DNA of 64,000 nucleotides from Ureibacillus sp. (lineage in GTDB: Bacteria; Bacillota; Bacilli; Bacillales_A; Planococcaceae), in the NCBI GenBank assembly GCA_031178355.1, contig JAPSJC010000008.1, forward strand, positions 1 to 64,000, written 5' to 3'. The notes beneath the pieces were generated by a model, which was not told the origin of the DNA, made no database searches, and saw nothing but the letters and a program-made list of their open reading frames with translations. This document shows, in pieces, positions 1 through 64,000 of the stretch (within the stretch, counting starts at the first letter, position 1; every line of letters starts with the position of its first letter). A program made the translations under genes and the position numbers.

Positions 1-1272
<1,272 letters not shown>

Positions 1273-1276
<4 letters not shown>

Positions 1277-4200
1277 TGTACTACCTCCGCTTTGGGCATT
1301 TCTTCTGCTGTGAATGTCATTGACTCAATAACCTCTAGCATAGCTTCAGCAGTATCAAGAGAAGTTAAACATGGAATCCCATTCTCTACAGATTCACGAC
1401 GAATTCGGAACCCATCACTTGCAGGTTGTTTTCCTTTCGTTAATGTATTAACGACAAGTTGAGTTTCACCATTTTGGATTACATCAATTAAAGTTTTATC
1501 TTTAGAGCCGATCTTTCCTACTACATCAGCTTGAACTCCAGCTTCCGCAAAGCTTCGTGCTGTTCCTTCAGTTGCCATGATTCGGTAGCCAACTGTGTTG
1601 AATCGTTTTGCTAAGACAATTGCCTCTTCTTTATCTTTATCAGATACAGTGAATAAAACTGTTCCAAATGGTTTTACTTCTGTGCCTGCTGCTACAAAAC
1701 CTTTATATAACGCTTTTTCAAATGTTGAATCTTTCCCCATTACTTCACCTGTTGATTTCATTTCAGGTCCTAGTGTAATGTCTACACGACGAAGTTTTGC
1801 AAAGCTAAATACCGGAACTTTAACAAATACACCTTTTTGTTCTTTTGCAAGACCAGTTGGATAGCCTTGTTCGACGATGGATTTTCCTAGAATAGCTTTT
1901 GTTGCAATATTTGCCATAGGAATATTTGTAATTTTACTTAAAAACGGAACTGTACGACTTGAACGTGGGTTTACTTCAATCACGTAAATCTCACCTTTTG
2001 AAAGAACATATTGGATGTTCATTAAACCGATAATCCCTAATCCTTTTGCTAAACGCGTTGTGTAATCTACTAAAGTAACTTTCTGTTGTTCCGTTAACTT
2101 TTGTGGTGGATACACCGAAATTGAATCTCCAGAATGGACACCAGCACGTTCAATGTGTTCCATAATACCTGGGATTAAAACATTTTCTCCATCACTAATT
2201 GCGTCCACTTCGATCTCCTGGCCAGTTAAGTAACGGTCTACTAAAACTGGATGGTCTGGAGAAGCTTCTACAGCATTTTCCATATAATACTTTAATTCTT
2301 CTTCGTTATAAACAATTTCCATAGCACGGCCACCAAGAACGTAAGAAGGACGGACAAGTACTGGGAATCCTAGTTTTTTACCGATTTCAACAGCTTCATC
2401 TGTTGAAATTGCTGTTTCACCAGCAGGTTGTGGAATTCCTAATTCTTGTAGAGCTTGCTCGAATTTGTCACGGTTTTCTGCACGATCAATGTCTTCAAGA
2501 CTAGTACCTAAAATTTTCACACCATTAGCCGCTAATTTATCTGCTAGATTAATAGCCGTTTGACCACCAAATTGAACAACTACACCAATCGGTTTTTCTA
2601 AATCAATAATGTGCATTACATCTTCTATTGTTAATGGTTCAAAATAGAGTTTGTCTGAAATGGAGAAGTCCGTTGACACTGTTTCAGGATTTGAGTTAAT
2701 AATGATTGCCTCATAACCCGCTTCTTGAATTGCCCATACAGAATGTACTGTCGCATAGTCAAATTCTACCCCTTGACCGATTCGGATTGGTCCTGATCCA
2801 AGTACAACTACTGATGGTTTCTCAGAAACGATTGATTCGTTTTCTTCTTCATAAGTGCCATAGAAGTATGGTGTTGTTGACTCAAATTCAGCCGCGCATG
2901 TATCAACCATTTTATAAACTGGGATAATTCCTTGTTCCTTACGATAAGCGTAAATAGCTTCCTGAGTTGTTTCCCATAGTTCAGCAACCTTCTTATCCGC
3001 AAATCCCATACGTTTCGCTTTACGAAGAATTTCTTCGTTATTTTTGTTATCTGATAGAGTTTTTTCCATCTCGACAATGTTTTGCAGTTTATTTAAGAAC
3101 CATAAATCGATTTGTGACCATTCGTGGATTTGTTCTACTGATACACCACGACGTAACGCTTCACCAATGAAGAATAAACGTTCGTCACCCGCTTTACGGA
3201 TTCGTTTTTCTATCCAATTATCAGTATTTTCCTCAGGATGTTTCAATTCAATATGGACATGTCCTGTTTCTAGTGAGCGAACTGCTTTTAAAATCGCTTC
3301 TTCAAATGTACGTCCCAATGACATTACTTCGCCAGTCGCCTTCATCTGCGTGCCAAGATTACGTTTTGCAGATTCGAATTTATCGAATGGCCAACGTGGA
3401 ATTTTTGCAACGATGTAATCAAGTGCTGGTTCAAAGTCTGCGTATGTTGAGCCAGTTACTGGGTTTTTAATTTCATCTAATGTAAGCCCTACAGCGATTT
3501 TAGCAGCAAGTTTTGCAATTGGATAACCAGTTGCTTTCGAAGCTAAAGCTGATGAACGTGATACACGTGGATTTACTTCAATTACGTAATAATTAAAGCT
3601 ATTTGGATCTAACGCTAATTGTACATTACATCCACCTTCAATTTTCAACGCACGAATGATATCTAAAGAGATGTTACGTAACATTTGATATTCACGGTCA
3701 GATAACGTTTGAGAAGGAGCAACTACAATTGAGTCACCTGTATGAATTCCAACTGGGTCAAAATTCTCCATGTTACAAACAACAATTGCGTTGTCAATAG
3801 AGTCGCGCATTACTTCATACTCAATTTCTTTAAAACCAGCGATTGATTTCTCAAGTAAACATTGCGTAACCGGACTATATTTTAGACCACTTTGAACGAT
3901 TTCTTCTAACTCTTGATCGTTGTTACAAATACCTCCACCAGTTCCACCAAGTGTAAAGGCAGGACGAACAATAACTGGATAGCCTATTCTTGCGACGAAA
4001 GCCTTCGCTTCAGCGATGTTATGAATAATATCTGATTCAGGTACAGGTGCACCTAGTTCATACATTAAATTACGGAATAAATCTCGGTCTTCCGCTTTAT
4101 GAATTGCATCTAGTTTTGTTCCTAAAATTTCAATATTTAATTCATCTAATATCCCAGATTCTTGAAGTTGGATTGCCATATTTAAACCAGTTTGACCACC

Positions 4201-4470
4201 TAATGTTGGTAGGATTGCATCTGGACGTTCTTTACGTAAAATACGAGAGACAAATTCTAGAGAGATTGGCTCGATATATACTTTATCTGCGATTTCTGTA
4301 TCTGTCATGATTGTAGCAGGGTTAGAGTTGATTAGAATAACACGGTACCCTTCCTCTTTTAATGAGAGACAAGCTTGTGTTCCTGCGTAGTCAAATTCTG
4401 CTGCTTGACCGATGATGATTGGACCTGATCCGATTACTAAAATAGTTTCTATATCTGTACGTTTAGGCAT
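1273..4470 (-). CDS. carB: Carbamoyl-phosphate synthase large subunit
   Basis: 1065 aa, duplicated ATP-grasp, [28 protein letters not shown]. Confidence 0.97.
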
Positions 4471-5563
4471 GTTGTTTCTCCTTCCCTGCGTGAACTTCCA
4501 TTAATTCGATAAATTCGTCAAATAAGTGATTTGAATCTTCTGGCCCAGGTGATGCTTCTGGGTGGTACTGTACTGTGAATACAGGATATTTTGTATGACG
4601 GAGTCCTTCAACTGTTCCGTCGTTTAAAGCTACGTGAGTTACTTCTAAATTAGTTCCTTCTAATGAATCTGCATCAATTGCATATCCATGGTTTTGAGAC
4701 GTTAATTCTGTACGTCCAGTACGTAAGTCTTTTACTGGATGGTTTGCACCACGGTGACCAAATGGTAATTTAAAACTTTTTGCACCACAAGCAAGTGCAA
4801 ATAACTGGTGACCTAGGCATATACCGAAGATTGGGACTTTTCCGACTAAGTTACGTATCGTTTCAATTCCCTCTGTTACATCGGCTGGATCCCCAGGTCC
4901 ATTTGATAACATAATTCCATCCGGATGCCATGCTAAAATTTGCTCAGCAGTTGTATTATAAGGAACAACTAATACGTCACAATCACGTTTGTTTAATTCA
5001 CGTAAAATTCCATGTTTCATACCAAAATCCAATAATACTACACGTTTACCACGACCAGGGCTTGGATATGCAGCTTTTGGTGATACTTCTCGAACATGAT
5101 TTGTTATATGAGGAGTTGCTTGTAGTTGTGCTACAATTTCCTCAACATTTACTTCTACATCTGCTTCTGTTAAAATCGCACGCACCGCTCCTTTTGAACG
5201 AATAATACGTGTTAATTTTCGTGTATCGATTTCTTCTATTCCTGGAATATCCTTCGAAACTAAATAATCATTTAAACTTAAATCTGATCTGAAGTTCGAT
5301 GGCTGCTTAGCTAATTCACGAGCAACCATACCGCGAATTGCTGGATTAATCGATTCAAAATCATCACGGTTAATTCCGTAATTACCGATTAATGGATATG
5401 TGAACGTAACAATCTGTCCGTAAAAAGAAGGATCTGATAATGTTTCCTGGTAACCTGTCATCCCAGTTGTGAATACCACTTCACCTTGTGAAGCTTTTTC
5501 ACTTCCGAACGCGATGCCTTTAAATACTGTGCCGTCTTCTAAAATTAACATTCTTTTTTTCAT
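4463..5563 (-). CDS. carA: Carbamoyl-phosphate synthase small subunit
   Basis: GATase class I motif [15 protein letters not shown]; overlaps carB. Confidence 0.97.
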
Positions 5564-6837
5564 TATTTTGCCTCCTCATAGACGATGTTGCCTTCAAATA
5601 TTGTCATTATTGGCCAACCTTTTGCTGACCACCCGTTAAATGGTGTATTACGACCTTTTGAAGCAAAGTTCTCAGTTTCAACGGTTTGTTCTTTGTTTAA
5701 GTCAATGATTGTTAAATCAGCTGATGTACCAACTTCAATAACCCCATAAGGTAAATCAAATATTTTTGCTGGTTTAACAGTCATCCAATCTACCAATTGT
5801 TTTAACGTCCATTTCCCTGTTTCAACGAAATTTGTATAGAGTAATGGGAACGCTGTTTCAAACCCAACTATTCCAAATGGAGCACCAACCATTCCACAAC
5901 ATTTTTCGCTTTCGGTATGTGGAGCATGGTCAGTCGCGATACAATCAATTGTTCCATCAAGAAGCGCGTTATGTAGTGAATCTAGATCATCCTTTGCACG
6001 AAGTGGAGGATTCATTTTCCAATTGGCATCATCAGATGGTATATCCATTTCTTCTAGCAATAAGTGATGTGGACAAACTTCAGCTGTTACACGAATACCT
6101 GCTTTTTTTGCGTCTCGAACTGCACGAACGGATTCTTTTGTAGATACATGGCATACGTGGTATCTTGCACCTGCTGCTTCTGCTAATAAAACATCGCGAG
6201 CAATTTGTACTGATTCACAGATAGAAGGAATTCCTGGAAGACCCAACTCTTTATTTCTAATTCCTTCATGCATTACACCGTTATATATTAATGAGTTATC
6301 TTCACAATGTGCTACTACGACTGCGTCTACTTTTGCCGCATCTTGCATTTGTTCATACATCGTTGATGAGAGTTGGATTCCTACACCATCGTCTGAAAAT
6401 GCTACTGCACCGTGTTCTTTTAATTCTGCTATATTTGTACGCTGTTCTCCTGCTTCATCAATTGTAAGCGAGCCATATGGTAATACGCGTACAACGGCAC
6501 TTTCTTTAATTAACCCATTAATTAAATTTAAATTTTCAGTTGAATCAGGCACTGGTTTGGTATTTGGCATAGCACAAATTGTTGTGAATCCACCTTTTGC
6601 TGCAGACTTTGTACCTGTTTCAATTGTCTCTTTATGTTCAAAGCCAGGTTCACGAAGATGCACATGTAAATCTACAAATCCTGGTGATGCAAAATGACCG
6701 TTTCCATCGATTACTTCCGCACCATCTGGTTGTGATCCACCGATTTCTATAATTATTTTGTTTTCAATCGTAATACTCGTCGATACCAATTCACCTTGGT
6801 CGTTTAACATTTGTATATTTTGAATGTATTTTTTCAT
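5563..6837 (-). CDS. pyrC: Dihydroorotase
   Basis: [20 protein letters not shown] and [12 protein letters not shown] motifs. Confidence 0.96.
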
Positions 6838-7730
6838 TATTCTCTTCCTTTCAAAATCGTTTCAAGAATGGCCATCCGGACAAATACACCATTTCTTACC
6901 GCTTCAAATATTCTTGAACGTTCACACTCTACAAGTTCAGATGTAATTTCGACATCGCGGTTTACTGGAGCCGGATGCATAATTATTGCACCTTTTTTCA
7001 TTCTTGCTTCACGCTCAAATGTTAACCCATACTGTTCATGATAACTCTCTTTAGAAAAGCTTTTGTTAACGATGTGTCTTTCATGTTGTATGCGTAGTAA
7101 CATAACTACATCACTATCTTCTATGAGTTCATCCCATGAATGATGGGCCTCAAATTCACCTGACCATTCGGGTGGACAAAGGAATCGTACATTAACACCT
7201 AATTTTCTTAATGCTGTTGCATTGGATTTTGCTACACGACTATGTGAGATATCTCCTGCGATTGTTACATTTAAACCTTCAAATCTTTCAAACTCTTTAT
7301 GGATTGTGTAAAGATCTAGTAAGCATTGAGAGGGGTGCTGTCCTGCGCCATCTCCTGCATTTACAACAGCAACATTAATTCCCTCGAGTAACTCATTGTA
7401 ATACTCATCTTCTTTCGCTCGAATGACAACTGCGTCCATTCCAATCATTTCTAGAGTTTTCACTGTGTCATACATTGTTTCCCCCTTTAATGCGCTTGAA
7501 AAACCTGCATCAAAAGGAATAACCGTACAACCAACTTTTCTTTCAGCCATTTCAAAACTAGTTTTTGTACGTGTACTAGGCTCAAAGAACAAATTTGCGA
7601 TGTTATATGAACGACTTAATGAAGGCTGTTCTCCATTTTCAAATTCAGCAGCTCTTTTTAAAATTTCTAGTATTTCGTCATTCGTTAAATGTTCCATTGA
7701 AAGTAAATTTCTCAACACGTTTCCTCCCAT
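6837..7730 (-). CDS. pyrB: Aspartate carbamoyltransferase catalytic subunit
   Basis: [20 protein letters not shown] and [10 protein letters not shown]. Confidence 0.97.
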
Positions 7731-7746
7731 ACATGAACTTTATATG

Positions 7747-7845
7747 AAAAATGCCTCGCTGTTGCGAGGCATCAGGAGGCATAAAATGAAACGTATTCTA
7801 TGTACGTTTTATTTCATAGGTCCCCTTTTGTGCCTCTCTGGACAA
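7747..7845 (-). promoter_or_regulatory. PyrR-dependent attenuator (pyrP-pyrB intergenic)
   Basis: Minus-strand TCCAGAGAGGC (7832-7842) followed by terminator ATGCCTCGC..GCGAGGCAT + T-tract (7751-7772). Confidence 0.85.
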
Positions 7846-7866
7846 CTTTTAAAGGTTAAAGTTATA

Positions 7867-9180
7867 TTAATCATTTGTTTCATAAATGTCTTTAATTTCT
7901 TTATCTCTTCCTGGTAATACAAGATTTAGAATTACACCTACGATTGCCGCTAATGCCATTCCTTCAATGCTGAAAGTTTCATTAAATCGAAGTGCCGCTC
8001 CACCGATACCTATTACCAATATCACCGATGCGATGACCATATTTCGGTTATTACCAAAGTCTATGTTATTTTCAACTAACATTCTTAGACCACTTGAAGC
8101 GATAATTCCGAATAATAAGATTGATATACCACCAAGCACTGCTGTTGGGATCGTTTGAATTAGTGCCATTGCTTTACCTAAGAATGAGAATAAAATGGCT
8201 AATATAGCTGCGCCTAATATAACGTAGACGGAAAACACTCTAGTGATGGCTAACACACCTATATTTTCGCCATATGTAGTTTTGGGTGGCCCCCCAATTA
8301 ATGCACTTGCAAATGTTCCTAATCCATCACCTAATAACGAACGATGTAAACCTGGATCTTTTACATAGTTTTTATTTACCACTTTTCCAAGCACTAGTTG
8401 ATGACCAATATGTTCGGATATCGTTACGAATACGATTGGAACCATCCCTAGTAAAATGCTGGATGTAATTGTAAATTCGTAGTGCACACCAGGAATCAGA
8501 AATTCTGGCATAGCAAACCAATCAGCTTCTTTAACTTTTGCAAAATCTACTATTCCGACCATAGTTGAATAAATATATCCAACTATTAGACCTAAAAGAA
8601 TCGGCATTGTACTTAAGATGTTTTTAAAGAAAATGGTGAAAATGATTGCTGCAAATAACGTTACAAGTGCTGCTGAGAAATGTAGTACGCTATATTGCTT
8701 TGCCCCTTCTACTGTTATGTTCATCGCCATATCAACCGCTGTTCCAGCTAATCCCAATCCGATTACCATAATTACCGGTGCTACAACGATAGGAGGTAAT
8801 AATCGCATTAACCATTGATAACCTGCTTTCCAAATGATTAACGACACAATCGCATATGTAATACCTACCGCCATGGCACCAATCATTGCATTACCAGGAT
8901 TAACACTAGTTCCACTAGCATTTAAACCAGCCACAATAATGATTGGCGAGATAAAGGCAAAGGATGATCCTAAATATGCCGGAACTTTAAATTGAGTTAT
9001 AAATAAGAAAATAATTGTTGCGATACCGCTTGTTAATAATGCAATTGCTGGACTTAATCCTACTAATTGAGGGACTAAGATTGTCGCACCAAACATAGCA
9101 AACATATGTTGAAAACTAAAAGTTACTAGTTGTCCTACTGAAGGTTTATCTGTTATATCAAGAACAGCATTCTTTGCCAT
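7867..9180 (-). CDS. pyrP: Uracil permease
   Basis: 437 aa NCS2-type permease between pyrR and pyrB. Confidence 0.93.
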   Translation of the reverse strand: MAKNAVLDITDKPSVGQLVTFSFQHMFAMFGATILVPQLVGLSPAIALLTSGIATIIFLFITQFKVPAYLGSSFAFISPIIIVAGLNASGTSVNPGNAMIGAMAVGITYAIVSLIIWKAGYQWLMRLLPPIVVAPVIMVIGLGLAGTAVDMAMNITVEGAKQYSVLHFSAALVTLFAAIIFTIFFKNILSTMPILLGLIVGYIYSTMVGIVDFAKVKEADWFAMPEFLIPGVHYEFTITSSILLGMVPIVFVTISEHIGHQLVLGKVVNKNYVKDPGLHRSLLGDGLGTFASALIGGPPKTTYGENIGVLAITRVFSVYVILGAAILAILFSFLGKAMALIQTIPTAVLGGISILLFGIIASSGLRMLVENNIDFGNNRNMVIASVILVIGIGGAALRFNETFSIEGMALAAIVGVILNLVLPGRDKEIKDIYETND

Positions 9181-9200
9181 ATCTTTTCCCCACTCTCAAT

Positions 9201-9758
<558 letters not shown>

Positions 9759-9820
9759 CTAGTTTTAAGTACAATTTCAACTGATAATCAAATGTTGAAG
9801 AGGTTAATAACCATTAAAAA

Positions 9821-9980
9821 AACCTCCTAAGCATTCGCTTAAGAGGTTGTTGATAGTTGCGTTTAATTGCATGTTAAATAAACGGCTTTCCTAACAAAGG
9901 TGTATAAATATACACGTCATGTTATAGATGCTGCCTTCTAACATCTTCACAAATACCTTTTCAGCCTCTCTGGACTGCCT
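9821..9980 (-). promoter_or_regulatory. PyrR-dependent attenuator (pyrR leader)
   Basis: Minus-strand TCCAGAGAGGC (9964-9974) and terminator AACCTCTTAAGCGAATGCTTAGGAGGTTTTTTT (9821-9848). Confidence 0.85.
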
Positions 9981-10075
9981 TTAAAGGTGAATATTCAATT
10001 CTAGTACAATGTCGAATTAACACGACTATTGTTTTTCATTCATTGTAGAAAGTATAAACTTTAATTTCTTACGAG

Positions 10076-10993
10076 TCAACCTTCTTTTCGTAAATCTTCT
10101 AATAATTCTACAAAATCGTTAGGGATTGGTGCTTCGAATTCTAGATACTCTTTTGTTGTTGGATGCACAAATCCAAGAATACCAGCATGTAAAACTTGTC
10201 CTCCAAAATCAATCGTCTTTTTCGGACCATATTTTGGATCGCCGACAAGCGGATAGCCAATATAGTTCATATGAACACGTATTTGGTGTGTACGGCCCGT
10301 TTCCAAAGTACATTCAACTAATGTATATAGACCACCAAAACGTTCTTTTACATGAAAATGTGTTACCGCATGCTTACCCTTATCTACAATAGCTTGCTTT
10401 TGACGATCTTTTGGATCACGTCCAATAGGAGCATCAATTGTTCCTTTATCATGAGCAATATGCCCATGAACTAAGGCCGTATATTTTCGTGTTACCGTTT
10501 TATTAACTAGTTGTTCCACTAACGATTGATGGGCATTATCATTCTTAGCCACCATAAGTAATCCTGATGTGTCCATATCGATACGGTGCACTATACCTGG
10601 CCTCAATACACCATTAATACCAGATAAATCTTTGCAATGGTGCATTAAACCGTTAACTAACGTTCCTGTAGTATGACCAGGAGCAGGGTGAACGACCATC
10701 CCTTTCGGTTTATTTACAACAAGTACATCTTCATCTTCATAAACGATATCTAAGTCTAAATCTTCTGGAATCACTTCTAGTGGTTCTGGTTCAGGAACAT
10801 CAATTTCAATGACGTCCCCTTTTCTAACTTTATATTTTGGTTTTACATCTTCTCCGTTCACTTTTATTACACCGCCATCTGTAATCCAGTTAGCAATTTG
10901 TGAACGTGACCAGTCTGCAGCTAATGTTGATAGCGCTTTATCAATGCGTTCTCCTGCAATTTCCTCGTCAATTGTATACGTAACAACTGTCAT
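10076..10993 (-). CDS. rluD: RluA-family 23S rRNA pseudouridine synthase
   Basis: S4 domain plus HRIDMDTSGLLMVAKN motif. Confidence 0.92.
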   Translation of the reverse strand: MTVVTYTIDEEIAGERIDKALSTLAADWSRSQIANWITDGGVIKVNGEDVKPKYKVRKGDVIEIDVPEPEPLEVIPEDLDLDIVYEDEDVLVVNKPKGMVVHPAPGHTTGTLVNGLMHHCKDLSGINGVLRPGIVHRIDMDTSGLLMVAKNDNAHQSLVEQLVNKTVTRKYTALVHGHIAHDKGTIDAPIGRDPKDRQKQAIVDKGKHAVTHFHVKERFGGLYTLVECTLETGRTHQIRVHMNYIGYPLVGDPKYGPKKTIDFGGQVLHAGILGFVHPTTKEYLEFEAPIPNDFVELLEDLRKEG

Positions 10994-11469
10994 TATTTCA
11001 CCTTTTTCTTTTCTGCTCTTTCTTCCATAAATAACACAATAATAATCATCATAATTGAAATTGTTAGTGCAGCATCAGCTATATTAAAAATAGGAAAATG
11101 ATAATTTACAAGGGGGATCAATACGTCTATAAAATCAACAACTTCTCCACGAAATAGTCGATCGATAAAATTTCCTAACGTCCCACCTAATAAAACCATT
11201 AAACTCACTGCAAAAAAATGCTTTCCTTTAGAATGCTTATGAAAATAATAAATAATACCAATTACAACCACGATTGTAACGATGAAGAATATCCACATTT
11301 GCCCCTCAAGCATTCCCCAAGCTGCACCACGATTTCGATGTGATAAAAGCCCAAGCCATGGGTCCCAAACACTAATGCGTTCACTAAGTTCCATATTTTT
11401 AACGACTAACCATTTCGTCCATTGATCGATTAGTAAAATGATTAGCGCAATTCCATAATATTTGTACAC
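10993..11469 (-). CDS. lspA: Lipoprotein signal peptidase
   Basis: GGTLGNFIDRLFRGEVVDFID and FNIADAAL motifs. Confidence 0.96.
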   Translation of the reverse strand: MYKYYGIALIILLIDQWTKWLVVKNMELSERISVWDPWLGLLSHRNRGAAWGMLEGQMWIFFIVTIVVVIGIIYYFHKHSKGKHFFAVSLMVLLGGTLGNFIDRLFRGEVVDFIDVLIPLVNYHFPIFNIADAALTISIMMIIIVLFMEERAEKKKVK

Positions 11470-11540
11470 AGTATTCCCCCGTTTACGCTCAATTCTTCAT
11501 TATTCTAGCACAAAATCATTTCCAAGTCCTAGAAATAAGA

Positions 11541-11568
11541 AACCGCCCTCTTGTTTACGAGAGCGGTT
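11541..11568 (-). terminator. Intrinsic terminator downstream of ileS
   Basis: AACCGCTCTC-loop-GAGGGCGGTT followed by TTTCTTATTT on minus strand. Confidence 0.75.
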
Positions 11569-11584
11569 ATGATAAAAATTAGGA

Positions 11585-14344
11585 TTAAACGTAATATTTT
11601 TCAACAACGTCTGCACAACGAGCACAAAGCGTTGGATGATTTTCGTGTTGTCCTACTGTTTCGGCATATGACCAACAGCGATCACATTTTTCACCATTAG
11701 CTTTTTCAACAACAATTGATGTTTGATCAAGAACAATTGCATCCTCAGGTGCATCTGCCTTATTTCCTACAACATGCAGTTGAGAAACGATAGAGATTTG
11801 AGCAAAATTTACAGCCTCATCATTAATAATGTCGACAACATTGCTATCAGCGTAAATTAATACTTTTGCTTCTAAAGATTTCCCAATTACCTTTGCGTTA
11901 CGAGCTTGCTCTAATGCTTTTAACAATTCATCACGCAGTACAATGACTTTTGCCCATTTTTCACGTAATTGTGGGAAGTTACTACGTTCATCAACTTCAG
12001 GGAAGTCAGTTAATTGAACAGAAGCTGCTTCTTCATTTAGATAAGACCATAATTCATCTGTTGTATGAGGAATAATTGGTGTTAACACTTTCAATAAAGT
12101 TAACAACGTATCATACATTACTGTTTGCATTGCACGACGATCTTTGTTATCTGCCCCTTCAATATAAACAACATCTTTGGCGATATCTAAATAGAAAGCA
12201 GATAATTCAATAGCAACAAAGTTATTTACTACATGATATACGTTAGAGAATTCATAACGATCGTAAGCAGTACGAACTTGTTTCAGTAAATCTTGTAAGC
12301 GCATGTACATGTATTGATCCATCTCACGTAGATCTTCATATGCAACACGATCCGTTTGGTTGTTATAGTCTGATAAGTTACCATGTAAGAAGCGTAATGT
12401 ATTACGGATTTTGCGATAAACTTCAGAAATTTGTTTTAACATATCCATTGAAATACGAACATCCGCAGTATAATCAACTGAAGCAACCCATAATCGTAGG
12501 ATATCTGCTCCATATTGATCCATTACTTTTTGAGGAATAATTACGTTTCCAATAGATTTACTCATTTTTCGACCTTCACCGTCAAGAACGAAACCATGTG
12601 TTAATAGTCCTTTATATGGAGCGTGGCCATTAATTGCAACAGAAGTAATTAATGAAGAGTTGAACCATCCACGGTGTTGGTCAGAACCTTCTAAATAAAG
12701 GTCAGCTGGATACTTCATACCACGTTCAACAAGTACACCTTGGTGAGTTGAACCAGAGTCAAACCAAACATCCATGATATCATTTTCCTTAGTAAACTCT
12801 CCATTTGGACTACCTGGATGAGTAAATCCTTCTGGTAATAAATCTTTCGCTTCACGTTGGAACCAAATGTTCGATCCATGTTCACGGAATAAAGAAGAAA
12901 TATGTGCAATCGTCTCTGGCGTAATAATTGGCTCATTATTTTCTGCATAGAAAATTGGAATCGGTACACCCCATGCACGTTGACGAGAAATTACCCAGTC
13001 ACCACGGTCACGAAGCATATTATACAGACGCGTTTCACCCCAAGATGGTGTGAATTCTGTATCACGAACTGCTTGTAATAACTCATCACGGAACATAGCC
13101 ACTGAAGCAAACCATTGTGGTGTTGCTCGATAAATAACTGGTTTTTTCGTACGCCAGTCATGTGGATAAGAGTGAACGAATTTTGCAACTTTTAATAATG
13201 CACCTAACTCTTGTAATTTTTCAACCATTACAGGATTTGCTTTTTCATAAAATAGACCTTCGAAACCAGGTGCTTCATCAGTGTAGCAACCGCGGTTATC
13301 TACCGGGCTTAATACTGGTAAGTCATAACGTTTACCTACTTGATAGTCATCTTCACCGTGACCTGGTGCGGTGTGAACACAACCAGTACCTGCTTCAGTT
13401 GTAACATGATCGCCAAGCATTATGAGAGAGTCGCGTTTATAAATTGGGTGTTCTGCTACTAATCGATCTAAGCTTTCACCTTTAACTTCTTGCACGACAT
13501 CATAAGATTCCCAACCTAATTCAGCAGCTACTTTTTCAAGCAAATCTTTCGCTACGATGTATTTTTCGTTATTTGCCTCTACTACTGTATACGTAATTTC
13601 TGGGTTTACCGAGATCCCTAAGTTAGCTGGAATCGTCCAAGGTGTTGTCGTCCAGATGATGAACTTTGCGTCCTCAGGCACAACTCCTTTTGCATCTTTT
13701 AGACTAAATGCTACATAGATTGAATACGACTCTACATCTTTATATTCGATTTCCGCTTCAGCAAGAGCTGATTCAGAAGAAGGTGACCAATAGACTGGTT
13801 TTAATCCTTTGTAAATATAACCTTTTTCAGCCATTTTACCGAATACTTCAATTTGTCGCGCTTCAAACTCCGGTTTTAGTGTGATATATGGATTATCCCA
13901 ATCCCCACGAACACCTAGACGACGGAATTGACCTTTTTGGTTTTCGATTTGTTCATATGCGTATTCTTCACAAAGCTTCCGGAATTCAGCAACCGTCATT
14001 TCTTTACGATTTACACCTTTGTTCGTTAAAGCTTGCTCAATTGGTAATCCGTGAGTATCCCAACCTGGAATATATGGAACATGGTATCCCGTCATTGAAC
14101 GATGACGATTAATCATGTCTTTAATTACTTTGTTTAAAGCATGACCAATGTGAATGTCACCATTAGCATATGGAGGTCCATCGTGTAATACAAATTCAGG
14201 ACGCCCTTCTGTACGGTTATTCACTAACGCATTAATATCCATTTCGTCCCATTTTTCTTGAATTTTAGGCTCATTTGCAGGTAAGTTTCCGCGCATTGGG
14301 AAATCTGTTTTTGGCATTAATAATGTATCTTTATATTCTACCAT
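11585..14344 (-). CDS. ileS: Isoleucyl-tRNA synthetase
   Basis: HIGH motif [13 protein letters not shown] motif, C-terminal Zn finger CDRCW..CARC. Confidence 0.98.
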
Positions 14345-14394
14345 TTAATTTTCCTCCTATTTTTTCGTCTTCTAATATTTGTCTTTTGTACAAT

Positions 14395-14665
14395 AAAAAA
14401 GCTCCTCATCCCTAAAAGGGACGAGAAGCTATGCACTCGTGGTACCACCCTAATTTGCAAAAATTACAAAAATATAATTTTTGCCTCTTAGACACTGTAA
14501 CGTCGTGTGAATACGAAATCACTTACTCTAATAAAAATTTCTGTGATTTAGCTCTAGAGTGATGTTCATTTTTGAAACTAAGTTCGAGCTTCCACCGTCC
14601 TCGAATCGCTTTACCTGTTGTCAAAAAATACTGTCTCCGTCAATGCCAAATAATGATATATAAAT
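14395..14665 (-). promoter_or_regulatory. T-box leader (Ile) of ileS
   Basis: Minus-strand T-box AGGGTGGTACCACG (14438-14451), terminator GCTTCTCGTCCC..GGGATGAGGAGC-TTTTTT (14401-14430), candidate AUC specifier in TGAACATCACTC. Confidence 0.93.
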
Positions 14666-14742
14666 TTTTAACTACGTGTGAATCAGTATATGAAAGAATT
14701 TTAATTCATGTCAAGTGAAAAAGGTTAATTTAGTAAAAAAAA

Positions 14743-15345
14743 TTATAAAAGGTGTTTTAACTCATCATTTGTAATTTCGACTTCATCGTCTTTTTCATAA
14801 TACGTATTAGACTTTTCGACTTGATACGTGTTTGCTTCTTCTTCATTTCTTTTATGATTTTGAATTTCTGTTAAGCTAATATCATATTCCATTAGAGTGT
14901 TCCAATCATCGGATTTCAACATATCTAACTGAGCTTCAACGAGCATTTTAAATCGGTTACGGAATACTTTAGATTGTTTTTTCAAGTCATTAATTTCTAT
15001 TGCGATTTTTCGTGATTTTGATAGCGATTCATTAATAATACGATCAGCATTTTTTTCTGCTTCTTTAATAATTAACTTTGCTTCTTGTTGTGCATTTCTA
15101 CGTACTTCTTCAGCTGCCTCTTGTGCAACAACAATTGACTTTTGTAGAGTTTCTTCGAGTGTATTATAATGTGACATGCGTTCTGTCATTGTCTTAATTT
15201 TTTCTTCTAACTCTTTTTTCTCACGTAAAATAATCTCGTAATCTTTTATTACTTGATCTAAAAATTCGTTCACTTCATCCTCAACGTACCCGCGGAATCC
15301 ACGTGTGAATTCTTTGTTATGTATATCAAGAGGTGATAATGGCAT
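14743..15345 (-). CDS. divIVA: DivIVA domain protein (septum site determination)
   Basis: MPLSPLDIHNKEFTRGFRGYVEDEVNEFLDQV. Confidence 0.95.
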   Translation of the reverse strand: MPLSPLDIHNKEFTRGFRGYVEDEVNEFLDQVIKDYEIILREKKELEEKIKTMTERMSHYNTLEETLQKSIVVAQEAAEEVRRNAQQEAKLIIKEAEKNADRIINESLSKSRKIAIEINDLKKQSKVFRNRFKMLVEAQLDMLKSDDWNTLMEYDISLTEIQNHKRNEEEANTYQVEKSNTYYEKDDEVEITNDELKHLL

Positions 15346-15439
15346 TTAACTACACTCCTTTGTCCGTCGTTTTAATTTCTATTATACAGATGATAAATAA
15401 TCTTCGCATTATAATTTGATAAATTTTAACAAAGGAGAA

Positions 15440-16225
15440 TTATTTTTGTTCTAAATAGCCAATAAAAAGTCGAATTTTCTCCTTCTTTGTCCTACCTTCG
15501 ATCGTTTGTATTCTTAAACGCCCAAATCCACTAACAGATAAAATATCCCCTTCTTGTAATTCAAAAGAAACAGATTCCCTCACTGTCCAATTAACTTTGA
15601 CTTTACCAGCTTGGATTAGTAATTTAGATTTTTCACGTGAAATCTTTAAGGCAGTGGAAAGAATCGTATCCAATCGCATAGAAGAAACGGTAAATGATTG
15701 ATTCACCCAATTTTCTCCACTTTGAATAATTAGTAAAGAATCATTAACTTGTTCCAGTTGAATTTTGGCCTTCCCTATACTAACTAAATTCGTTTCTATA
15801 TATTCTGCAATTTCTGTTGATATAGCAACTTGTATTTCATCTTCTGCTAATTTGATATCTCCAAATTTTGAACGGCTCATACCTAGTGAAAGTATTGCTC
15901 CTAAAACATCTCGATGTTTTAGTTGAATGAATTTAGAAGGGTATTTAATAGAAAAAATAGAAATTTGAAAATCATCATTAGTCGGCTGCATATAAATTGG
16001 ACAGATGATCATTCTCTGTCTTTCAGCCTCTTCAAATATGCCAGTTGAGTGAATACTAAGGTCTTCATTTTGTCCAATAATCGATTTGATAATAAATTGT
16101 TCCCTTGGATCTAAAAAATCTGTTAGACGTAATTGATGACGGTACTCTACATCCCGTTGCCATTCCATCACACGTTCAATGAAGGGCTGCTCGTCTTTTC
16201 TAAAATGTTGGATAAGATGTTCCAT
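15440..16225 (-). CDS. ylmH: YlmH, S4-domain RNA-binding protein
   Basis: C-terminal S4 domain; located between divIVA and ylmG. Confidence 0.9.
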   Translation of the reverse strand: MEHLIQHFRKDEQPFIERVMEWQRDVEYRHQLRLTDFLDPREQFIIKSIIGQNEDLSIHSTGIFEEAERQRMIICPIYMQPTNDDFQISIFSIKYPSKFIQLKHRDVLGAILSLGMSRSKFGDIKLAEDEIQVAISTEIAEYIETNLVSIGKAKIQLEQVNDSLLIIQSGENWVNQSFTVSSMRLDTILSTALKISREKSKLLIQAGKVKVNWTVRESVSFELQEGDILSVSGFGRLRIQTIEGRTKKEKIRLFIGYLEQK

Positions 16226-16292
16226 CGTGTACTCCTTTTTTATCTCTTCCTTATTACGACTATTTTACACTAAGTATTCGATAAATAAAAAA

Positions 16293-16308
16293 CCCTACTA
16301 CAGTAGGG
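16293..16308 (-). terminator. Intrinsic terminator downstream of ylmG
   Basis: CCCTACtgtaGTAGGG-TTTTTT on minus strand. Confidence 0.7.
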
Positions 16309-16321
16309 AATTTAACATTAT

Positions 16322-16603
16322 TTATACTAATGCAAGATAAATGTTTTGTATAACTATGAAAAGGCCCTGTTTAATGAAACCTAATAGTAATAATGCAATG
16401 ATTGGTGAAAAGTCAATCATCCCAATTGGTGGAATAAATTTTCTAAAGAAGCCTAAATATGGCTCTACCACTTTAGCAAGAAGTTTCCCTACACTTGAAT
16501 CATGTGCAGAAGGTATCCATGACATTAGTATGTAACCAATAATCATAAATTGATAAATAGTAAATAAGATATCTACAAATCTTAGTATTTCAAACAAGCC
16601 CAT
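16322..16603 (-). CDS. ylmG: YggT family membrane protein (YlmG)
   Basis: 93 aa, MLIGYILMSWIPSAHDS-like YggT signature, syntenic. Confidence 0.88.
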   Translation of the reverse strand: MGLFEILRFVDILFTIYQFMIIGYILMSWIPSAHDSSVGKLLAKVVEPYLGFFRKFIPPIGMIDFSPIIALLLLGFIKQGLFIVIQNIYLALV

Positions 16604-16626
16604 AAAGTTTTTACCTCACTAATTTT

Positions 16627-17085
16627 TTATATATCATCGTTTAAATAGTTTGTGACTTCACCAGATACCTCAACATTTTCAGGTGTACACAAGAATATAT
16701 CTGTACCGATTCTTTGGATATCCCCTGCTAATGCATAAACTGTACCACTTAAGAAGTCAATAATACGAATGCCTTGTTCTCGATCAATACGTTGTAAATT
16801 GACGATAATGGCACGTTTATTTTTTAAATGTTCAGCGATATCTTGTGCTTCTGCATAAACTCTCGGTTCTACTATTACCACTTTAGAATTCGAATTTTTT
16901 ATTGAATTCGCAGTTTGAATACTTACAACATTAAATGGTGTTTCTTGTTCTGTTTTGCGATCCTTTTTTGCACGAGTTTTTTGGGGTAGCTCTTGTTGTT
17001 TTACTGGAGGTTGACTAGGTGTTTCTAAGACTTCCTCGTCTTCTTCTAAATAAAAGAAGTTTTTTATTTTATTTTTCATACTCAT
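16627..17085 (-). CDS. sepF: Cell division protein SepF
   Basis: DUF552 domain: VVIVEPRVYAEAQDIAEHLKNKRAIIVNLQRIDREQGIRIIDFLSGTVYAL. Confidence 0.95.
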   Translation of the reverse strand: MSMKNKIKNFFYLEEDEEVLETPSQPPVKQQELPQKTRAKKDRKTEQETPFNVVSIQTANSIKNSNSKVVIVEPRVYAEAQDIAEHLKNKRAIIVNLQRIDREQGIRIIDFLSGTVYALAGDIQRIGTDIFLCTPENVEVSGEVTNYLNDDI

Positions 17086-17102
17086 TCCTTATCCCCTCTT
17101 TT

Positions 17103-17771
17103 CTATCCAACAAGTGCTGTCCCAATTCTTACAAACGTTGCACCTTCTTCAACTGCAATTTCGAAATCATTAGACATGCCCATTGATAACTCAGTGCAAG
17201 GTGCATATGGTAAATTTAATTCAACAACTTGTTGTTGTAATTGTTTTAAATCTGAAAATACTTTTCTAATGACTGATTCATCATCCGTATTTGGTGCCAT
17301 TGTCATTAAACCAACAACACGGATTTTGGAGAATTGGCTTAAAGATTGGACAAATGATAATACTTCATCCCTATCAAGTCCATGCTTGGATTGTTCACCA
17401 GAAACATTTGCTTGTACAAAACAATTAATTGTTTTTTCCGCTCTTTTCTCAATTTCTTCTGCTAAACTCAATCTGTCAAGGGAATGAAGGTAATCGATTT
17501 CATTAATAACCTGTTTTACTTTTCTTGTTTGTAGGGAGCCTATAAAGTGCCAGATGGCATTATCTTTTATTTCTTCTTTTTTAGCTAATAATCCTTCTGG
17601 TCGATTCTCACCTAGGTGAACAATTTCATTTTCAATTGCTTCAAGCGTTCTCTCAACCGATACTTGTTTCGTTACTGCAATAATTGTGACTTGTTGAGAA
17701 GTATTTCCACGCTTTTTAGCTTCATCTATTCTTTGTTGAATTTGTATCAAATTTTCACTTATTTTAGCCAT
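17103..17771 (-). CDS. ylmE: YggS family PLP-binding homeostasis protein (YlmE)
   Basis: [55 protein letters not shown]. Confidence 0.95.
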
Positions 17772-17777
17772 ATATTA

Positions 17778-18017
17778 CCCAACTTTACATCATTTTGTCC
17801 CGGTTAACCGGCCGTAAAACCAACTCGCAATAATTGGTGATAGTGATGATATTTAACAAACGTTAGTACCACTTATCTCCGAAAACGCCACGTCCTGTGC
17901 CATTGTCGATATGACCAAACATCGTGTTGGCCTCTGTGGTAACGTCTGAATGACATACATTCTGTGGACCCAACTAACAATCATTGGGGAAACCGCCAAT
18001 GATTGAAGTTTCACTTT
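17778..18017 (-). ncRNA. Candidate structured RNA / long 5' leader of ylmE (three-way junction)
   Basis: No long ORF; promoter at 18024-18052; by-eye helices: 17978-18005 (10 bp perfect hairpin), P1 17857-17872/17936-17948, P2 17913-17932, P3 17874-17911, weak hairpin 17820-17837 followed by TTTT. Confidence 0.55.
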
Positions 18018-18023
18018 ATCTTT

Positions 18024-18052
18024 ATTGTAGCAATGTGTATGGTAATTTTCAA
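18024..18052 (-). promoter_or_regulatory. Sigma-A-type promoter driving the ylmE leader/candidate RNA
   Basis: Minus strand TTGAAA - 17 nt - TACAAT. Confidence 0.75.
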
Positions 18053-18065
18053 TGATTAGCCAGCA

Positions 18066-18305
18066 CTATTCATATATTGATTTGACTAAAATGACATCTT
18101 TTCCTATTACTAAAATATCGTTTATGAACACTTTACTCACAGTCTCGTCACTTTGTAAAAAAGATAGGAACTTTTTAGGTTCCGATATAAGAAAAGCAAC
18201 AATTTTCCCTGTTTGCTCATCCACTTCAGCATCAATAATAAAACCTATAAATCTACCACTATTAGCTTCAATAATTTCCTTTTGTTGCACATCAGAAAAC
18301 CTCAT
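18066..18305 (-). CDS. ylmC: YlmC/YmxH family PRC-barrel sporulation protein
   Basis: 79 aa MRFSDVQQKEIIEANSGRFIGFIIDAEVDEQTGKIVAFLI; downstream of sigG. Confidence 0.88.
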   Translation of the reverse strand: MRFSDVQQKEIIEANSGRFIGFIIDAEVDEQTGKIVAFLISEPKKFLSFLQSDETVSKVFINDILVIGKDVILVKSIYE

Positions 18306-18334
18306 GTTCGTAACCCCTTTCTAAAAAAATAAAA

Positions 18335-18360
18335 ACGCACTAAGCTTTAACCTAGTGCGT
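18335..18360 (-). terminator. Intrinsic terminator downstream of sigG
   Basis: ACGCACTA..TAGTGCGT followed by TTTTTATTTTTTT. Confidence 0.8.
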
Positions 18361-18413
18361 CCATGTTATGATTAAATTTATATTATTAACTTTTTAGATA
18401 AACATGTATTTCA

Positions 18414-19196
18414 TTAATTCACTTTATAGTCTTTTTGCATTGTCTCAATTGCATTTTTTTCAAGTCTAGAAATTTGCGCTTGTGAAATACCCAATGATTT
18501 AGCAATTTCTGTTTGAGTTTCCCCGTAGTAAAATCTTTTTGCTAGGATCATTTGCTGTCTTTCATCAAGTTTTTGCATACTCTCTTTTACACTAACATAT
18601 GCAACCCATTGATCCTCTGATACATCATCGTCACGCAGTTGGTCCATAATAAAGACTGCATCGCCACCATCGGAATAAATTGGTTCTTGTAAAGACAATG
18701 GGTCTTGAATTGCATCAAGTGCATACAGTACATCTTCTTTTTTCATTTCAATCATTTCAGCAAGTTGTTCAATTGTAGGTTCATATAAATTTTCTGAAAT
18801 GAACTTCTCCTTTGCCTGCATTGCTTTGTATGCAATATCTCTTAATGATCTTGAAACTCTAAGTGCGTGGTGATCACGTAAGTGTCTACGAATTTCGCCA
18901 ATTATCATTGGTACAGCATATGTTGAAAATCGTACATTATGCTTTAAGTCAAAATGATCAATTGCTTTTAATAAACCGATACATCCTACTTGAAATAGGT
19001 CATCAGCTTGTTCACCACGATACGAAAATCTACCTACTATACTTAATACAAGGCGAAGATTACATATAACTAACTCATCTCTTACCCATTCTTCTCCACT
19101 TTGTAATCGAACAAACAACTCTCTCATCTCTTCATGTTTTAGTACTGGCAAAGAAGCTGTATCAACACCACAAAGCTCTACTTTTGTTCGCACCAT
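18414..19196 (-). CDS. sigG: RNA polymerase sporulation sigma factor SigG
   Basis: MVRTKVELCGVDTASLPVLKHEEMRELFVRLQSGE; start corrected to ATG 19194-19196 preceded by GGAGGAAAAGAAG. Confidence 0.95.
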   Translation of the reverse strand: MVRTKVELCGVDTASLPVLKHEEMRELFVRLQSGEEWVRDELVICNLRLVLSIVGRFSYRGEQADDLFQVGCIGLLKAIDHFDLKHNVRFSTYAVPMIIGEIRRHLRDHHALRVSRSLRDIAYKAMQAKEKFISENLYEPTIEQLAEMIEMKKEDVLYALDAIQDPLSLQEPIYSDGGDAVFIMDQLRDDDVSEDQWVAYVSVKESMQKLDERQQMILAKRFYYGETQTEIAKSLGISQAQISRLEKNAIETMQKDYKVN

Positions 19197-19242
19197 CTTC
19201 TTTTCCTCCGAACTATATTTTTTTATCTCTGAACTGTTTTTT

Positions 19243-19271
19243 AAGTTTGTCCGGATTAAAAAAGAATATGC
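19243..19271 (-). promoter_or_regulatory. SigF/SigG-type promoter upstream of sigG
   Basis: Minus strand GCATA - 14 nt - GGACAAACTT. Confidence 0.65.
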
Positions 19272-19436
19272 ACGATATATCCGTCCAATTTCATCCAATG
19301 AATTTGATAACTTCTTAGAATAATCAAATTTAAACGATGATAACGTACAGATATCATGCATATAATAATGAGAGAAAAGTATCTTACTTTAAGTACGAAA
19401 CCTTTTAGTTAAAATATTCTGTTATTAGTAATTTAA

Positions 19437-20144
19437 TTAAGAAATCGGTTGATTTAAATGTTCCCTTAAATCTAAAATGATTTTTTTCTCGAGACGCGAG
19501 ATATAGGATTGAGAAATTCCTAAGTGATCTGCAACCTCTTTTTGTGTCATTTCTTGTTTTCCATTTAAACCGAAGCGACACTCCATTATATACCTTTCTC
19601 GTTCACTTAAGCCGTTAATCGCTTGAAACATCGTTGCACGTTCAATTTTTTTCTCTACATCATTCATAATAATTTCTTCTTCTGTCCCTAATATATCTGA
19701 TAATAATAATTCGTTCCCATCAGGATCAGAATTTAATGGCTCATCTAATGAAACTTCGCCTTTCATTCGACTCGTTTTTCTTAGATGCATTAAAATTTCG
19801 TTTTCTATACAGCGAGAAGCATAAGTAGCAAGTTTTATATTTTTTTCTGTGTTAAATGTTTCGATTGCCTTTATTAATCCAATTGAGCCGATACTAATTA
19901 AATCTTCTATAGGTGTACCTGTATTATCAAATCTTCTAGCGATATAAACAACTAGTCTTAAATTTCTCTCAATTAATGTATCGCGGGCTCTAAGATCTCC
20001 ATTCATAAAGGCTTCAATAACTGTCATTTCTTCTTCTCTAGTTAATGGTACTGGCAATGAATCGTGCCCCCCTATATAGTACGTTCCCTTGACTCGAAAC
20101 TTACTCCAAATTTTTTGAAAAAAGGCTATTACAGTTTTAAACAA
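19437..20144 (-). CDS. sigE: RNA polymerase sporulation sigma factor SigE (pro-sigma-E)
   Basis: Hydrophobic pro-sequence [16 protein letters not shown] then [21 protein letters not shown]; next to spoIIGA. Confidence 0.96.
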
Positions 20145-20175
20145 TCATTTTCCCCCTTTATGAATTAACTTGAAG

Positions 20176-21000
20176 TTAAAGCGCTAAAACGTGTAATATC
20201 ATTTGTGCATCTTGTGGATACTTGGAATCATTGCGAGTAAATACAACATATTCATCATAGATTTCTTTATTTGTAGTTCCACTTATTTTCAGTCGATCAA
20301 ATCGAAATGCAAGTACTGTGGACTTCTCTTTTTGCACAGTGGAGAGTGTCAAAATTCGAATTTTGGGGTATACATTCGATGGGAACATATCTAACTTATA
20401 AGGATTATTTTCATCCCATTTAAGTAAAGCATCATGAAAATCATCAGGTAAGTTTTTTGAAACAGCATTATATGAAAGAAAGTGCACTGGTTTTTGACTC
20501 ATCGGCTCCACACATTCATTACCTGTATCAATAAAACCTCTAATTTGATATGCTTTTTGCAATAGTACTAATTCACATTCAACAACAAACGAGAACTGTA
20601 TTTTCTCTTGTTTCATATTTCTCCACTTTACATGAATAGCAGATAAACTTATGAATGCAATAGACGTACAGAATATGAAAAAAAGAAAATCAGATTGGTT
20701 AAGTAAAAATGGCAATATACTCGTTAATAATCCACCTAGAAAAAATGTTGCAATTACTAGTACAGTTCCTTGTTTTAATAGTGTTTGAATTTTAAATGAA
20801 AACGCTACCCCAATCAGAATGACGAAACTAAGCACAGCTCCAAGTAAAGAATGATGCAAAATACTTGCGACAAGTCCGCTACAAAATGCACTTAGGATCA
20901 ACCTACTTCGCTTAACATACAAACCCGTTATTTCTTGTGTAAATTTTAATAAAAAGTAATTGAATAACGTATTGTATAGTACGAGTAATTCTCCAATCAT
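20176..21000 (-). CDS. spoIIGA: Sigma-E processing peptidase SpoIIGA
   Basis: Polytopic N-terminus, aspartic protease-like RGFIDTGNECVEPM; upstream of sigE. Confidence 0.95.
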   Translation of the reverse strand: MIGELLVLYNTLFNYFLLKFTQEITGLYVKRSRLILSAFCSGLVASILHHSLLGAVLSFVILIGVAFSFKIQTLLKQGTVLVIATFFLGGLLTSILPFLLNQSDFLFFIFCTSIAFISLSAIHVKWRNMKQEKIQFSFVVECELVLLQKAYQIRGFIDTGNECVEPMSQKPVHFLSYNAVSKNLPDDFHDALLKWDENNPYKLDMFPSNVYPKIRILTLSTVQKEKSTVLAFRFDRLKISGTTNKEIYDEYVVFTRNDSKYPQDAQMILHVLAL

Positions 21001-21022
21001 TTTAGCGTCCTCCTAAAGATAG

Positions 21023-21088
21023 ATTATCATTTGAGAGATGTAGAAAATGTCAAACGGTCGTACATAAACTAAAAATATTTTTGACAAA
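21023..21088 (-). promoter_or_regulatory. Candidate Spo0A-controlled spoIIG promoter
   Basis: Minus strand TTGACA - 19 nt - GATAAT; TTTGTCAAA 0A-box-like site at 21080-21088. Confidence 0.5.
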
Positions 21089-21340
21089 GCCTTTCATAAA
21101 AGAGAATAAATCGACATGATAAACTAAAAAATAGATAGCTCTCCAAGTTAACGCTATAACGAACCATTTACATTACCAACTAGTTTCTTAAAAAACTCGA
21201 AAGTTCTATCGAAATTCTAAGTTTCTTGTTTTGAAAGATTCATTGGAACAAAATTAGTTGAACTGTTCTTTTCTCATATACAAAACATTTAAAATAAGGT
21301 GTTAGGGATATAAGTTTTAATATAGTATCGTTTGTTCCGA

Positions 21341-21382
21341 GTCAGACGTCGATTTCCATAGGCGCCCCCTGAGCCCTCCTTA
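21341..21382. repeat. Truncated copy of a dispersed intergenic repeat (full copy at 46080-46201)
   Basis: TCGATTTCCATAGGCGCCCCCTGAGCCCTCCT vs TCGCTTTCCACAGGTGACCCTCAAGCACCCCC; GC-rich island. Confidence 0.5.
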
Positions 21383-21401
21383 GTAATTTATAAATAAAAA
21401 A

Positions 21402-21426
21402 ATCGACCCTAAAATATAGAGTCGAT
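21402..21426 (-). terminator. Intrinsic terminator downstream of ftsZ
   Basis: ATCGACTCTA..TAGGGTCGAT-TTTTTT on minus strand. Confidence 0.8.
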
Positions 21427-21446
21427 TTCGATTTAACGATTAGTTA

Positions 21447-22607
21447 TTAACGATTTCTATTTCGATTACGTAAGAACGTTGGAATATCTAACATATCTTC
21501 TTGAGATTGATTCGCTTGATGATTACTATTACGGACAGGCTCATTATGTGTATTTGTATGAGTTGGCTCTACACGTTCACGACTAGTTGGAGCTTGTTGT
21601 GTCTGACGTATCCCTCCATTAATAGAACGCGCTTTTGGTTGTTGAGTTATGTGTTCTTCAGTAAATCCTGTTGCGATTACTGTAACAATAATTTCATCAT
21701 TTAAGTTTTCGTTAATAACAGATCCAAAGATCATGTTTACTTCTTCATCAGACGCAGAAGCAACAATGTCAGCTGCTTCTTGCACTTCAAATAGACTTAA
21801 GTTAGAACCACCAGTAATATTCATGATGACACCTTTCGCACCATCAATCGACGTTTCAAGTAATGGACTTGAAATCGCTTTTTTAGCAGCTTCTGTTGCA
21901 CGATTTTCCCCAGTAGCAATACCAATTCCCATTAATGCCGAACCTTTATCAGACATGATTGTTTTAACATCGGCGAAGTCAAGGTTGATTAAACCAGGTG
22001 TTGCAATTAAATCTGAAATACCTTGTACACCTTGACGTAAAACATTATCCGCTTCACGGAACGCTTCAAGCATTGGTGTGTTTTTGTCAACAATTTGTAA
22101 TAGTTTGTCATTGGGAATGACAATTAGTGTATCCACCGCTTCTTTCATCGAAGAAATACCACCAATTGCTTGTGTTTGACGCTTCTTACCTTCGAAAGAG
22201 AATGGTCTCGTTACTACCCCAACAGTTAATGCACCTAAATCACGTGCAATTGATGCAATTACAGGGGCTGCACCTGTTCCAGTTCCTCCACCCATACCTG
22301 CAGTTACAAAGACCATATCGGCGCCACGTAGTACTTCTTCGAGTTGTTCACGGCTTTCTTCAGCTGCTTTTTTACCTACTTCCGGATTAGCACCAGCACC
22401 TAAACCACGAGTTAACTTATTTCCAATCTGTAATCTATATTCTGCTTTTGATAGATTTAAAGCTTGAGCATCTGTATTTACAGCAATAAAGTCAACACCC
22501 TGTACCCCGTGCTCAATCATTCTATTTACCGCATTATTACCGCCGCCACCAACGCCAATTACTTTGATGTTAGCTAGCTGGTCGATACTAGTATCAAATT
22601 CCAACAT
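21447..22607 (-). CDS. ftsZ: Cell division protein FtsZ
   Basis: GTPase [13 protein letters not shown]; start set at [23 protein letters not shown] after AGGAGG. Confidence 0.98.
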
Positions 22608-22652
22608 TGTTTTTCCTCCTACCACACTAGTCTATAAAGATGATCATGTTTG

Positions 22653-23969
22653 CTATTCAAAAAACTTATCAAACAGTTTCTTTGCTTTGTTGATGACGCT
22701 TGTTTTATTATTATCTGCTTTTTCATTTGAAGTTGAATGTTTTTTAGGAGGAGTATTACTTGCCCCAATTGTTGCAAAAGTTTCTTGCTCACTTCTACCA
22801 TAAAACTCATCTTCGAAATTTGCATATCTAATTAATCCAACGGCAGTTGTATATGCTGGCTCACGAACACCTATATAATCAGGTGTATAAACTCTAACAC
22901 GTGTTTGCATCACTTGACGAGCTAGTTGAGCTATACCTTCTAAGTGAGCAACACCACCCGAAATGACTACGCCTCCAGGTAAATCTCTTACACCTAGTCT
23001 AACTAGTTCATCTAAGACCAATTCAAATAACTCTTCTAATCTAACGCCAATAATCTCAGAAATAAATTTCTGACTATATTGGTCTACCATATCAGTACCT
23101 GAAACAGGAACTTCAAAGATTTCATCTTCTGAAGCGTCCTCGTAATATGCATGTCCATATTGCTTCTTAATTTTTTCAGCTTGCTCTGTTGTTGTTTTTA
23201 GAATAATAGATAAATCTTTTGTTATATGCTCCCCACCAACTGGAATTACTCCAGCATGTGTTAAAAGCCCATCTTCAAATACTGCAAGGGTAGTTGAGCC
23301 ACCACCTAAATCTATAAACGCAGTTCCTTGATTTTTTTCGTCCTCTGTCAAAGCAAAAAAACCAGCTGCTAAAGGTTGTAAATAAATTTCTCTTATTTTC
23401 AAACCCGCTCGCTCTACACAACGTAGCACATTATGTAGTAAAGTTTTTGAAGTTGTAATCATTGTAGCATCCAATTCTAGACGTATGCCAATCATTCCAC
23501 GCGGGTCTTTAATTTCATCTAAGTTATCGACTATAAATTGTTTCGGTAATAAATTAACTAATTCTCGTTCAGGTGGAATCGACATTACTTGTGCGGATTC
23601 AATTACTCTCTCTAAATCTTCGTCGCTAATTTCACGGTTTTCACTATTAACTGCGACAACACCTTTTACAGATTGTAATGCTGTTTGATTTGCTGGAATT
23701 CCTAACACTACTTCGTTGATCGTGATGCCAGTCATTCGTTCTGCTTCATCAATTGCTTTTCGAATGGATTGTACCGTCGCATCAATATCAACGATTGCAC
23801 CTTTACGAACGCCACTTGTTTTCACATTGCCGACTCCGATGACATGTAATTGTTCGTTATTCACTTCTCCTATTAACACTTTAATAGAAGACGACCCTAT
23901 ATCGAGTGAAATATATATATCTTGGTTATTCAACTTCACCGCACCTCCTTCGATTGCTCCTATACTCAT
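22653..23969 (-). CDS. ftsA: Cell division protein FtsA
   Basis: Actin-like: YISLDIGSSSIKVLIGE, FIDLGGGSTTLAVFEDG. Confidence 0.97.
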   Translation of the reverse strand: MSIGAIEGGAVKLNNQDIYISLDIGSSSIKVLIGEVNNEQLHVIGVGNVKTSGVRKGAIVDIDATVQSIRKAIDEAERMTGITINEVVLGIPANQTALQSVKGVVAVNSENREISDEDLERVIESAQVMSIPPERELVNLLPKQFIVDNLDEIKDPRGMIGIRLELDATMITTSKTLLHNVLRCVERAGLKIREIYLQPLAAGFFALTEDEKNQGTAFIDLGGGSTTLAVFEDGLLTHAGVIPVGGEHITKDLSIILKTTTEQAEKIKKQYGHAYYEDASEDEIFEVPVSGTDMVDQYSQKFISEIIGVRLEELFELVLDELVRLGVRDLPGGVVISGGVAHLEGIAQLARQVMQTRVRVYTPDYIGVREPAYTTAVGLIRYANFEDEFYGRSEQETFATIGASNTPPKKHSTSNEKADNNKTSVINKAKKLFDKFFE

Positions 23970-24028
23970 TCTATTGTAATTTATACATCTTGTCTAAGTA
24001 AATTCTATTTACTATATTGATTTTACCG

Positions 24029-24400
24029 CTATTCTACTGTTTTTTCACTCTTTTTTATGCGTCTCTCATCCCATTTTTGTATCATAATTCGTCGAATAAC
24101 AGCAATATTTTGGAAAAGGCGAACACCAAAGGCGAAAATGGCTGCTAAATACAAGTCAACACCTATATGAACACCTAAAAATGCGAGGCCAGCTGCTAAC
24201 GCAATATTAAAGAAAAATCCTGAAATAAATACTTTATCATCATAAACTTGTTGTAAGTAGGCACGAATACCACCAAATAAAGTATCTAAGGCTGCGAGGA
24301 CAGCAATCGATAAATAGTTCTCATACATAGAAGGAATTTGAATATCGGTTAATATTCCAAAGGCTAGTCCTAGTATTAATCCTAAAAATGGCAACCACAT
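24029..24400 (-). CDS. sbp: Small basic protein Sbp (DUF1290)
   Basis: MWLPFLGLILGLAFGILTDIQIPSMYENYLSIAVLAALDTLFGGIRAYLQ. Confidence 0.92.
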   Translation of the reverse strand: MWLPFLGLILGLAFGILTDIQIPSMYENYLSIAVLAALDTLFGGIRAYLQQVYDDKVFISGFFFNIALAAGLAFLGVHIGVDLYLAAIFAFGVRLFQNIAVIRRIMIQKWDERRIKKSEKTVE

Positions 24401-24402
24401 AT

Positions 24403-25122
24403 TTATTCCCCTTTATTTTGTTCGATTAGGTACTCATTTGTTAAAGTACCATGATATTCTGATATTGTTATATGTTCTTCTGGGTTACCGATTACTAGAT
24501 TTAAGTTATCCATATAAAATGCATCTTTGAAAGATGAAATGTTTAAATAGTTATTTAATAACTCAGCTTTTTCATAACTTTCTGTAATCACTTTAATCAC
24601 TACATACGTTTCACTAATAGGAATACCGTTTACTGTAGTAGTTCCATTAATATCACGTATTGCGGTAGTATGAACGATTCGTTGACCATCTATTTCTATA
24701 AATTGACCTTCAAAACGGTTTATTTCATTAACTAAGCGATACAATAATTCTGGCGCAATTGATTTTATAGGAAAACCAGCTTGTACTAATTCCACGGCTG
24801 GTCTAATTGTTATCTCAATACCAGGACCACTTACTTCTGAAAGGCCTGCTTCTCGATTTAGCTGCTCTACAGTATTTTGTAAAATTTCACCTTTATCTTT
24901 TGTTTCGGTATTTTCATATTCATCGGCGACTTCATTTGACAACAGAATTTCTGAGAGTAGCTTAGAATGTCTCTTCTTTTCCTCAGACAGTTCTTTTCTT
25001 AACTCCCAATTATCTCGTGTATCTCTTTCTGTTGGTTCCTTCACCGTATTATATTGAACAGCTATCATAAGCCCTACGATAGATGACACAATCGTTATTC
25101 GGGTAACCACCTTCTTGTTCAT
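24403..25122 (-). CDS. ylxX: DUF881 family protein (YlxX-like)
   Basis: DUF881 GPGIEITIRPAVE..; between sbp and the next DUF881 gene. Confidence 0.85.
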   Translation of the reverse strand: MNKKVVTRITIVSSIVGLMIAVQYNTVKEPTERDTRDNWELRKELSEEKKRHSKLLSEILLSNEVADEYENTETKDKGEILQNTVEQLNREAGLSEVSGPGIEITIRPAVELVQAGFPIKSIAPELLYRLVNEINRFEGQFIEIDGQRIVHTTAIRDINGTTTVNGIPISETYVVIKVITESYEKAELLNNYLNISSFKDAFYMDNLNLVIGNPEEHITISEYHGTLTNEYLIEQNKGE

Positions 25123-25141
25123 CTGTTCCCCTCCTGACGAC

Positions 25142-25855
25142 CTAGCTTTGGTTATCGTTGACAGAAGGCATTACAATATGCCCGCTTTGTTCGATTGTTA
25201 CTACAATTTGGTCATTCAGCAGTTGATCAAAAACGCCCCCAACAATTTGTAATGAAGAGTTTAAAACTTCTGGATTTCCTACAGCCTCAATTACAAATGG
25301 TGCCGGATACTGTTTTCCATCAATTGTTATAACAGGCCCAGTACAACTTATATAAGAATTGGTTTTTAGCCTTTGACCATTAATTGCGATTGCTTCAGCA
25401 CCTGAAATTTTCAACTCATTAATGACCTTGAAAATGTGACTTTCGTGGACGATATAATCATTTGGATTAGAATTATTCGGGTCATATTCAGAGTCATTTA
25501 ATGTGATACGAATCCCTGGACCCATTGCCGGAATTTCCCCTAACATGAGTCGTAATTTCTCTGCTTCTAGAAGAAGATTTTCAAACTCTTTTTCATCAGT
25601 TGCAAAGGATTTTTCGTAGTCACGGATTTTGGTTTGAATTTCATTTAATTCTTCTGTTAGTTCCTTGTTTCGTTCCTGCTGATGTATCAACTCTTCCCGA
25701 TAGGATTCAGCTTGGTCTAGATAAGGACTTGTAATTTTTTGTTTATCTTTTGAAAGATTATACGAATAACCAATAATAAATCCCGTTACGATACATACAA
25801 TTAAAATAGTAATACTTTTTCGAGAAGGTGGCTTTATATATTTTTCTTTACTCAT
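25142..25855 (-). CDS. ylxW: DUF881 family protein (YlxW-like)
   Basis: TM + coiled coil + GPGIRITLNDSE..AIAINGQRL. Confidence 0.87.
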   Translation of the reverse strand: MSKEKYIKPPSRKSITILIVCIVTGFIIGYSYNLSKDKQKITSPYLDQAESYREELIHQQERNKELTEELNEIQTKIRDYEKSFATDEKEFENLLLEAEKLRLMLGEIPAMGPGIRITLNDSEYDPNNSNPNDYIVHESHIFKVINELKISGAEAIAINGQRLKTNSYISCTGPVITIDGKQYPAPFVIEAVGNPEVLNSSLQIVGGVFDQLLNDQIVVTIEQSGHIVMPSVNDNQS

Positions 25856-26693
25856 TTGCTAACACTTCCTCGTCGGTATTAGCAGTTTCGTCTGATGAAG
25901 TGGCTTCGACGTCTAACAGTTCATCAGATTGTGTTGGTGCATATTCTTCAGGATATGATCTATAATATGTCCCTACTTCAATATCAATAATCCCTTTTTC
26001 GTACTCGCCAGCGCTTTCAATTTGTGCAACAATTGATGGATAATAGTTTAACTTCTCTGATAACGAAGTAATTTCAGCCCTTACCTCATACCCATCATTC
26101 ATATATAATGTGATTGCATAAGGATCCGCTTCAGTAGGAGTTGCAATAATCTGAGAAATTAGTGATAAGACGGTTAAATCTAGCTCTGCTAATTCTTTTA
26201 GTAAACGTTTTCTCAAATCGCTATCTTCAAATGCTAAAAATATTGGAGCATCGATTGGTACATCTGTGCTTGACTCTTTAAAGATAACGCCATTTTCCAA
26301 CATAGGATAATATGCGTTCCCCTCTGATACATATGCTACTTTCTGCCATTCCTCAACCTTAATTTCCACTGAAGTAAGCCAATGTTTCTGAACTTCTACA
26401 TTCTTTACCCAATTCAAAGTTTTTAACTGCTCTTCAATTTCTTTCTCCCTAAAACTCCACATTGATTGTCCAACCTGTAATGTTGACTCGTCTTTATAAA
26501 CATCTTCGCCTACTAGGTTTGACCCTTTTATATTGATCGTCTTAATATCACTATACGAAGATTGGAAATAAAGGAGTAAAAATAAGGTTAGGAAAAATAG
26601 TGTTATTAATGTGATAAATTTTTTGTTTGTTCTTTTTCTTCTTCGTTCTCGTAATGTTGGGATGCGATCTTCTATATCAATAACTTTCTCCAT
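25848..26693 (-). CDS. divIB: Cell division protein DivIB/FtsQ
   Basis: N-terminal basic tail, TM, POTRA: IKTINIKGSNLVGEDVYKDESTLQVGQSMWSF. Confidence 0.94.
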   Translation of the reverse strand: MEKVIDIEDRIPTLRERRRKRTNKKFITLITLFFLTLFLLLYFQSSYSDIKTINIKGSNLVGEDVYKDESTLQVGQSMWSFREKEIEEQLKTLNWVKNVEVQKHWLTSVEIKVEEWQKVAYVSEGNAYYPMLENGVIFKESSTDVPIDAPIFLAFEDSDLRKRLLKELAELDLTVLSLISQIIATPTEADPYAITLYMNDGYEVRAEITSLSEKLNYYPSIVAQIESAGEYEKGIIDIEVGTYYRSYPEEYAPTQSDELLDVEATSSDETANTDEEVLANE

Positions 26694-26714
26694 TTTTACT
26701 CCTCCTTCCTTCTA

Positions 26715-27812
26715 TTATTTAACAGTTTCTGTACGATTTGAGTAACTTATTACAATTGCTACAATAAACCATATAATCATTAGTGACGTTCCACCATAAC
26801 TAATAAATGGTAATGTCACACCAGTTACAGGTATTAGCCCAATAACAACACCAATATTTAAACATGCTTGGAATCCTATCATACTTACAAGTGACACTAT
26901 GGCATAAAAATGTGAGCTTTGAGTCGCTTGCATAGCTAATCCAATTCCCGAGTATATAAACATTCCAAACAATAAGAGTACGACCATACCACCTAAAAAG
27001 CCAATTTCTTCTAAGATAATTGAAAAAATAAAGTCATTTTGTGGCTCTGGCAGATATAAGAATTTTTGACGGCTATCTCCAAAACCATGGCCTAGTAAAC
27101 CTGCTGGGCCTATCGCTAACATGGATTGAACACCCTGGAATCCTGCACCTAATGGATCAGCCCAAGGATCGATAAATGCAAATATACGCTGAAGTCGGTA
27201 TGGTGCTGACATAATCAGACCTACTAACCCAATAACTCCTAACCCAATAATTCCTACATATAATTTCACCGGATACCTTGCTACAAAAAGTAGCATAAAA
27301 GCTGAAACAATTAAGATAAATACTGAACCAAAATCTGGTTGTATCATAATTAAAGCACTTGGAATGATAATAATTAAAAAATGTTTAAACTGAACAACTC
27401 TTTCACTATTTTTCACCTTGCTTAGTAAATAGCTCAAATACATAAGAGTAGTAATTTTGACTAATTCTGCTGGCTGCATCGTCAGTGGACCTAGTCCAAT
27501 CCAACTTTGCGAACCATTTCGAGAAAGACCGATTCCTGGAATTAATACTAGGACTAATAACAATAACGAAAACACGTACAATGTAACCCATGTTTTTTCT
27601 TGGGTAAATATCGACATATTCGTTATCATAAGGAAAACAATGATTGCTATAACTAAAAAAATAGATTGTCGTATATAGAAAGGGGTATCTCCTTCATAAT
27701 GAATCGAACTCCAATATGTACCAGCAGAATAAACGAACAAAATACCAACTACCGATAACAATATTGCTGAGGTGATAAAAAGCCTCTTATAAGTAAACTT
27801 CAGATAAGGCAT
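26715..27812 (-). CDS. spoVE: SEDS family protein SpoVE/FtsW
   Basis: SEDS motifs QPDFGSVFILIVSAFMLLFVA and PFISYGGTSLM; position in dcw cluster. Confidence 0.9.
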   Translation of the reverse strand: MPYLKFTYKRLFITSAILLSVVGILFVYSAGTYWSSIHYEGDTPFYIRQSIFLVIAIIVFLMITNMSIFTQEKTWVTLYVFSLLLLVLVLIPGIGLSRNGSQSWIGLGPLTMQPAELVKITTLMYLSYLLSKVKNSERVVQFKHFLIIIIPSALIMIQPDFGSVFILIVSAFMLLFVARYPVKLYVGIIGLGVIGLVGLIMSAPYRLQRIFAFIDPWADPLGAGFQGVQSMLAIGPAGLLGHGFGDSRQKFLYLPEPQNDFIFSIILEEIGFLGGMVVLLLFGMFIYSGIGLAMQATQSSHFYAIVSLVSMIGFQACLNIGVVIGLIPVTGVTLPFISYGGTSLMIIWFIVAIVISYSNRTETVK

Positions 27813-27836
27813 CCTTTCCTCTATTTTCTAATTTTC

Positions 27837-29243
27837 TTATTTAAGTTTCATTACAGCATCAATAAAAAGGTCTCCACGCACTTCAAAGTTTGGGTATTGA
27901 TCCCAACTTGCACAAGCAGGTGAGAGTAAAATTATATTCCCTGGGTTTGAAATAGATGCAGCTTTTTGCACTGCGTCTTCAACATCTAAGGCTTCAGTTG
28001 TATTATCTACTCCGCATGATTTTGCAAACTCTAGTAAACGAGTTTTCGTTTCACCATATGCAACAACACTAATTACATTTTTCATTGAGTCCCGTAGCTC
28101 ATCGAATGAATGACCACGATCCAGTCCCCCTGCTATTAATACTGTTGGTTCTGTAAAAGCATCAAGGGCAACTTTTGTTGCGAGGCAATTTGTTGCTTTT
28201 GAATCGTTGTATATTTTACGACCATTCCATTCACGAACAAATTGAGTTCTATGACGTACACCTGAAAAAGTTTTTAAAACTTCTACCATCTTTTCTTTTT
28301 CACATCCATGTAGAATGCAGGCAGCTAAGGCTGCTAAAATATTCTCTAAATTATGCTTTCCAGGTAAAGCAATGTTCGACCGTTCAATATACGGTTCACC
28401 TTGCCAATAAATCTGGTTAGCATCCGCACTAATACCCTCTTCGGTTCTTTTTTCAGAGTTAAAAGGTACCTTTATAGCCTTTGCTTTTTCTACATACTGC
28501 TTTAGAATTTGTTGATTTGCATTATAAATTAACCAATCCGACTCATCCTGGTTTTTCGTAATATTAAACTTTGCTTCTGCATACTCCTCAAATGTACCGT
28601 GGTAATCCAAATGTGCATCGAACAAGTTCGTCAATATAGCAATTTTTGGTTTGAATGTTTCAATACCCATTAATTGGAAGGAGGATAATTCGGTAACAAT
28701 GACATCCTCTTTGGTTGCATTCATTGCTACACCACATGCAACGGTTCCTATATTACCAGCAATAAGAGGATTGCGATTGCCGTTCTTTAACATTTCGTAC
28801 ACTAATGTTGTTGTCGTTGTTTTTCCATTAGTGCCCGTAATACCTATAAAGGGTGCTTCACTTATTAAATAAGCCAATTCAACTTCTGTAATGATAGGAA
28901 TGTTACGATCTAAGGCATCCGTAATAACAGGGTTACTATACGGAATACCTGGATTTTTTACAATTAATTCAAATCCTTCATCAAGTAGATCCTCTGGATG
29001 ACGACCACAAATGACCGTTATTCCTTTTTGCAATAGGCTTTGTGCTTGTGGATTGTCCTCAAATGGTTTTGAATCATTAACTGTAACAAACGCACCTAAT
29101 TGGTGAAGTAGTTCAGATGCTGCTACCCCACTTTTTGCAAGTCCCAATACTAAAACTTTTTTATGTTGTAGTTGTGTATATTCAATCATATTAATGCCTC
29201 CGATAATACCCCTATTAAAGCAACAATTAGTGCTGTAAACCAA
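27837..29243 (-). CDS. murD: UDP-N-acetylmuramoylalanine--D-glutamate ligase
   Basis: [19 protein letters not shown]; true start probably [23 protein letters not shown] (ca. 29189). Confidence 0.96.
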
Positions 29244-30157
29244 AAGACAAGTACAACTTTTCTTTCAGACCATCCAGATAACTCAAAATGATGATGGATT
29301 GGGCTCATTTTAAATATACGCTTACCAGTTAATTTAAAACTTGCAACTTGTAGTATTACTGATAATGTCTCAATTACAAATACTAATCCAATGATGACTA
29401 ATAACAGTTCTTCTTTTACAAGAATTGATACTAATGCAAGGGCTCCACCAAGTGCAAGTGACCCGGTATCCCCCATAAATACTTTCGCCGGATTAGCATT
29501 AAATAGTAAAAATCCAAGAAGAGCACCCGTGATTGCAAATGTAAAAATTGCAACATCTGTTTGGTCGTTAAACAACGCGATAACACCAAATGCTGTAAAG
29601 GCTATAGAAGCAGTACCTGCAACAAGCCCATCTAAACCATCCGTTAAATTCACAGCATTTGAGAATCCTACTAACCAAAAGATTAAGAAACCAACATAGA
29701 ATAGTCCTAAATCAAATGTCCAGTCTACAAACGGTATTGTTAAGGAAGTATCAAAAGCAACACGTAAAAGTATAAATGCTAAAATTGAAATGATAATCTG
29801 TCCTACCAATTTTTGTAGAGAGGTAAGTCCTAAGTTACGTTTAAATATTACTTTTATACCATCGTCTAAAAAGCCAATTAAACCGAATCCGCATAAAACT
29901 AATAGCATGACGACAGTTTGAGTAGTAAATACATTATATAAATTACCAACAATGACCGTAGTAGCAATAATTGATATTAAAAAAATGATACCGCCCATCG
30001 TCGGGGTTCCAGCTTTCTTCATGTGAGACTGTGGGCCCTCTTCGCGAATACTTTGCCCAAACTTTAACCTACGCAACATAGGTATTAACATCGGTGCTAG
30101 AATCACTGAAATCAAGAATGATGTTGCTAAAATGGTTATTGTTGTTGTGATTGTCAT
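29186..30157 (-). CDS. mraY: Phospho-N-acetylmuramoyl-pentapeptide-transferase
   Basis: [41 protein letters not shown]. Confidence 0.97.
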
Positions 30158-30234
30158 GTTAAATCTCCTTTAAATCAAGTTCTTTCAAAAAATTTTTAAA
30201 CTAAATGCGCCTTGCCATATACTCGGCAATTGCA

Positions 30235-30274
30235 AGCCAAGAATTTTTAAGCATATGTAAAAATTCCCGGCTTT
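30235..30274 (-). other. Strong stem-loop in the spoVD-mraY intergenic leader
   Basis: Minus strand AAGCCGGGAATTTTT-acatatgctt-AAAAATTCTTGGCTT, 15 bp with two G-U pairs. Confidence 0.7.
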
Positions 30275-30328
30275 TTTAGACGCCACAATTGGAGTTGAAA
30301 TATTAGTTAAATGTTAAAACTACACTAC

Positions 30329-32362
30329 CTAATTCGAATCATTTTCTGAGTTAGTTTCATTAGAAGTATTTGGGTCGCTTTCCGAATTTGAATCATCAGT
30401 TGCGTCCGTTGTGTTATTTGGAGCCGATTGGTCCTCAGTTAATTCATTCCCTAAATATAGATGAATTGTACCATCCACTTCAAGTATATTTTCTGGTTCT
30501 GGTAGCTGAGATAAAACAAGCTCCCCTTCACCATGCATTTCAATACGATAAGGGTATTGTAATTTCATTAATTCATCAACTGATAAACCTACTAGATTCG
30601 GTACTCGATCTGTAATTGGATCTCCCCATCGATACTGCTTTTCCATTTGTCCTTCACGATCAACTTTAATTCCAAGTGTGGGTGCAATATCTTCAATTAT
30701 TTGACCTACAATTGGAGCAGCGATTGTACTTCCAAAAACAGTTGCACTTTTTGGATTATCTACAGCCACATAGACAACAACTTCTGGATCATCTGCCGGA
30801 GCAAAGCCTATAAAGGATACAATGTAATTTCCATCCATATACCTTCCATCCTGCACTTTTTGAGCAGTCCCTGTTTTACCACCAATCCTCAATCCATCAC
30901 GGAATGCTTGTCGACCAGATCCATTTGCGACTACTGATTCAAGAGCTTTACGCACTAGTGCAGATGTTTCTTCACTAATCACTTCTTTTTTCATTTGAGG
31001 TGTATTTTCGTGTATTACTTTACCCGTTTCAGTATCATAAATTTTTGATACTACATATGGTGTAAATAGTTTACCACCATTCACTGCTGCTGCAATGGCT
31101 GTAACTTGTTGAATTGGCGTTACGGATATACCTTGACCAAATGATGTGGTTGCATGTTCAACTGGTCCAAAGTTTTCTTCAGCGAATAAAATACCGTTTG
31201 CTTCACCTGGAATATTGGACCCAGTTGCTTCTCCAAAACCAAAGTCTTTAATGTATCCTAATAATTTTTCTGGACCAACACGTTGTCCTAATTCTATAAA
31301 TCCAGGGTTACATGAATTTTCAACTACTTGTAGAAATGTTTCTTCGCCATGTCCTTCACGTTTCCAACAGCGTAGTCGAGCACCTTCAACCATTGTATAA
31401 CCCTTATCGTAAAAGGTATCTTTTTCCAAATCCACTACACCTTCTTCAAGTGCAGCACTAAGCGTAATAATTTTAAATGTGGAACCTGGTTCGTATGTCA
31501 TCCATACTGGCAAATTGCGATTGTAAATGGATTGCTCCACTTCTTCAAAATTGGAAGGATCATAAGTTGGATAGGATGCAAGACCTAAAATCTCACCAGT
31601 CTTAGGATTCATCGCAATGGCTAGAGCTTGATCGGCATCATACTTTGCCATGGCTTGAGATAACTCACGTTCTATTACTTGTTGAACATCCAAATCTATT
31701 GTTAATTCAACAGTAGCTCCTGCCTCCCCATCTCGCCATTCATCATCAACATGGGGCAATGAATTACCAGCAGCGTCAGTAAATAATCGAATAGCTGCAG
31801 ATTTTGAAGTTAATAGTTTGTCATATTGATATTCGATACCAGCTAGTCCTTGTGTATCATACCCAGTAAAGCCAATAAATCTTGATAAGAGCGATCCATA
31901 TGGATAATGTCTTACATAGTCAACTCCACTGTATAGCCCGTCTATTTTTAGTCCTTGAATTTGAACAGCTTGTTCATACGAAATATTTTTCGCCTCTGGT
32001 GCGAGCTTTACTAAATATGCAGTTGAATTCATTTTTTCAAATAGTTTCTGTGCATCTAGATCTAACACTTCTGCTATTTTATTAGCCGCTTCTTTAATAT
32101 TATCATTCTGTGCAGGCATAAAATATAGAGTTGGTGCTAATTTATTTGACACAATAATCTCACCATTTCTATCTGTTATTTCTCCACGCTCAGAAGCGAA
32201 TGGTACCTCTCTATCCCAGTTTTGTTTCGCAAGCTCAGTAAAGTCATCATGTTTTAAGACCTGTACATAAAACAATCGAATAATGACAGCAAGCCCGAAT
32301 AACATGAAGGCATATACTATTAACCTCAACCGTTTTTTAGATATGCTTGAAATCCACTTCAT
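30329..32362 (-). CDS. spoVD: Stage V sporulation protein D / class B PBP with PASTA domain
   Basis: Class B PBP, SXXK MTYEPGSTFKI, KTGTAQ, C-terminal PASTA; start assigned to MKWISSISKKRLRLIV (ORF extends to 32449). Confidence 0.9.
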   Translation of the reverse strand: MKWISSISKKRLRLIVYAFMLFGLAVIIRLFYVQVLKHDDFTELAKQNWDREVPFASERGEITDRNGEIIVSNKLAPTLYFMPAQNDNIKEAANKIAEVLDLDAQKLFEKMNSTAYLVKLAPEAKNISYEQAVQIQGLKIDGLYSGVDYVRHYPYGSLLSRFIGFTGYDTQGLAGIEYQYDKLLTSKSAAIRLFTDAAGNSLPHVDDEWRDGEAGATVELTIDLDVQQVIERELSQAMAKYDADQALAIAMNPKTGEILGLASYPTYDPSNFEEVEQSIYNRNLPVWMTYEPGSTFKIITLSAALEEGVVDLEKDTFYDKGYTMVEGARLRCWKREGHGEETFLQVVENSCNPGFIELGQRVGPEKLLGYIKDFGFGEATGSNIPGEANGILFAEENFGPVEHATTSFGQGISVTPIQQVTAIAAAVNGGKLFTPYVVSKIYDTETGKVIHENTPQMKKEVISEETSALVRKALESVVANGSGRQAFRDGLRIGGKTGTAQKVQDGRYMDGNYIVSFIGFAPADDPEVVVYVAVDNPKSATVFGSTIAAPIVGQIIEDIAPTLGIKVDREGQMEKQYRWGDPITDRVPNLVGLSVDELMKLQYPYRIEMHGEGELVLSQLPEPENILEVDGTIHLYLGNELTEDQSAPNNTTDATDDSNSESDPNTSNETNSENDSN

Positions 32363-32548
32363 TCGACATTCACACCTCGTTTTTAACAAGGTATGAAAAA
32401 AATTGGACTTGTATTCTACACAAGTGTTTTTACATAGTAATCTAAACAATACTTTGTCTTATTAAGATCATATATCTCATGAACTTGACTTCACTAAAAA
32501 TATGAATCTAACTCTATGAACCCTCGAGAGAAACCAGGTTACTTGAAA

Positions 32549-34777
32549 TTAATCTTGAGGTAGCTCACCCTCTAAATCTTCTACGTCAAGTGGTGATAAA
32601 AAAGTCTCTTTAGGTGTTTTTAAATTAACCACAATTGGTGAAGATTGATTGACTACCGTTCCGGGAGATACACTTTGACTATCAACATATCCTTCTCCTG
32701 AAATTTCAATATTAAGACCAGATAAAGATTTATATACAAGTACATTTCTTAATGACCAATTTGTGAAATCCGGAATCGTTATCGCACCAGCTGTTTTTAA
32801 ATACACAACACTTCCATTTGTTAATTGCAAATCACCTTTAGGATACTGGTCAAGAATCTCTCCACCTTCTCCAATGATAATTGGATTAAGCCCTACTTCT
32901 CTTAGACTTTGTTCCACTTCGACTGTATTTTTAGAAACATATTTACCAAGTTTCGTAGTTTCTACTTCTACAACATTTTCCGGGTCAATATTTAAATATT
33001 TAAGACTGCTTTCCATAACTGATGTGAAGACTTCAGATACTGGATCTGAACCGGTTTCTCCAAGTTCTAATTGAGGTCTTTTTACAGCCACATACATAAT
33101 CAACTGTGGGTCATCAACAGGTGCCATTCCTAAAAATGAATATAAATAGTTATTTTGACCAGTTAAGTATCCACCAGCTCCACTAGAATCTGCTACATAT
33201 GCAGTCCCAGTTTTACCAGCAACATCATAACCATCAATTTTATATTTTTGAGCTGACCCAGCTTCAGATGTAACGGTTGTAGCTAAAATATCCCGTACAT
33301 GTTTAGCTGTTTCAGCAGAAATTGGATTCTCTTTTACGATTGGCTCTTGTTGCTTGATTACTTTACCTTCGGAATCTACTAAGCTATCAATTACATATGG
33401 TTGCAGCATTTCCCCATCATTCGCAATTGCTGTCATTGCTTGAATTAATTGTATTGGTGTGACTGTTGAACCTTGTCCATATGTTGTTGTAACATAGTCA
33501 ATTGGATAATCGGTTAAAATCTTCCCACTAACCTCGCCTGGTAAGTCAATGCCAGTCGGTTTTCCAAAGCCAAATTTATTCAAGTAGTCAACGAACCGTT
33601 CATTTCCGATATCCTCTAACAAATATGCCATTAATGTATTTGAAGAACGCTGTATTCCTTCTAAATAAGTAATAGGTCCCCAACCAACATAGTTATGATC
33701 TCGAATTGTTCTATCTAATAAAGTATAGGAACCAGATTGATAGATATTATTTGGATTCCATTTTCCTGTTTCTATCGCTGTTGCGAGTGTGAAAATTTTC
33801 ATTGTAGAACCTGGCTCTAGAATCTTTTGGGTTGCTGTATTCAACCAATCGTCTAAACCGATACGATTTTCCGGGTCAAATGTTGGACGTTGGCTCATTG
33901 CTAAAATTTCCCCTGTTTTTGGATTTGCAATAATAGCAATCATTGTTTCAGGTTCATATTCTTTAAACACTTCTGTCATGGATTCTTCTAAAAAGTTTTG
34001 AATTGTTTTATCAATCGTTAAATAAATATCACTACCATTTTTGGCAGGTTTCACCATTTTTTCACTATTTGGTAGTAAATATTTAAATGCATCACTTTTA
34101 TATTGCATTGTTCCATCTATTCCGGTTAACTCCTCATTATAGAACAGTTCTAGGCCCATCTTCCCTACAGTTTTTATTGTATCTTGACCTTCGGGTTGTT
34201 CCTTTAGTGCAAATCCGATTAAATGTGAGGCAAATGGGCCATTTGGATAATATCTCTTTGTATCGCTTGTAAATAAAATACCCGGTAAATTTTCTTCTTC
34301 AATTGCAGTTTTTATTTCGTGACTAATACTACGGCCAGCAGAACCAAATTCAACTTGGTATGGTTGTTTTAACTCTCCGTTTTTATCTTGTATTTTCTTC
34401 GTTAGCTGCTTATATATTTCTTGTTCATCCATTTGAATATGGTTCGCTAGTACTTCTGCGGTTTTCTGCGGGTCAATAACATGTCGTGGATTTTCTTTAT
34501 TTGTAGTAGCTTGTGGACTAACTACAGCAATTAGACGGTAGCTTAGTGTATCTTCTGCAATAACATTGCCATTCCGATCTAGAATTTTTCCCCGTTCCGC
34601 CGTAAGTACTGCTTCCTTTTCATATAGTGCGGCAGCCTTTGCTTCCAATACTTGTCCATTCACAACACCGGTTGTTTGAATATGCACAATTCTAATAAAC
34701 AATGCAAAAAAGAGCCCTCCATAAATAATAAACATTAGAAAGGCTCCCCATTGGAATCGAAATTTTTTCTTTTTCAT
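32549..34777 (-). CDS. pbpB: Penicillin-binding protein 2B
   Basis: Class B PBP, EPGSTMKIFTLA, KTGTA, C-terminal PASTA; downstream of ftsL. Confidence 0.94.
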   Translation of the reverse strand: MKKKKFRFQWGAFLMFIIYGGLFFALFIRIVHIQTTGVVNGQVLEAKAAALYEKEAVLTAERGKILDRNGNVIAEDTLSYRLIAVVSPQATTNKENPRHVIDPQKTAEVLANHIQMDEQEIYKQLTKKIQDKNGELKQPYQVEFGSAGRSISHEIKTAIEEENLPGILFTSDTKRYYPNGPFASHLIGFALKEQPEGQDTIKTVGKMGLELFYNEELTGIDGTMQYKSDAFKYLLPNSEKMVKPAKNGSDIYLTIDKTIQNFLEESMTEVFKEYEPETMIAIIANPKTGEILAMSQRPTFDPENRIGLDDWLNTATQKILEPGSTMKIFTLATAIETGKWNPNNIYQSGSYTLLDRTIRDHNYVGWGPITYLEGIQRSSNTLMAYLLEDIGNERFVDYLNKFGFGKPTGIDLPGEVSGKILTDYPIDYVTTTYGQGSTVTPIQLIQAMTAIANDGEMLQPYVIDSLVDSEGKVIKQQEPIVKENPISAETAKHVRDILATTVTSEAGSAQKYKIDGYDVAGKTGTAYVADSSGAGGYLTGQNNYLYSFLGMAPVDDPQLIMYVAVKRPQLELGETGSDPVSEVFTSVMESSLKYLNIDPENVVEVETTKLGKYVSKNTVEVEQSLREVGLNPIIIGEGGEILDQYPKGDLQLTNGSVVYLKTAGAITIPDFTNWSLRNVLVYKSLSGLNIEISGEGYVDSQSVSPGTVVNQSSPIVVNLKTPKETFLSPLDVEDLEGELPQD

Positions 34778-35139
34778 TCTCCCGGCACTACCTTTACATT
34801 TTTCTCATTTAGAGTTAAACCGAGTGCTTTTGCTTTTTCCATAATCCGATCATAATTCGATAGTTCTGCAACTTTAACTTTCAAATCGACGTTTTGTTTA
34901 GATATTTCTGAGATTTGATTTTGAATGTCTTGAATTTCAATTGTAGTCTGTTGTATTGAACTTTGCTTTTGTAATACTACAACTGCCATTAACGCCATCA
35001 CAACTACAAATGCAATATAAAGTAACTTTTCTTTTGCTGTAACTCGCTTTTTCTTTTTTACAGGTTGAATGGTATGTTTTGGCACTTGAACTACAGGTTG
35101 TTCAACATATGTTTGAAATTGCCTTGCTCTTACCGCCAT
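34774..35139 (-). CDS. ftsL: Cell division protein FtsL
   Basis: Short bitopic protein with coiled coil between rsmH and pbpB. Confidence 0.92.
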   Translation of the reverse strand: MAVRARQFQTYVEQPVVQVPKHTIQPVKKKKRVTAKEKLLYIAFVVVMALMAVVVLQKQSSIQQTTIEIQDIQNQISEISKQNVDLKVKVAELSNYDRIMEKAKALGLTLNEKNVKVVPGE

Positions 35140-36090
35140 TTAACCACGTCCTTTTTCATTTATTTTTTCAGCAATTCGTAGTTTCGCTGATCTTGATCGA
35201 TTGTTATTTTCCAATTCTTCTTCCGTCGGTAGAATTGGCTTCCTAGTTACAAGTTTTAACGTTGGTTTAAACTCATCAGGTACTACCGGCAATCCCGGAG
35301 GTAAATCTGGTAAGGATGATTCTTCCTTAAAAATTGTTTTTGTTAATCGATCCTCTAATGAATGGAAGGTTATAACACTTATGCGTCCTCCAACTTTTAA
35401 TAATTCAATTGCATCTACTAACGAGTCTTCAGCTGCACCGAGTTCATCGTTCACTGCAATTCTAATAGCTTGGAAAATTCTTTTTGCTGGATGTCCACCT
35501 TTTCTACGTGCTGGTGCTGGAATGCCTTCCTTAATCAATTCAACTAGTTGACCCGTTGTTTCAATTGGAGCATTTTTTCTTGCTTCTTCAATTTTCCGAG
35601 CAACTTGTTTAGAGAATTTTTCCTCACCATAGCGGAAAAAGATTCGAACTAAATCCTCATACGGCCATTCATTAACCACATGAAATGCACTCACTTCTGC
35701 ATGTTGATCCATACGCATATCTAACGGTGCATCATGGTGATAACTAAACCCACGTTCTGGTGTATCAAGTTGTGGAGAAGAAACTCCTAAATCGTATAGA
35801 ATGCCATCAACCTTATAGATATCGATCTTTTCAAGTTCTTCTTTGATATAACGGAAATTAGAGTGTATAAACGTCACACGATCTAAATAGTTTGCAAGTC
35901 TTTGTTTCGCATGTTCTATCGCTGTTATATCTTGATCGAAACAGATTAATCGTCCTTCAGTGGAAAGTTGTTGCACTAAATACGCGCTGTGCCCCGCTCC
36001 ACCTAACGTACAATCCACATAAATTCCATCAGGTTTGATGTCCAATCCATCAACTGTTTCTTTTAGTAATACGGTTGTATGATCGAACAA
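35140..36090 (-). CDS. rsmH: 16S rRNA (cytosine(1402)-N(4))-methyltransferase
   Basis: [33 protein letters not shown]. Confidence 0.97.
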
Positions 36091-36121
36091 TGTAAATACT
36101 CCTTTTTTGGCGTTAGTTTAA

Positions 36122-36562
36122 CTAGAAGTCAAAGCCAATTAAATTTTCTGCTATATCATTGAAAGAATCTTCTGCTTCGTTGAAATAAGTTGCCCAAGCT
36201 TCTTTTGCCCATATTTCAATTTTGCTCGAAACACCTATAACAACACATTCTTTCTCAATGTTAGCGTAAGTAGCAAGTGGTGATGGTATATTAATACGCC
36301 CTTGTTTATCTATTTCAACTTCTGTTGCTCCTGAGAAAAAGAATCTAGCAAATGCTCTAGCATCCTTCTTCGTCATAGGCAATTGTTTTAACTTTTCTTC
36401 GAGTTTTCGCCATTCATCCATAGGATAGCCAAATAGACAGTTATCAAGTCCACGTGTAATTACAAAAGTATTTCCTAAATCCTCTCGAAATTTAGAGGGA
36501 ACAATTAGTCGACCTTTTGTATCAACGGAATGTTGATATTCTCCCATGAACATGCTACTCAC
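36122..36562 (-). CDS. mraZ: Transcriptional regulator MraZ
   Basis: [21 protein letters not shown]; start probably MFMGEYQ. Confidence 0.96.
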
Positions 36563-36696
36563 CCCACTTTAGTAAATAATGTACCACATTCCCCCACTTT
36601 CCTCCACAATTTTTACTAAATTATTGGCAACTTTTAATAATCCATACACTTAGCCTTATGGGGGAATTTTGGAATATGAAAAATGGCATAAAAAAA

Positions 36697-36721
36697 GAGT
36701 TATCTCTCAAAGAGATAACTC
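36697..36721 (-). terminator. Intrinsic terminator downstream of bshC
   Basis: GAGTTATCTCTttgAGAGATAACTC-TTTTTTT. Confidence 0.85.
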
Positions 36722-36731
36722 GATCTATACA

Positions 36732-38348
36732 CTACAAACGAACTAAATAATGAACATTTGAAGTCTTAATAGGTAATTGCAATAGATCCTTAATTAATGT
36801 TGGTCCATAAATATTTAAGTATTGATATGGATTAAACACACGTTCTTGATAATTATCATTTGGATAAATCTCTGAAGATATCGTCTTAAATTGACGAATG
36901 ATTTTATCATGCTTTATGAGAACCTGTTGTTCAATCTTTGTTTTCAAATAATTTAATTGAGTTAGATGATAGGTTTTATTTTTTTCAACGATTTCTTCTA
37001 GATGTAGCTCTTGTTCATTTAAATGTTGTAATAAAACTTGATACTTTTCATCAAGGATATCATTTAAGTGCTCTAACTGCTTAATTGCTTCTTCGTCTTG
37101 TACACTTTGAATGAACGCTTTTTTCATTTCTGGTACTTTTCCATTGAATACGTCTTCAACCGTCAACTGATACTCTTGCAATAATTGATCAACCTGACGA
37201 GTAACAAGTGTTAAATTTAGCCTCGGCACAATAATTGGCATTTGTAAATCTAATACGGTAAAGGCATCTTTTAATGTTGCCCAATACGCTAGTTCCCCAG
37301 GTCCACCAACAAACGCTAAAACTGGTATTGTCATCTCTTGCATTAACGGTCTAGTGACAACATTATTACTTAATTGCTCCGGGTTTTGTTTTGCAATTTC
37401 TAGTAACTCTTCTTTTGTGAATGTCACATTAGCAGTAGCATTGATAAACAAATTTTCTTTACGTTCTAATAAGAAACGTTCTCCATCTCGTACAAAGAAT
37501 AGATTTGCGTTATCAATACTTGCTTCTATAGGAGTTCCATAGCCAGAGTCATTTAACAATAGTTCCTTTTGAACAACTGCCTCCGCAATATTTTCATTGT
37601 TTTTAATGATTTGACCGAAAAAGTCGGACTCAAATTTACGAAATGGAACAAAAGCTGCATCAATCATTAATAAACCTTCGTTTTTAAATAATGAATTCAT
37701 GCATCTTACAAAGAATTCAGTAAATGTCTTACTTTCATCTATGGAATCGAGCATAAATTGATACAAACTTTGGGTATATGCCGTTTCTCCAAAATCTTTA
37801 AAAATTTCATCGATTGTTTTTTGCAATTCTTGTTTGTTTATTTCTGTTGTTGATGCCATCGTTTTACGGTTTTTACGTTCACTGTAGACACGTTTTTTCG
37901 GTTCTGCTTTTACAATCGTATACGTATGGTTAATTTCTTCTATGTCATGGTCTTCTCCAGCAACCCAGAATAACGGAATTACTTTCAAACCCAATTTTTC
38001 CGATTGTTCTTTTGCAAGTAAAATGACTGAAATTGCCTTATGAACAGAGTAAAGTGGACCGGTTAATATGCCAGCTTGTTGCCCCCCCACGATTACGGGC
38101 GACCCATCAGCTAAGTAAGATAAATTTTCATTCACTTTCTCAGATAAACCAAATGGTTCCATAAATGAACGAATAATATCACTTAATCGTTTTGTATCAT
38201 ATTGTTTCGTCTTTAAATAATCAACTCGCTTTTGATAAGATTCTTCACGTAATTGATATTCAAAAAATGTATGTAACGTTACGTTACCTGACCAATATGC
38301 AGATAACAATTTATTGTTAACTGGCAATGCTATCTGTTCCAGTTTCAT
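36732..38348 (-). CDS. bshC: Bacillithiol biosynthesis cysteine-adding enzyme BshC
   Basis: 538 aa, GQQAGILTGPLYSVHKAIS, PLFWVAGEDHDIEEINHTY. Confidence 0.95.
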   Translation of the reverse strand: MKLEQIALPVNNKLLSAYWSGNVTLHTFFEYQLREESYQKRVDYLKTKQYDTKRLSDIIRSFMEPFGLSEKVNENLSYLADGSPVIVGGQQAGILTGPLYSVHKAISVILLAKEQSEKLGLKVIPLFWVAGEDHDIEEINHTYTIVKAEPKKRVYSERKNRKTMASTTEINKQELQKTIDEIFKDFGETAYTQSLYQFMLDSIDESKTFTEFFVRCMNSLFKNEGLLMIDAAFVPFRKFESDFFGQIIKNNENIAEAVVQKELLLNDSGYGTPIEASIDNANLFFVRDGERFLLERKENLFINATANVTFTKEELLEIAKQNPEQLSNNVVTRPLMQEMTIPVLAFVGGPGELAYWATLKDAFTVLDLQMPIIVPRLNLTLVTRQVDQLLQEYQLTVEDVFNGKVPEMKKAFIQSVQDEEAIKQLEHLNDILDEKYQVLLQHLNEQELHLEEIVEKNKTYHLTQLNYLKTKIEQQVLIKHDKIIRQFKTISSEIYPNDNYQERVFNPYQYLNIYGPTLIKDLLQLPIKTSNVHYLVRL

Positions 38349-38458
38349 CCCATAATCTCCTCTACTATCTGTAAAACCAGTTTGATATGTGCTGGTTAAA
38401 TTATTTCAAATTCATAGTATATTGTAAACCTTTATCATGTGACTGCAAAAGAAAATGC

Positions 38459-38851
38459 TTATGAAAAGAAAACATATGTAATAATTTTATGAAGCATACC
38501 AACAAACCATATTAATATGTATGCTACCATTAATACGATAAAATAAAATCTCCAAACTTTTTTTACCAATGGCAATATTTCAATTTCTTTTTTTGATTTC
38601 CAATCAATATATGTAAATATAATTGCAATAATTATTGCAGCCGATATAATCCACACACTTAAATTAATATTCCACAAGCTACTAATAAAGAGTGGTACCG
38701 ATAAAAATAATACAAAAGTTGTTACATCTGCAGCTAACCCAAAAGATTTTACTTCACTCTTTTTTTTCTTTCGACAAATGAAATAAATGAATAGTAAAAG
38801 TAATATTGGAAATATGATTATAAAGCTTACTAAATATAAGAGAATACTCAC
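38459..38851 (-). CDS. DUF3397-like small membrane protein
   Basis: 130 aa with about 4 TM segments upstream of bshC. Confidence 0.65.
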   Translation of the reverse strand: MSILLYLVSFIIIFPILLLLFIYFICRKKKKSEVKSFGLAADVTTFVLFLSVPLFISSLWNINLSVWIISAAIIIAIIFTYIDWKSKKEIEILPLVKKVWRFYFIVLMVAYILIWFVGMLHKIITYVFFS

Positions 38852-39750
38852 ATGTTCTCAACTCCCTTCTCTTCTAACGCTTTCGTCAAGTAATATAAAG
38901 TTTGTAAAGTTGGTAATTTATTGCCTTTTAATGCAGCTTTCTTTATAAGCGCTCCAACGATTGTTTCTACTTCTGTTGGTCGATTGTTTAACATATCGGC
39001 TAACATAGAAGATGTATTGGTTGCTGTTTTATTACATAAGTTTTGTACGTCATCAAAATGAAAATTCTCCATTTCAATTGGGAAAGCATTCTTAAACTCT
39101 TCAAATAATAATTCAAGTAAACACAATGTAGATTCTCTTTCATTGAGATAACCATTTTTCACGTTTAATATTGCAGTGAGTGGGTTAATAAAACAATTAA
39201 GTAGTGCCTTTTCAAATAGCATTTGTTCTGCATTTTCTACATTTTCAATTTGAAAATTTGAAAACTCAATATTCTTTAAAAGCGAATAGAGTTCCTTATT
39301 TCCCCTTCCAACTGCCAGTTTAAGTACACCCAACCCTCTATGGATTACAGTAAAATCATTTACAACTTGAGCGCCAAATTGACATGAGCCAAATGCAATG
39401 TTTTTTTGTGGTAATGTTAAAACTTCTTCATAATGAGCTAATCCATTCTGTAAAAAGATTAATGGTATATTTTCATTTAGAGCATTTAAGAGTGGATAAA
39501 TCGATTTTAATTGACCATATTTAACAGCTACAATAACTATTGTTTCTGTTTTCAATTGGGGGAATTGAATTGAACTATTCAACGTCAATCGTTCTACAGA
39601 ATGATCAATGTTAATTCGATGTAAACCTTGTTGATTTATTGAATCTGCCTGAGCTTGTCTTCTTGTAACTAATGTAACACGATTATCCTTTGATAAATAG
39701 CTCGCTACAAGCATTCCAACAGCTCCAGCACCTAAAATAACTACATCCAC
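38848..39750 (-). CDS. panE: 2-dehydropantoate 2-reductase family (PanE/ApbA; YlbQ position)
   Basis: GAGAVGMLVASYLSK; start likely GTG at 39750 because GGAGG lies 8 nt upstream (ORF extends to 39765). Confidence 0.88.
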   Translation of the reverse strand: MDVVILGAGAVGMLVASYLSKDNRVTLVTRRQAQADSINQQGLHRINIDHSVERLTLNSSIQFPQLKTETIVIVAVKYGQLKSIYPLLNALNENIPLIFLQNGLAHYEEVLTLPQKNIAFGSCQFGAQVVNDFTVIHRGLGVLKLAVGRGNKELYSLLKNIEFSNFQIENVENAEQMLFEKALLNCFINPLTAILNVKNGYLNERESTLCLLELLFEEFKNAFPIEMENFHFDDVQNLCNKTATNTSSMLADMLNNRPTEVETIVGALIKKAALKGNKLPTLQTLYYLTKALEEKGVENM

Positions 39751-39780
39751 AATTAAATCCTCCATTTACAGTACGTGAAA

Positions 39781-39803
39781 AGGTCTACCTACTTGGCAGA
39801 CCT
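39781..39803 (-). terminator. Terminator-like hairpin in the panE leader
   Basis: AGGTCTGCCaagtaGGTAGACCT-TTT on minus strand. Confidence 0.5.
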
Positions 39804-39819
39804 CTTAATTTTATCCATA

Positions 39820-39963
39820 TTATACCGGATTTACCGGATGGTTTCGAGAAGGTAATGAAATTTGTTTCGTTGAGTAGTAATTTAATCTTTCTGATGAAGT
39901 ACGACTTAACATACAAGGTGCAACAATTTTATTTTCTTCTATTTTTTCTTTCACAAATTTCAT
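39820..39963 (-). CDS. Unannotated 47-aa small ORF (possible fragment of a decayed gene)
   Basis: MKFVKEKIEENKIVAPCMLSRTSSERLNYYSTKQISLPSRNHPVNPV*; AAAGGAAAG upstream of ATG. Confidence 0.35.
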   Translation of the reverse strand: MKFVKEKIEENKIVAPCMLSRTSSERLNYYSTKQISLPSRNHPVNPV

Positions 39964-40256
39964 TCTTTCCTTTTAATCCGATGTCTTCAAACTTATTAGT
40001 ATAAACTGCATTGACTGCCGTTTCAGGAGCTTAGTATCTTCATTTTTTAAGTAAAACGTCATAATATTGTTTCAAAAGTCTACGATTCTCCTTATTAAAT
40101 GCTTGCGGCCATGATAGAATAACTTAAATTAACCTTTAATAGGTCAACAGTTAATCATACCTTTACGGACCGTCCTAAGCTCTACACTTACTTATCCATG
40201 TAAAAAGGAAATCTATTATTACATTAAAATGTGTTGGATAGCTTCAGCACATATAA

Positions 40257-40640
40257 TTACTTTTGGTGTTCAAGAAAGTTGACACCTTGGTTTAGCCATT
40301 TGATAAGTTTGTCATGTTCTGTTTGTAATTCTCTATATTTAATTTCTAACTCGTTATATGCTTCAGTTAATTCATCAAAACTGCTTAATGCTAATTTTAG
40401 ATGACTTCGCATTAATTGTTTAGGTCTTTTTCTTACACTGTTTAACATTTGACCATATTGGCTGCGTAATGTTTTATTCCAACGAAACCCGCAAGCTTGT
40501 TTCGTCCGATTTAAAACATTAGCAGCTTCAGCAAAAGCCTCCAGTTGTGTTTTACCATTTTGAACAGCTTGGATAACGATTTCTGCTAATTTTTCATCGT
40601 CATCTGCAGTCCATTGATCTTTTCTTCTTTTCCCTTCCAC
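40257..40640 (-). CDS. RsfA-family (YlbO-like) Myb/SANT-type transcriptional regulator
   Basis: RKDQWTADDDEKLAEIVIQAVQNGKTQLEAFAEAANVLNRTKQACGFRWNKTLR. Confidence 0.85.
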   Translation of the reverse strand: MEGKRRKDQWTADDDEKLAEIVIQAVQNGKTQLEAFAEAANVLNRTKQACGFRWNKTLRSQYGQMLNSVRKRPKQLMRSHLKLALSSFDELTEAYNELEIKYRELQTEHDKLIKWLNQGVNFLEHQK

Positions 40641-40707
40641 TTTCTATCACCTCACATTTTTTACTACTATATGCACATAATGAGATTAAATAGAATAGAA
40701 GTACTTA

Positions 40708-40748
40708 TAAAAAATAGGTAGTAACCTTAAAAAGGTTACTACCTATTT
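40708..40748 (-). terminator. Terminator downstream of enoyl-CoA hydratase gene
   Basis: AAAATAGGTAGTAACCTT..AAGGTTACTACCTATTTTT. Confidence 0.8.
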
Positions 40749-40858
40749 TCCAATTGAATCTAAGACCTAAAAAACGTAGATAAACGCTTGTAAACATATT
40801 AGATAACTAAAATTGTTTAATGACAGTATATTCATTCTTCATTTTAGATTATGTCGAA

Positions 40859-41635
40859 TTATGATTTGTTAGATTTATTTAAAAAGCGATTTACCGCTTC
40901 GTTATGTGCATCACTTTCCCATAACTTTGCACAAAGTTTTATTTCTTCCATTACACGCTCAAACATATTTTTCTCGTTCCAACTGCGGAGTTTGATTTCT
41001 TTATATGCTTGATGAACTGTTGGATGGATCTTTTTCATGTTTACTATGAAATCTTCAAGAGCTTCTTCTTTTGACCCTTTATAAACTTTCGTCGCCCACC
41101 CTATTTCATATAATTTGTTGGCTTCATAAGTGGTAGCATCTACTAACATTTTTAATGCAAAATCTTGTTTAATTCCACTTTCAACTAAATATGTACCGCC
41201 ACCCCAACCACTTGTAATCCCCAATGTCCCTTGGATGAAACCACATCTGGCATGTTCCGCAACTAAGCGGAAATCACAAGCAGTTGCAATTTCACAACCA
41301 CCACCAACAGCTACACCATTAATTAATGCAATTGTAGGAACAGGCAATGTAGCTATTTCATAAAGGATTGTTCCCATTTTGCTTAACATGCCAAATGCTT
41401 CCTGTTCCGTTTGTAATGCATGAAACTCGGATAAATCTCCTCCTGAACAAAAAGCCTTTCCTCCAGCACCTGTTATTACTAAAAATCGTACATCATTAAG
41501 TTTGTGAATAAGCTTCACAACTTCTTTAAAACCATCCATTACTTCATCGTTTACAGCGTTTCTTTTTTCATCTCGATCAATAGTAAAAGTTAATATACCG
41601 TTAAAGTGTTCTATTCTATATGACAAAGGTTCCAT
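40859..41635 (-). CDS. Enoyl-CoA hydratase/isomerase family protein
   Basis: Crotonase fold: ITGAGGKAFCSGGDLSEF, ALINGVAVGGGCEIATACDFRL. Confidence 0.9.
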   Translation of the reverse strand: MEPLSYRIEHFNGILTFTIDRDEKRNAVNDEVMDGFKEVVKLIHKLNDVRFLVITGAGGKAFCSGGDLSEFHALQTEQEAFGMLSKMGTILYEIATLPVPTIALINGVAVGGGCEIATACDFRLVAEHARCGFIQGTLGITSGWGGGTYLVESGIKQDFALKMLVDATTYEANKLYEIGWATKVYKGSKEEALEDFIVNMKKIHPTVHQAYKEIKLRSWNEKNMFERVMEEIKLCAKLWESDAHNEAVNRFLNKSNKS

Positions 41636-41731
41636 CCCCTTCCACCTTTTTCAAATAACTCATCTATGATTTTCATAGTAAAACAGCCTATATATTTTGA
41701 CAAGCTCTATATCTATTACATCTAAAAATAT

Positions 41732-41775
41732 AAAAAAGGCTAATAGAGAGCCATGGCCTCTCTATTAGCCTTTTT
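41732..41775 (-). terminator. Terminator downstream of rpmF (near-perfect palindrome)
   Basis: AAAAAGGCTAATAGAGAGgccatggCTCTCTATTAGCCTTTTTT. Confidence 0.85.
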
Positions 41776-41808
41776 GTTTTAGAACTTTTTCGAACAAGTT
41801 CAATTTTA

Positions 41809-41991
41809 TTATTTGCTAACTACTTCTTTACCTTTGTAGTGTCCGCAAGATTTGCAAACGTGGTGAGATAAAGTTGCTTCACCACAGTTTGGGCAAGCTA
41901 CCATACCAGGTACAGATAATTTGAAATGCGTACGACGCTTTCTTTTAGCAGTTTTAGAAGTTCTTCTAAATGGTACAGCCATTATTGGCAC
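41809..41991 (-). CDS. rpmF: 50S ribosomal protein L32
   Basis: [40 protein letters not shown]; start probably MAVPF. Confidence 0.97.
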
Positions 41992-42005
41992 CTCCTTACA
42001 GATAA

Positions 42006-42539
42006 TTATTCATCTGTTTGATCAAAATACTTAGCTAAATCAGCTAGTCTCGGATCTACTTTTTGTTCGCCAGTTTCCTTTTGACTAGCAACATCTTCGT
42101 CAGTTGAATAACTCCAGTTTTTACCCCCGTGCACTTGTCCTTCAGAATCTTCTTTGAACACTTGCATAGGAATTTCGAGAAGTATTAACTCCTCTAAAAC
42201 TGGTTTCATGTCGATTACTTCACCATCTATATAATGGATATTTTCATCTTCACTGCCACGAAGTTCCGGGTCAATCCAACTAAAGATTTCAACCGTATCT
42301 ACGTTTATAGGATATTCAACATCTTCCCATGTTCTTGCACATGGTAATGTTAATGTTGCAGTCACGGTAAATTGACAAGTCATTTGCGATGCACCGAATG
42401 TACAGTGCCCTTTAACATGTACAGGTGAAATATGACGAATCTCATTGTTTCGTTTTTTTATTTCATCTAATTGTACATCTGTATCAATAGGCATCCCATT
42501 TTGGCGATACTTTGATAATTCATGAATAGACCATTTCAT
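42006..42539 (-). CDS. ylbN: DUF177 protein YlbN (YceD-like)
   Basis: [24 protein letters not shown]; adjacent to rpmF. Confidence 0.92.
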
Positions 42540-42649
42540 TCATTAATCACCTCGAGACAACAATGTTGATTATATAATGTGAAAATATAGATGTCAAGTT
42601 ATTTTCTTGTCACCACAATAAAACATATACTATACTTTGTATAATTCAC

Positions 42650-43882
42650 ATGTTTAGGAGTGCAAATAATATGAAATCAGTTGGCGTAGTCGTAGAATAC
42701 AATCCATTTCATAACGGTCACCAATATCATATCAAACAATCAAAAAAGAAGGCAAATGCCGATGTTGTAATTGCAGTCATGAGTGGACATTTCCTACAAA
42801 GAGGAGAGCCAGCTCTTGTTGACAAATGGAATCGTACAAAAATGGCACTTTCATGTGGTGTAGACATCGTAATTGAATTACCATACGTATTTAGTACAGG
42901 AAAGGCCGAGCATTTTGCAAAAGGTGCTATTCAGTTACTTTCAGCTATTAAATGTGATTCATTTGCTTTTGGAAGCGAAGATGGTAATATTGAGCCCTTT
43001 TACAATACTTACTCGTTACTCCAAGATTATCGGACGGAATATAATGAACTGATCAAATATTATATTACTAAAGGAAATAGCTACCCAAAAAGTTTATTTG
43101 AAGCATATGAACAACTTAAACAAAAAAGACCACAATTATACATCGATTTGTCACAACCAAATAATATTTTAGGCTATCATTATCTCGAGGCAGTAAATGT
43201 AATTAATAGTTCTATAAAACCAATCACTATCCAAAGAATTAAGGCAGGATTCCATGATGACATTCAACTAGATTCTACTATAGCTAGTGCAACCGGCATA
43301 AGAAAAGCATTATTCGAACATGATGATGAGCTCAATGAAATTCTACGTTATGTCCCAAAAACAACTTTTACCCAATTACAGCATTGGCAGCAAACTCATC
43401 AGCAATTTGTTCATTGGGAAGCATTTTGGCCACTGCTCTCGTTTACAATTACTAGGTATCTACCAAAAGACTTGACCCAATTTGCTGATGTCTCTGAAGG
43501 TATTGAATACGCTCTAATTAAGTATGCGAAAATTAGTGATTCATTTACCACCTTTATGAACCATATTAAATCAAAGCGCTATACATGGACAAGATTACAA
43601 CGTATGTTAACACATATTTTTACTGGCATTACAAAGGAACAATTACAACAACATGAATCTCCAACCTATTTACGTTTACTAGGAATGACAAGTAAAGGCC
43701 AACAATACCTTGGAGAACATAAAAAAGACTTTGAATTACCACTAATCAGCCGTGTTGCTCAAACAAAGGACGACTTACTTCAAATAGATATACGAACGAC
43801 TGAAATTTACTCGCAGGCCATACAGCTTTTTTCCACCAAAAAAATTGACGGAGATTATAAAACTCCGCCAATACGAATGTAA
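42650..43882 (+). CDS. tmcAL: tRNA(Met) cytidine acetate ligase TmcAL (YlbM)
   Basis: VGVVVEYNPFHNGHQYHIKQSKKK, MSGHFLQRGEPALVDKWNRTKMAL; start probably ATG at 42671. Confidence 0.95.
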   Translation: MFRSANNMKSVGVVVEYNPFHNGHQYHIKQSKKKANADVVIAVMSGHFLQRGEPALVDKWNRTKMALSCGVDIVIELPYVFSTGKAEHFAKGAIQLLSAIKCDSFAFGSEDGNIEPFYNTYSLLQDYRTEYNELIKYYITKGNSYPKSLFEAYEQLKQKRPQLYIDLSQPNNILGYHYLEAVNVINSSIKPITIQRIKAGFHDDIQLDSTIASATGIRKALFEHDDELNEILRYVPKTTFTQLQHWQQTHQQFVHWEAFWPLLSFTITRYLPKDLTQFADVSEGIEYALIKYAKISDSFTTFMNHIKSKRYTWTRLQRMLTHIFTGITKEQLQQHESPTYLRLLGMTSKGQQYLGEHKKDFELPLISRVAQTKDDLLQIDIRTTEIYSQAIQLFSTKKIDGDYKTPPIRM

Positions 43883-43893
43883 CTATTTTCTTA

Positions 43894-44949
43894 TTACTTT
43901 TCAGGAAGCTGCTCTAAATATCGCAGTGCATCATCAATTGTTTTTACAGGTACGATTTTCATAGTCGTACCTATTTTTTCTGCAGTAATAACTGCTGCTT
44001 TATAATTCGATAAAATGTCCGGGTTTGCTTTTAACATCGCTTCTGTAATTTCATCGTCAGGAGCAAAGAAAATTTCCATTCCATCTTTATGGGCTGCTAC
44101 TACTTTCTTTTCAATGCCTCCAATTCTTCCAACTGTCCCATCTTCATTCATTTCACCAGTTCCTGCAATTAAATATCCTTTTGTTAAGTCTTCTTCTATG
44201 AGTTGATTTAATATCTCTAATGTAAACATAAGTCCTGCTGAGGGACCACCTATTTCTTCCGCGTCAACACTAACGTAAGGTTCTGTCTGTATTGACTTAC
44301 TTTGTGAATAGGTTATACCAATACCAACTCGTTTTGGATCACTCCCGGGTATCTCACTTAATGTTATCGTTTTGTCTATCAGTTCATTATCACGACTTAA
44401 TACTAAATGAACTTCTTCATCTTCTTTCTTTTTATTTAAGATCGCAGTTAGTTCTTCCGCCCTGTGAATTAGTTGACCATCGACTTCAACTATCTCATCA
44501 CCAGGCTCAATTTTACCATCAGCTGCACCACCTGAAAGTACGTTTAATACTGTTATCCCATTATAAGTAACAGTAAAGGGTTTGTTAGCTTTTTCGTAGG
44601 CTACGTATAGCGCGTTAAATTGTGAATCAGTCATCAGTTTTAGTTGACGAACATTATATTCTTCCTCGTCCTCTTCCTCATGACGTACATCATTTATATA
44701 TAATGTATCTTGAAACTCATTAAAATGAGCAATTAAATATGTAAGTGGGGTTGCTTGAAACATCGCTACAGTCATTAAGTTTAACGTACCTTGATCATCA
44801 ACATCTCCATCTTGCACTTGAACAAATCGGCTAACATCATAGGCGCTACCCGGTTTCATGACATAATAATCTAACCGATAAAAACAAAAAACTAATAATA
44901 GAATAAAAATCACGATAAAACTAATGACCCTTTTCATTTTATATGGCAC
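43894..44949 (-). CDS. ylbL: SepM/YlbL family PDZ-Lon serine protease
   Basis: PDZ GGAADGKIEPGDEIVEVDG and Lon S16 GGPSAGLMFTLEILNQL. Confidence 0.93.
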   Translation of the reverse strand: MPYKMKRVISFIVIFILLLVFCFYRLDYYVMKPGSAYDVSRFVQVQDGDVDDQGTLNLMTVAMFQATPLTYLIAHFNEFQDTLYINDVRHEEEDEEEYNVRQLKLMTDSQFNALYVAYEKANKPFTVTYNGITVLNVLSGGAADGKIEPGDEIVEVDGQLIHRAEELTAILNKKKEDEEVHLVLSRDNELIDKTITLSEIPGSDPKRVGIGITYSQSKSIQTEPYVSVDAEEIGGPSAGLMFTLEILNQLIEEDLTKGYLIAGTGEMNEDGTVGRIGGIEKKVVAAHKDGMEIFFAPDDEITEAMLKANPDILSNYKAAVITAEKIGTTMKIVPVKTIDDALRYLEQLPEK

Positions 44950-45041
44950 CTCCTAAAGTAACCGTTCAAGACTAAAAATAACGGTAATTGCATATATTAG
45001 TTTATCACTTCTTCTAATTGAAAAACAAAATATGAAAAGAG

Positions 45042-45956
45042 TTGGTATCTATTCCCCTACTATATTTATTCATTTGTATTAGTCTAATTATTTTACTATT
45101 ACTATTCCCTGGTGTGGCACATGAAGGTACAGATTTAGGTGTATCTTTATTTATGGAAGCTTTATTTCCATATTTGTTACCATACCTAATACTTACACAG
45201 TGGTTTATACGTTTAACTCAGAGTCAACAAAATTCTAAATCAAGATTAAAATTATATTTAAAAACGTATGCCATAAGTTCCTTAGGCGGTTTTCCAACTG
45301 GTGCAGCAACTATTGCATTTCTAAAAAAAAGCAAACAAATATCCGCTAGGGAAGCAACTGGCTTACTGAGTATTTGTCATAGTCCAAGCCCATTATTCGT
45401 CATCGGATTTGTTGGTTATGACCTATTAAATGATACCATGTTTAGTTGGCGTTTTTTAATTATATATCATGTGGTATCTCTAATTATATTGTTTCTGTTT
45501 TATCAATCATCAAATAAGGAACAGCTACAAACAACTTTCACTAATGTCGAACCAATCACTAAACCTAAAAACCCATTCACTAGTAGTATTAAAGATAGTA
45601 TTCCTACTGTATTAGTTGTCGGCTCAACTTTAATTTTTTTTACGACTATTTATACAGTCGTTATACATTCGATCTCTACATTTATCCCGAACATACATAA
45701 TAGCGTAATACTTGTTACTGCTGCATCTCTAGAAATGACAAATGGTCTACAAATAGCATCAGAAATATTTTCAAAGGATTCCGTTTTTCTTTATCTAATA
45801 CTCGCTACATTCCTCTCAACACAAAGTTTAAGTATTCATATGCAAGTGGCTGTACTTGCAAAATCTGAACATATATCATTAAAACCCTATATAGCTCTAA
45901 GAGTTATTTTGGCTTTTTTAATCCCAACACTTTATTTTGTGTTCTTTTTATTATAG
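45042..45956 (+). CDS. ylbJ: Sporulation integral membrane protein YlbJ
   Basis: Nucleoside-recognition/gate-like polytopic protein, GGFPTGAATIAFLKKSKQIS; ylbM-ylbL-ylbJ-coaD order; start codon uncertain. Confidence 0.88.
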   Translation: MVSIPLLYLFICISLIILLLLFPGVAHEGTDLGVSLFMEALFPYLLPYLILTQWFIRLTQSQQNSKSRLKLYLKTYAISSLGGFPTGAATIAFLKKSKQISAREATGLLSICHSPSPLFVIGFVGYDLLNDTMFSWRFLIIYHVVSLIILFLFYQSSNKEQLQTTFTNVEPITKPKNPFTSSIKDSIPTVLVVGSTLIFFTTIYTVVIHSISTFIPNIHNSVILVTAASLEMTNGLQIASEIFSKDSVFLYLILATFLSTQSLSIHMQVAVLAKSEHISLKPYIALRVILAFLIPTLYFVFFLL

Positions 45957-46031
45957 TAATCGTACGTCACATCCATTAGTTCGTGACAATAAAAATTGGA
46001 CATGTATTAATGAAAAAGAGACTATAAAGAG

Positions 46032-46069
46032 AAAAAAGTACATTCCATTTATTTTGGAGTGTACTTTTT
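46032..46069. terminator. Bidirectional terminator between ylbJ and coaD
   Basis: AAAAAAGTACATTCC..GGAGTGTACTTTTT. Confidence 0.8.
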
Positions 46070-46079
46070 GATTTCGTAT

Positions 46080-46201
46080 GTTCGTTTACAATGCAGGCTT
46101 CGCTTTCCACAGGTGACCCTCAAGCACCCCCAGTAAACTGTGTGAGGTCTCGACATTGCTCTTTTCTCCTGTTGGAGTCTCCGACTGCATCTCCAACGAA
46201 C
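46080..46201. repeat. Dispersed GC-richer intergenic repeat element with terminal inverted repeats
   Basis: GTTCGTT (46080-46086)/AACGAAC (46195-46201), ATGCAG/CTGCAT, CTTTCCACAGG..CCTGTTGGAGTCTC; internal GGTCTCGACATTGC. Confidence 0.7.
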
Positions 46202-46274
46202 CACTTGCTAATAAAATAATAACAATTGTTACTATTATTAAATTTGTATTTTTTGGAACTTTCACTTTTGTCTT

Positions 46275-47343
<1,069 letters not shown>

Positions 47344-47362
47344 GTCGTATCACCACTTTTCG

Positions 47363-48784
47363 TCATTGTAACGTTGTATTCGGAGTAATTTTAATCTCCA
47401 CATTAGTTTTTTCTATTTCTACTAAGAATAATCGTTGTAACCATGATTCTTCTATATATCGTTCTTCCATAATGTTAACAATAGGCTTTGAAATCGTGTC
47501 ATATCTTCTTTGATTAAATACGTAAAAATTATGACTATCTGGGAAACGGAATTTTCTAAGTTCACTATCGACATAGTATCCATTAGAACCTTCTGATACT
47601 TGATAACCTAATAATTCTAACATATCATTTGCTGAATAATAGAGTAATCCATTTTGATAGACTAACTTCACTTTATTCGTAATGTTCTTATTGACTATTA
47701 AATTACGTGCATCCGTAAACATTAGTGGGTAAATACCATCACTCTTCTCGTTAAGGACAAAAAACTCTGTATCCATAGCAAAAACCTGAGATAGTTGATC
47801 ATCAAGTATTGCCGGTGTAATTTTTGCACCTTGAAGATCTTTTAACCTTTGAACCCAATTCTCTAATTGCCTATCAGACATATGTTCTATTAATTCATTT
47901 ACAAGTTGAGTCGCTTTACTACCACCTGATATAGAACCTGATATAAACGACGCAAGTACTTCTTTCACCCAACTAGGGCTATTGTCAAAGTCGTATAATA
48001 TACTAACTTGGGAAAAAATGATGCCTTTATTTATACCATCTAAAGATAAATCATCTAAAAATAAAATCCGATCTCCCTGTTGTGTGGACAAATGATTACC
48101 TGTAACAATGGAAACATGTTCATCATTTAAAAATTGTATATTCTTTAATTGATCCTTCAACTGAGCATCAATCGTTGCTTGTGAGTAAATTGAGATTAAA
48201 TCAGTTTGATATTGTAAGTCAAAATTACCCGACTGATAATATATATCATTGACATCTCCTTGCCCACTAAACATAACATAATTAACTAATGATAAAGATT
48301 GTTGACCGATTAAAGGTAATCCAGTAATCCATTGCCCAGAGAGTTGACTATCCGTAGTTATATGTATTGTTGTATATGTAACATTACCATTATTTAATTT
48401 AACAAATAGACTGTTAATAAGTTGATTAGATTGTAACCCACCATCTAAAGGAATGACATATGAAAGAGACTGAGTTCTTGAATCGCCAACTTCAAATTTT
48501 GATTTATCTTTACTCAGTCGTTCACACGTTTGTTCACTCTCTAAAAAACAGTCTGGATTCGTTGCAAAGTACGGCCATTTGATTTCAATTGTTTGATTAG
48601 GTAGATTTTTAAAATGGTGTCGAATATCTAAACTATTATCGCGATATTCAATTTCTATTTCTTGTGTATATGTAAATTCTCCTAAACCTTCTTCTAGTTT
48701 ATCCGAGTAGACTTGGTATTGGAAAAATAACAATCCACTAATGATAAATAATAAAAGGGTAAAAAAACTAACTGCAAATTTCAT
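47363..48784 (-). CDS. Secreted/membrane-anchored hypothetical protein, possible C-terminal stalk-like domain
   Basis: 473 aa, N-terminal TM/signal, C-terminal LLYYSANDMLELLGYQVSEGSNGYYV; no family recognised for the bulk. Confidence 0.75.
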   Translation of the reverse strand: MKFAVSFFTLLLFIISGLLFFQYQVYSDKLEEGLGEFTYTQEIEIEYRDNSLDIRHHFKNLPNQTIEIKWPYFATNPDCFLESEQTCERLSKDKSKFEVGDSRTQSLSYVIPLDGGLQSNQLINSLFVKLNNGNVTYTTIHITTDSQLSGQWITGLPLIGQQSLSLVNYVMFSGQGDVNDIYYQSGNFDLQYQTDLISIYSQATIDAQLKDQLKNIQFLNDEHVSIVTGNHLSTQQGDRILFLDDLSLDGINKGIIFSQVSILYDFDNSPSWVKEVLASFISGSISGGSKATQLVNELIEHMSDRQLENWVQRLKDLQGAKITPAILDDQLSQVFAMDTEFFVLNEKSDGIYPLMFTDARNLIVNKNITNKVKLVYQNGLLYYSANDMLELLGYQVSEGSNGYYVDSELRKFRFPDSHNFYVFNQRRYDTISKPIVNIMEERYIEESWLQRLFLVEIEKTNVEIKITPNTTLQ

Positions 48785-48839
48785 GTGCCCTAACCTCCTC
48801 CTTCGTGGTACTATTGGTACCAGAAAGGATGTGTTTTAA

Positions 48840-49229
48840 ATGATTCAACAATTTATAGAACTTGGACAAGGCTATGGAGATGTCTATGAACTGTGTGAAC
48901 TAATTCAAACAAATGAGAAACGATTTCATAACGCGTTTATATTCATTTCAAATAAAGGTGATCAAAAACTAGTATCAGTAGGAGTCGCATTTAGACCAGT
49001 TGGTGATAGTAAATTCATGCCAATCTATATTTGTCGTGAAGGAATTCCCTATAATCAAGAAAAAAAATCAAAACGTCTTGAACTGTTTGAAGAAGCGCTT
49101 GGAAGAATTGGCAAAAAGGCCATTCCTATGGATATAAAACATTCTTCTTACTATTCAGAAACATATTTATTTTATCAACACTTGATTGGTATTCTGCGAA
49201 TGAATCACTTTATTCCACCATTGCAATAA
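48840..49229 (+). CDS. DUF7147/YlbA-like hypothetical protein
   Basis: MIQQFIELGQGYGDVYELCELIQTNEKRFHNAFIF; ylb neighbourhood. Confidence 0.6.
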   Translation: MIQQFIELGQGYGDVYELCELIQTNEKRFHNAFIFISNKGDQKLVSVGVAFRPVGDSKFMPIYICREGIPYNQEKKSKRLELFEEALGRIGKKAIPMDIKHSSYYSETYLFYQHLIGILRMNHFIPPLQ

Positions 49230-49239
49230 CCTACTCTAC

Positions 49240-49512
49240 TTATAAACCAATTTTGTAATCATATTCTTTAGCTTTATCTGGCTTTGAATTTTCAAATTCA
49301 GTTTTCAAAAATGGTCTATAAGATTCTACAACGTCTTTCACAAATGGAAGGCGTTGTATTTTAGTTTTCGCCAAATCAATTTCGTCGCGATTACAGTATA
49401 AAACTACATACTTCAACTTTCGAGAAATATAATGAACATTACCGTATTTTCTTAAACTTTTTGCATGTTTAAGTTGGTTTATATATACGATTAGACCTTG
49501 TCTATCCTTCAT
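49240..49512 (-). CDS. ylbG: DUF2129 family protein YlbG
   Basis: [40 protein letters not shown]; start shortened from ORF start 49611. Confidence 0.9.
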
Positions 49513-49695
49513 TTCGATTCCCTCATTTCTTAATTTAAAGCATACCATATTGTTATTTTTTATAGCAACAGAGTTTAGCTGACAGGAAGATAGATTTTCC
49601 GTTATAATCATTTTTATAAGAATATATATTAGAAATAGTTAATTTTCAGAAACTAAAAGTTTCTACCATTCTTTTTATGTATAAGGAGGAGTTTC

Positions 49696-50631
49696 ATGGG
49701 AAAAAAAACTAAGTTAGCTCTTGCGATTGCCGCAGCAAGTGCAGCTGCATGGGCAGGTAGTAAGGCTGTTTTAAAACCGCAAAAGCGTGAAGATAAACAA
49801 GTATTACAATTCAAACATCCAATTATACTAGCTCATAGAGGAGGAGCCCATTTAGCTCCAGAACATACGAAACCAGCATTTGAAAAAGCAGCAGCTCTAG
49901 GTGTTGAGGGATTCGAAATTGATATTCGTTTAACAAAAGATGAAGAAATTATTTTGTTCCATGATGATACAGTTGACCGCACGACTGATGGTGTAGGTTT
50001 TGTTAAAGATTATACATTAAAAGAAATAAATCAATTAAATCATGGTTATCATTTTGTAGATTTAGAGGGTAATACTCCATATAGGGAAGAAAAGTTATCT
50101 GCTGTAACATTGAAAGAATTACTAATCGATTTCCCATCTATTTATGTCAATATCGATATTAAAGATTCTCCTGATACTTACGAAGGAAGTTTAATGCCAT
50201 CTAAACTATGGCGATTAATTGAAGAATTACAAGTACAAGATCGTGTAGTTGTTACAAGTTTTTATAGTGAACAAGTAGATCGTTTTAACCTATATGCACA
50301 AAATCGAGTAGCTTTAGGTGCTGGAGAGACGGACATCAGAAAGGCTTTTACAGCATTTACTAGCCAATTTGGCCATCTGTATCATCCGAAAGTAGATGTT
50401 TTTCAGATTCCACCAAAGCATGGTGTTATTTCACTCGATATGCAAAAGTTCATTTCTTTTTTAGGTAATTTAAATATACCTGTTCATTATTGGACGATTA
50501 ATGATACAGAGATGATGGAACGCCTCATAAAACGCGGTGCCAAAGGAATTGTTACAGACCGTCCAGATCTAGCTGTTCCATTTCTACGTGAACTTTTAAA
50601 TTCAACTAATTCGAATGATGAATCGAATTAA
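49696..50631 (+). CDS. Glycerophosphodiester phosphodiesterase
   Basis: ILAHRGGAHLAPEHTKPAFEKAAALGVEGFEIDIRLTKDEEIILFHDDTVDRTT; N-terminal signal/TM. Confidence 0.93.
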   Translation: MGKKTKLALAIAAASAAAWAGSKAVLKPQKREDKQVLQFKHPIILAHRGGAHLAPEHTKPAFEKAAALGVEGFEIDIRLTKDEEIILFHDDTVDRTTDGVGFVKDYTLKEINQLNHGYHFVDLEGNTPYREEKLSAVTLKELLIDFPSIYVNIDIKDSPDTYEGSLMPSKLWRLIEELQVQDRVVVTSFYSEQVDRFNLYAQNRVALGAGETDIRKAFTAFTSQFGHLYHPKVDVFQIPPKHGVISLDMQKFISFLGNLNIPVHYWTINDTEMMERLIKRGAKGIVTDRPDLAVPFLRELLNSTNSNDESN

Positions 50632-50638
50632 ATCTCTA

Positions 50639-50679
50639 AAAAAGGTCTCCCTAGATGACATTCTCTAAGGAGACCTTTT
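50639..50679. terminator. Bidirectional terminator between convergent GDPD and ricF
   Basis: AAAAGGTCTCC..GGAGACCTTTT. Confidence 0.8.
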
Positions 50680-50689
50680 ACTATATAAA

Positions 50690-51136
50690 TTATGCTGAAC
50701 ACGAACAACTTCCACCCGAACCACAACCACTTCCACAAGAAGAACCTGTCGAAAAGAATGGATTACTTACAGGAACTTTTACAGCCTCAGAAACCGACTT
50801 ACCTATTATTAAACTAACTTCGTCTAATAAATCTTGATATTCGTTTTCTGCAATCTTTAAATTCGCGATGCGGTCATCTAAATCTAATTCTCGCTTTTGT
50901 TTGCGAATTTCTTTCATGATTATATGATAATCAGGATGATATTTCCCAAAACGCTGTACATCTTCATATTGCTCTTTCATTTTAGAAAAAGAATTAATCT
51001 TTTGTACCAATAATTCATCACTGTAGACTTTGTGGTATGCACTTCTTAAATTCTGTGCCTGTTCAGAGGAAAGTATCATGGAACTTAGTTCATCAGTTTC
51101 ATCAAGAATCATTACCCATTCAGAAGTTATTAACAT
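50690..51136 (-). CDS. ricF: RicF/YlbF family regulator with C-terminal Cys cluster
   Basis: MLITSEWVMILDETDELSSMILSSEQ; C-term SSCGSGCGSGGSCSCSA. Confidence 0.88.
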   Translation of the reverse strand: MLITSEWVMILDETDELSSMILSSEQAQNLRSAYHKVYSDELLVQKINSFSKMKEQYEDVQRFGKYHPDYHIIMKEIRKQKRELDLDDRIANLKIAENEYQDLLDEVSLIIGKSVSEAVKVPVSNPFFSTGSSCGSGCGSGGSCSCSA

Positions 51137-51225
51137 CTTCCATCCTCCATTCAACACAATGATAGCAGATTATGAGGATATATGGTAGTTTGAAAACTTT
51201 CCAAACTTACTAAATGGGGAGTCGA

Positions 51226-52710
51226 TTATAGTGTTCCTTTATTCACTCTATTAGAATTTAAAACACTCTGAACACATTCGAAGTCAGAAAAATGAACTTG
51301 GGTATTACCAATGATTTGGGTATTTTCATGTCCTTTACCAGCTATTAATACTGTATCGCCTTTATTTGCTGAAAGTAACGCTTTTTTAATAGCATCGCCG
51401 CGATTTAATATGGTTTCGTATTTTTGTGTTGATAAGAAACCTCCGGCAATTTGAGAATTGATTACTACTGGATCTTCACTTCGTGGATTATCAGTAGTTA
51501 AATAAATCATATCTGCATATTTTGAAGCAACTGCTCCCATTTTAATTCTTTTATGTTTATCACGGTCTCCACCACAACTAAAAACGACAATTAACTCTCT
51601 TCTTGTAGTTTTCTTTAATGTTTGCAAAACTGCTCTTAATGCTGCCTCAGTATGTGCATAATCAATATAAATGTCTAAATCTAAGTCATTATGAATAGAT
51701 TGTAATCTTCCTAATGGTAAACTCAATCTTTCTGCCGAACGACATACTTCTTCAATATCGAACCCTAATTCACCCACGGTTGTAATTGCAGCAATCGCAT
51801 TTTGCAAGTGATGATCACCTACGAATGGTATAGTAAAAACTTTTTGCCCTTTTTTACTTTGTAAACAACAAGTAGATGAGTTTTTACCTTCCGCAAGTAA
51901 TTGTAGTTGGTAATCAACCCGATTGCCTAATCCAAAATAAACTTTCGGTTTTTTAGCTTGTAAACCAACTGTTCGACAAAAAGAGTCGTCCCCGTTTAAT
52001 ACAAGTCGTTCTGCTAAGGTCGCAAGTATTTGTTTTGAAGATTTATATTTTTCATATGATCCATGATCTTCAATATGATCCTCTGCTAAGTTTAAAAATA
52101 CACCTACATTAATAGAACAGTCATCCAAACGATGTTTAGCGAGTCCCATTGAAGAAGCTTCTAATACTGCGTATTGCACTCCTTGACTGACACCATATTG
52201 AAAGATTTTATGGAGATGTTTAGGTTGTAGTGTTGTTAGACGTTCAAATGATAAATCGATATCCTGACCATTAATAAATACTCCGTTCGTTCCAATGACC
52301 ATTACTTTTTTATGTAGCGAGTTTAGAATTTGACCAATAAAGTGGCTAACGGTTGTTTTTCCGTTTGTTCCTGTAATTCCTATTACTTGTAGTGCTTCTG
52401 CTGGAAAACGATAAAGTTTTGCTGCACCATATGACATAAATTTCAAACAATTAGGCACCCATATAAGAGGAACTGATAAGGATAACTTATCAAGTAATTT
52501 TTCATCTTCAACAACTACACCAATTGCACCATTTTCAATAGCTATTTCAACATATTTAAATCCGTCATCCTTCGTTCCTTTTCGTACGACGAATAAGTCA
52601 CCTTCTTTTACATCTTGCGCATAATCTTCTATACCATGAACTTCTACTCGAATGGAACCACCTTTAACTGTACAAGGCCAGTCTTTTAAAAGTTCTGCTA
52701 GTTGCAACAT
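51226..52710 (-). CDS. murE: UDP-N-acetylmuramyl-tripeptide synthetase MurE (Dap-type DNPR signature)
   Basis: [43 protein letters not shown]. Confidence 0.92.
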   Translation of the reverse strand: MLQLAELLKDWPCTVKGGSIRVEVHGIEDYAQDVKEGDLFVVRKGTKDDGFKYVEIAIENGAIGVVVEDEKLLDKLSLSVPLIWVPNCLKFMSYGAAKLYRFPAEALQVIGITGTNGKTTVSHFIGQILNSLHKKVMVIGTNGVFINGQDIDLSFERLTTLQPKHLHKIFQYGVSQGVQYAVLEASSMGLAKHRLDDCSINVGVFLNLAEDHIEDHGSYEKYKSSKQILATLAERLVLNGDDSFCRTVGLQAKKPKVYFGLGNRVDYQLQLLAEGKNSSTCCLQSKKGQKVFTIPFVGDHHLQNAIAAITTVGELGFDIEEVCRSAERLSLPLGRLQSIHNDLDLDIYIDYAHTEAALRAVLQTLKKTTRRELIVVFSCGGDRDKHKRIKMGAVASKYADMIYLTTDNPRSEDPVVINSQIAGGFLSTQKYETILNRGDAIKKALLSANKGDTVLIAGKGHENTQIIGNTQVHFSDFECVQSVLNSNRVNKGTL

Positions 52711-52984
52711 GTCACTCCTTCTTTTCCTTATAGTATGCCTAGCTTGAAATCATGACACAAAAAACATAGGGATAAGAAAGAAATAAGGTGACTTTCTTCA
52801 TTTGGAATGATTGGTTGAAAATCCTTCTTTAGTAAAAATACTTAACTATTAATATATTTATTGGTATTATTGATATGATTTACTGCCTTACTGACACAAT
52901 GTTGTCATTGCAAGGTTCACAATTTTGCTCTATTATTATTAATGAGCGTATGACTATGTACGATTGCTAAAGGAGGATTTAGAT

Positions 52985-53404
52985 ATGTATTTTGAAAACA
53001 AAACTCTTGAAAATATAACTGCTGAACAAGATCTGCTTGTAAGTGTTATGAAAAAACACGGTTTAGAGTGTCACGGTGCATGGGATTTTGATCGTATGAC
53101 ATTTGACAAACGTTTCGATTTAAAAGAAGGTCGTTACTATTTACGTGTTTTCTGTAGCGCAATTTCTGGTGATGTAGGAAACAATACTGCAATTTTAACT
53201 ATCCAAAAACCTGCACTAGGTAAATACTATTATCCACACGGTGTTGAATATGGTGAAGATGAAGTATTCCCTATACACCTAGTAAAAGAGTGCGAAGGTA
53301 TCCTAGATAAAGTGAAAAGAGAATTCGCTCTTCACGGAATTGAAGTTTTTGATGAAGCGAAAAAAGATGAAGTGACACGAGATTTTGCTCTTCACGGAAT
53401 TTAA
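52985..53404 (+). CDS. YugN-like family protein
   Basis: MYFENKTLENITAEQDLLVSVMKKHGLECHGAWDFDRMTFDKRFD; AGGAGG upstream of ATG 52985. Confidence 0.8.
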   Translation: MYFENKTLENITAEQDLLVSVMKKHGLECHGAWDFDRMTFDKRFDLKEGRYYLRVFCSAISGDVGNNTAILTIQKPALGKYYYPHGVEYGEDEVFPIHLVKECEGILDKVKREFALHGIEVFDEAKKDEVTRDFALHGI

Positions 53405-53435
53405 GCGTTTATAATATATGAAAATATGAAAATGT

Positions 53436-53467
53436 AGGGTTGTTCAGAAAGTATTCTGGACAACCTT
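53436..53467 (+). terminator. Terminator downstream of the YugN-like gene
   Basis: GGTTGTTCAGAA..TTCTGGACAACC-TTTTTTT. Confidence 0.8.
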
Positions 53468-53566
53468 TTTTTGTTTTGAAAAAGGAAATATTAAAATTCT
53501 TATTCGTATATTTAATATGTATGTTTAGTGTCTACCAATTACAATGAATTGCCATATAAAAATAAA

Positions 53567-53592
53567 ACACCGCAAAAAAATTTGCGGTGTAT
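53567..53592 (-). terminator. Terminator downstream of the DUF420 gene
   Basis: ACACCGCAAA..TTTGCGGTGT-TTTATTTTT. Confidence 0.75.
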
Positions 53593-53599
53593 CTTATAA

Positions 53600-54064
53600 T
53601 TAGAAGCCGAATATAGCTTTAATGACAGAAGTTGTTTCACCTGGCTCAAATAATACATAAAGTAGGAAATAAACCATAACACCTGTTATTGCCACGAAAA
53701 ACCAAATAATACTTGTAATCGGTCCGATTCTTTTATGAATTTTAAGTTTGTTTTTGAATCCAGTTAATAAGCTTACAATACCAAAAACGGCACCCGTTGT
53801 CGCTAAAATGATATGAAATACTAAAAAGAACGTATAATAACCTTTTAGATTATCAGGTCCTCCAAATGCAGTATTCCCAACGAAGACAGTTCTTGATGCA
53901 TAAATGATAAAGAATATTAAAGCTGAAACTCCAGCAGCAATCATTACTTTCTTATGTGCTTCTATTTTTCGTTTTGCGATTAATACCCAACCAATTGCAA
54001 CTAACACAGCACTAATTACGATAAAGGTTGTACTAATTGTTGGTAATAATAATGATAGTGACAT
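53600..54064 (-). CDS. DUF420 family membrane protein (YozB/CtaM-like)
   Basis: KRKIEAHKKVMIAAGVSALIFFIIYASRTVFVGNTAFGG; next to ctaG. Confidence 0.85.
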   Translation of the reverse strand: MSLSLLLPTISTTFIVISAVLVAIGWVLIAKRKIEAHKKVMIAAGVSALIFFIIYASRTVFVGNTAFGGPDNLKGYYTFFLVFHIILATTGAVFGIVSLLTGFKNKLKIHKRIGPITSIIWFFVAITGVMVYFLLYVLFEPGETTSVIKAIFGF

Positions 54065-54103
54065 TAAAACATTCTCCTAATCATATTTCTTTCTCTTTTA
54101 GTA

Positions 54104-55090
54104 TTATTGACTTTGCTTTAAAGTTTGGAAATCTTTTAGTGCCTTTTCATTAATTTCATCTTCACTTTTAACATGTTCTTCTTTCCACCATGCGCGGAAC
54201 ACTTTCCAGAGAATAATACCAAATATTATTTCTTGGATAATTTTCATCAGAACTCCACCTGTTTGTTGATCACCAAGTGTAGTCATATTTCCCGGGAAAA
54301 ATAACTCTGGTCCAGCTAAATTTAACCCTGCTAAAGTACCAAGAGGCACACATAATTCCATAGCTTTTAACCATGTATCGCCATCATAGTATGTAGCGTA
54401 AACAGGTTGTCCTGCAAAGATAATTAAGGCACATGCTGGTGTAACTAAAACCGCATTTGCAATGATATAGGCTATTTTGTATAGGCTCTTCATTTGAGGT
54501 TGCCCTTCTATATTTTTATTCATTAACGGCCATGTCATAAAGAATGCTGATAAAAATAATATAATTGTGAAAATTGCATGCAATGTTTCATTTGTTTTAA
54601 TCGTATCGAAAATAGATGGTAAATGATATAAAGAAAACATTAAGGCGAATGCAAACACTGCAACAACTGGTTGTGTGAATATCTTAAATACTGTTTTAAC
54701 TATAGGTGCATTTACAACTATTCTCCAAATCCACCATGGGATTCCTTTAATGATTAGTATTGGCACTAGTAATAACAATAAGGCCATCTGAACCATATGC
54801 ATTGTAAATAAGATGTGTGATAGTAAATCAACAGGTGATCCTATCACAATATAGAGTGAAATCATGGCTAAAACAAAATATATTGCTTCACTCTTTTTTA
54901 AAGGTTCACTTACTTTAAAGCTTTTTCTCCACTTAACAGTAACTAAAAAGTAAACAACCGTTAAAAATAAAATAACACCAATTAGATACGGACTCCATAA
55001 TGCTTGAAAACCAAATATACTTAACGGCATTTTTAGCGCTCCTTCTACTATCAATAACTTTATTATAGAACGCTTACATTCTAACATCAA
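54104..55090 (-). CDS. ctaG: Cytochrome c oxidase assembly factor CtaG
   Basis: Caa3_CtaG-type polytopic protein in cta operon; start likely MPLSIFGFQALWSPY. Confidence 0.93.
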   Translation of the reverse strand: MMLECKRSIIKLLIVEGALKMPLSIFGFQALWSPYLIGVILFLTVVYFLVTVKWRKSFKVSEPLKKSEAIYFVLAMISLYIVIGSPVDLLSHILFTMHMVQMALLLLLVPILIIKGIPWWIWRIVVNAPIVKTVFKIFTQPVVAVFAFALMFSLYHLPSIFDTIKTNETLHAIFTIILFLSAFFMTWPLMNKNIEGQPQMKSLYKIAYIIANAVLVTPACALIIFAGQPVYATYYDGDTWLKAMELCVPLGTLAGLNLAGPELFFPGNMTTLGDQQTGGVLMKIIQEIIFGIILWKVFRAWWKEEHVKSEDEINEKALKDFQTLKQSQ

Positions 55091-55127
55091 TGAACGAACT
55101 ATGACAATTATCTCACATCAAAAAAAT

Positions 55128-55163
55128 AAGTGTAGATAAGTTATAAACAACCTATCTACACTT
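55128..55163 (-). terminator. Terminator downstream of ctaF
   Basis: AAGTGTAGATA..TATCTACACTT-ATTTTTTTG. Confidence 0.75.
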
Positions 55164-55179
55164 ATTAATTTTCACTTTC

Positions 55180-55521
55180 TTACCACCAAACGATTGTTAA
55201 AAGAGCAAGGAAGATTGTAAATGCTATAAGAGCACCCATCCATACAAAAGTATTGATAAAACCAATATGAACGGCTTTTTTCTCACCCATATGCATGAAA
55301 GAATATAATTGTAGGACTACTTGAACACCAGCCAATAAAAGAATAAATGGTTTAATGAAATAAGGTGAAAAGTCTGCTACAACAACTGCGAAAGCAAGAA
55401 ATGTAAAGAAAATCATAATCGCGAAGTTTACAACTTGATGACGCATATGAACCGCATTATGTTTACGGTCATAATCATATTGGACCTGAGATTTTTCTTG
55501 AACATGTGTATCGTGTCCCAT
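55180..55521 (-). CDS. ctaF: Cytochrome c oxidase subunit IV (IVB)
   Basis: Three-TM protein between ctaE and ctaG. Confidence 0.92.
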   Translation of the reverse strand: MGHDTHVQEKSQVQYDYDRKHNAVHMRHQVVNFAIMIFFTFLAFAVVVADFSPYFIKPFILLLAGVQVVLQLYSFMHMGEKKAVHIGFINTFVWMGALIAFTIFLALLTIVWW

Positions 55522-55522
55522 A

Positions 55523-56152
55523 TTATCCTAGCACCCCCATTAAGTAAACTACAGTGAAGATGAATACCCAAATAACATCGATAAAGTGCCAATAAATTGA
55601 CGATGCAAAGTATTTAGGTGCGTTATATAAGTTTAATCCGCGTTTAGCATTACGGATAATTAGACCAGTAATCCAAACTAACCCGATAATTACGTGCAAT
55701 CCGTGTGTTCCTACAAGAACATAGAAAGCAGATGAGAACGCTGAATGGGTAAATCCAAAACCTTCATGTACTGTGTACTCATAGAATTCATAAATCTCTA
55801 GACCTAAGAACCCTAGACCTAATAGTACAGTAATCCCCATCCAAAGTTGAACACCTTTGAAATTATAATTCTTCATATGGTACATAGCATATACAGAAGT
55901 TAATGATGATGTTAAAAGTAACATTGTCATAACAAATGCAAGTTCTAATCCAAATAGTTCAGAAGCTTTAATATCCATACCAGCTGGGCCACTATCTTTT
56001 AAAGAAAGGTAAGTAGCAAATACACTGGCAAATAATACGATATCACTACAGATGAAAATCCAAATTCCGACGAATTTATTTTTCCCTTCCAAAGTAGCTT
56101 GTTCAGCATGATCCGGCCAAGATTTTGGGGTGAATTTTGTATTAAGATCCAT
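55523..56152 (-). CDS. ctaE: Cytochrome c oxidase subunit III
   Basis: GTHGLHVIIGLVW, YWHFIDVIWVFIFTVVYL. Confidence 0.96.
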   Translation of the reverse strand: MDLNTKFTPKSWPDHAEQATLEGKNKFVGIWIFICSDIVLFASVFATYLSLKDSGPAGMDIKASELFGLELAFVMTMLLLTSSLTSVYAMYHMKNYNFKGVQLWMGITVLLGLGFLGLEIYEFYEYTVHEGFGFTHSAFSSAFYVLVGTHGLHVIIGLVWITGLIIRNAKRGLNLYNAPKYFASSIYWHFIDVIWVFIFTVVYLMGVLG

Positions 56153-58077
56153 TATTTGTTACCCCCTTTTCCGTATAGTGATTCTTCTGTTGCAATAACT
56201 TCTTCTTTCGAAACATGGAAACCTAAATCATCTTTAAATGAGCGAACAATCATACTAGCAACAGTAATACCTAGACCAAGAATAATTACTGGTATTGACC
56301 ATGAAACTCCGTCCGGATGATATAGTGCACCAAACGATGCAATAAATAAACCAATCGACATAACTAAAGGTAAGATAGAACCGTTTGGCATATGGATTTC
56401 TCCAATTGGTTCAGCAAATGTCATACCTTCTTTATTACCTTCACTTTTTTCAATCCAATATGGATCGTATCCACGTACAAGTGGAGTTTGTTTAAAGTTA
56501 TAGAATGGTACTGGAGTTTTAATAGCCCATTCAAGCGTACGGCCATCATTCCAGTAATCACGTGTATTAAGTGGTTTAGACTTAATTGATAAGAACATGT
56601 TAACAACTAATAAAATCACACCGACACCCATTAATAATGCACCAATCGATGAGATGAAGTTAAATAAATCCCAACCTTGGTCTGCCTGGTAAGTGAATAC
56701 ACGACGTGGCATACCCATTAAACCTAGGAAATGTTGAATAAAGAATGTCATATGGAATCCGATAAAGAATAACCAGAATACCACAAATCCTAATTTTTCG
56801 TTTAACGCACGGTTAAACATAATTGGCCAATAGAAATGAGCTGCACCAAATATTGCTAAAATGATACCACCAACGATTACATAGTGGAAGTGAGCAACGA
56901 TGAAGTAAGAATCATGTAATTGGTAGTCTAGTGGCGCAACAGCCTGCATGACACCAGTTACCCCACCAGCTACGAATGACGGAATAAATCCAAGAGCATA
57001 AATCATTGGTACTGTTACTTTAATCGAACCGCCCCAAATCGTTAAGATCCAGTTAAATACCTTCATACCTGTAGGAACAGCAATTGCCATTGTTGAAACG
57101 GCAAAGATTGCATTTGCAGTTGGCCCAAGACCAGTTGTAAACATATGGTGAGCCCAAACCATGAATCCTAGGAATCCAATTAGAATCGTAGCGAATACCA
57201 TTGAAGAATATCCGAATAAGCGTTTACGAGCAAACACTGGTATGATTTCAGAGAATAAACCGAATGCCGGTAAAATTAAGATATAAACTTCTGGGTGTCC
57301 AAAGATCCAGAATAAGTGTTCCCAAATAACAGTATTCCCACCCATTGTATGATCGAAGAAGTTTGATCCGAACATACGGTCAGCTAACATGAAGAATAAA
57401 GCTACTGTTAGTGCAGGGAATGCAAATACAATTAAAGCACTTGTTATTAAAGTAGTCCAAGTGAATAATGGCATACGCATAAATGTCATACCTGGGGCAC
57501 GCATAGTTACGATTGTAACAATAAAGTTAATACCTGAGATTAACGTACCTGCACCAGAAATTTGTAGCCCTAGTACATAGAAATCAATTCCATGTCCAGG
57601 TGAATATAAAGATAATGATGCATAGGATGTCCATCCAGCATCAGGTGCTCCACCCATGAAGAATGAAAGGTGTAAGAAAATAGCACCTAAGAAGAATAAC
57701 CAAAATCCTAATGAATTTAGGAATGGGAATGCAACGTCACGTGCACCAATTTGTAATGGCACAATCGCGTTCATAAAACCAAATAGCAATGGCATAGCAG
57801 CTAAGAATAGCATTGTTGTACCATGCATTGTTAATAACTCATTATAAAAGCCTGCTGAAACAAAATCATTATTTGGTACCATTAACTGAATACGTATCAT
57901 TAAAGCTTCTAAACCAGCAATTGCAAAGAACAATAATCCTGCAAAGAAATACATATTCCCTAGTTTTTTATGGTCAACAGTTGTTAAATAGTCCCAAAAT
58001 GTTGCTCCAAAGCCCTTTTCCTTACCGATTGCAACAGAGCTCACAACTTTAACCTCCTCTAAGTTTCGATCAATCAA
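56152..58077 (-). CDS. ctaD: Cytochrome c oxidase subunit I
   Basis: HLFWIFGHPEVYILILPAFG, HDSYFIVAHFHYVIVGG. Confidence 0.97.
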   Translation of the reverse strand: MIDRNLEEVKVVSSVAIGKEKGFGATFWDYLTTVDHKKLGNMYFFAGLLFFAIAGLEALMIRIQLMVPNNDFVSAGFYNELLTMHGTTMLFLAAMPLLFGFMNAIVPLQIGARDVAFPFLNSLGFWLFFLGAIFLHLSFFMGGAPDAGWTSYASLSLYSPGHGIDFYVLGLQISGAGTLISGINFIVTIVTMRAPGMTFMRMPLFTWTTLITSALIVFAFPALTVALFFMLADRMFGSNFFDHTMGGNTVIWEHLFWIFGHPEVYILILPAFGLFSEIIPVFARKRLFGYSSMVFATILIGFLGFMVWAHHMFTTGLGPTANAIFAVSTMAIAVPTGMKVFNWILTIWGGSIKVTVPMIYALGFIPSFVAGGVTGVMQAVAPLDYQLHDSYFIVAHFHYVIVGGIILAIFGAAHFYWPIMFNRALNEKLGFVVFWLFFIGFHMTFFIQHFLGLMGMPRRVFTYQADQGWDLFNFISSIGALLMGVGVILLVVNMFLSIKSKPLNTRDYWNDGRTLEWAIKTPVPFYNFKQTPLVRGYDPYWIEKSEGNKEGMTFAEPIGEIHMPNGSILPLVMSIGLFIASFGALYHPDGVSWSIPVIILGLGITVASMIVRSFKDDLGFHVSKEEVIATEESLYGKGGNK

Positions 58078-58104
58078 GTTCTAAATCTAGTGCGCCTAAG
58101 CGAA

Positions 58105-59190
58105 TTATTGTTCTACAGATAAGCTCATAATGTAATCTGCTAGAGCATTAATCTCTTCATCAGAGAACTTCTTAGGATCATAAGCATTAGTCATTAAGTT
58201 ACCTGGTTTATATTTTTCTGGGTTTTTAATCCAGTTAACTAAATTTTCTTTTTCATGCTCTAAGTAACCAGCGATATGGCTACGATCACCAAATGTAGTT
58301 AAGTTAGGTCCAATTGCAGCACCTGAAGGCATACCTGTTACAGATGATACAGCGTGACAACCTAAACAGCTTGCAGCAAATGTCGCTTCACCTAAATCTG
58401 TAGAATCTTGAGATGCAGTTTGACCTTCTGTAGCTTGCATTGAAGCAACCCAAGCGTCAAATGCTTCTGGAGCTAAAGTTTTAACTTTAAAGTCCATTAA
58501 AGCATGTGATGGACCACAAAGCTCAGTACATTTACCATAGAATACTCCATCTTTTAATCCTTCTGACTCTTCATCAAAGATTAAGTAGAATTTGTTAATG
58601 TTTTCTACGTTAGTATCCATTTTCCCACCAATAGATGGAATCCAGAATGAGTGCTTAACATCAGCAGCTTTTAAATTAAAGTATACCTTTTCACCAGTTG
58701 GAACAACTAGTTCTTGTGAAGTCACGATTCCTAATTCTGGATATGCAAACTCCCACCAGTATAACTTTGCAGTAACGTCTACGATCAATTCAGTTTTGTT
58801 ACCATTTTCATCAACTTGCTCCATAGCAGATACGTCACCTAATTTATAAGTAGACATTAATGTTGGAACAGCTAAGATTAATAAAAGTATAATTGGAATT
58901 ACTGTCCAGATTACTTCTAGTGTGTGGCTACCCTCAACTTGCTTTGGCATATAGTCCTCACCTTGTTTTGAACGGCGGAACTTTAAGAATGCGTATATAT
59001 AAAGTACTGAAACCACAACTGTAACTAGCGCCATAATCGTAATAGAGAATAGCAATAAGTTAAATTGCTCTTTACCTACTGCACCAGCAGGTTGAAGTGT
59101 TGAAATGTATTCTTCACCACATGCAGAAAGAAAAACTGTCATAACTGCCAATAGCGAGAATAGACGCCATTTTTTAAGCCCTTTCATCAT
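58105..59190 (-). CDS. ctaC: Cytochrome c oxidase subunit II with fused cytochrome c domain
   Basis: Lipobox LSACGEEY, CuA YGKCTELCGPSHALM, heme site CLGCH. Confidence 0.97.
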   Translation of the reverse strand: MMKGLKKWRLFSLLAVMTVFLSACGEEYISTLQPAGAVGKEQFNLLLFSITIMALVTVVVSVLYIYAFLKFRRSKQGEDYMPKQVEGSHTLEVIWTVIPIILLLILAVPTLMSTYKLGDVSAMEQVDENGNKTELIVDVTAKLYWWEFAYPELGIVTSQELVVPTGEKVYFNLKAADVKHSFWIPSIGGKMDTNVENINKFYLIFDEESEGLKDGVFYGKCTELCGPSHALMDFKVKTLAPEAFDAWVASMQATEGQTASQDSTDLGEATFAASCLGCHAVSSVTGMPSGAAIGPNLTTFGDRSHIAGYLEHEKENLVNWIKNPEKYKPGNLMTNAYDPKKFSDEEINALADYIMSLSVEQ

Positions 59191-59381
59191 AGCTTAATTA
59201 AACCCCTCTTTCTTTGTTGTATTTTCATGTGTACCAGGACATTGGTATGGATTATATGTGAATTCTATTTTTAAGAAGAATCCCCTTACAATTACTCATA
59301 GAATTATACCCGAGATTTTAAATTAACCGCAAATCTAAATTCACAACTATTTTGGTAAATAGATGATTAAATACAAAGTAC

Positions 59382-60299
59382 TTAAATAAATATTGCGAAA
59401 ATAATCATTAAAACGAAGTAAATTGTTAAGTAATTTAATGAATAAATGAACATTTTATTTGCCCATTTAAGATCATCTTTGGTTTTAAAACCGGAGATAG
59501 CGAGTATAAGCCATCCAAAATTTAACAACATAGATAAAATTATAAATGCTATACCTAATTCTTTTAACAAGAAAGGTAATGGTATTAATAAAAGTATCCA
59601 AATCAGCATTGAAATCTTTGTTCGTTTAAAACCCTTTACAACAGGTAGCATTGGAATATTTGCCGCACTATATTCATTTTTTCGTTTCATAGCAAGCGCA
59701 TAAAAATGCGGTGGTTGCCAAGCAAACATAATTATGAACAAGGCAAGAGTACCAAAACTCAAAGAAGGCTCTACTGCAGCCCATCCTATTACCGGAGGAA
59801 TTGCACCAGATATACTTCCCACTACCGTGTTACTTACATATCTTCTTTTAGCCCACATGGAGTAAAGCACTACATAAGCTAAAATACCAATAAGTCCCCA
59901 CATGCCGGCAGCAAATGATGCCGAAAATAACAAAATTTCACCTACAAGTAAAAATGAAAGGGATATAGCCAAAACGACATTAGGTTTATATCTACCAGTA
60001 ACTGTTGGCCTGTTTCTAGTCCTTTTCATTATTGGATCTATATCCTTGTCTATGTAGTTGTTCATTGCCGCTGACCCACCAATAACGAACGCTGTACCGA
60101 TAATCGTGTAAGCGATTAAATCAAGGTGTTGTAAGAAGTGACCACCTGTAAACTGAAATGCTAACCACAAACCAGTAAACGTTGTGATTAGATTAGAATT
60201 TACAATTCCTATCTTAATCAGCGCAAAGAAATCTTTTATCAAAGATTCAGTTCCCGGACCAGTTTTTCTACTAGCAATAATAGTCTGGCCGTTTGACAT
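59382..60299 (-). CDS. ctaB: Protoheme IX farnesyltransferase
   Basis: AAMNNYIDKDIDPIMKRTRNRP. Confidence 0.96.
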   Translation of the reverse strand: MSNGQTIIASRKTGPGTESLIKDFFALIKIGIVNSNLITTFTGLWLAFQFTGGHFLQHLDLIAYTIIGTAFVIGGSAAMNNYIDKDIDPIMKRTRNRPTVTGRYKPNVVLAISLSFLLVGEILLFSASFAAGMWGLIGILAYVVLYSMWAKRRYVSNTVVGSISGAIPPVIGWAAVEPSLSFGTLALFIIMFAWQPPHFYALAMKRKNEYSAANIPMLPVVKGFKRTKISMLIWILLLIPLPFLLKELGIAFIILSMLLNFGWLILAISGFKTKDDLKWANKMFIYSLNYLTIYFVLMIIFAIFI

Positions 60300-60628
60300 T
60301 ATACCCCTCCTTTCATTTTTGTAAGTATATTCCGCTAACTTTTACTATAACGAAATTCTCTTATGATTTCTAGATATTAAGTGGAAATTTCGGAGAATTA
60401 GTCGAAATAGAATATAAGTGTGTTAAATAAACACATTGTCTCTATCTTATCGCATTTTCCGCTTACAATTGTGAAAGATAAGATACAAAGTTGTGAACAA
60501 TTTGTGAAAAAGAACGGATAGAAACTAACTACTTACCGTTTGAAGTTGTCATTTTTCTTTTTATTCGATATCATCTAAAAGCAGAGACACTTTTATAGTG
60601 TTTATAGATAAAGTAGGTGACGCATTAC

Positions 60629-61561
60629 ATGCAATATAAACATAGTAAAATATTAAAATGGATTGCTGTTCTCACTACTCTAGGGATGTTGCTAATTCTT
60701 TTAGGCGGAGCACTAGTTACTAAAACGGATAGTGGTTTAGGTTGTGGCAGAAACTGGCCAGGTTGTAACGGTGAACTAATTCCAACTGTGATTACACCAG
60801 AAGTATTAATCGAATTTTCTCATCGATTAACAACTGGTTCAGTATCAATTCTTGTACTGATATTAGTCATTTGGACATGGAAAGTATTAGGACATATCCG
60901 TGAAGTGAAATTTTTAGGTATTTTAGCAATCTTTTTCCTTTTAGCTCAAGCATTAATTGGTGCAGCTCAAGTTTTATGGGGTCAAGGTGACTTTATTTTA
61001 GCATTACATTTTGGAATATCATTAATCTCCTTTGCTTCTGTACTATTACTAGCTATGATCGTTTTTGAAGTAGATACGAAATTTGATGCAGATACAGTAC
61101 ATATAGGAAATAAGTTGAAACGGCATACAATCGGCATTACTCTATATTCTTATATAGTGATTTATACTGGTGCACTCGTTCGCCATACTAGTTCAAGCCT
61201 CGTTTGCTTGGATTGGCCATTATGTAATAATAGTCAACCATTTGCACTACCAAATGGAATGTATCAATGGGTGCAAATGGGCCACCGATTGGCTGTATTA
61301 TTATTTATTATATGGATGATCTATATTACATTACATGCTGTTAAACATTATAAAAATCAAAGAGTCATTTATTGGGGATGGGTTGTTGCCCTGACCCTAG
61401 TCGTACTACAAACAATTGCTGGTATGCTAGTAGTATTGACAAGACTAGAGCTAATCGTTTCCTTAATGCACTCACTATTTATTACATTATTGTTCGGTTT
61501 GTTCTGCTATATGATACTACTAATAGCTAGAAGTAACCAAAATCAAAAGCAGAAACAATAA
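60629..61561 (+). CDS. ctaA: Heme A synthase
   Basis: GGALVTKTDSGLGCGRNWPGCNGELIP; divergent from ctaB; start ATG 60629 (or GTG 60617). Confidence 0.95.
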   Translation: MQYKHSKILKWIAVLTTLGMLLILLGGALVTKTDSGLGCGRNWPGCNGELIPTVITPEVLIEFSHRLTTGSVSILVLILVIWTWKVLGHIREVKFLGILAIFFLLAQALIGAAQVLWGQGDFILALHFGISLISFASVLLLAMIVFEVDTKFDADTVHIGNKLKRHTIGITLYSYIVIYTGALVRHTSSSLVCLDWPLCNNSQPFALPNGMYQWVQMGHRLAVLLFIIWMIYITLHAVKHYKNQRVIYWGWVVALTLVVLQTIAGMLVVLTRLELIVSLMHSLFITLLFGLFCYMILLIARSNQNQKQKQ

Positions 61562-61566
61562 CAAAG

Positions 61567-61603
61567 ATGGAGAATCTCACAATATGAGGTTCTCCATTTT
61601 TTC
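61567..61603 (+). terminator. Terminator downstream of ctaA
   Basis: ATGGAGAATCTC..GAGGTTCTCCAT-TTTTTC. Confidence 0.8.
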
Positions 61604-61642
61604 ACTATTTTATAGATTTTCTTATCTTTTTATAAGTAAAAA

Positions 61643-61675
61643 GAGTAAACAATGTCATCATGTCATTGTTTACTC
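61643..61675 (-). terminator. Terminator downstream of pycA
   Basis: GAGTAAACAATGACATGATGACATTGTTTACTC followed by TTTTTACTT on minus strand. Confidence 0.8.
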
Positions 61676-61687
61676 TATAAATATCAT

Positions 61688-64000
61688 TTATTCAATTTCA
61701 ATTAATAAATCCCCAGTAGAGATTGCGTCACCAGCCTGAGCAAACACTTCTCTTACTATTCCATCCTTCGGCGCTTGAACCGTTGTCTCCATCTTCATAG
61801 CTTCTGTGATCATGAGGTGATCTCCTCTTTTAACAGGGCTACCTTTTGAAACGACAACTTTTAGCACAGTACCAGGCATTGTTGCTCCAATTTGATTTGG
61901 ATTGCTTGGATCCGCTTTTAATGACACTTTACCATCAACTTCTACTGTCATATCTTGAATAACTAATTCACGTGATTGACCGTTCAATTCAAAGTAGATG
62001 ATTCGTGTTCCATCATTTTGTGGTTCACCAATTTCAATTAGTTTGATAATTAATGTTTTACCCTTTTCAATTTCCACTTCAATTTCTTCACCTAGTTTTA
62101 ACCCATATAAGAATGTAGGAGTATCTAATACAGAAATATCTCCAAATGAATCGGTTGCAGCTAAATAGTCTTCAAACACTTTTGGGTATAATGCATACGC
62201 TAATATGTCTTTTTTTGTAAATGTTCGATTATATTTAGAAGACAGCATTTCTTCTATTTGATTAAAGTCAACAGGCTCCAGTAATTCACCCGGACGAACA
62301 GTGATCGCTTCTTTGTCTTTCAAAATTACATTTTGAAGTTCTGAAGGGAAACCACCATGAACTTGACCTAAATAACCTTGGAAAAGTTCCACAACAGAAT
62401 CTGGGAAATCAATTGATAATCCTTTTGTATAAATATTATCCTCGTTTAAGTCATTTTGAACCATGAATAATGCCATATCCCCTACTACTTTTGAGGACGG
62501 TGTAACTTTAACAATATCACCAAACATCAAATTAACGCGGGAATACATTTTCTTCACTTCATCCCAGCGATCTCCTAAACCAACTGCTTTAGCTTGTTGT
62601 TGAAGATTACTGTACTGACCACCTGGCATTTCATGAACGTAAATTTCTGAATGAGGGCTCTTCATTCCACTTTCAAAGTCACTATAGTAGTTTCGAACAT
62701 CATCCCAATAATAGGATAATTGTTCAAGTGAATCGATATCTAATATAAGTTCTCGATCACTTCCCTTCATTGCATAATATAGCGAATTGATACTAGGTTG
62801 AGATGTTAAACCAGACATTGAACCTAACGCTGTATCAATGATATCAACACCAGCTTCAATTGCTTTTGCATAAGTATATACACCGTTACCACTTGTATCA
62901 TGAGTATGAAGATGGATTGGTAAATCCGTTGCCTCTTTTAATTCAGAAACTAAACGATATGCTGCCTCAGGTTTTAATAAACCAGCCATATCCTTAATTG
63001 CTAAAATGTGTGCACCAGCGTTTTCAAGCTCTTTTGCCATATCTTTATAATACTGAACAGAATATTTAGCACGAGAATCATCTAAAATATCTCCCGTATA
63101 GCAAATTGCAGCTTCTGCAATCTTACCTGTATGACGAACTTCATCAATTGCTACTTCCATACCTTTAATCCAGTTTAGACTGTCAAAAATACGGAATACA
63201 TCGATTCCAGATTCAGCTGATTCTTTAATAAATTCACGAATTAAATTATCTGGATAATTTGTATAGCCAACTGCATTTGCCCCTCTAAATAACATTTGGA
63301 ATAATACATTCGGCATTTTTTCACGTAACTTTTCAAAACGTTGCCAAGGATCTTCTTTTAAAAATCTATATGCAACATCGAATGTTGCGCCACCCCATAA
63401 TTCGAACGAGAAGAAATTATGCATCATACGAGCTTTGTAATCCGCAATTTGATACATATCTTGCGTTCTTACTCTTGTTGCTAATAGTGATTGATGTGCA
63501 TCTCGGAATGTAGTATCTGTAATTAGTACATCTTGTTGTTCTTTAATCCACTGTACTAATCCATCTGCTCCTCTACTATCTAGAATCTGTTTCGTTCCAG
63601 AAGGTATTTCAGAACTAAGGTGCAACTTCGGTTTAGTAGGTTTTCCTAATACTGGCTTTTGACGTTTTTCAATCCCTGGAAATCCGTTTAAAGTTATATT
63701 TCCAATATAGTTTAATAGTTTTGTTCCGCGATCTTTTCTAACCGGGAATTCAAATAACTCTGGTGTAGTATCAATAAAACTTGTATCAAAATTTCCTGTT
63801 ATAAATTTTTCATGCAAAACGACATTTTCTAAAAACGGAATGTTCGTTTTTACACCGCGAATTCTGAATTCTCGCAAGTTTCTGTCCATTTTAGCTGCAG
63901 CTTCGCGGAAAGTTCTCCCCCAAGTGGAGATCTTTACTAGTAACGAATCATAATAAGGTGTGACAACAGCACCTTGGAATCCATTCCCTGCGTCTAATCG
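61688..64000 (-). CDS. pycA: Pyruvate carboxylase (C-terminal part; runs off right edge)
   Basis: Carboxyltransferase DTTFRDAHQSLLATRVRT and biotinyl EAMKMET; frame stays open to 64000 (RLDAGNGFQGAVVTPYYDSLLVKISTWGRTFREAAAKMDRN). Confidence 0.97.
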   Translation of the reverse strand, partial: RLDAGNGFQGAVVTPYYDSLLVKISTWGRTFREAAAKMDRNLREFRIRGVKTNIPFLENVVLHEKFITGNFDTSFIDTTPELFEFPVRKDRGTKLLNYIGNITLNGFPGIEKRQKPVLGKPTKPKLHLSSEIPSGTKQILDSRGADGLVQWIKEQQDVLITDTTFRDAHQSLLATRVRTQDMYQIADYKARMMHNFFSFELWGGATFDVAYRFLKEDPWQRFEKLREKMPNVLFQMLFRGANAVGYTNYPDNLIREFIKESAESGIDVFRIFDSLNWIKGMEVAIDEVRHTGKIAEAAICYTGDILDDSRAKYSVQYYKDMAKELENAGAHILAIKDMAGLLKPEAAYRLVSELKEATDLPIHLHTHDTSGNGVYTYAKAIEAGVDIIDTALGSMSGLTSQPSINSLYYAMKGSDRELILDIDSLEQLSYYWDDVRNYYSDFESGMKSPHSEIYVHEMPGGQYSNLQQQAKAVGLGDRWDEVKKMYSRVNLMFGDIVKVTPSSKVVGDMALFMVQNDLNEDNIYTKGLSIDFPDSVVELFQGYLGQVHGGFPSELQNVILKDKEAITVRPGELLEPVDFNQIEEMLSSKYNRTFTKKDILAYALYPKVFEDYLAATDSFGDISVLDTPTFLYGLKLGEEIEVEIEKGKTLIIKLIEIGEPQNDGTRIIYFELNGQSRELVIQDMTVEVDGKVSLKADPSNPNQIGATMPGTVLKVVVSKGSPVKRGDHLMITEAMKMETTVQAPKDGIVREVFAQAGDAISTGDLLIEIE

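Follow-up and report, generated by a model that had tools for sequence, protein, structure and literature searches.

The bcr1 repeats of the Bacillus cereus group (group A, MITE-like) are dispersed, hairpin-rich elements of ~150 bp that are flanked by ATAAA and have been described as restricted to that group. For the mobile bcr elements of this group the same motif has been reported in its TTTAT reading (PMC6542083). The B. cereus repeats bcr1–bcr3 frequently belong to UTRs, and mRNAs carrying bcr3 have longer half-lives (PMC3446304). Bacillaceae-1 RNA (RF01690; Weinberg et al. 2010, PMC2864571), listed by Rfam as an sRNA, has two hairpins with RUCCU-type loops; the literature examined on RF01690, including PMC2864571, makes no mention of mobile-repeat behaviour. 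Palindromic repeats of the REP/PATE type, mobilised by Y1 (IS200/RAYT) transposases, are likewise short and hairpin-forming and contain no gene. A literature search for nested palindromic repeats or for 5S rRNA inserts in Bacillaceae returned nothing with the terms tried. Here we analysed the gap between ylmC and ylmE in a 64,000-nt stretch of a Ureibacillus sp. genome (contig JAPSJC010000008.1; this whole stretch is referred to as the window). The insert found there is, very probably, a decayed non-autonomous bcr1-like mobile composite which landed behind an already existing ylmE promoter in this lineage. With regard to ylmE the insertion is ordinary, and its make-up is a variation on known kinds of repeat; what is new is that Bacillaceae-1 behaves as a repeat, that a second hairpin pair (T2) is recursive in hairpin loops, and that bcr1-like elements serve as carriers.

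The gap precedes the ylmE coding sequence (17103–17771, minus strand, 222 aa), of which each of the 25 genomes sampled from the genus has an orthologue. The near-consensus minus-strand promoter that had been noted there could be confirmed: TTGAAA-17-TACAAT at 18024–18052 (−35 box 18052–18047, −10 box 18029–18024) has 10 of 12 consensus matches. Promoter-like sites are not in excess over the region (24 found, 32 expected), and the window promoter is credible because all 24 congeners compared carry the same site at the same position upstream of ylmE, as TTGAAA with TACAAT or TAAAAT. It had been taken for the element's own promoter; being present in insert-free congeners, it is instead the old ylmE promoter. 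Upstream of ylmE, AAGTTGGG/AAGATGGG-type sequence is likewise kept in 24/24 congeners, and the remainder of this ancestral leader (ATGATGTAAAGTTGGG, conserved upstream of ylmE in relatives) lies at 17778–17793 (minus strand) in the window. Between promoter and pre-ylmE sequence, 22 of the 24 congeners have a short leader only, and the ~226-bp insert was observed in the window alone among the congeners compared. The −35 box and the ylmE start codon are 59–73 nt apart in these 22 genomes and 281 nt apart in the window. Empty gaps with promoter, AAGTTGGG-type sequence and short leader occur in Ureibacillus massiliensis, Lysinibacillus and others; a ylmD remnant in the gap was ruled out, ylmD being cleanly absent from it in the same close relatives. 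Two more distant congeners (G020 and G024), in which this distance is 255–257 nt, carry at the same site a different, shorter and decayed insert with bcr1-like features, namely a CTTCCATCTGTGGGGG...CCCCACCTATGG hairpin and a GCGGCATAAA end. Since no insert is present in those congeners whose ylmE is most similar, two separate insertions appear likelier, from the sequence comparison, than one old insertion. The inserts of G020 and G024 (L286, L287) lie ~200 nt before ylmE, and their position behind the −10 box suggests a recurrent insertion site.

The folds proposed in the preliminary description were largely reproduced. The compact three-way junction at 17857–17948 was recovered as described on the minus strand, with −29.6 kcal/mol and a z-score of −3.15 matched by 1 of 200 shuffles, while the plus strand of the same segment folds poorly (z −0.78). 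The 10-bp hairpin at 17978–18005 is strong (z −3.9, 0/200 shuffles), and the fold of the full 244-nt stretch is mildly unusual (z −1.82, 11/200 shuffles). A weak terminator-like hairpin suspected near 17820 was not called as a terminator. No Rfam family besides Bacillaceae-1 was credible in the gap, and a T-box resemblance of GTGGTACTAACG was dropped, as Rfam did not support it.

Compared with its own genome, the gap sequence gave 13 matches including the gap itself, pieces covering different parts of the query, and inspection of the matching places revealed a module reading as the Rfam Bacillaceae-1 consensus in reverse complement. The sequence recurs in relatives too, so that it is a dispersed repeat and not the independent, unique sRNA that had been considered. 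The insert (17794–18019, minus strand), which is absent in congeners and runs from ATAAA (18019–18015) to ACAAA (17798–17794), can be aligned over its full length with G011:C8 and G011:C12, two loci at unrelated places in another species. Both show the identical three layers, G011:C12 with an additional T2 inside the first T2. The insert is a composite of a bcr1-like element outside, a Bacillaceae-1 pair (T1) inside it and T2 in the apical loop of T1, and the three-way junction is a hairpin pair within the loop of another hairpin. Decay has blurred the insertion junction, where the right end reads ACAAA and the flank is unlike that of relatives over ~10 bp.

The outer element is ~150 bp long, with 5' ATAAAGTGAAACTTCAATCAGTGGGG...CCCCACTGATTGTTAGTTGAACCAATCGGGG...ACGGACGGTTACACCGGGATAAA. 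Of the 61 genomes sampled among relatives, 12 contain it, with 8 copies in the window's own genome and from 0 to at least 14 in relatives, and it also lies on plasmids of B. mycoides, B. cereus and B. thuringiensis. It is dispersed, non-coding and variable in copy number at bcr1/MITE-like length. After 2 of 17 listed copies had been set aside as false by eye, 15 remained; the left end carries ATAAA in 12 of these and the right end in 10, with 9 copies having the motif on either side. We name it bcr1-like on account of the TTTAT motif known from bcr repeats; the likeness is one of length, hairpin content, dispersal and ATAAA flanks, and the copies here differ from the described distribution of bcr1 in occurring in Ureibacillus/Lysinibacillus kin. 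In the window, the left end (ATAAAGTGAAACTTCAATCA...TGATTGTTAGTTG, 17970–18019, minus strand) includes the 10-bp hairpin and has 80–85% identity to other copies. A shortened right end (CACCAAT...GTTTTACGGCCGGTTAACCGGGACAAA, 17794–17840, minus strand) was recognised by alignment with the G011 copies and with own-genome copies L143, L144 and L147. Some bcr1-like copies are old and shared, since a copy seemingly located behind polA and before mutM has identical flanks in the window's genome (L096/L143) and in a second species (L194, G002); the TAA of this copy apparently provides the preceding gene's stop codon or overlaps with it. A short bcr1-like copy with ATAAA ends was also observed in a Gram-negative plasmid record (L199, Klebsiella grimontii pNY3A, CP079755.1:220060-223141), explicable by horizontal transfer or by foreign sequence in that assembly.

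The middle layer, T1 (17857–17969, plus strand), comprises outer arms at 17857–17872 and 17936–17948, previously designated P1, and a second hairpin at ~17949–17969. The RF01690 match extends over 17867–17968 on the plus strand with 16.5 bits, below the gathering cut-off of 35 bits. The assignment of the gap to no known Rfam class therefore holds in so far as no family reaches its gathering score over the gap; it missed that this sub-threshold match, on the opposite strand, is true homology, since other copies score above the cut-off. Nested homologues of the window T1 reach 43.3 bits (G011:C8, L227) and 50.6 bits (contig C76), and the T1 layer at sister loci 43–82 bits. By sequence, the window T1 is a decayed relative of Bacillaceae-1 rather than a callable member. 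It is likewise a pair of hairpins, but it has decayed and contains the entire T2 pair in its first loop; its second loop is AUUCU, and the first loop of T2 is GUCCU. In the own genome, the RF01690 model hits many of the places matched by the gap sequence, with 8 of 14 hits above the cut-off. Above cut-off, the family is present in 31/61 sampled genomes, and within the genus of the window it amounts to 0–48 copies per genome. Further T1 settings were observed: at L188 (G048:C96:54500-55200; T1 at 285–352, minus strand) a Bacillaceae-1 pair sits inside an apparent 5S rRNA gene, where Rfam called no 5S, and other T1 copies flank 5S genes (L155, L129). At L093–L097 in the own genome, Bacillaceae-1 copies lie within a larger repeat whose ends resemble inverted repeats (TCGTTTGTT...GATACAGGCG); this repeat is in turn enclosed by another one, GGGACATAAGTC...GTCCCAGCC, adding further nesting layers.

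T2 (17871–17935, plus strand) occupies the GUCCU loop of T1, and its two hairpins correspond to the former P3 (17874–17911) and P2 (17913–17932). Its loops are similar to those of Bacillaceae-1, its linkers being AAAA/AT instead of UAAGA/AAC. The window copy matches the covariance model R1 with 74 bits, being itself one of the six copies from which R1 was built. Over these six copies 11 of 17 stem pairs changed on both sides (0/500 shuffles); the covariation looked for is thus found between T2 copies, but the orthologous ylmC–ylmE gaps of 22/24 congeners, which had been proposed for this purpose, lack the element. Across the genus R1 finds 0–62 copies per genome, part of which are cross-hits on T1, and both pairs are dispersed repeats with 0 to ~60 copies per genome in this one genus. 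Sixty T2 copies with flanks were sorted into classes. In the class whose module starts with TTATC, to which the window copy belongs, the module lies between GCNAC and GTNGC arms of another T1/T2 hairpin, the middle pair of which varies in step (C–G, A–T, T–A, G–C). At least four of five closing pairs are formed in 12 of 15 copies of this class and in 0 of 45 other copies, a descriptive contrast, as the class was split off after the flanks had been viewed by eye. A general flank-pairing test on all T2 copies was negative, 3 of 39 exceeding the 95% control line. Because the class is post hoc and the general test negative, the contrast describes one class and is no proof of loop targeting by T2. 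At L226 four left arms are stacked in a row with only two right arms, hence losses or other rearrangements also occur, and on contig C54 of the own genome a T2 in opposite orientation is lodged straight in the outer element's AACC-AATC-GGGG hairpin. We tentatively put forward, while regarding it as somewhat doubtful, that Bacillaceae-1 and T2 might not be RNAs but tiny mobile DNA hairpins, which by a loop-directed mechanism use the single-stranded apical loops of hairpin repeats as insertion sites, those of their own kind among them, and so build up multi-layer nesting.

RNA structures normally tolerate G–U pairs far better than A–C mismatches, and an A–C mismatch on one strand is a G–U pair on the other. 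In T1 (45 copies) we counted 9 G–U pairs and 16 A–C mismatches in 765 pairs, in T2 (54 copies) 6 and 8 in 918. Since G–U is no commoner than A–C, neither strand looks RNA-selected, and the counts would favour a DNA-level repeat rather than an RNA under selection on a single strand, despite the strong stem covariation. Such a balance is compatible with a hairpin whose role is at the DNA level, or with a repeat whose spread outpaces its decay. It is very unlikely that Bacillaceae-1 and T2 are functional plus-strand sRNAs, antisense to the ylmE leader at this locus: stem covariation and the listing of RF01690 as an sRNA would agree with such a role, but no RNA strand is favoured, copy number ranges from 0 to ~60 among congeners, and no plus-strand promoter was called close upstream. 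On the minus strand, a riboswitch or attenuator which evolved with ylmE-sepF-ylmG-ylmH, as first suggested, would agree with the position between promoter and start codon, the good fold, and CCAATT being able to pair with either AGTTGG. However, a riboswitch would be expected to recur at the corresponding position upstream of orthologues, and nothing alike is present in 22 of 24 congeneric gaps that retain promoter and ylmE. The sequence is a dispersed repeat beside unrelated genes, and the second AGTTGGG (17784–17778), although real, is ancestral pre-ylmE sequence older than the insert. A cis-regulatory leader can hence be considered highly improbable, and the analysis yielded no support for a B6-related ligand.

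An old repeat that was exapted as a 5'UTR element tuning the stability or translation of ylmE mRNA has somewhat more in its favour, given that the insert lies in the 5'UTR with stems partly kept on the mRNA strand and that UTRs often contain the B. cereus repeats mentioned above, bcr3 with longer mRNA half-lives. The better preservation of the minus-strand fold compared with the plus strand is a counterpoint to the decayed-repeat reading, since selection on the mRNA could also produce it. Nevertheless, in the window copy a number of stem pairs are broken and the right part of the bcr1-like element is largely missing, as neutral decay predicts, and the insert is confined to one lineage; we consider exaptation unlikely.

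For the preferred origin, a decayed bcr1-like mobile composite, we propose that a bcr1-like element (~150 bp when empty) already carried the Bacillaceae-1 pair with T2 in its loop before insertion. The composite would then have inserted in this lineage at the ATAAA directly behind the ylmE −10 box and decayed afterwards. This ATAAA (18021–18025, minus strand) overlaps the −10 box and is the likely target, and several insert-free relatives have TACA-ATAAA at the corresponding position. A trans-acting transposase or recombinase presumably moved the element. An autonomous partner was not found for the repeat, and a Y1/RAYT transposase was rejected as the mover: unlike for REP/PATE-type repeats, presence of a Y1_Tnp gene does not track copy number in the genomes examined here, being absent from three of those richest in T2 (28, 33 and 54 copies). 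The old promoter would now transcribe through the repeat, giving ylmE a structured 5'UTR of ~240 nt instead of ~20–25 nt. Any effect on ylmE would be incidental, be it lower translation, altered mRNA decay or none; a mild one is possible by analogy, because bcr repeats in B. cereus are often located in UTRs and bcr3 goes along with longer mRNA half-life.

Read as a repeat, the insert drops out as a false riboswitch candidate, and an entire class of "structured intergenic" hits in Lysinibacillus-type genomes finds its explanation. This reading further suggests that RF01690, an sRNA family in Rfam, behaves as a dispersed repeat and ties it to bcr1-like elements thought confined to the B. cereus group. 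The interest of the insert lies in hairpin repeats sitting inside one another's loops; loop-directed insertion, if true, would mean that a bacterial repeat chooses its targets in an unusual way, and hairpin-in-hairpin growth would then become directly testable. Elsewhere in the window, a T-box leader before ileS (14414–14652, minus strand) and two PyrR binding sites (9814–9991 and 7744–7859, both minus strand) score above their Rfam cut-offs.
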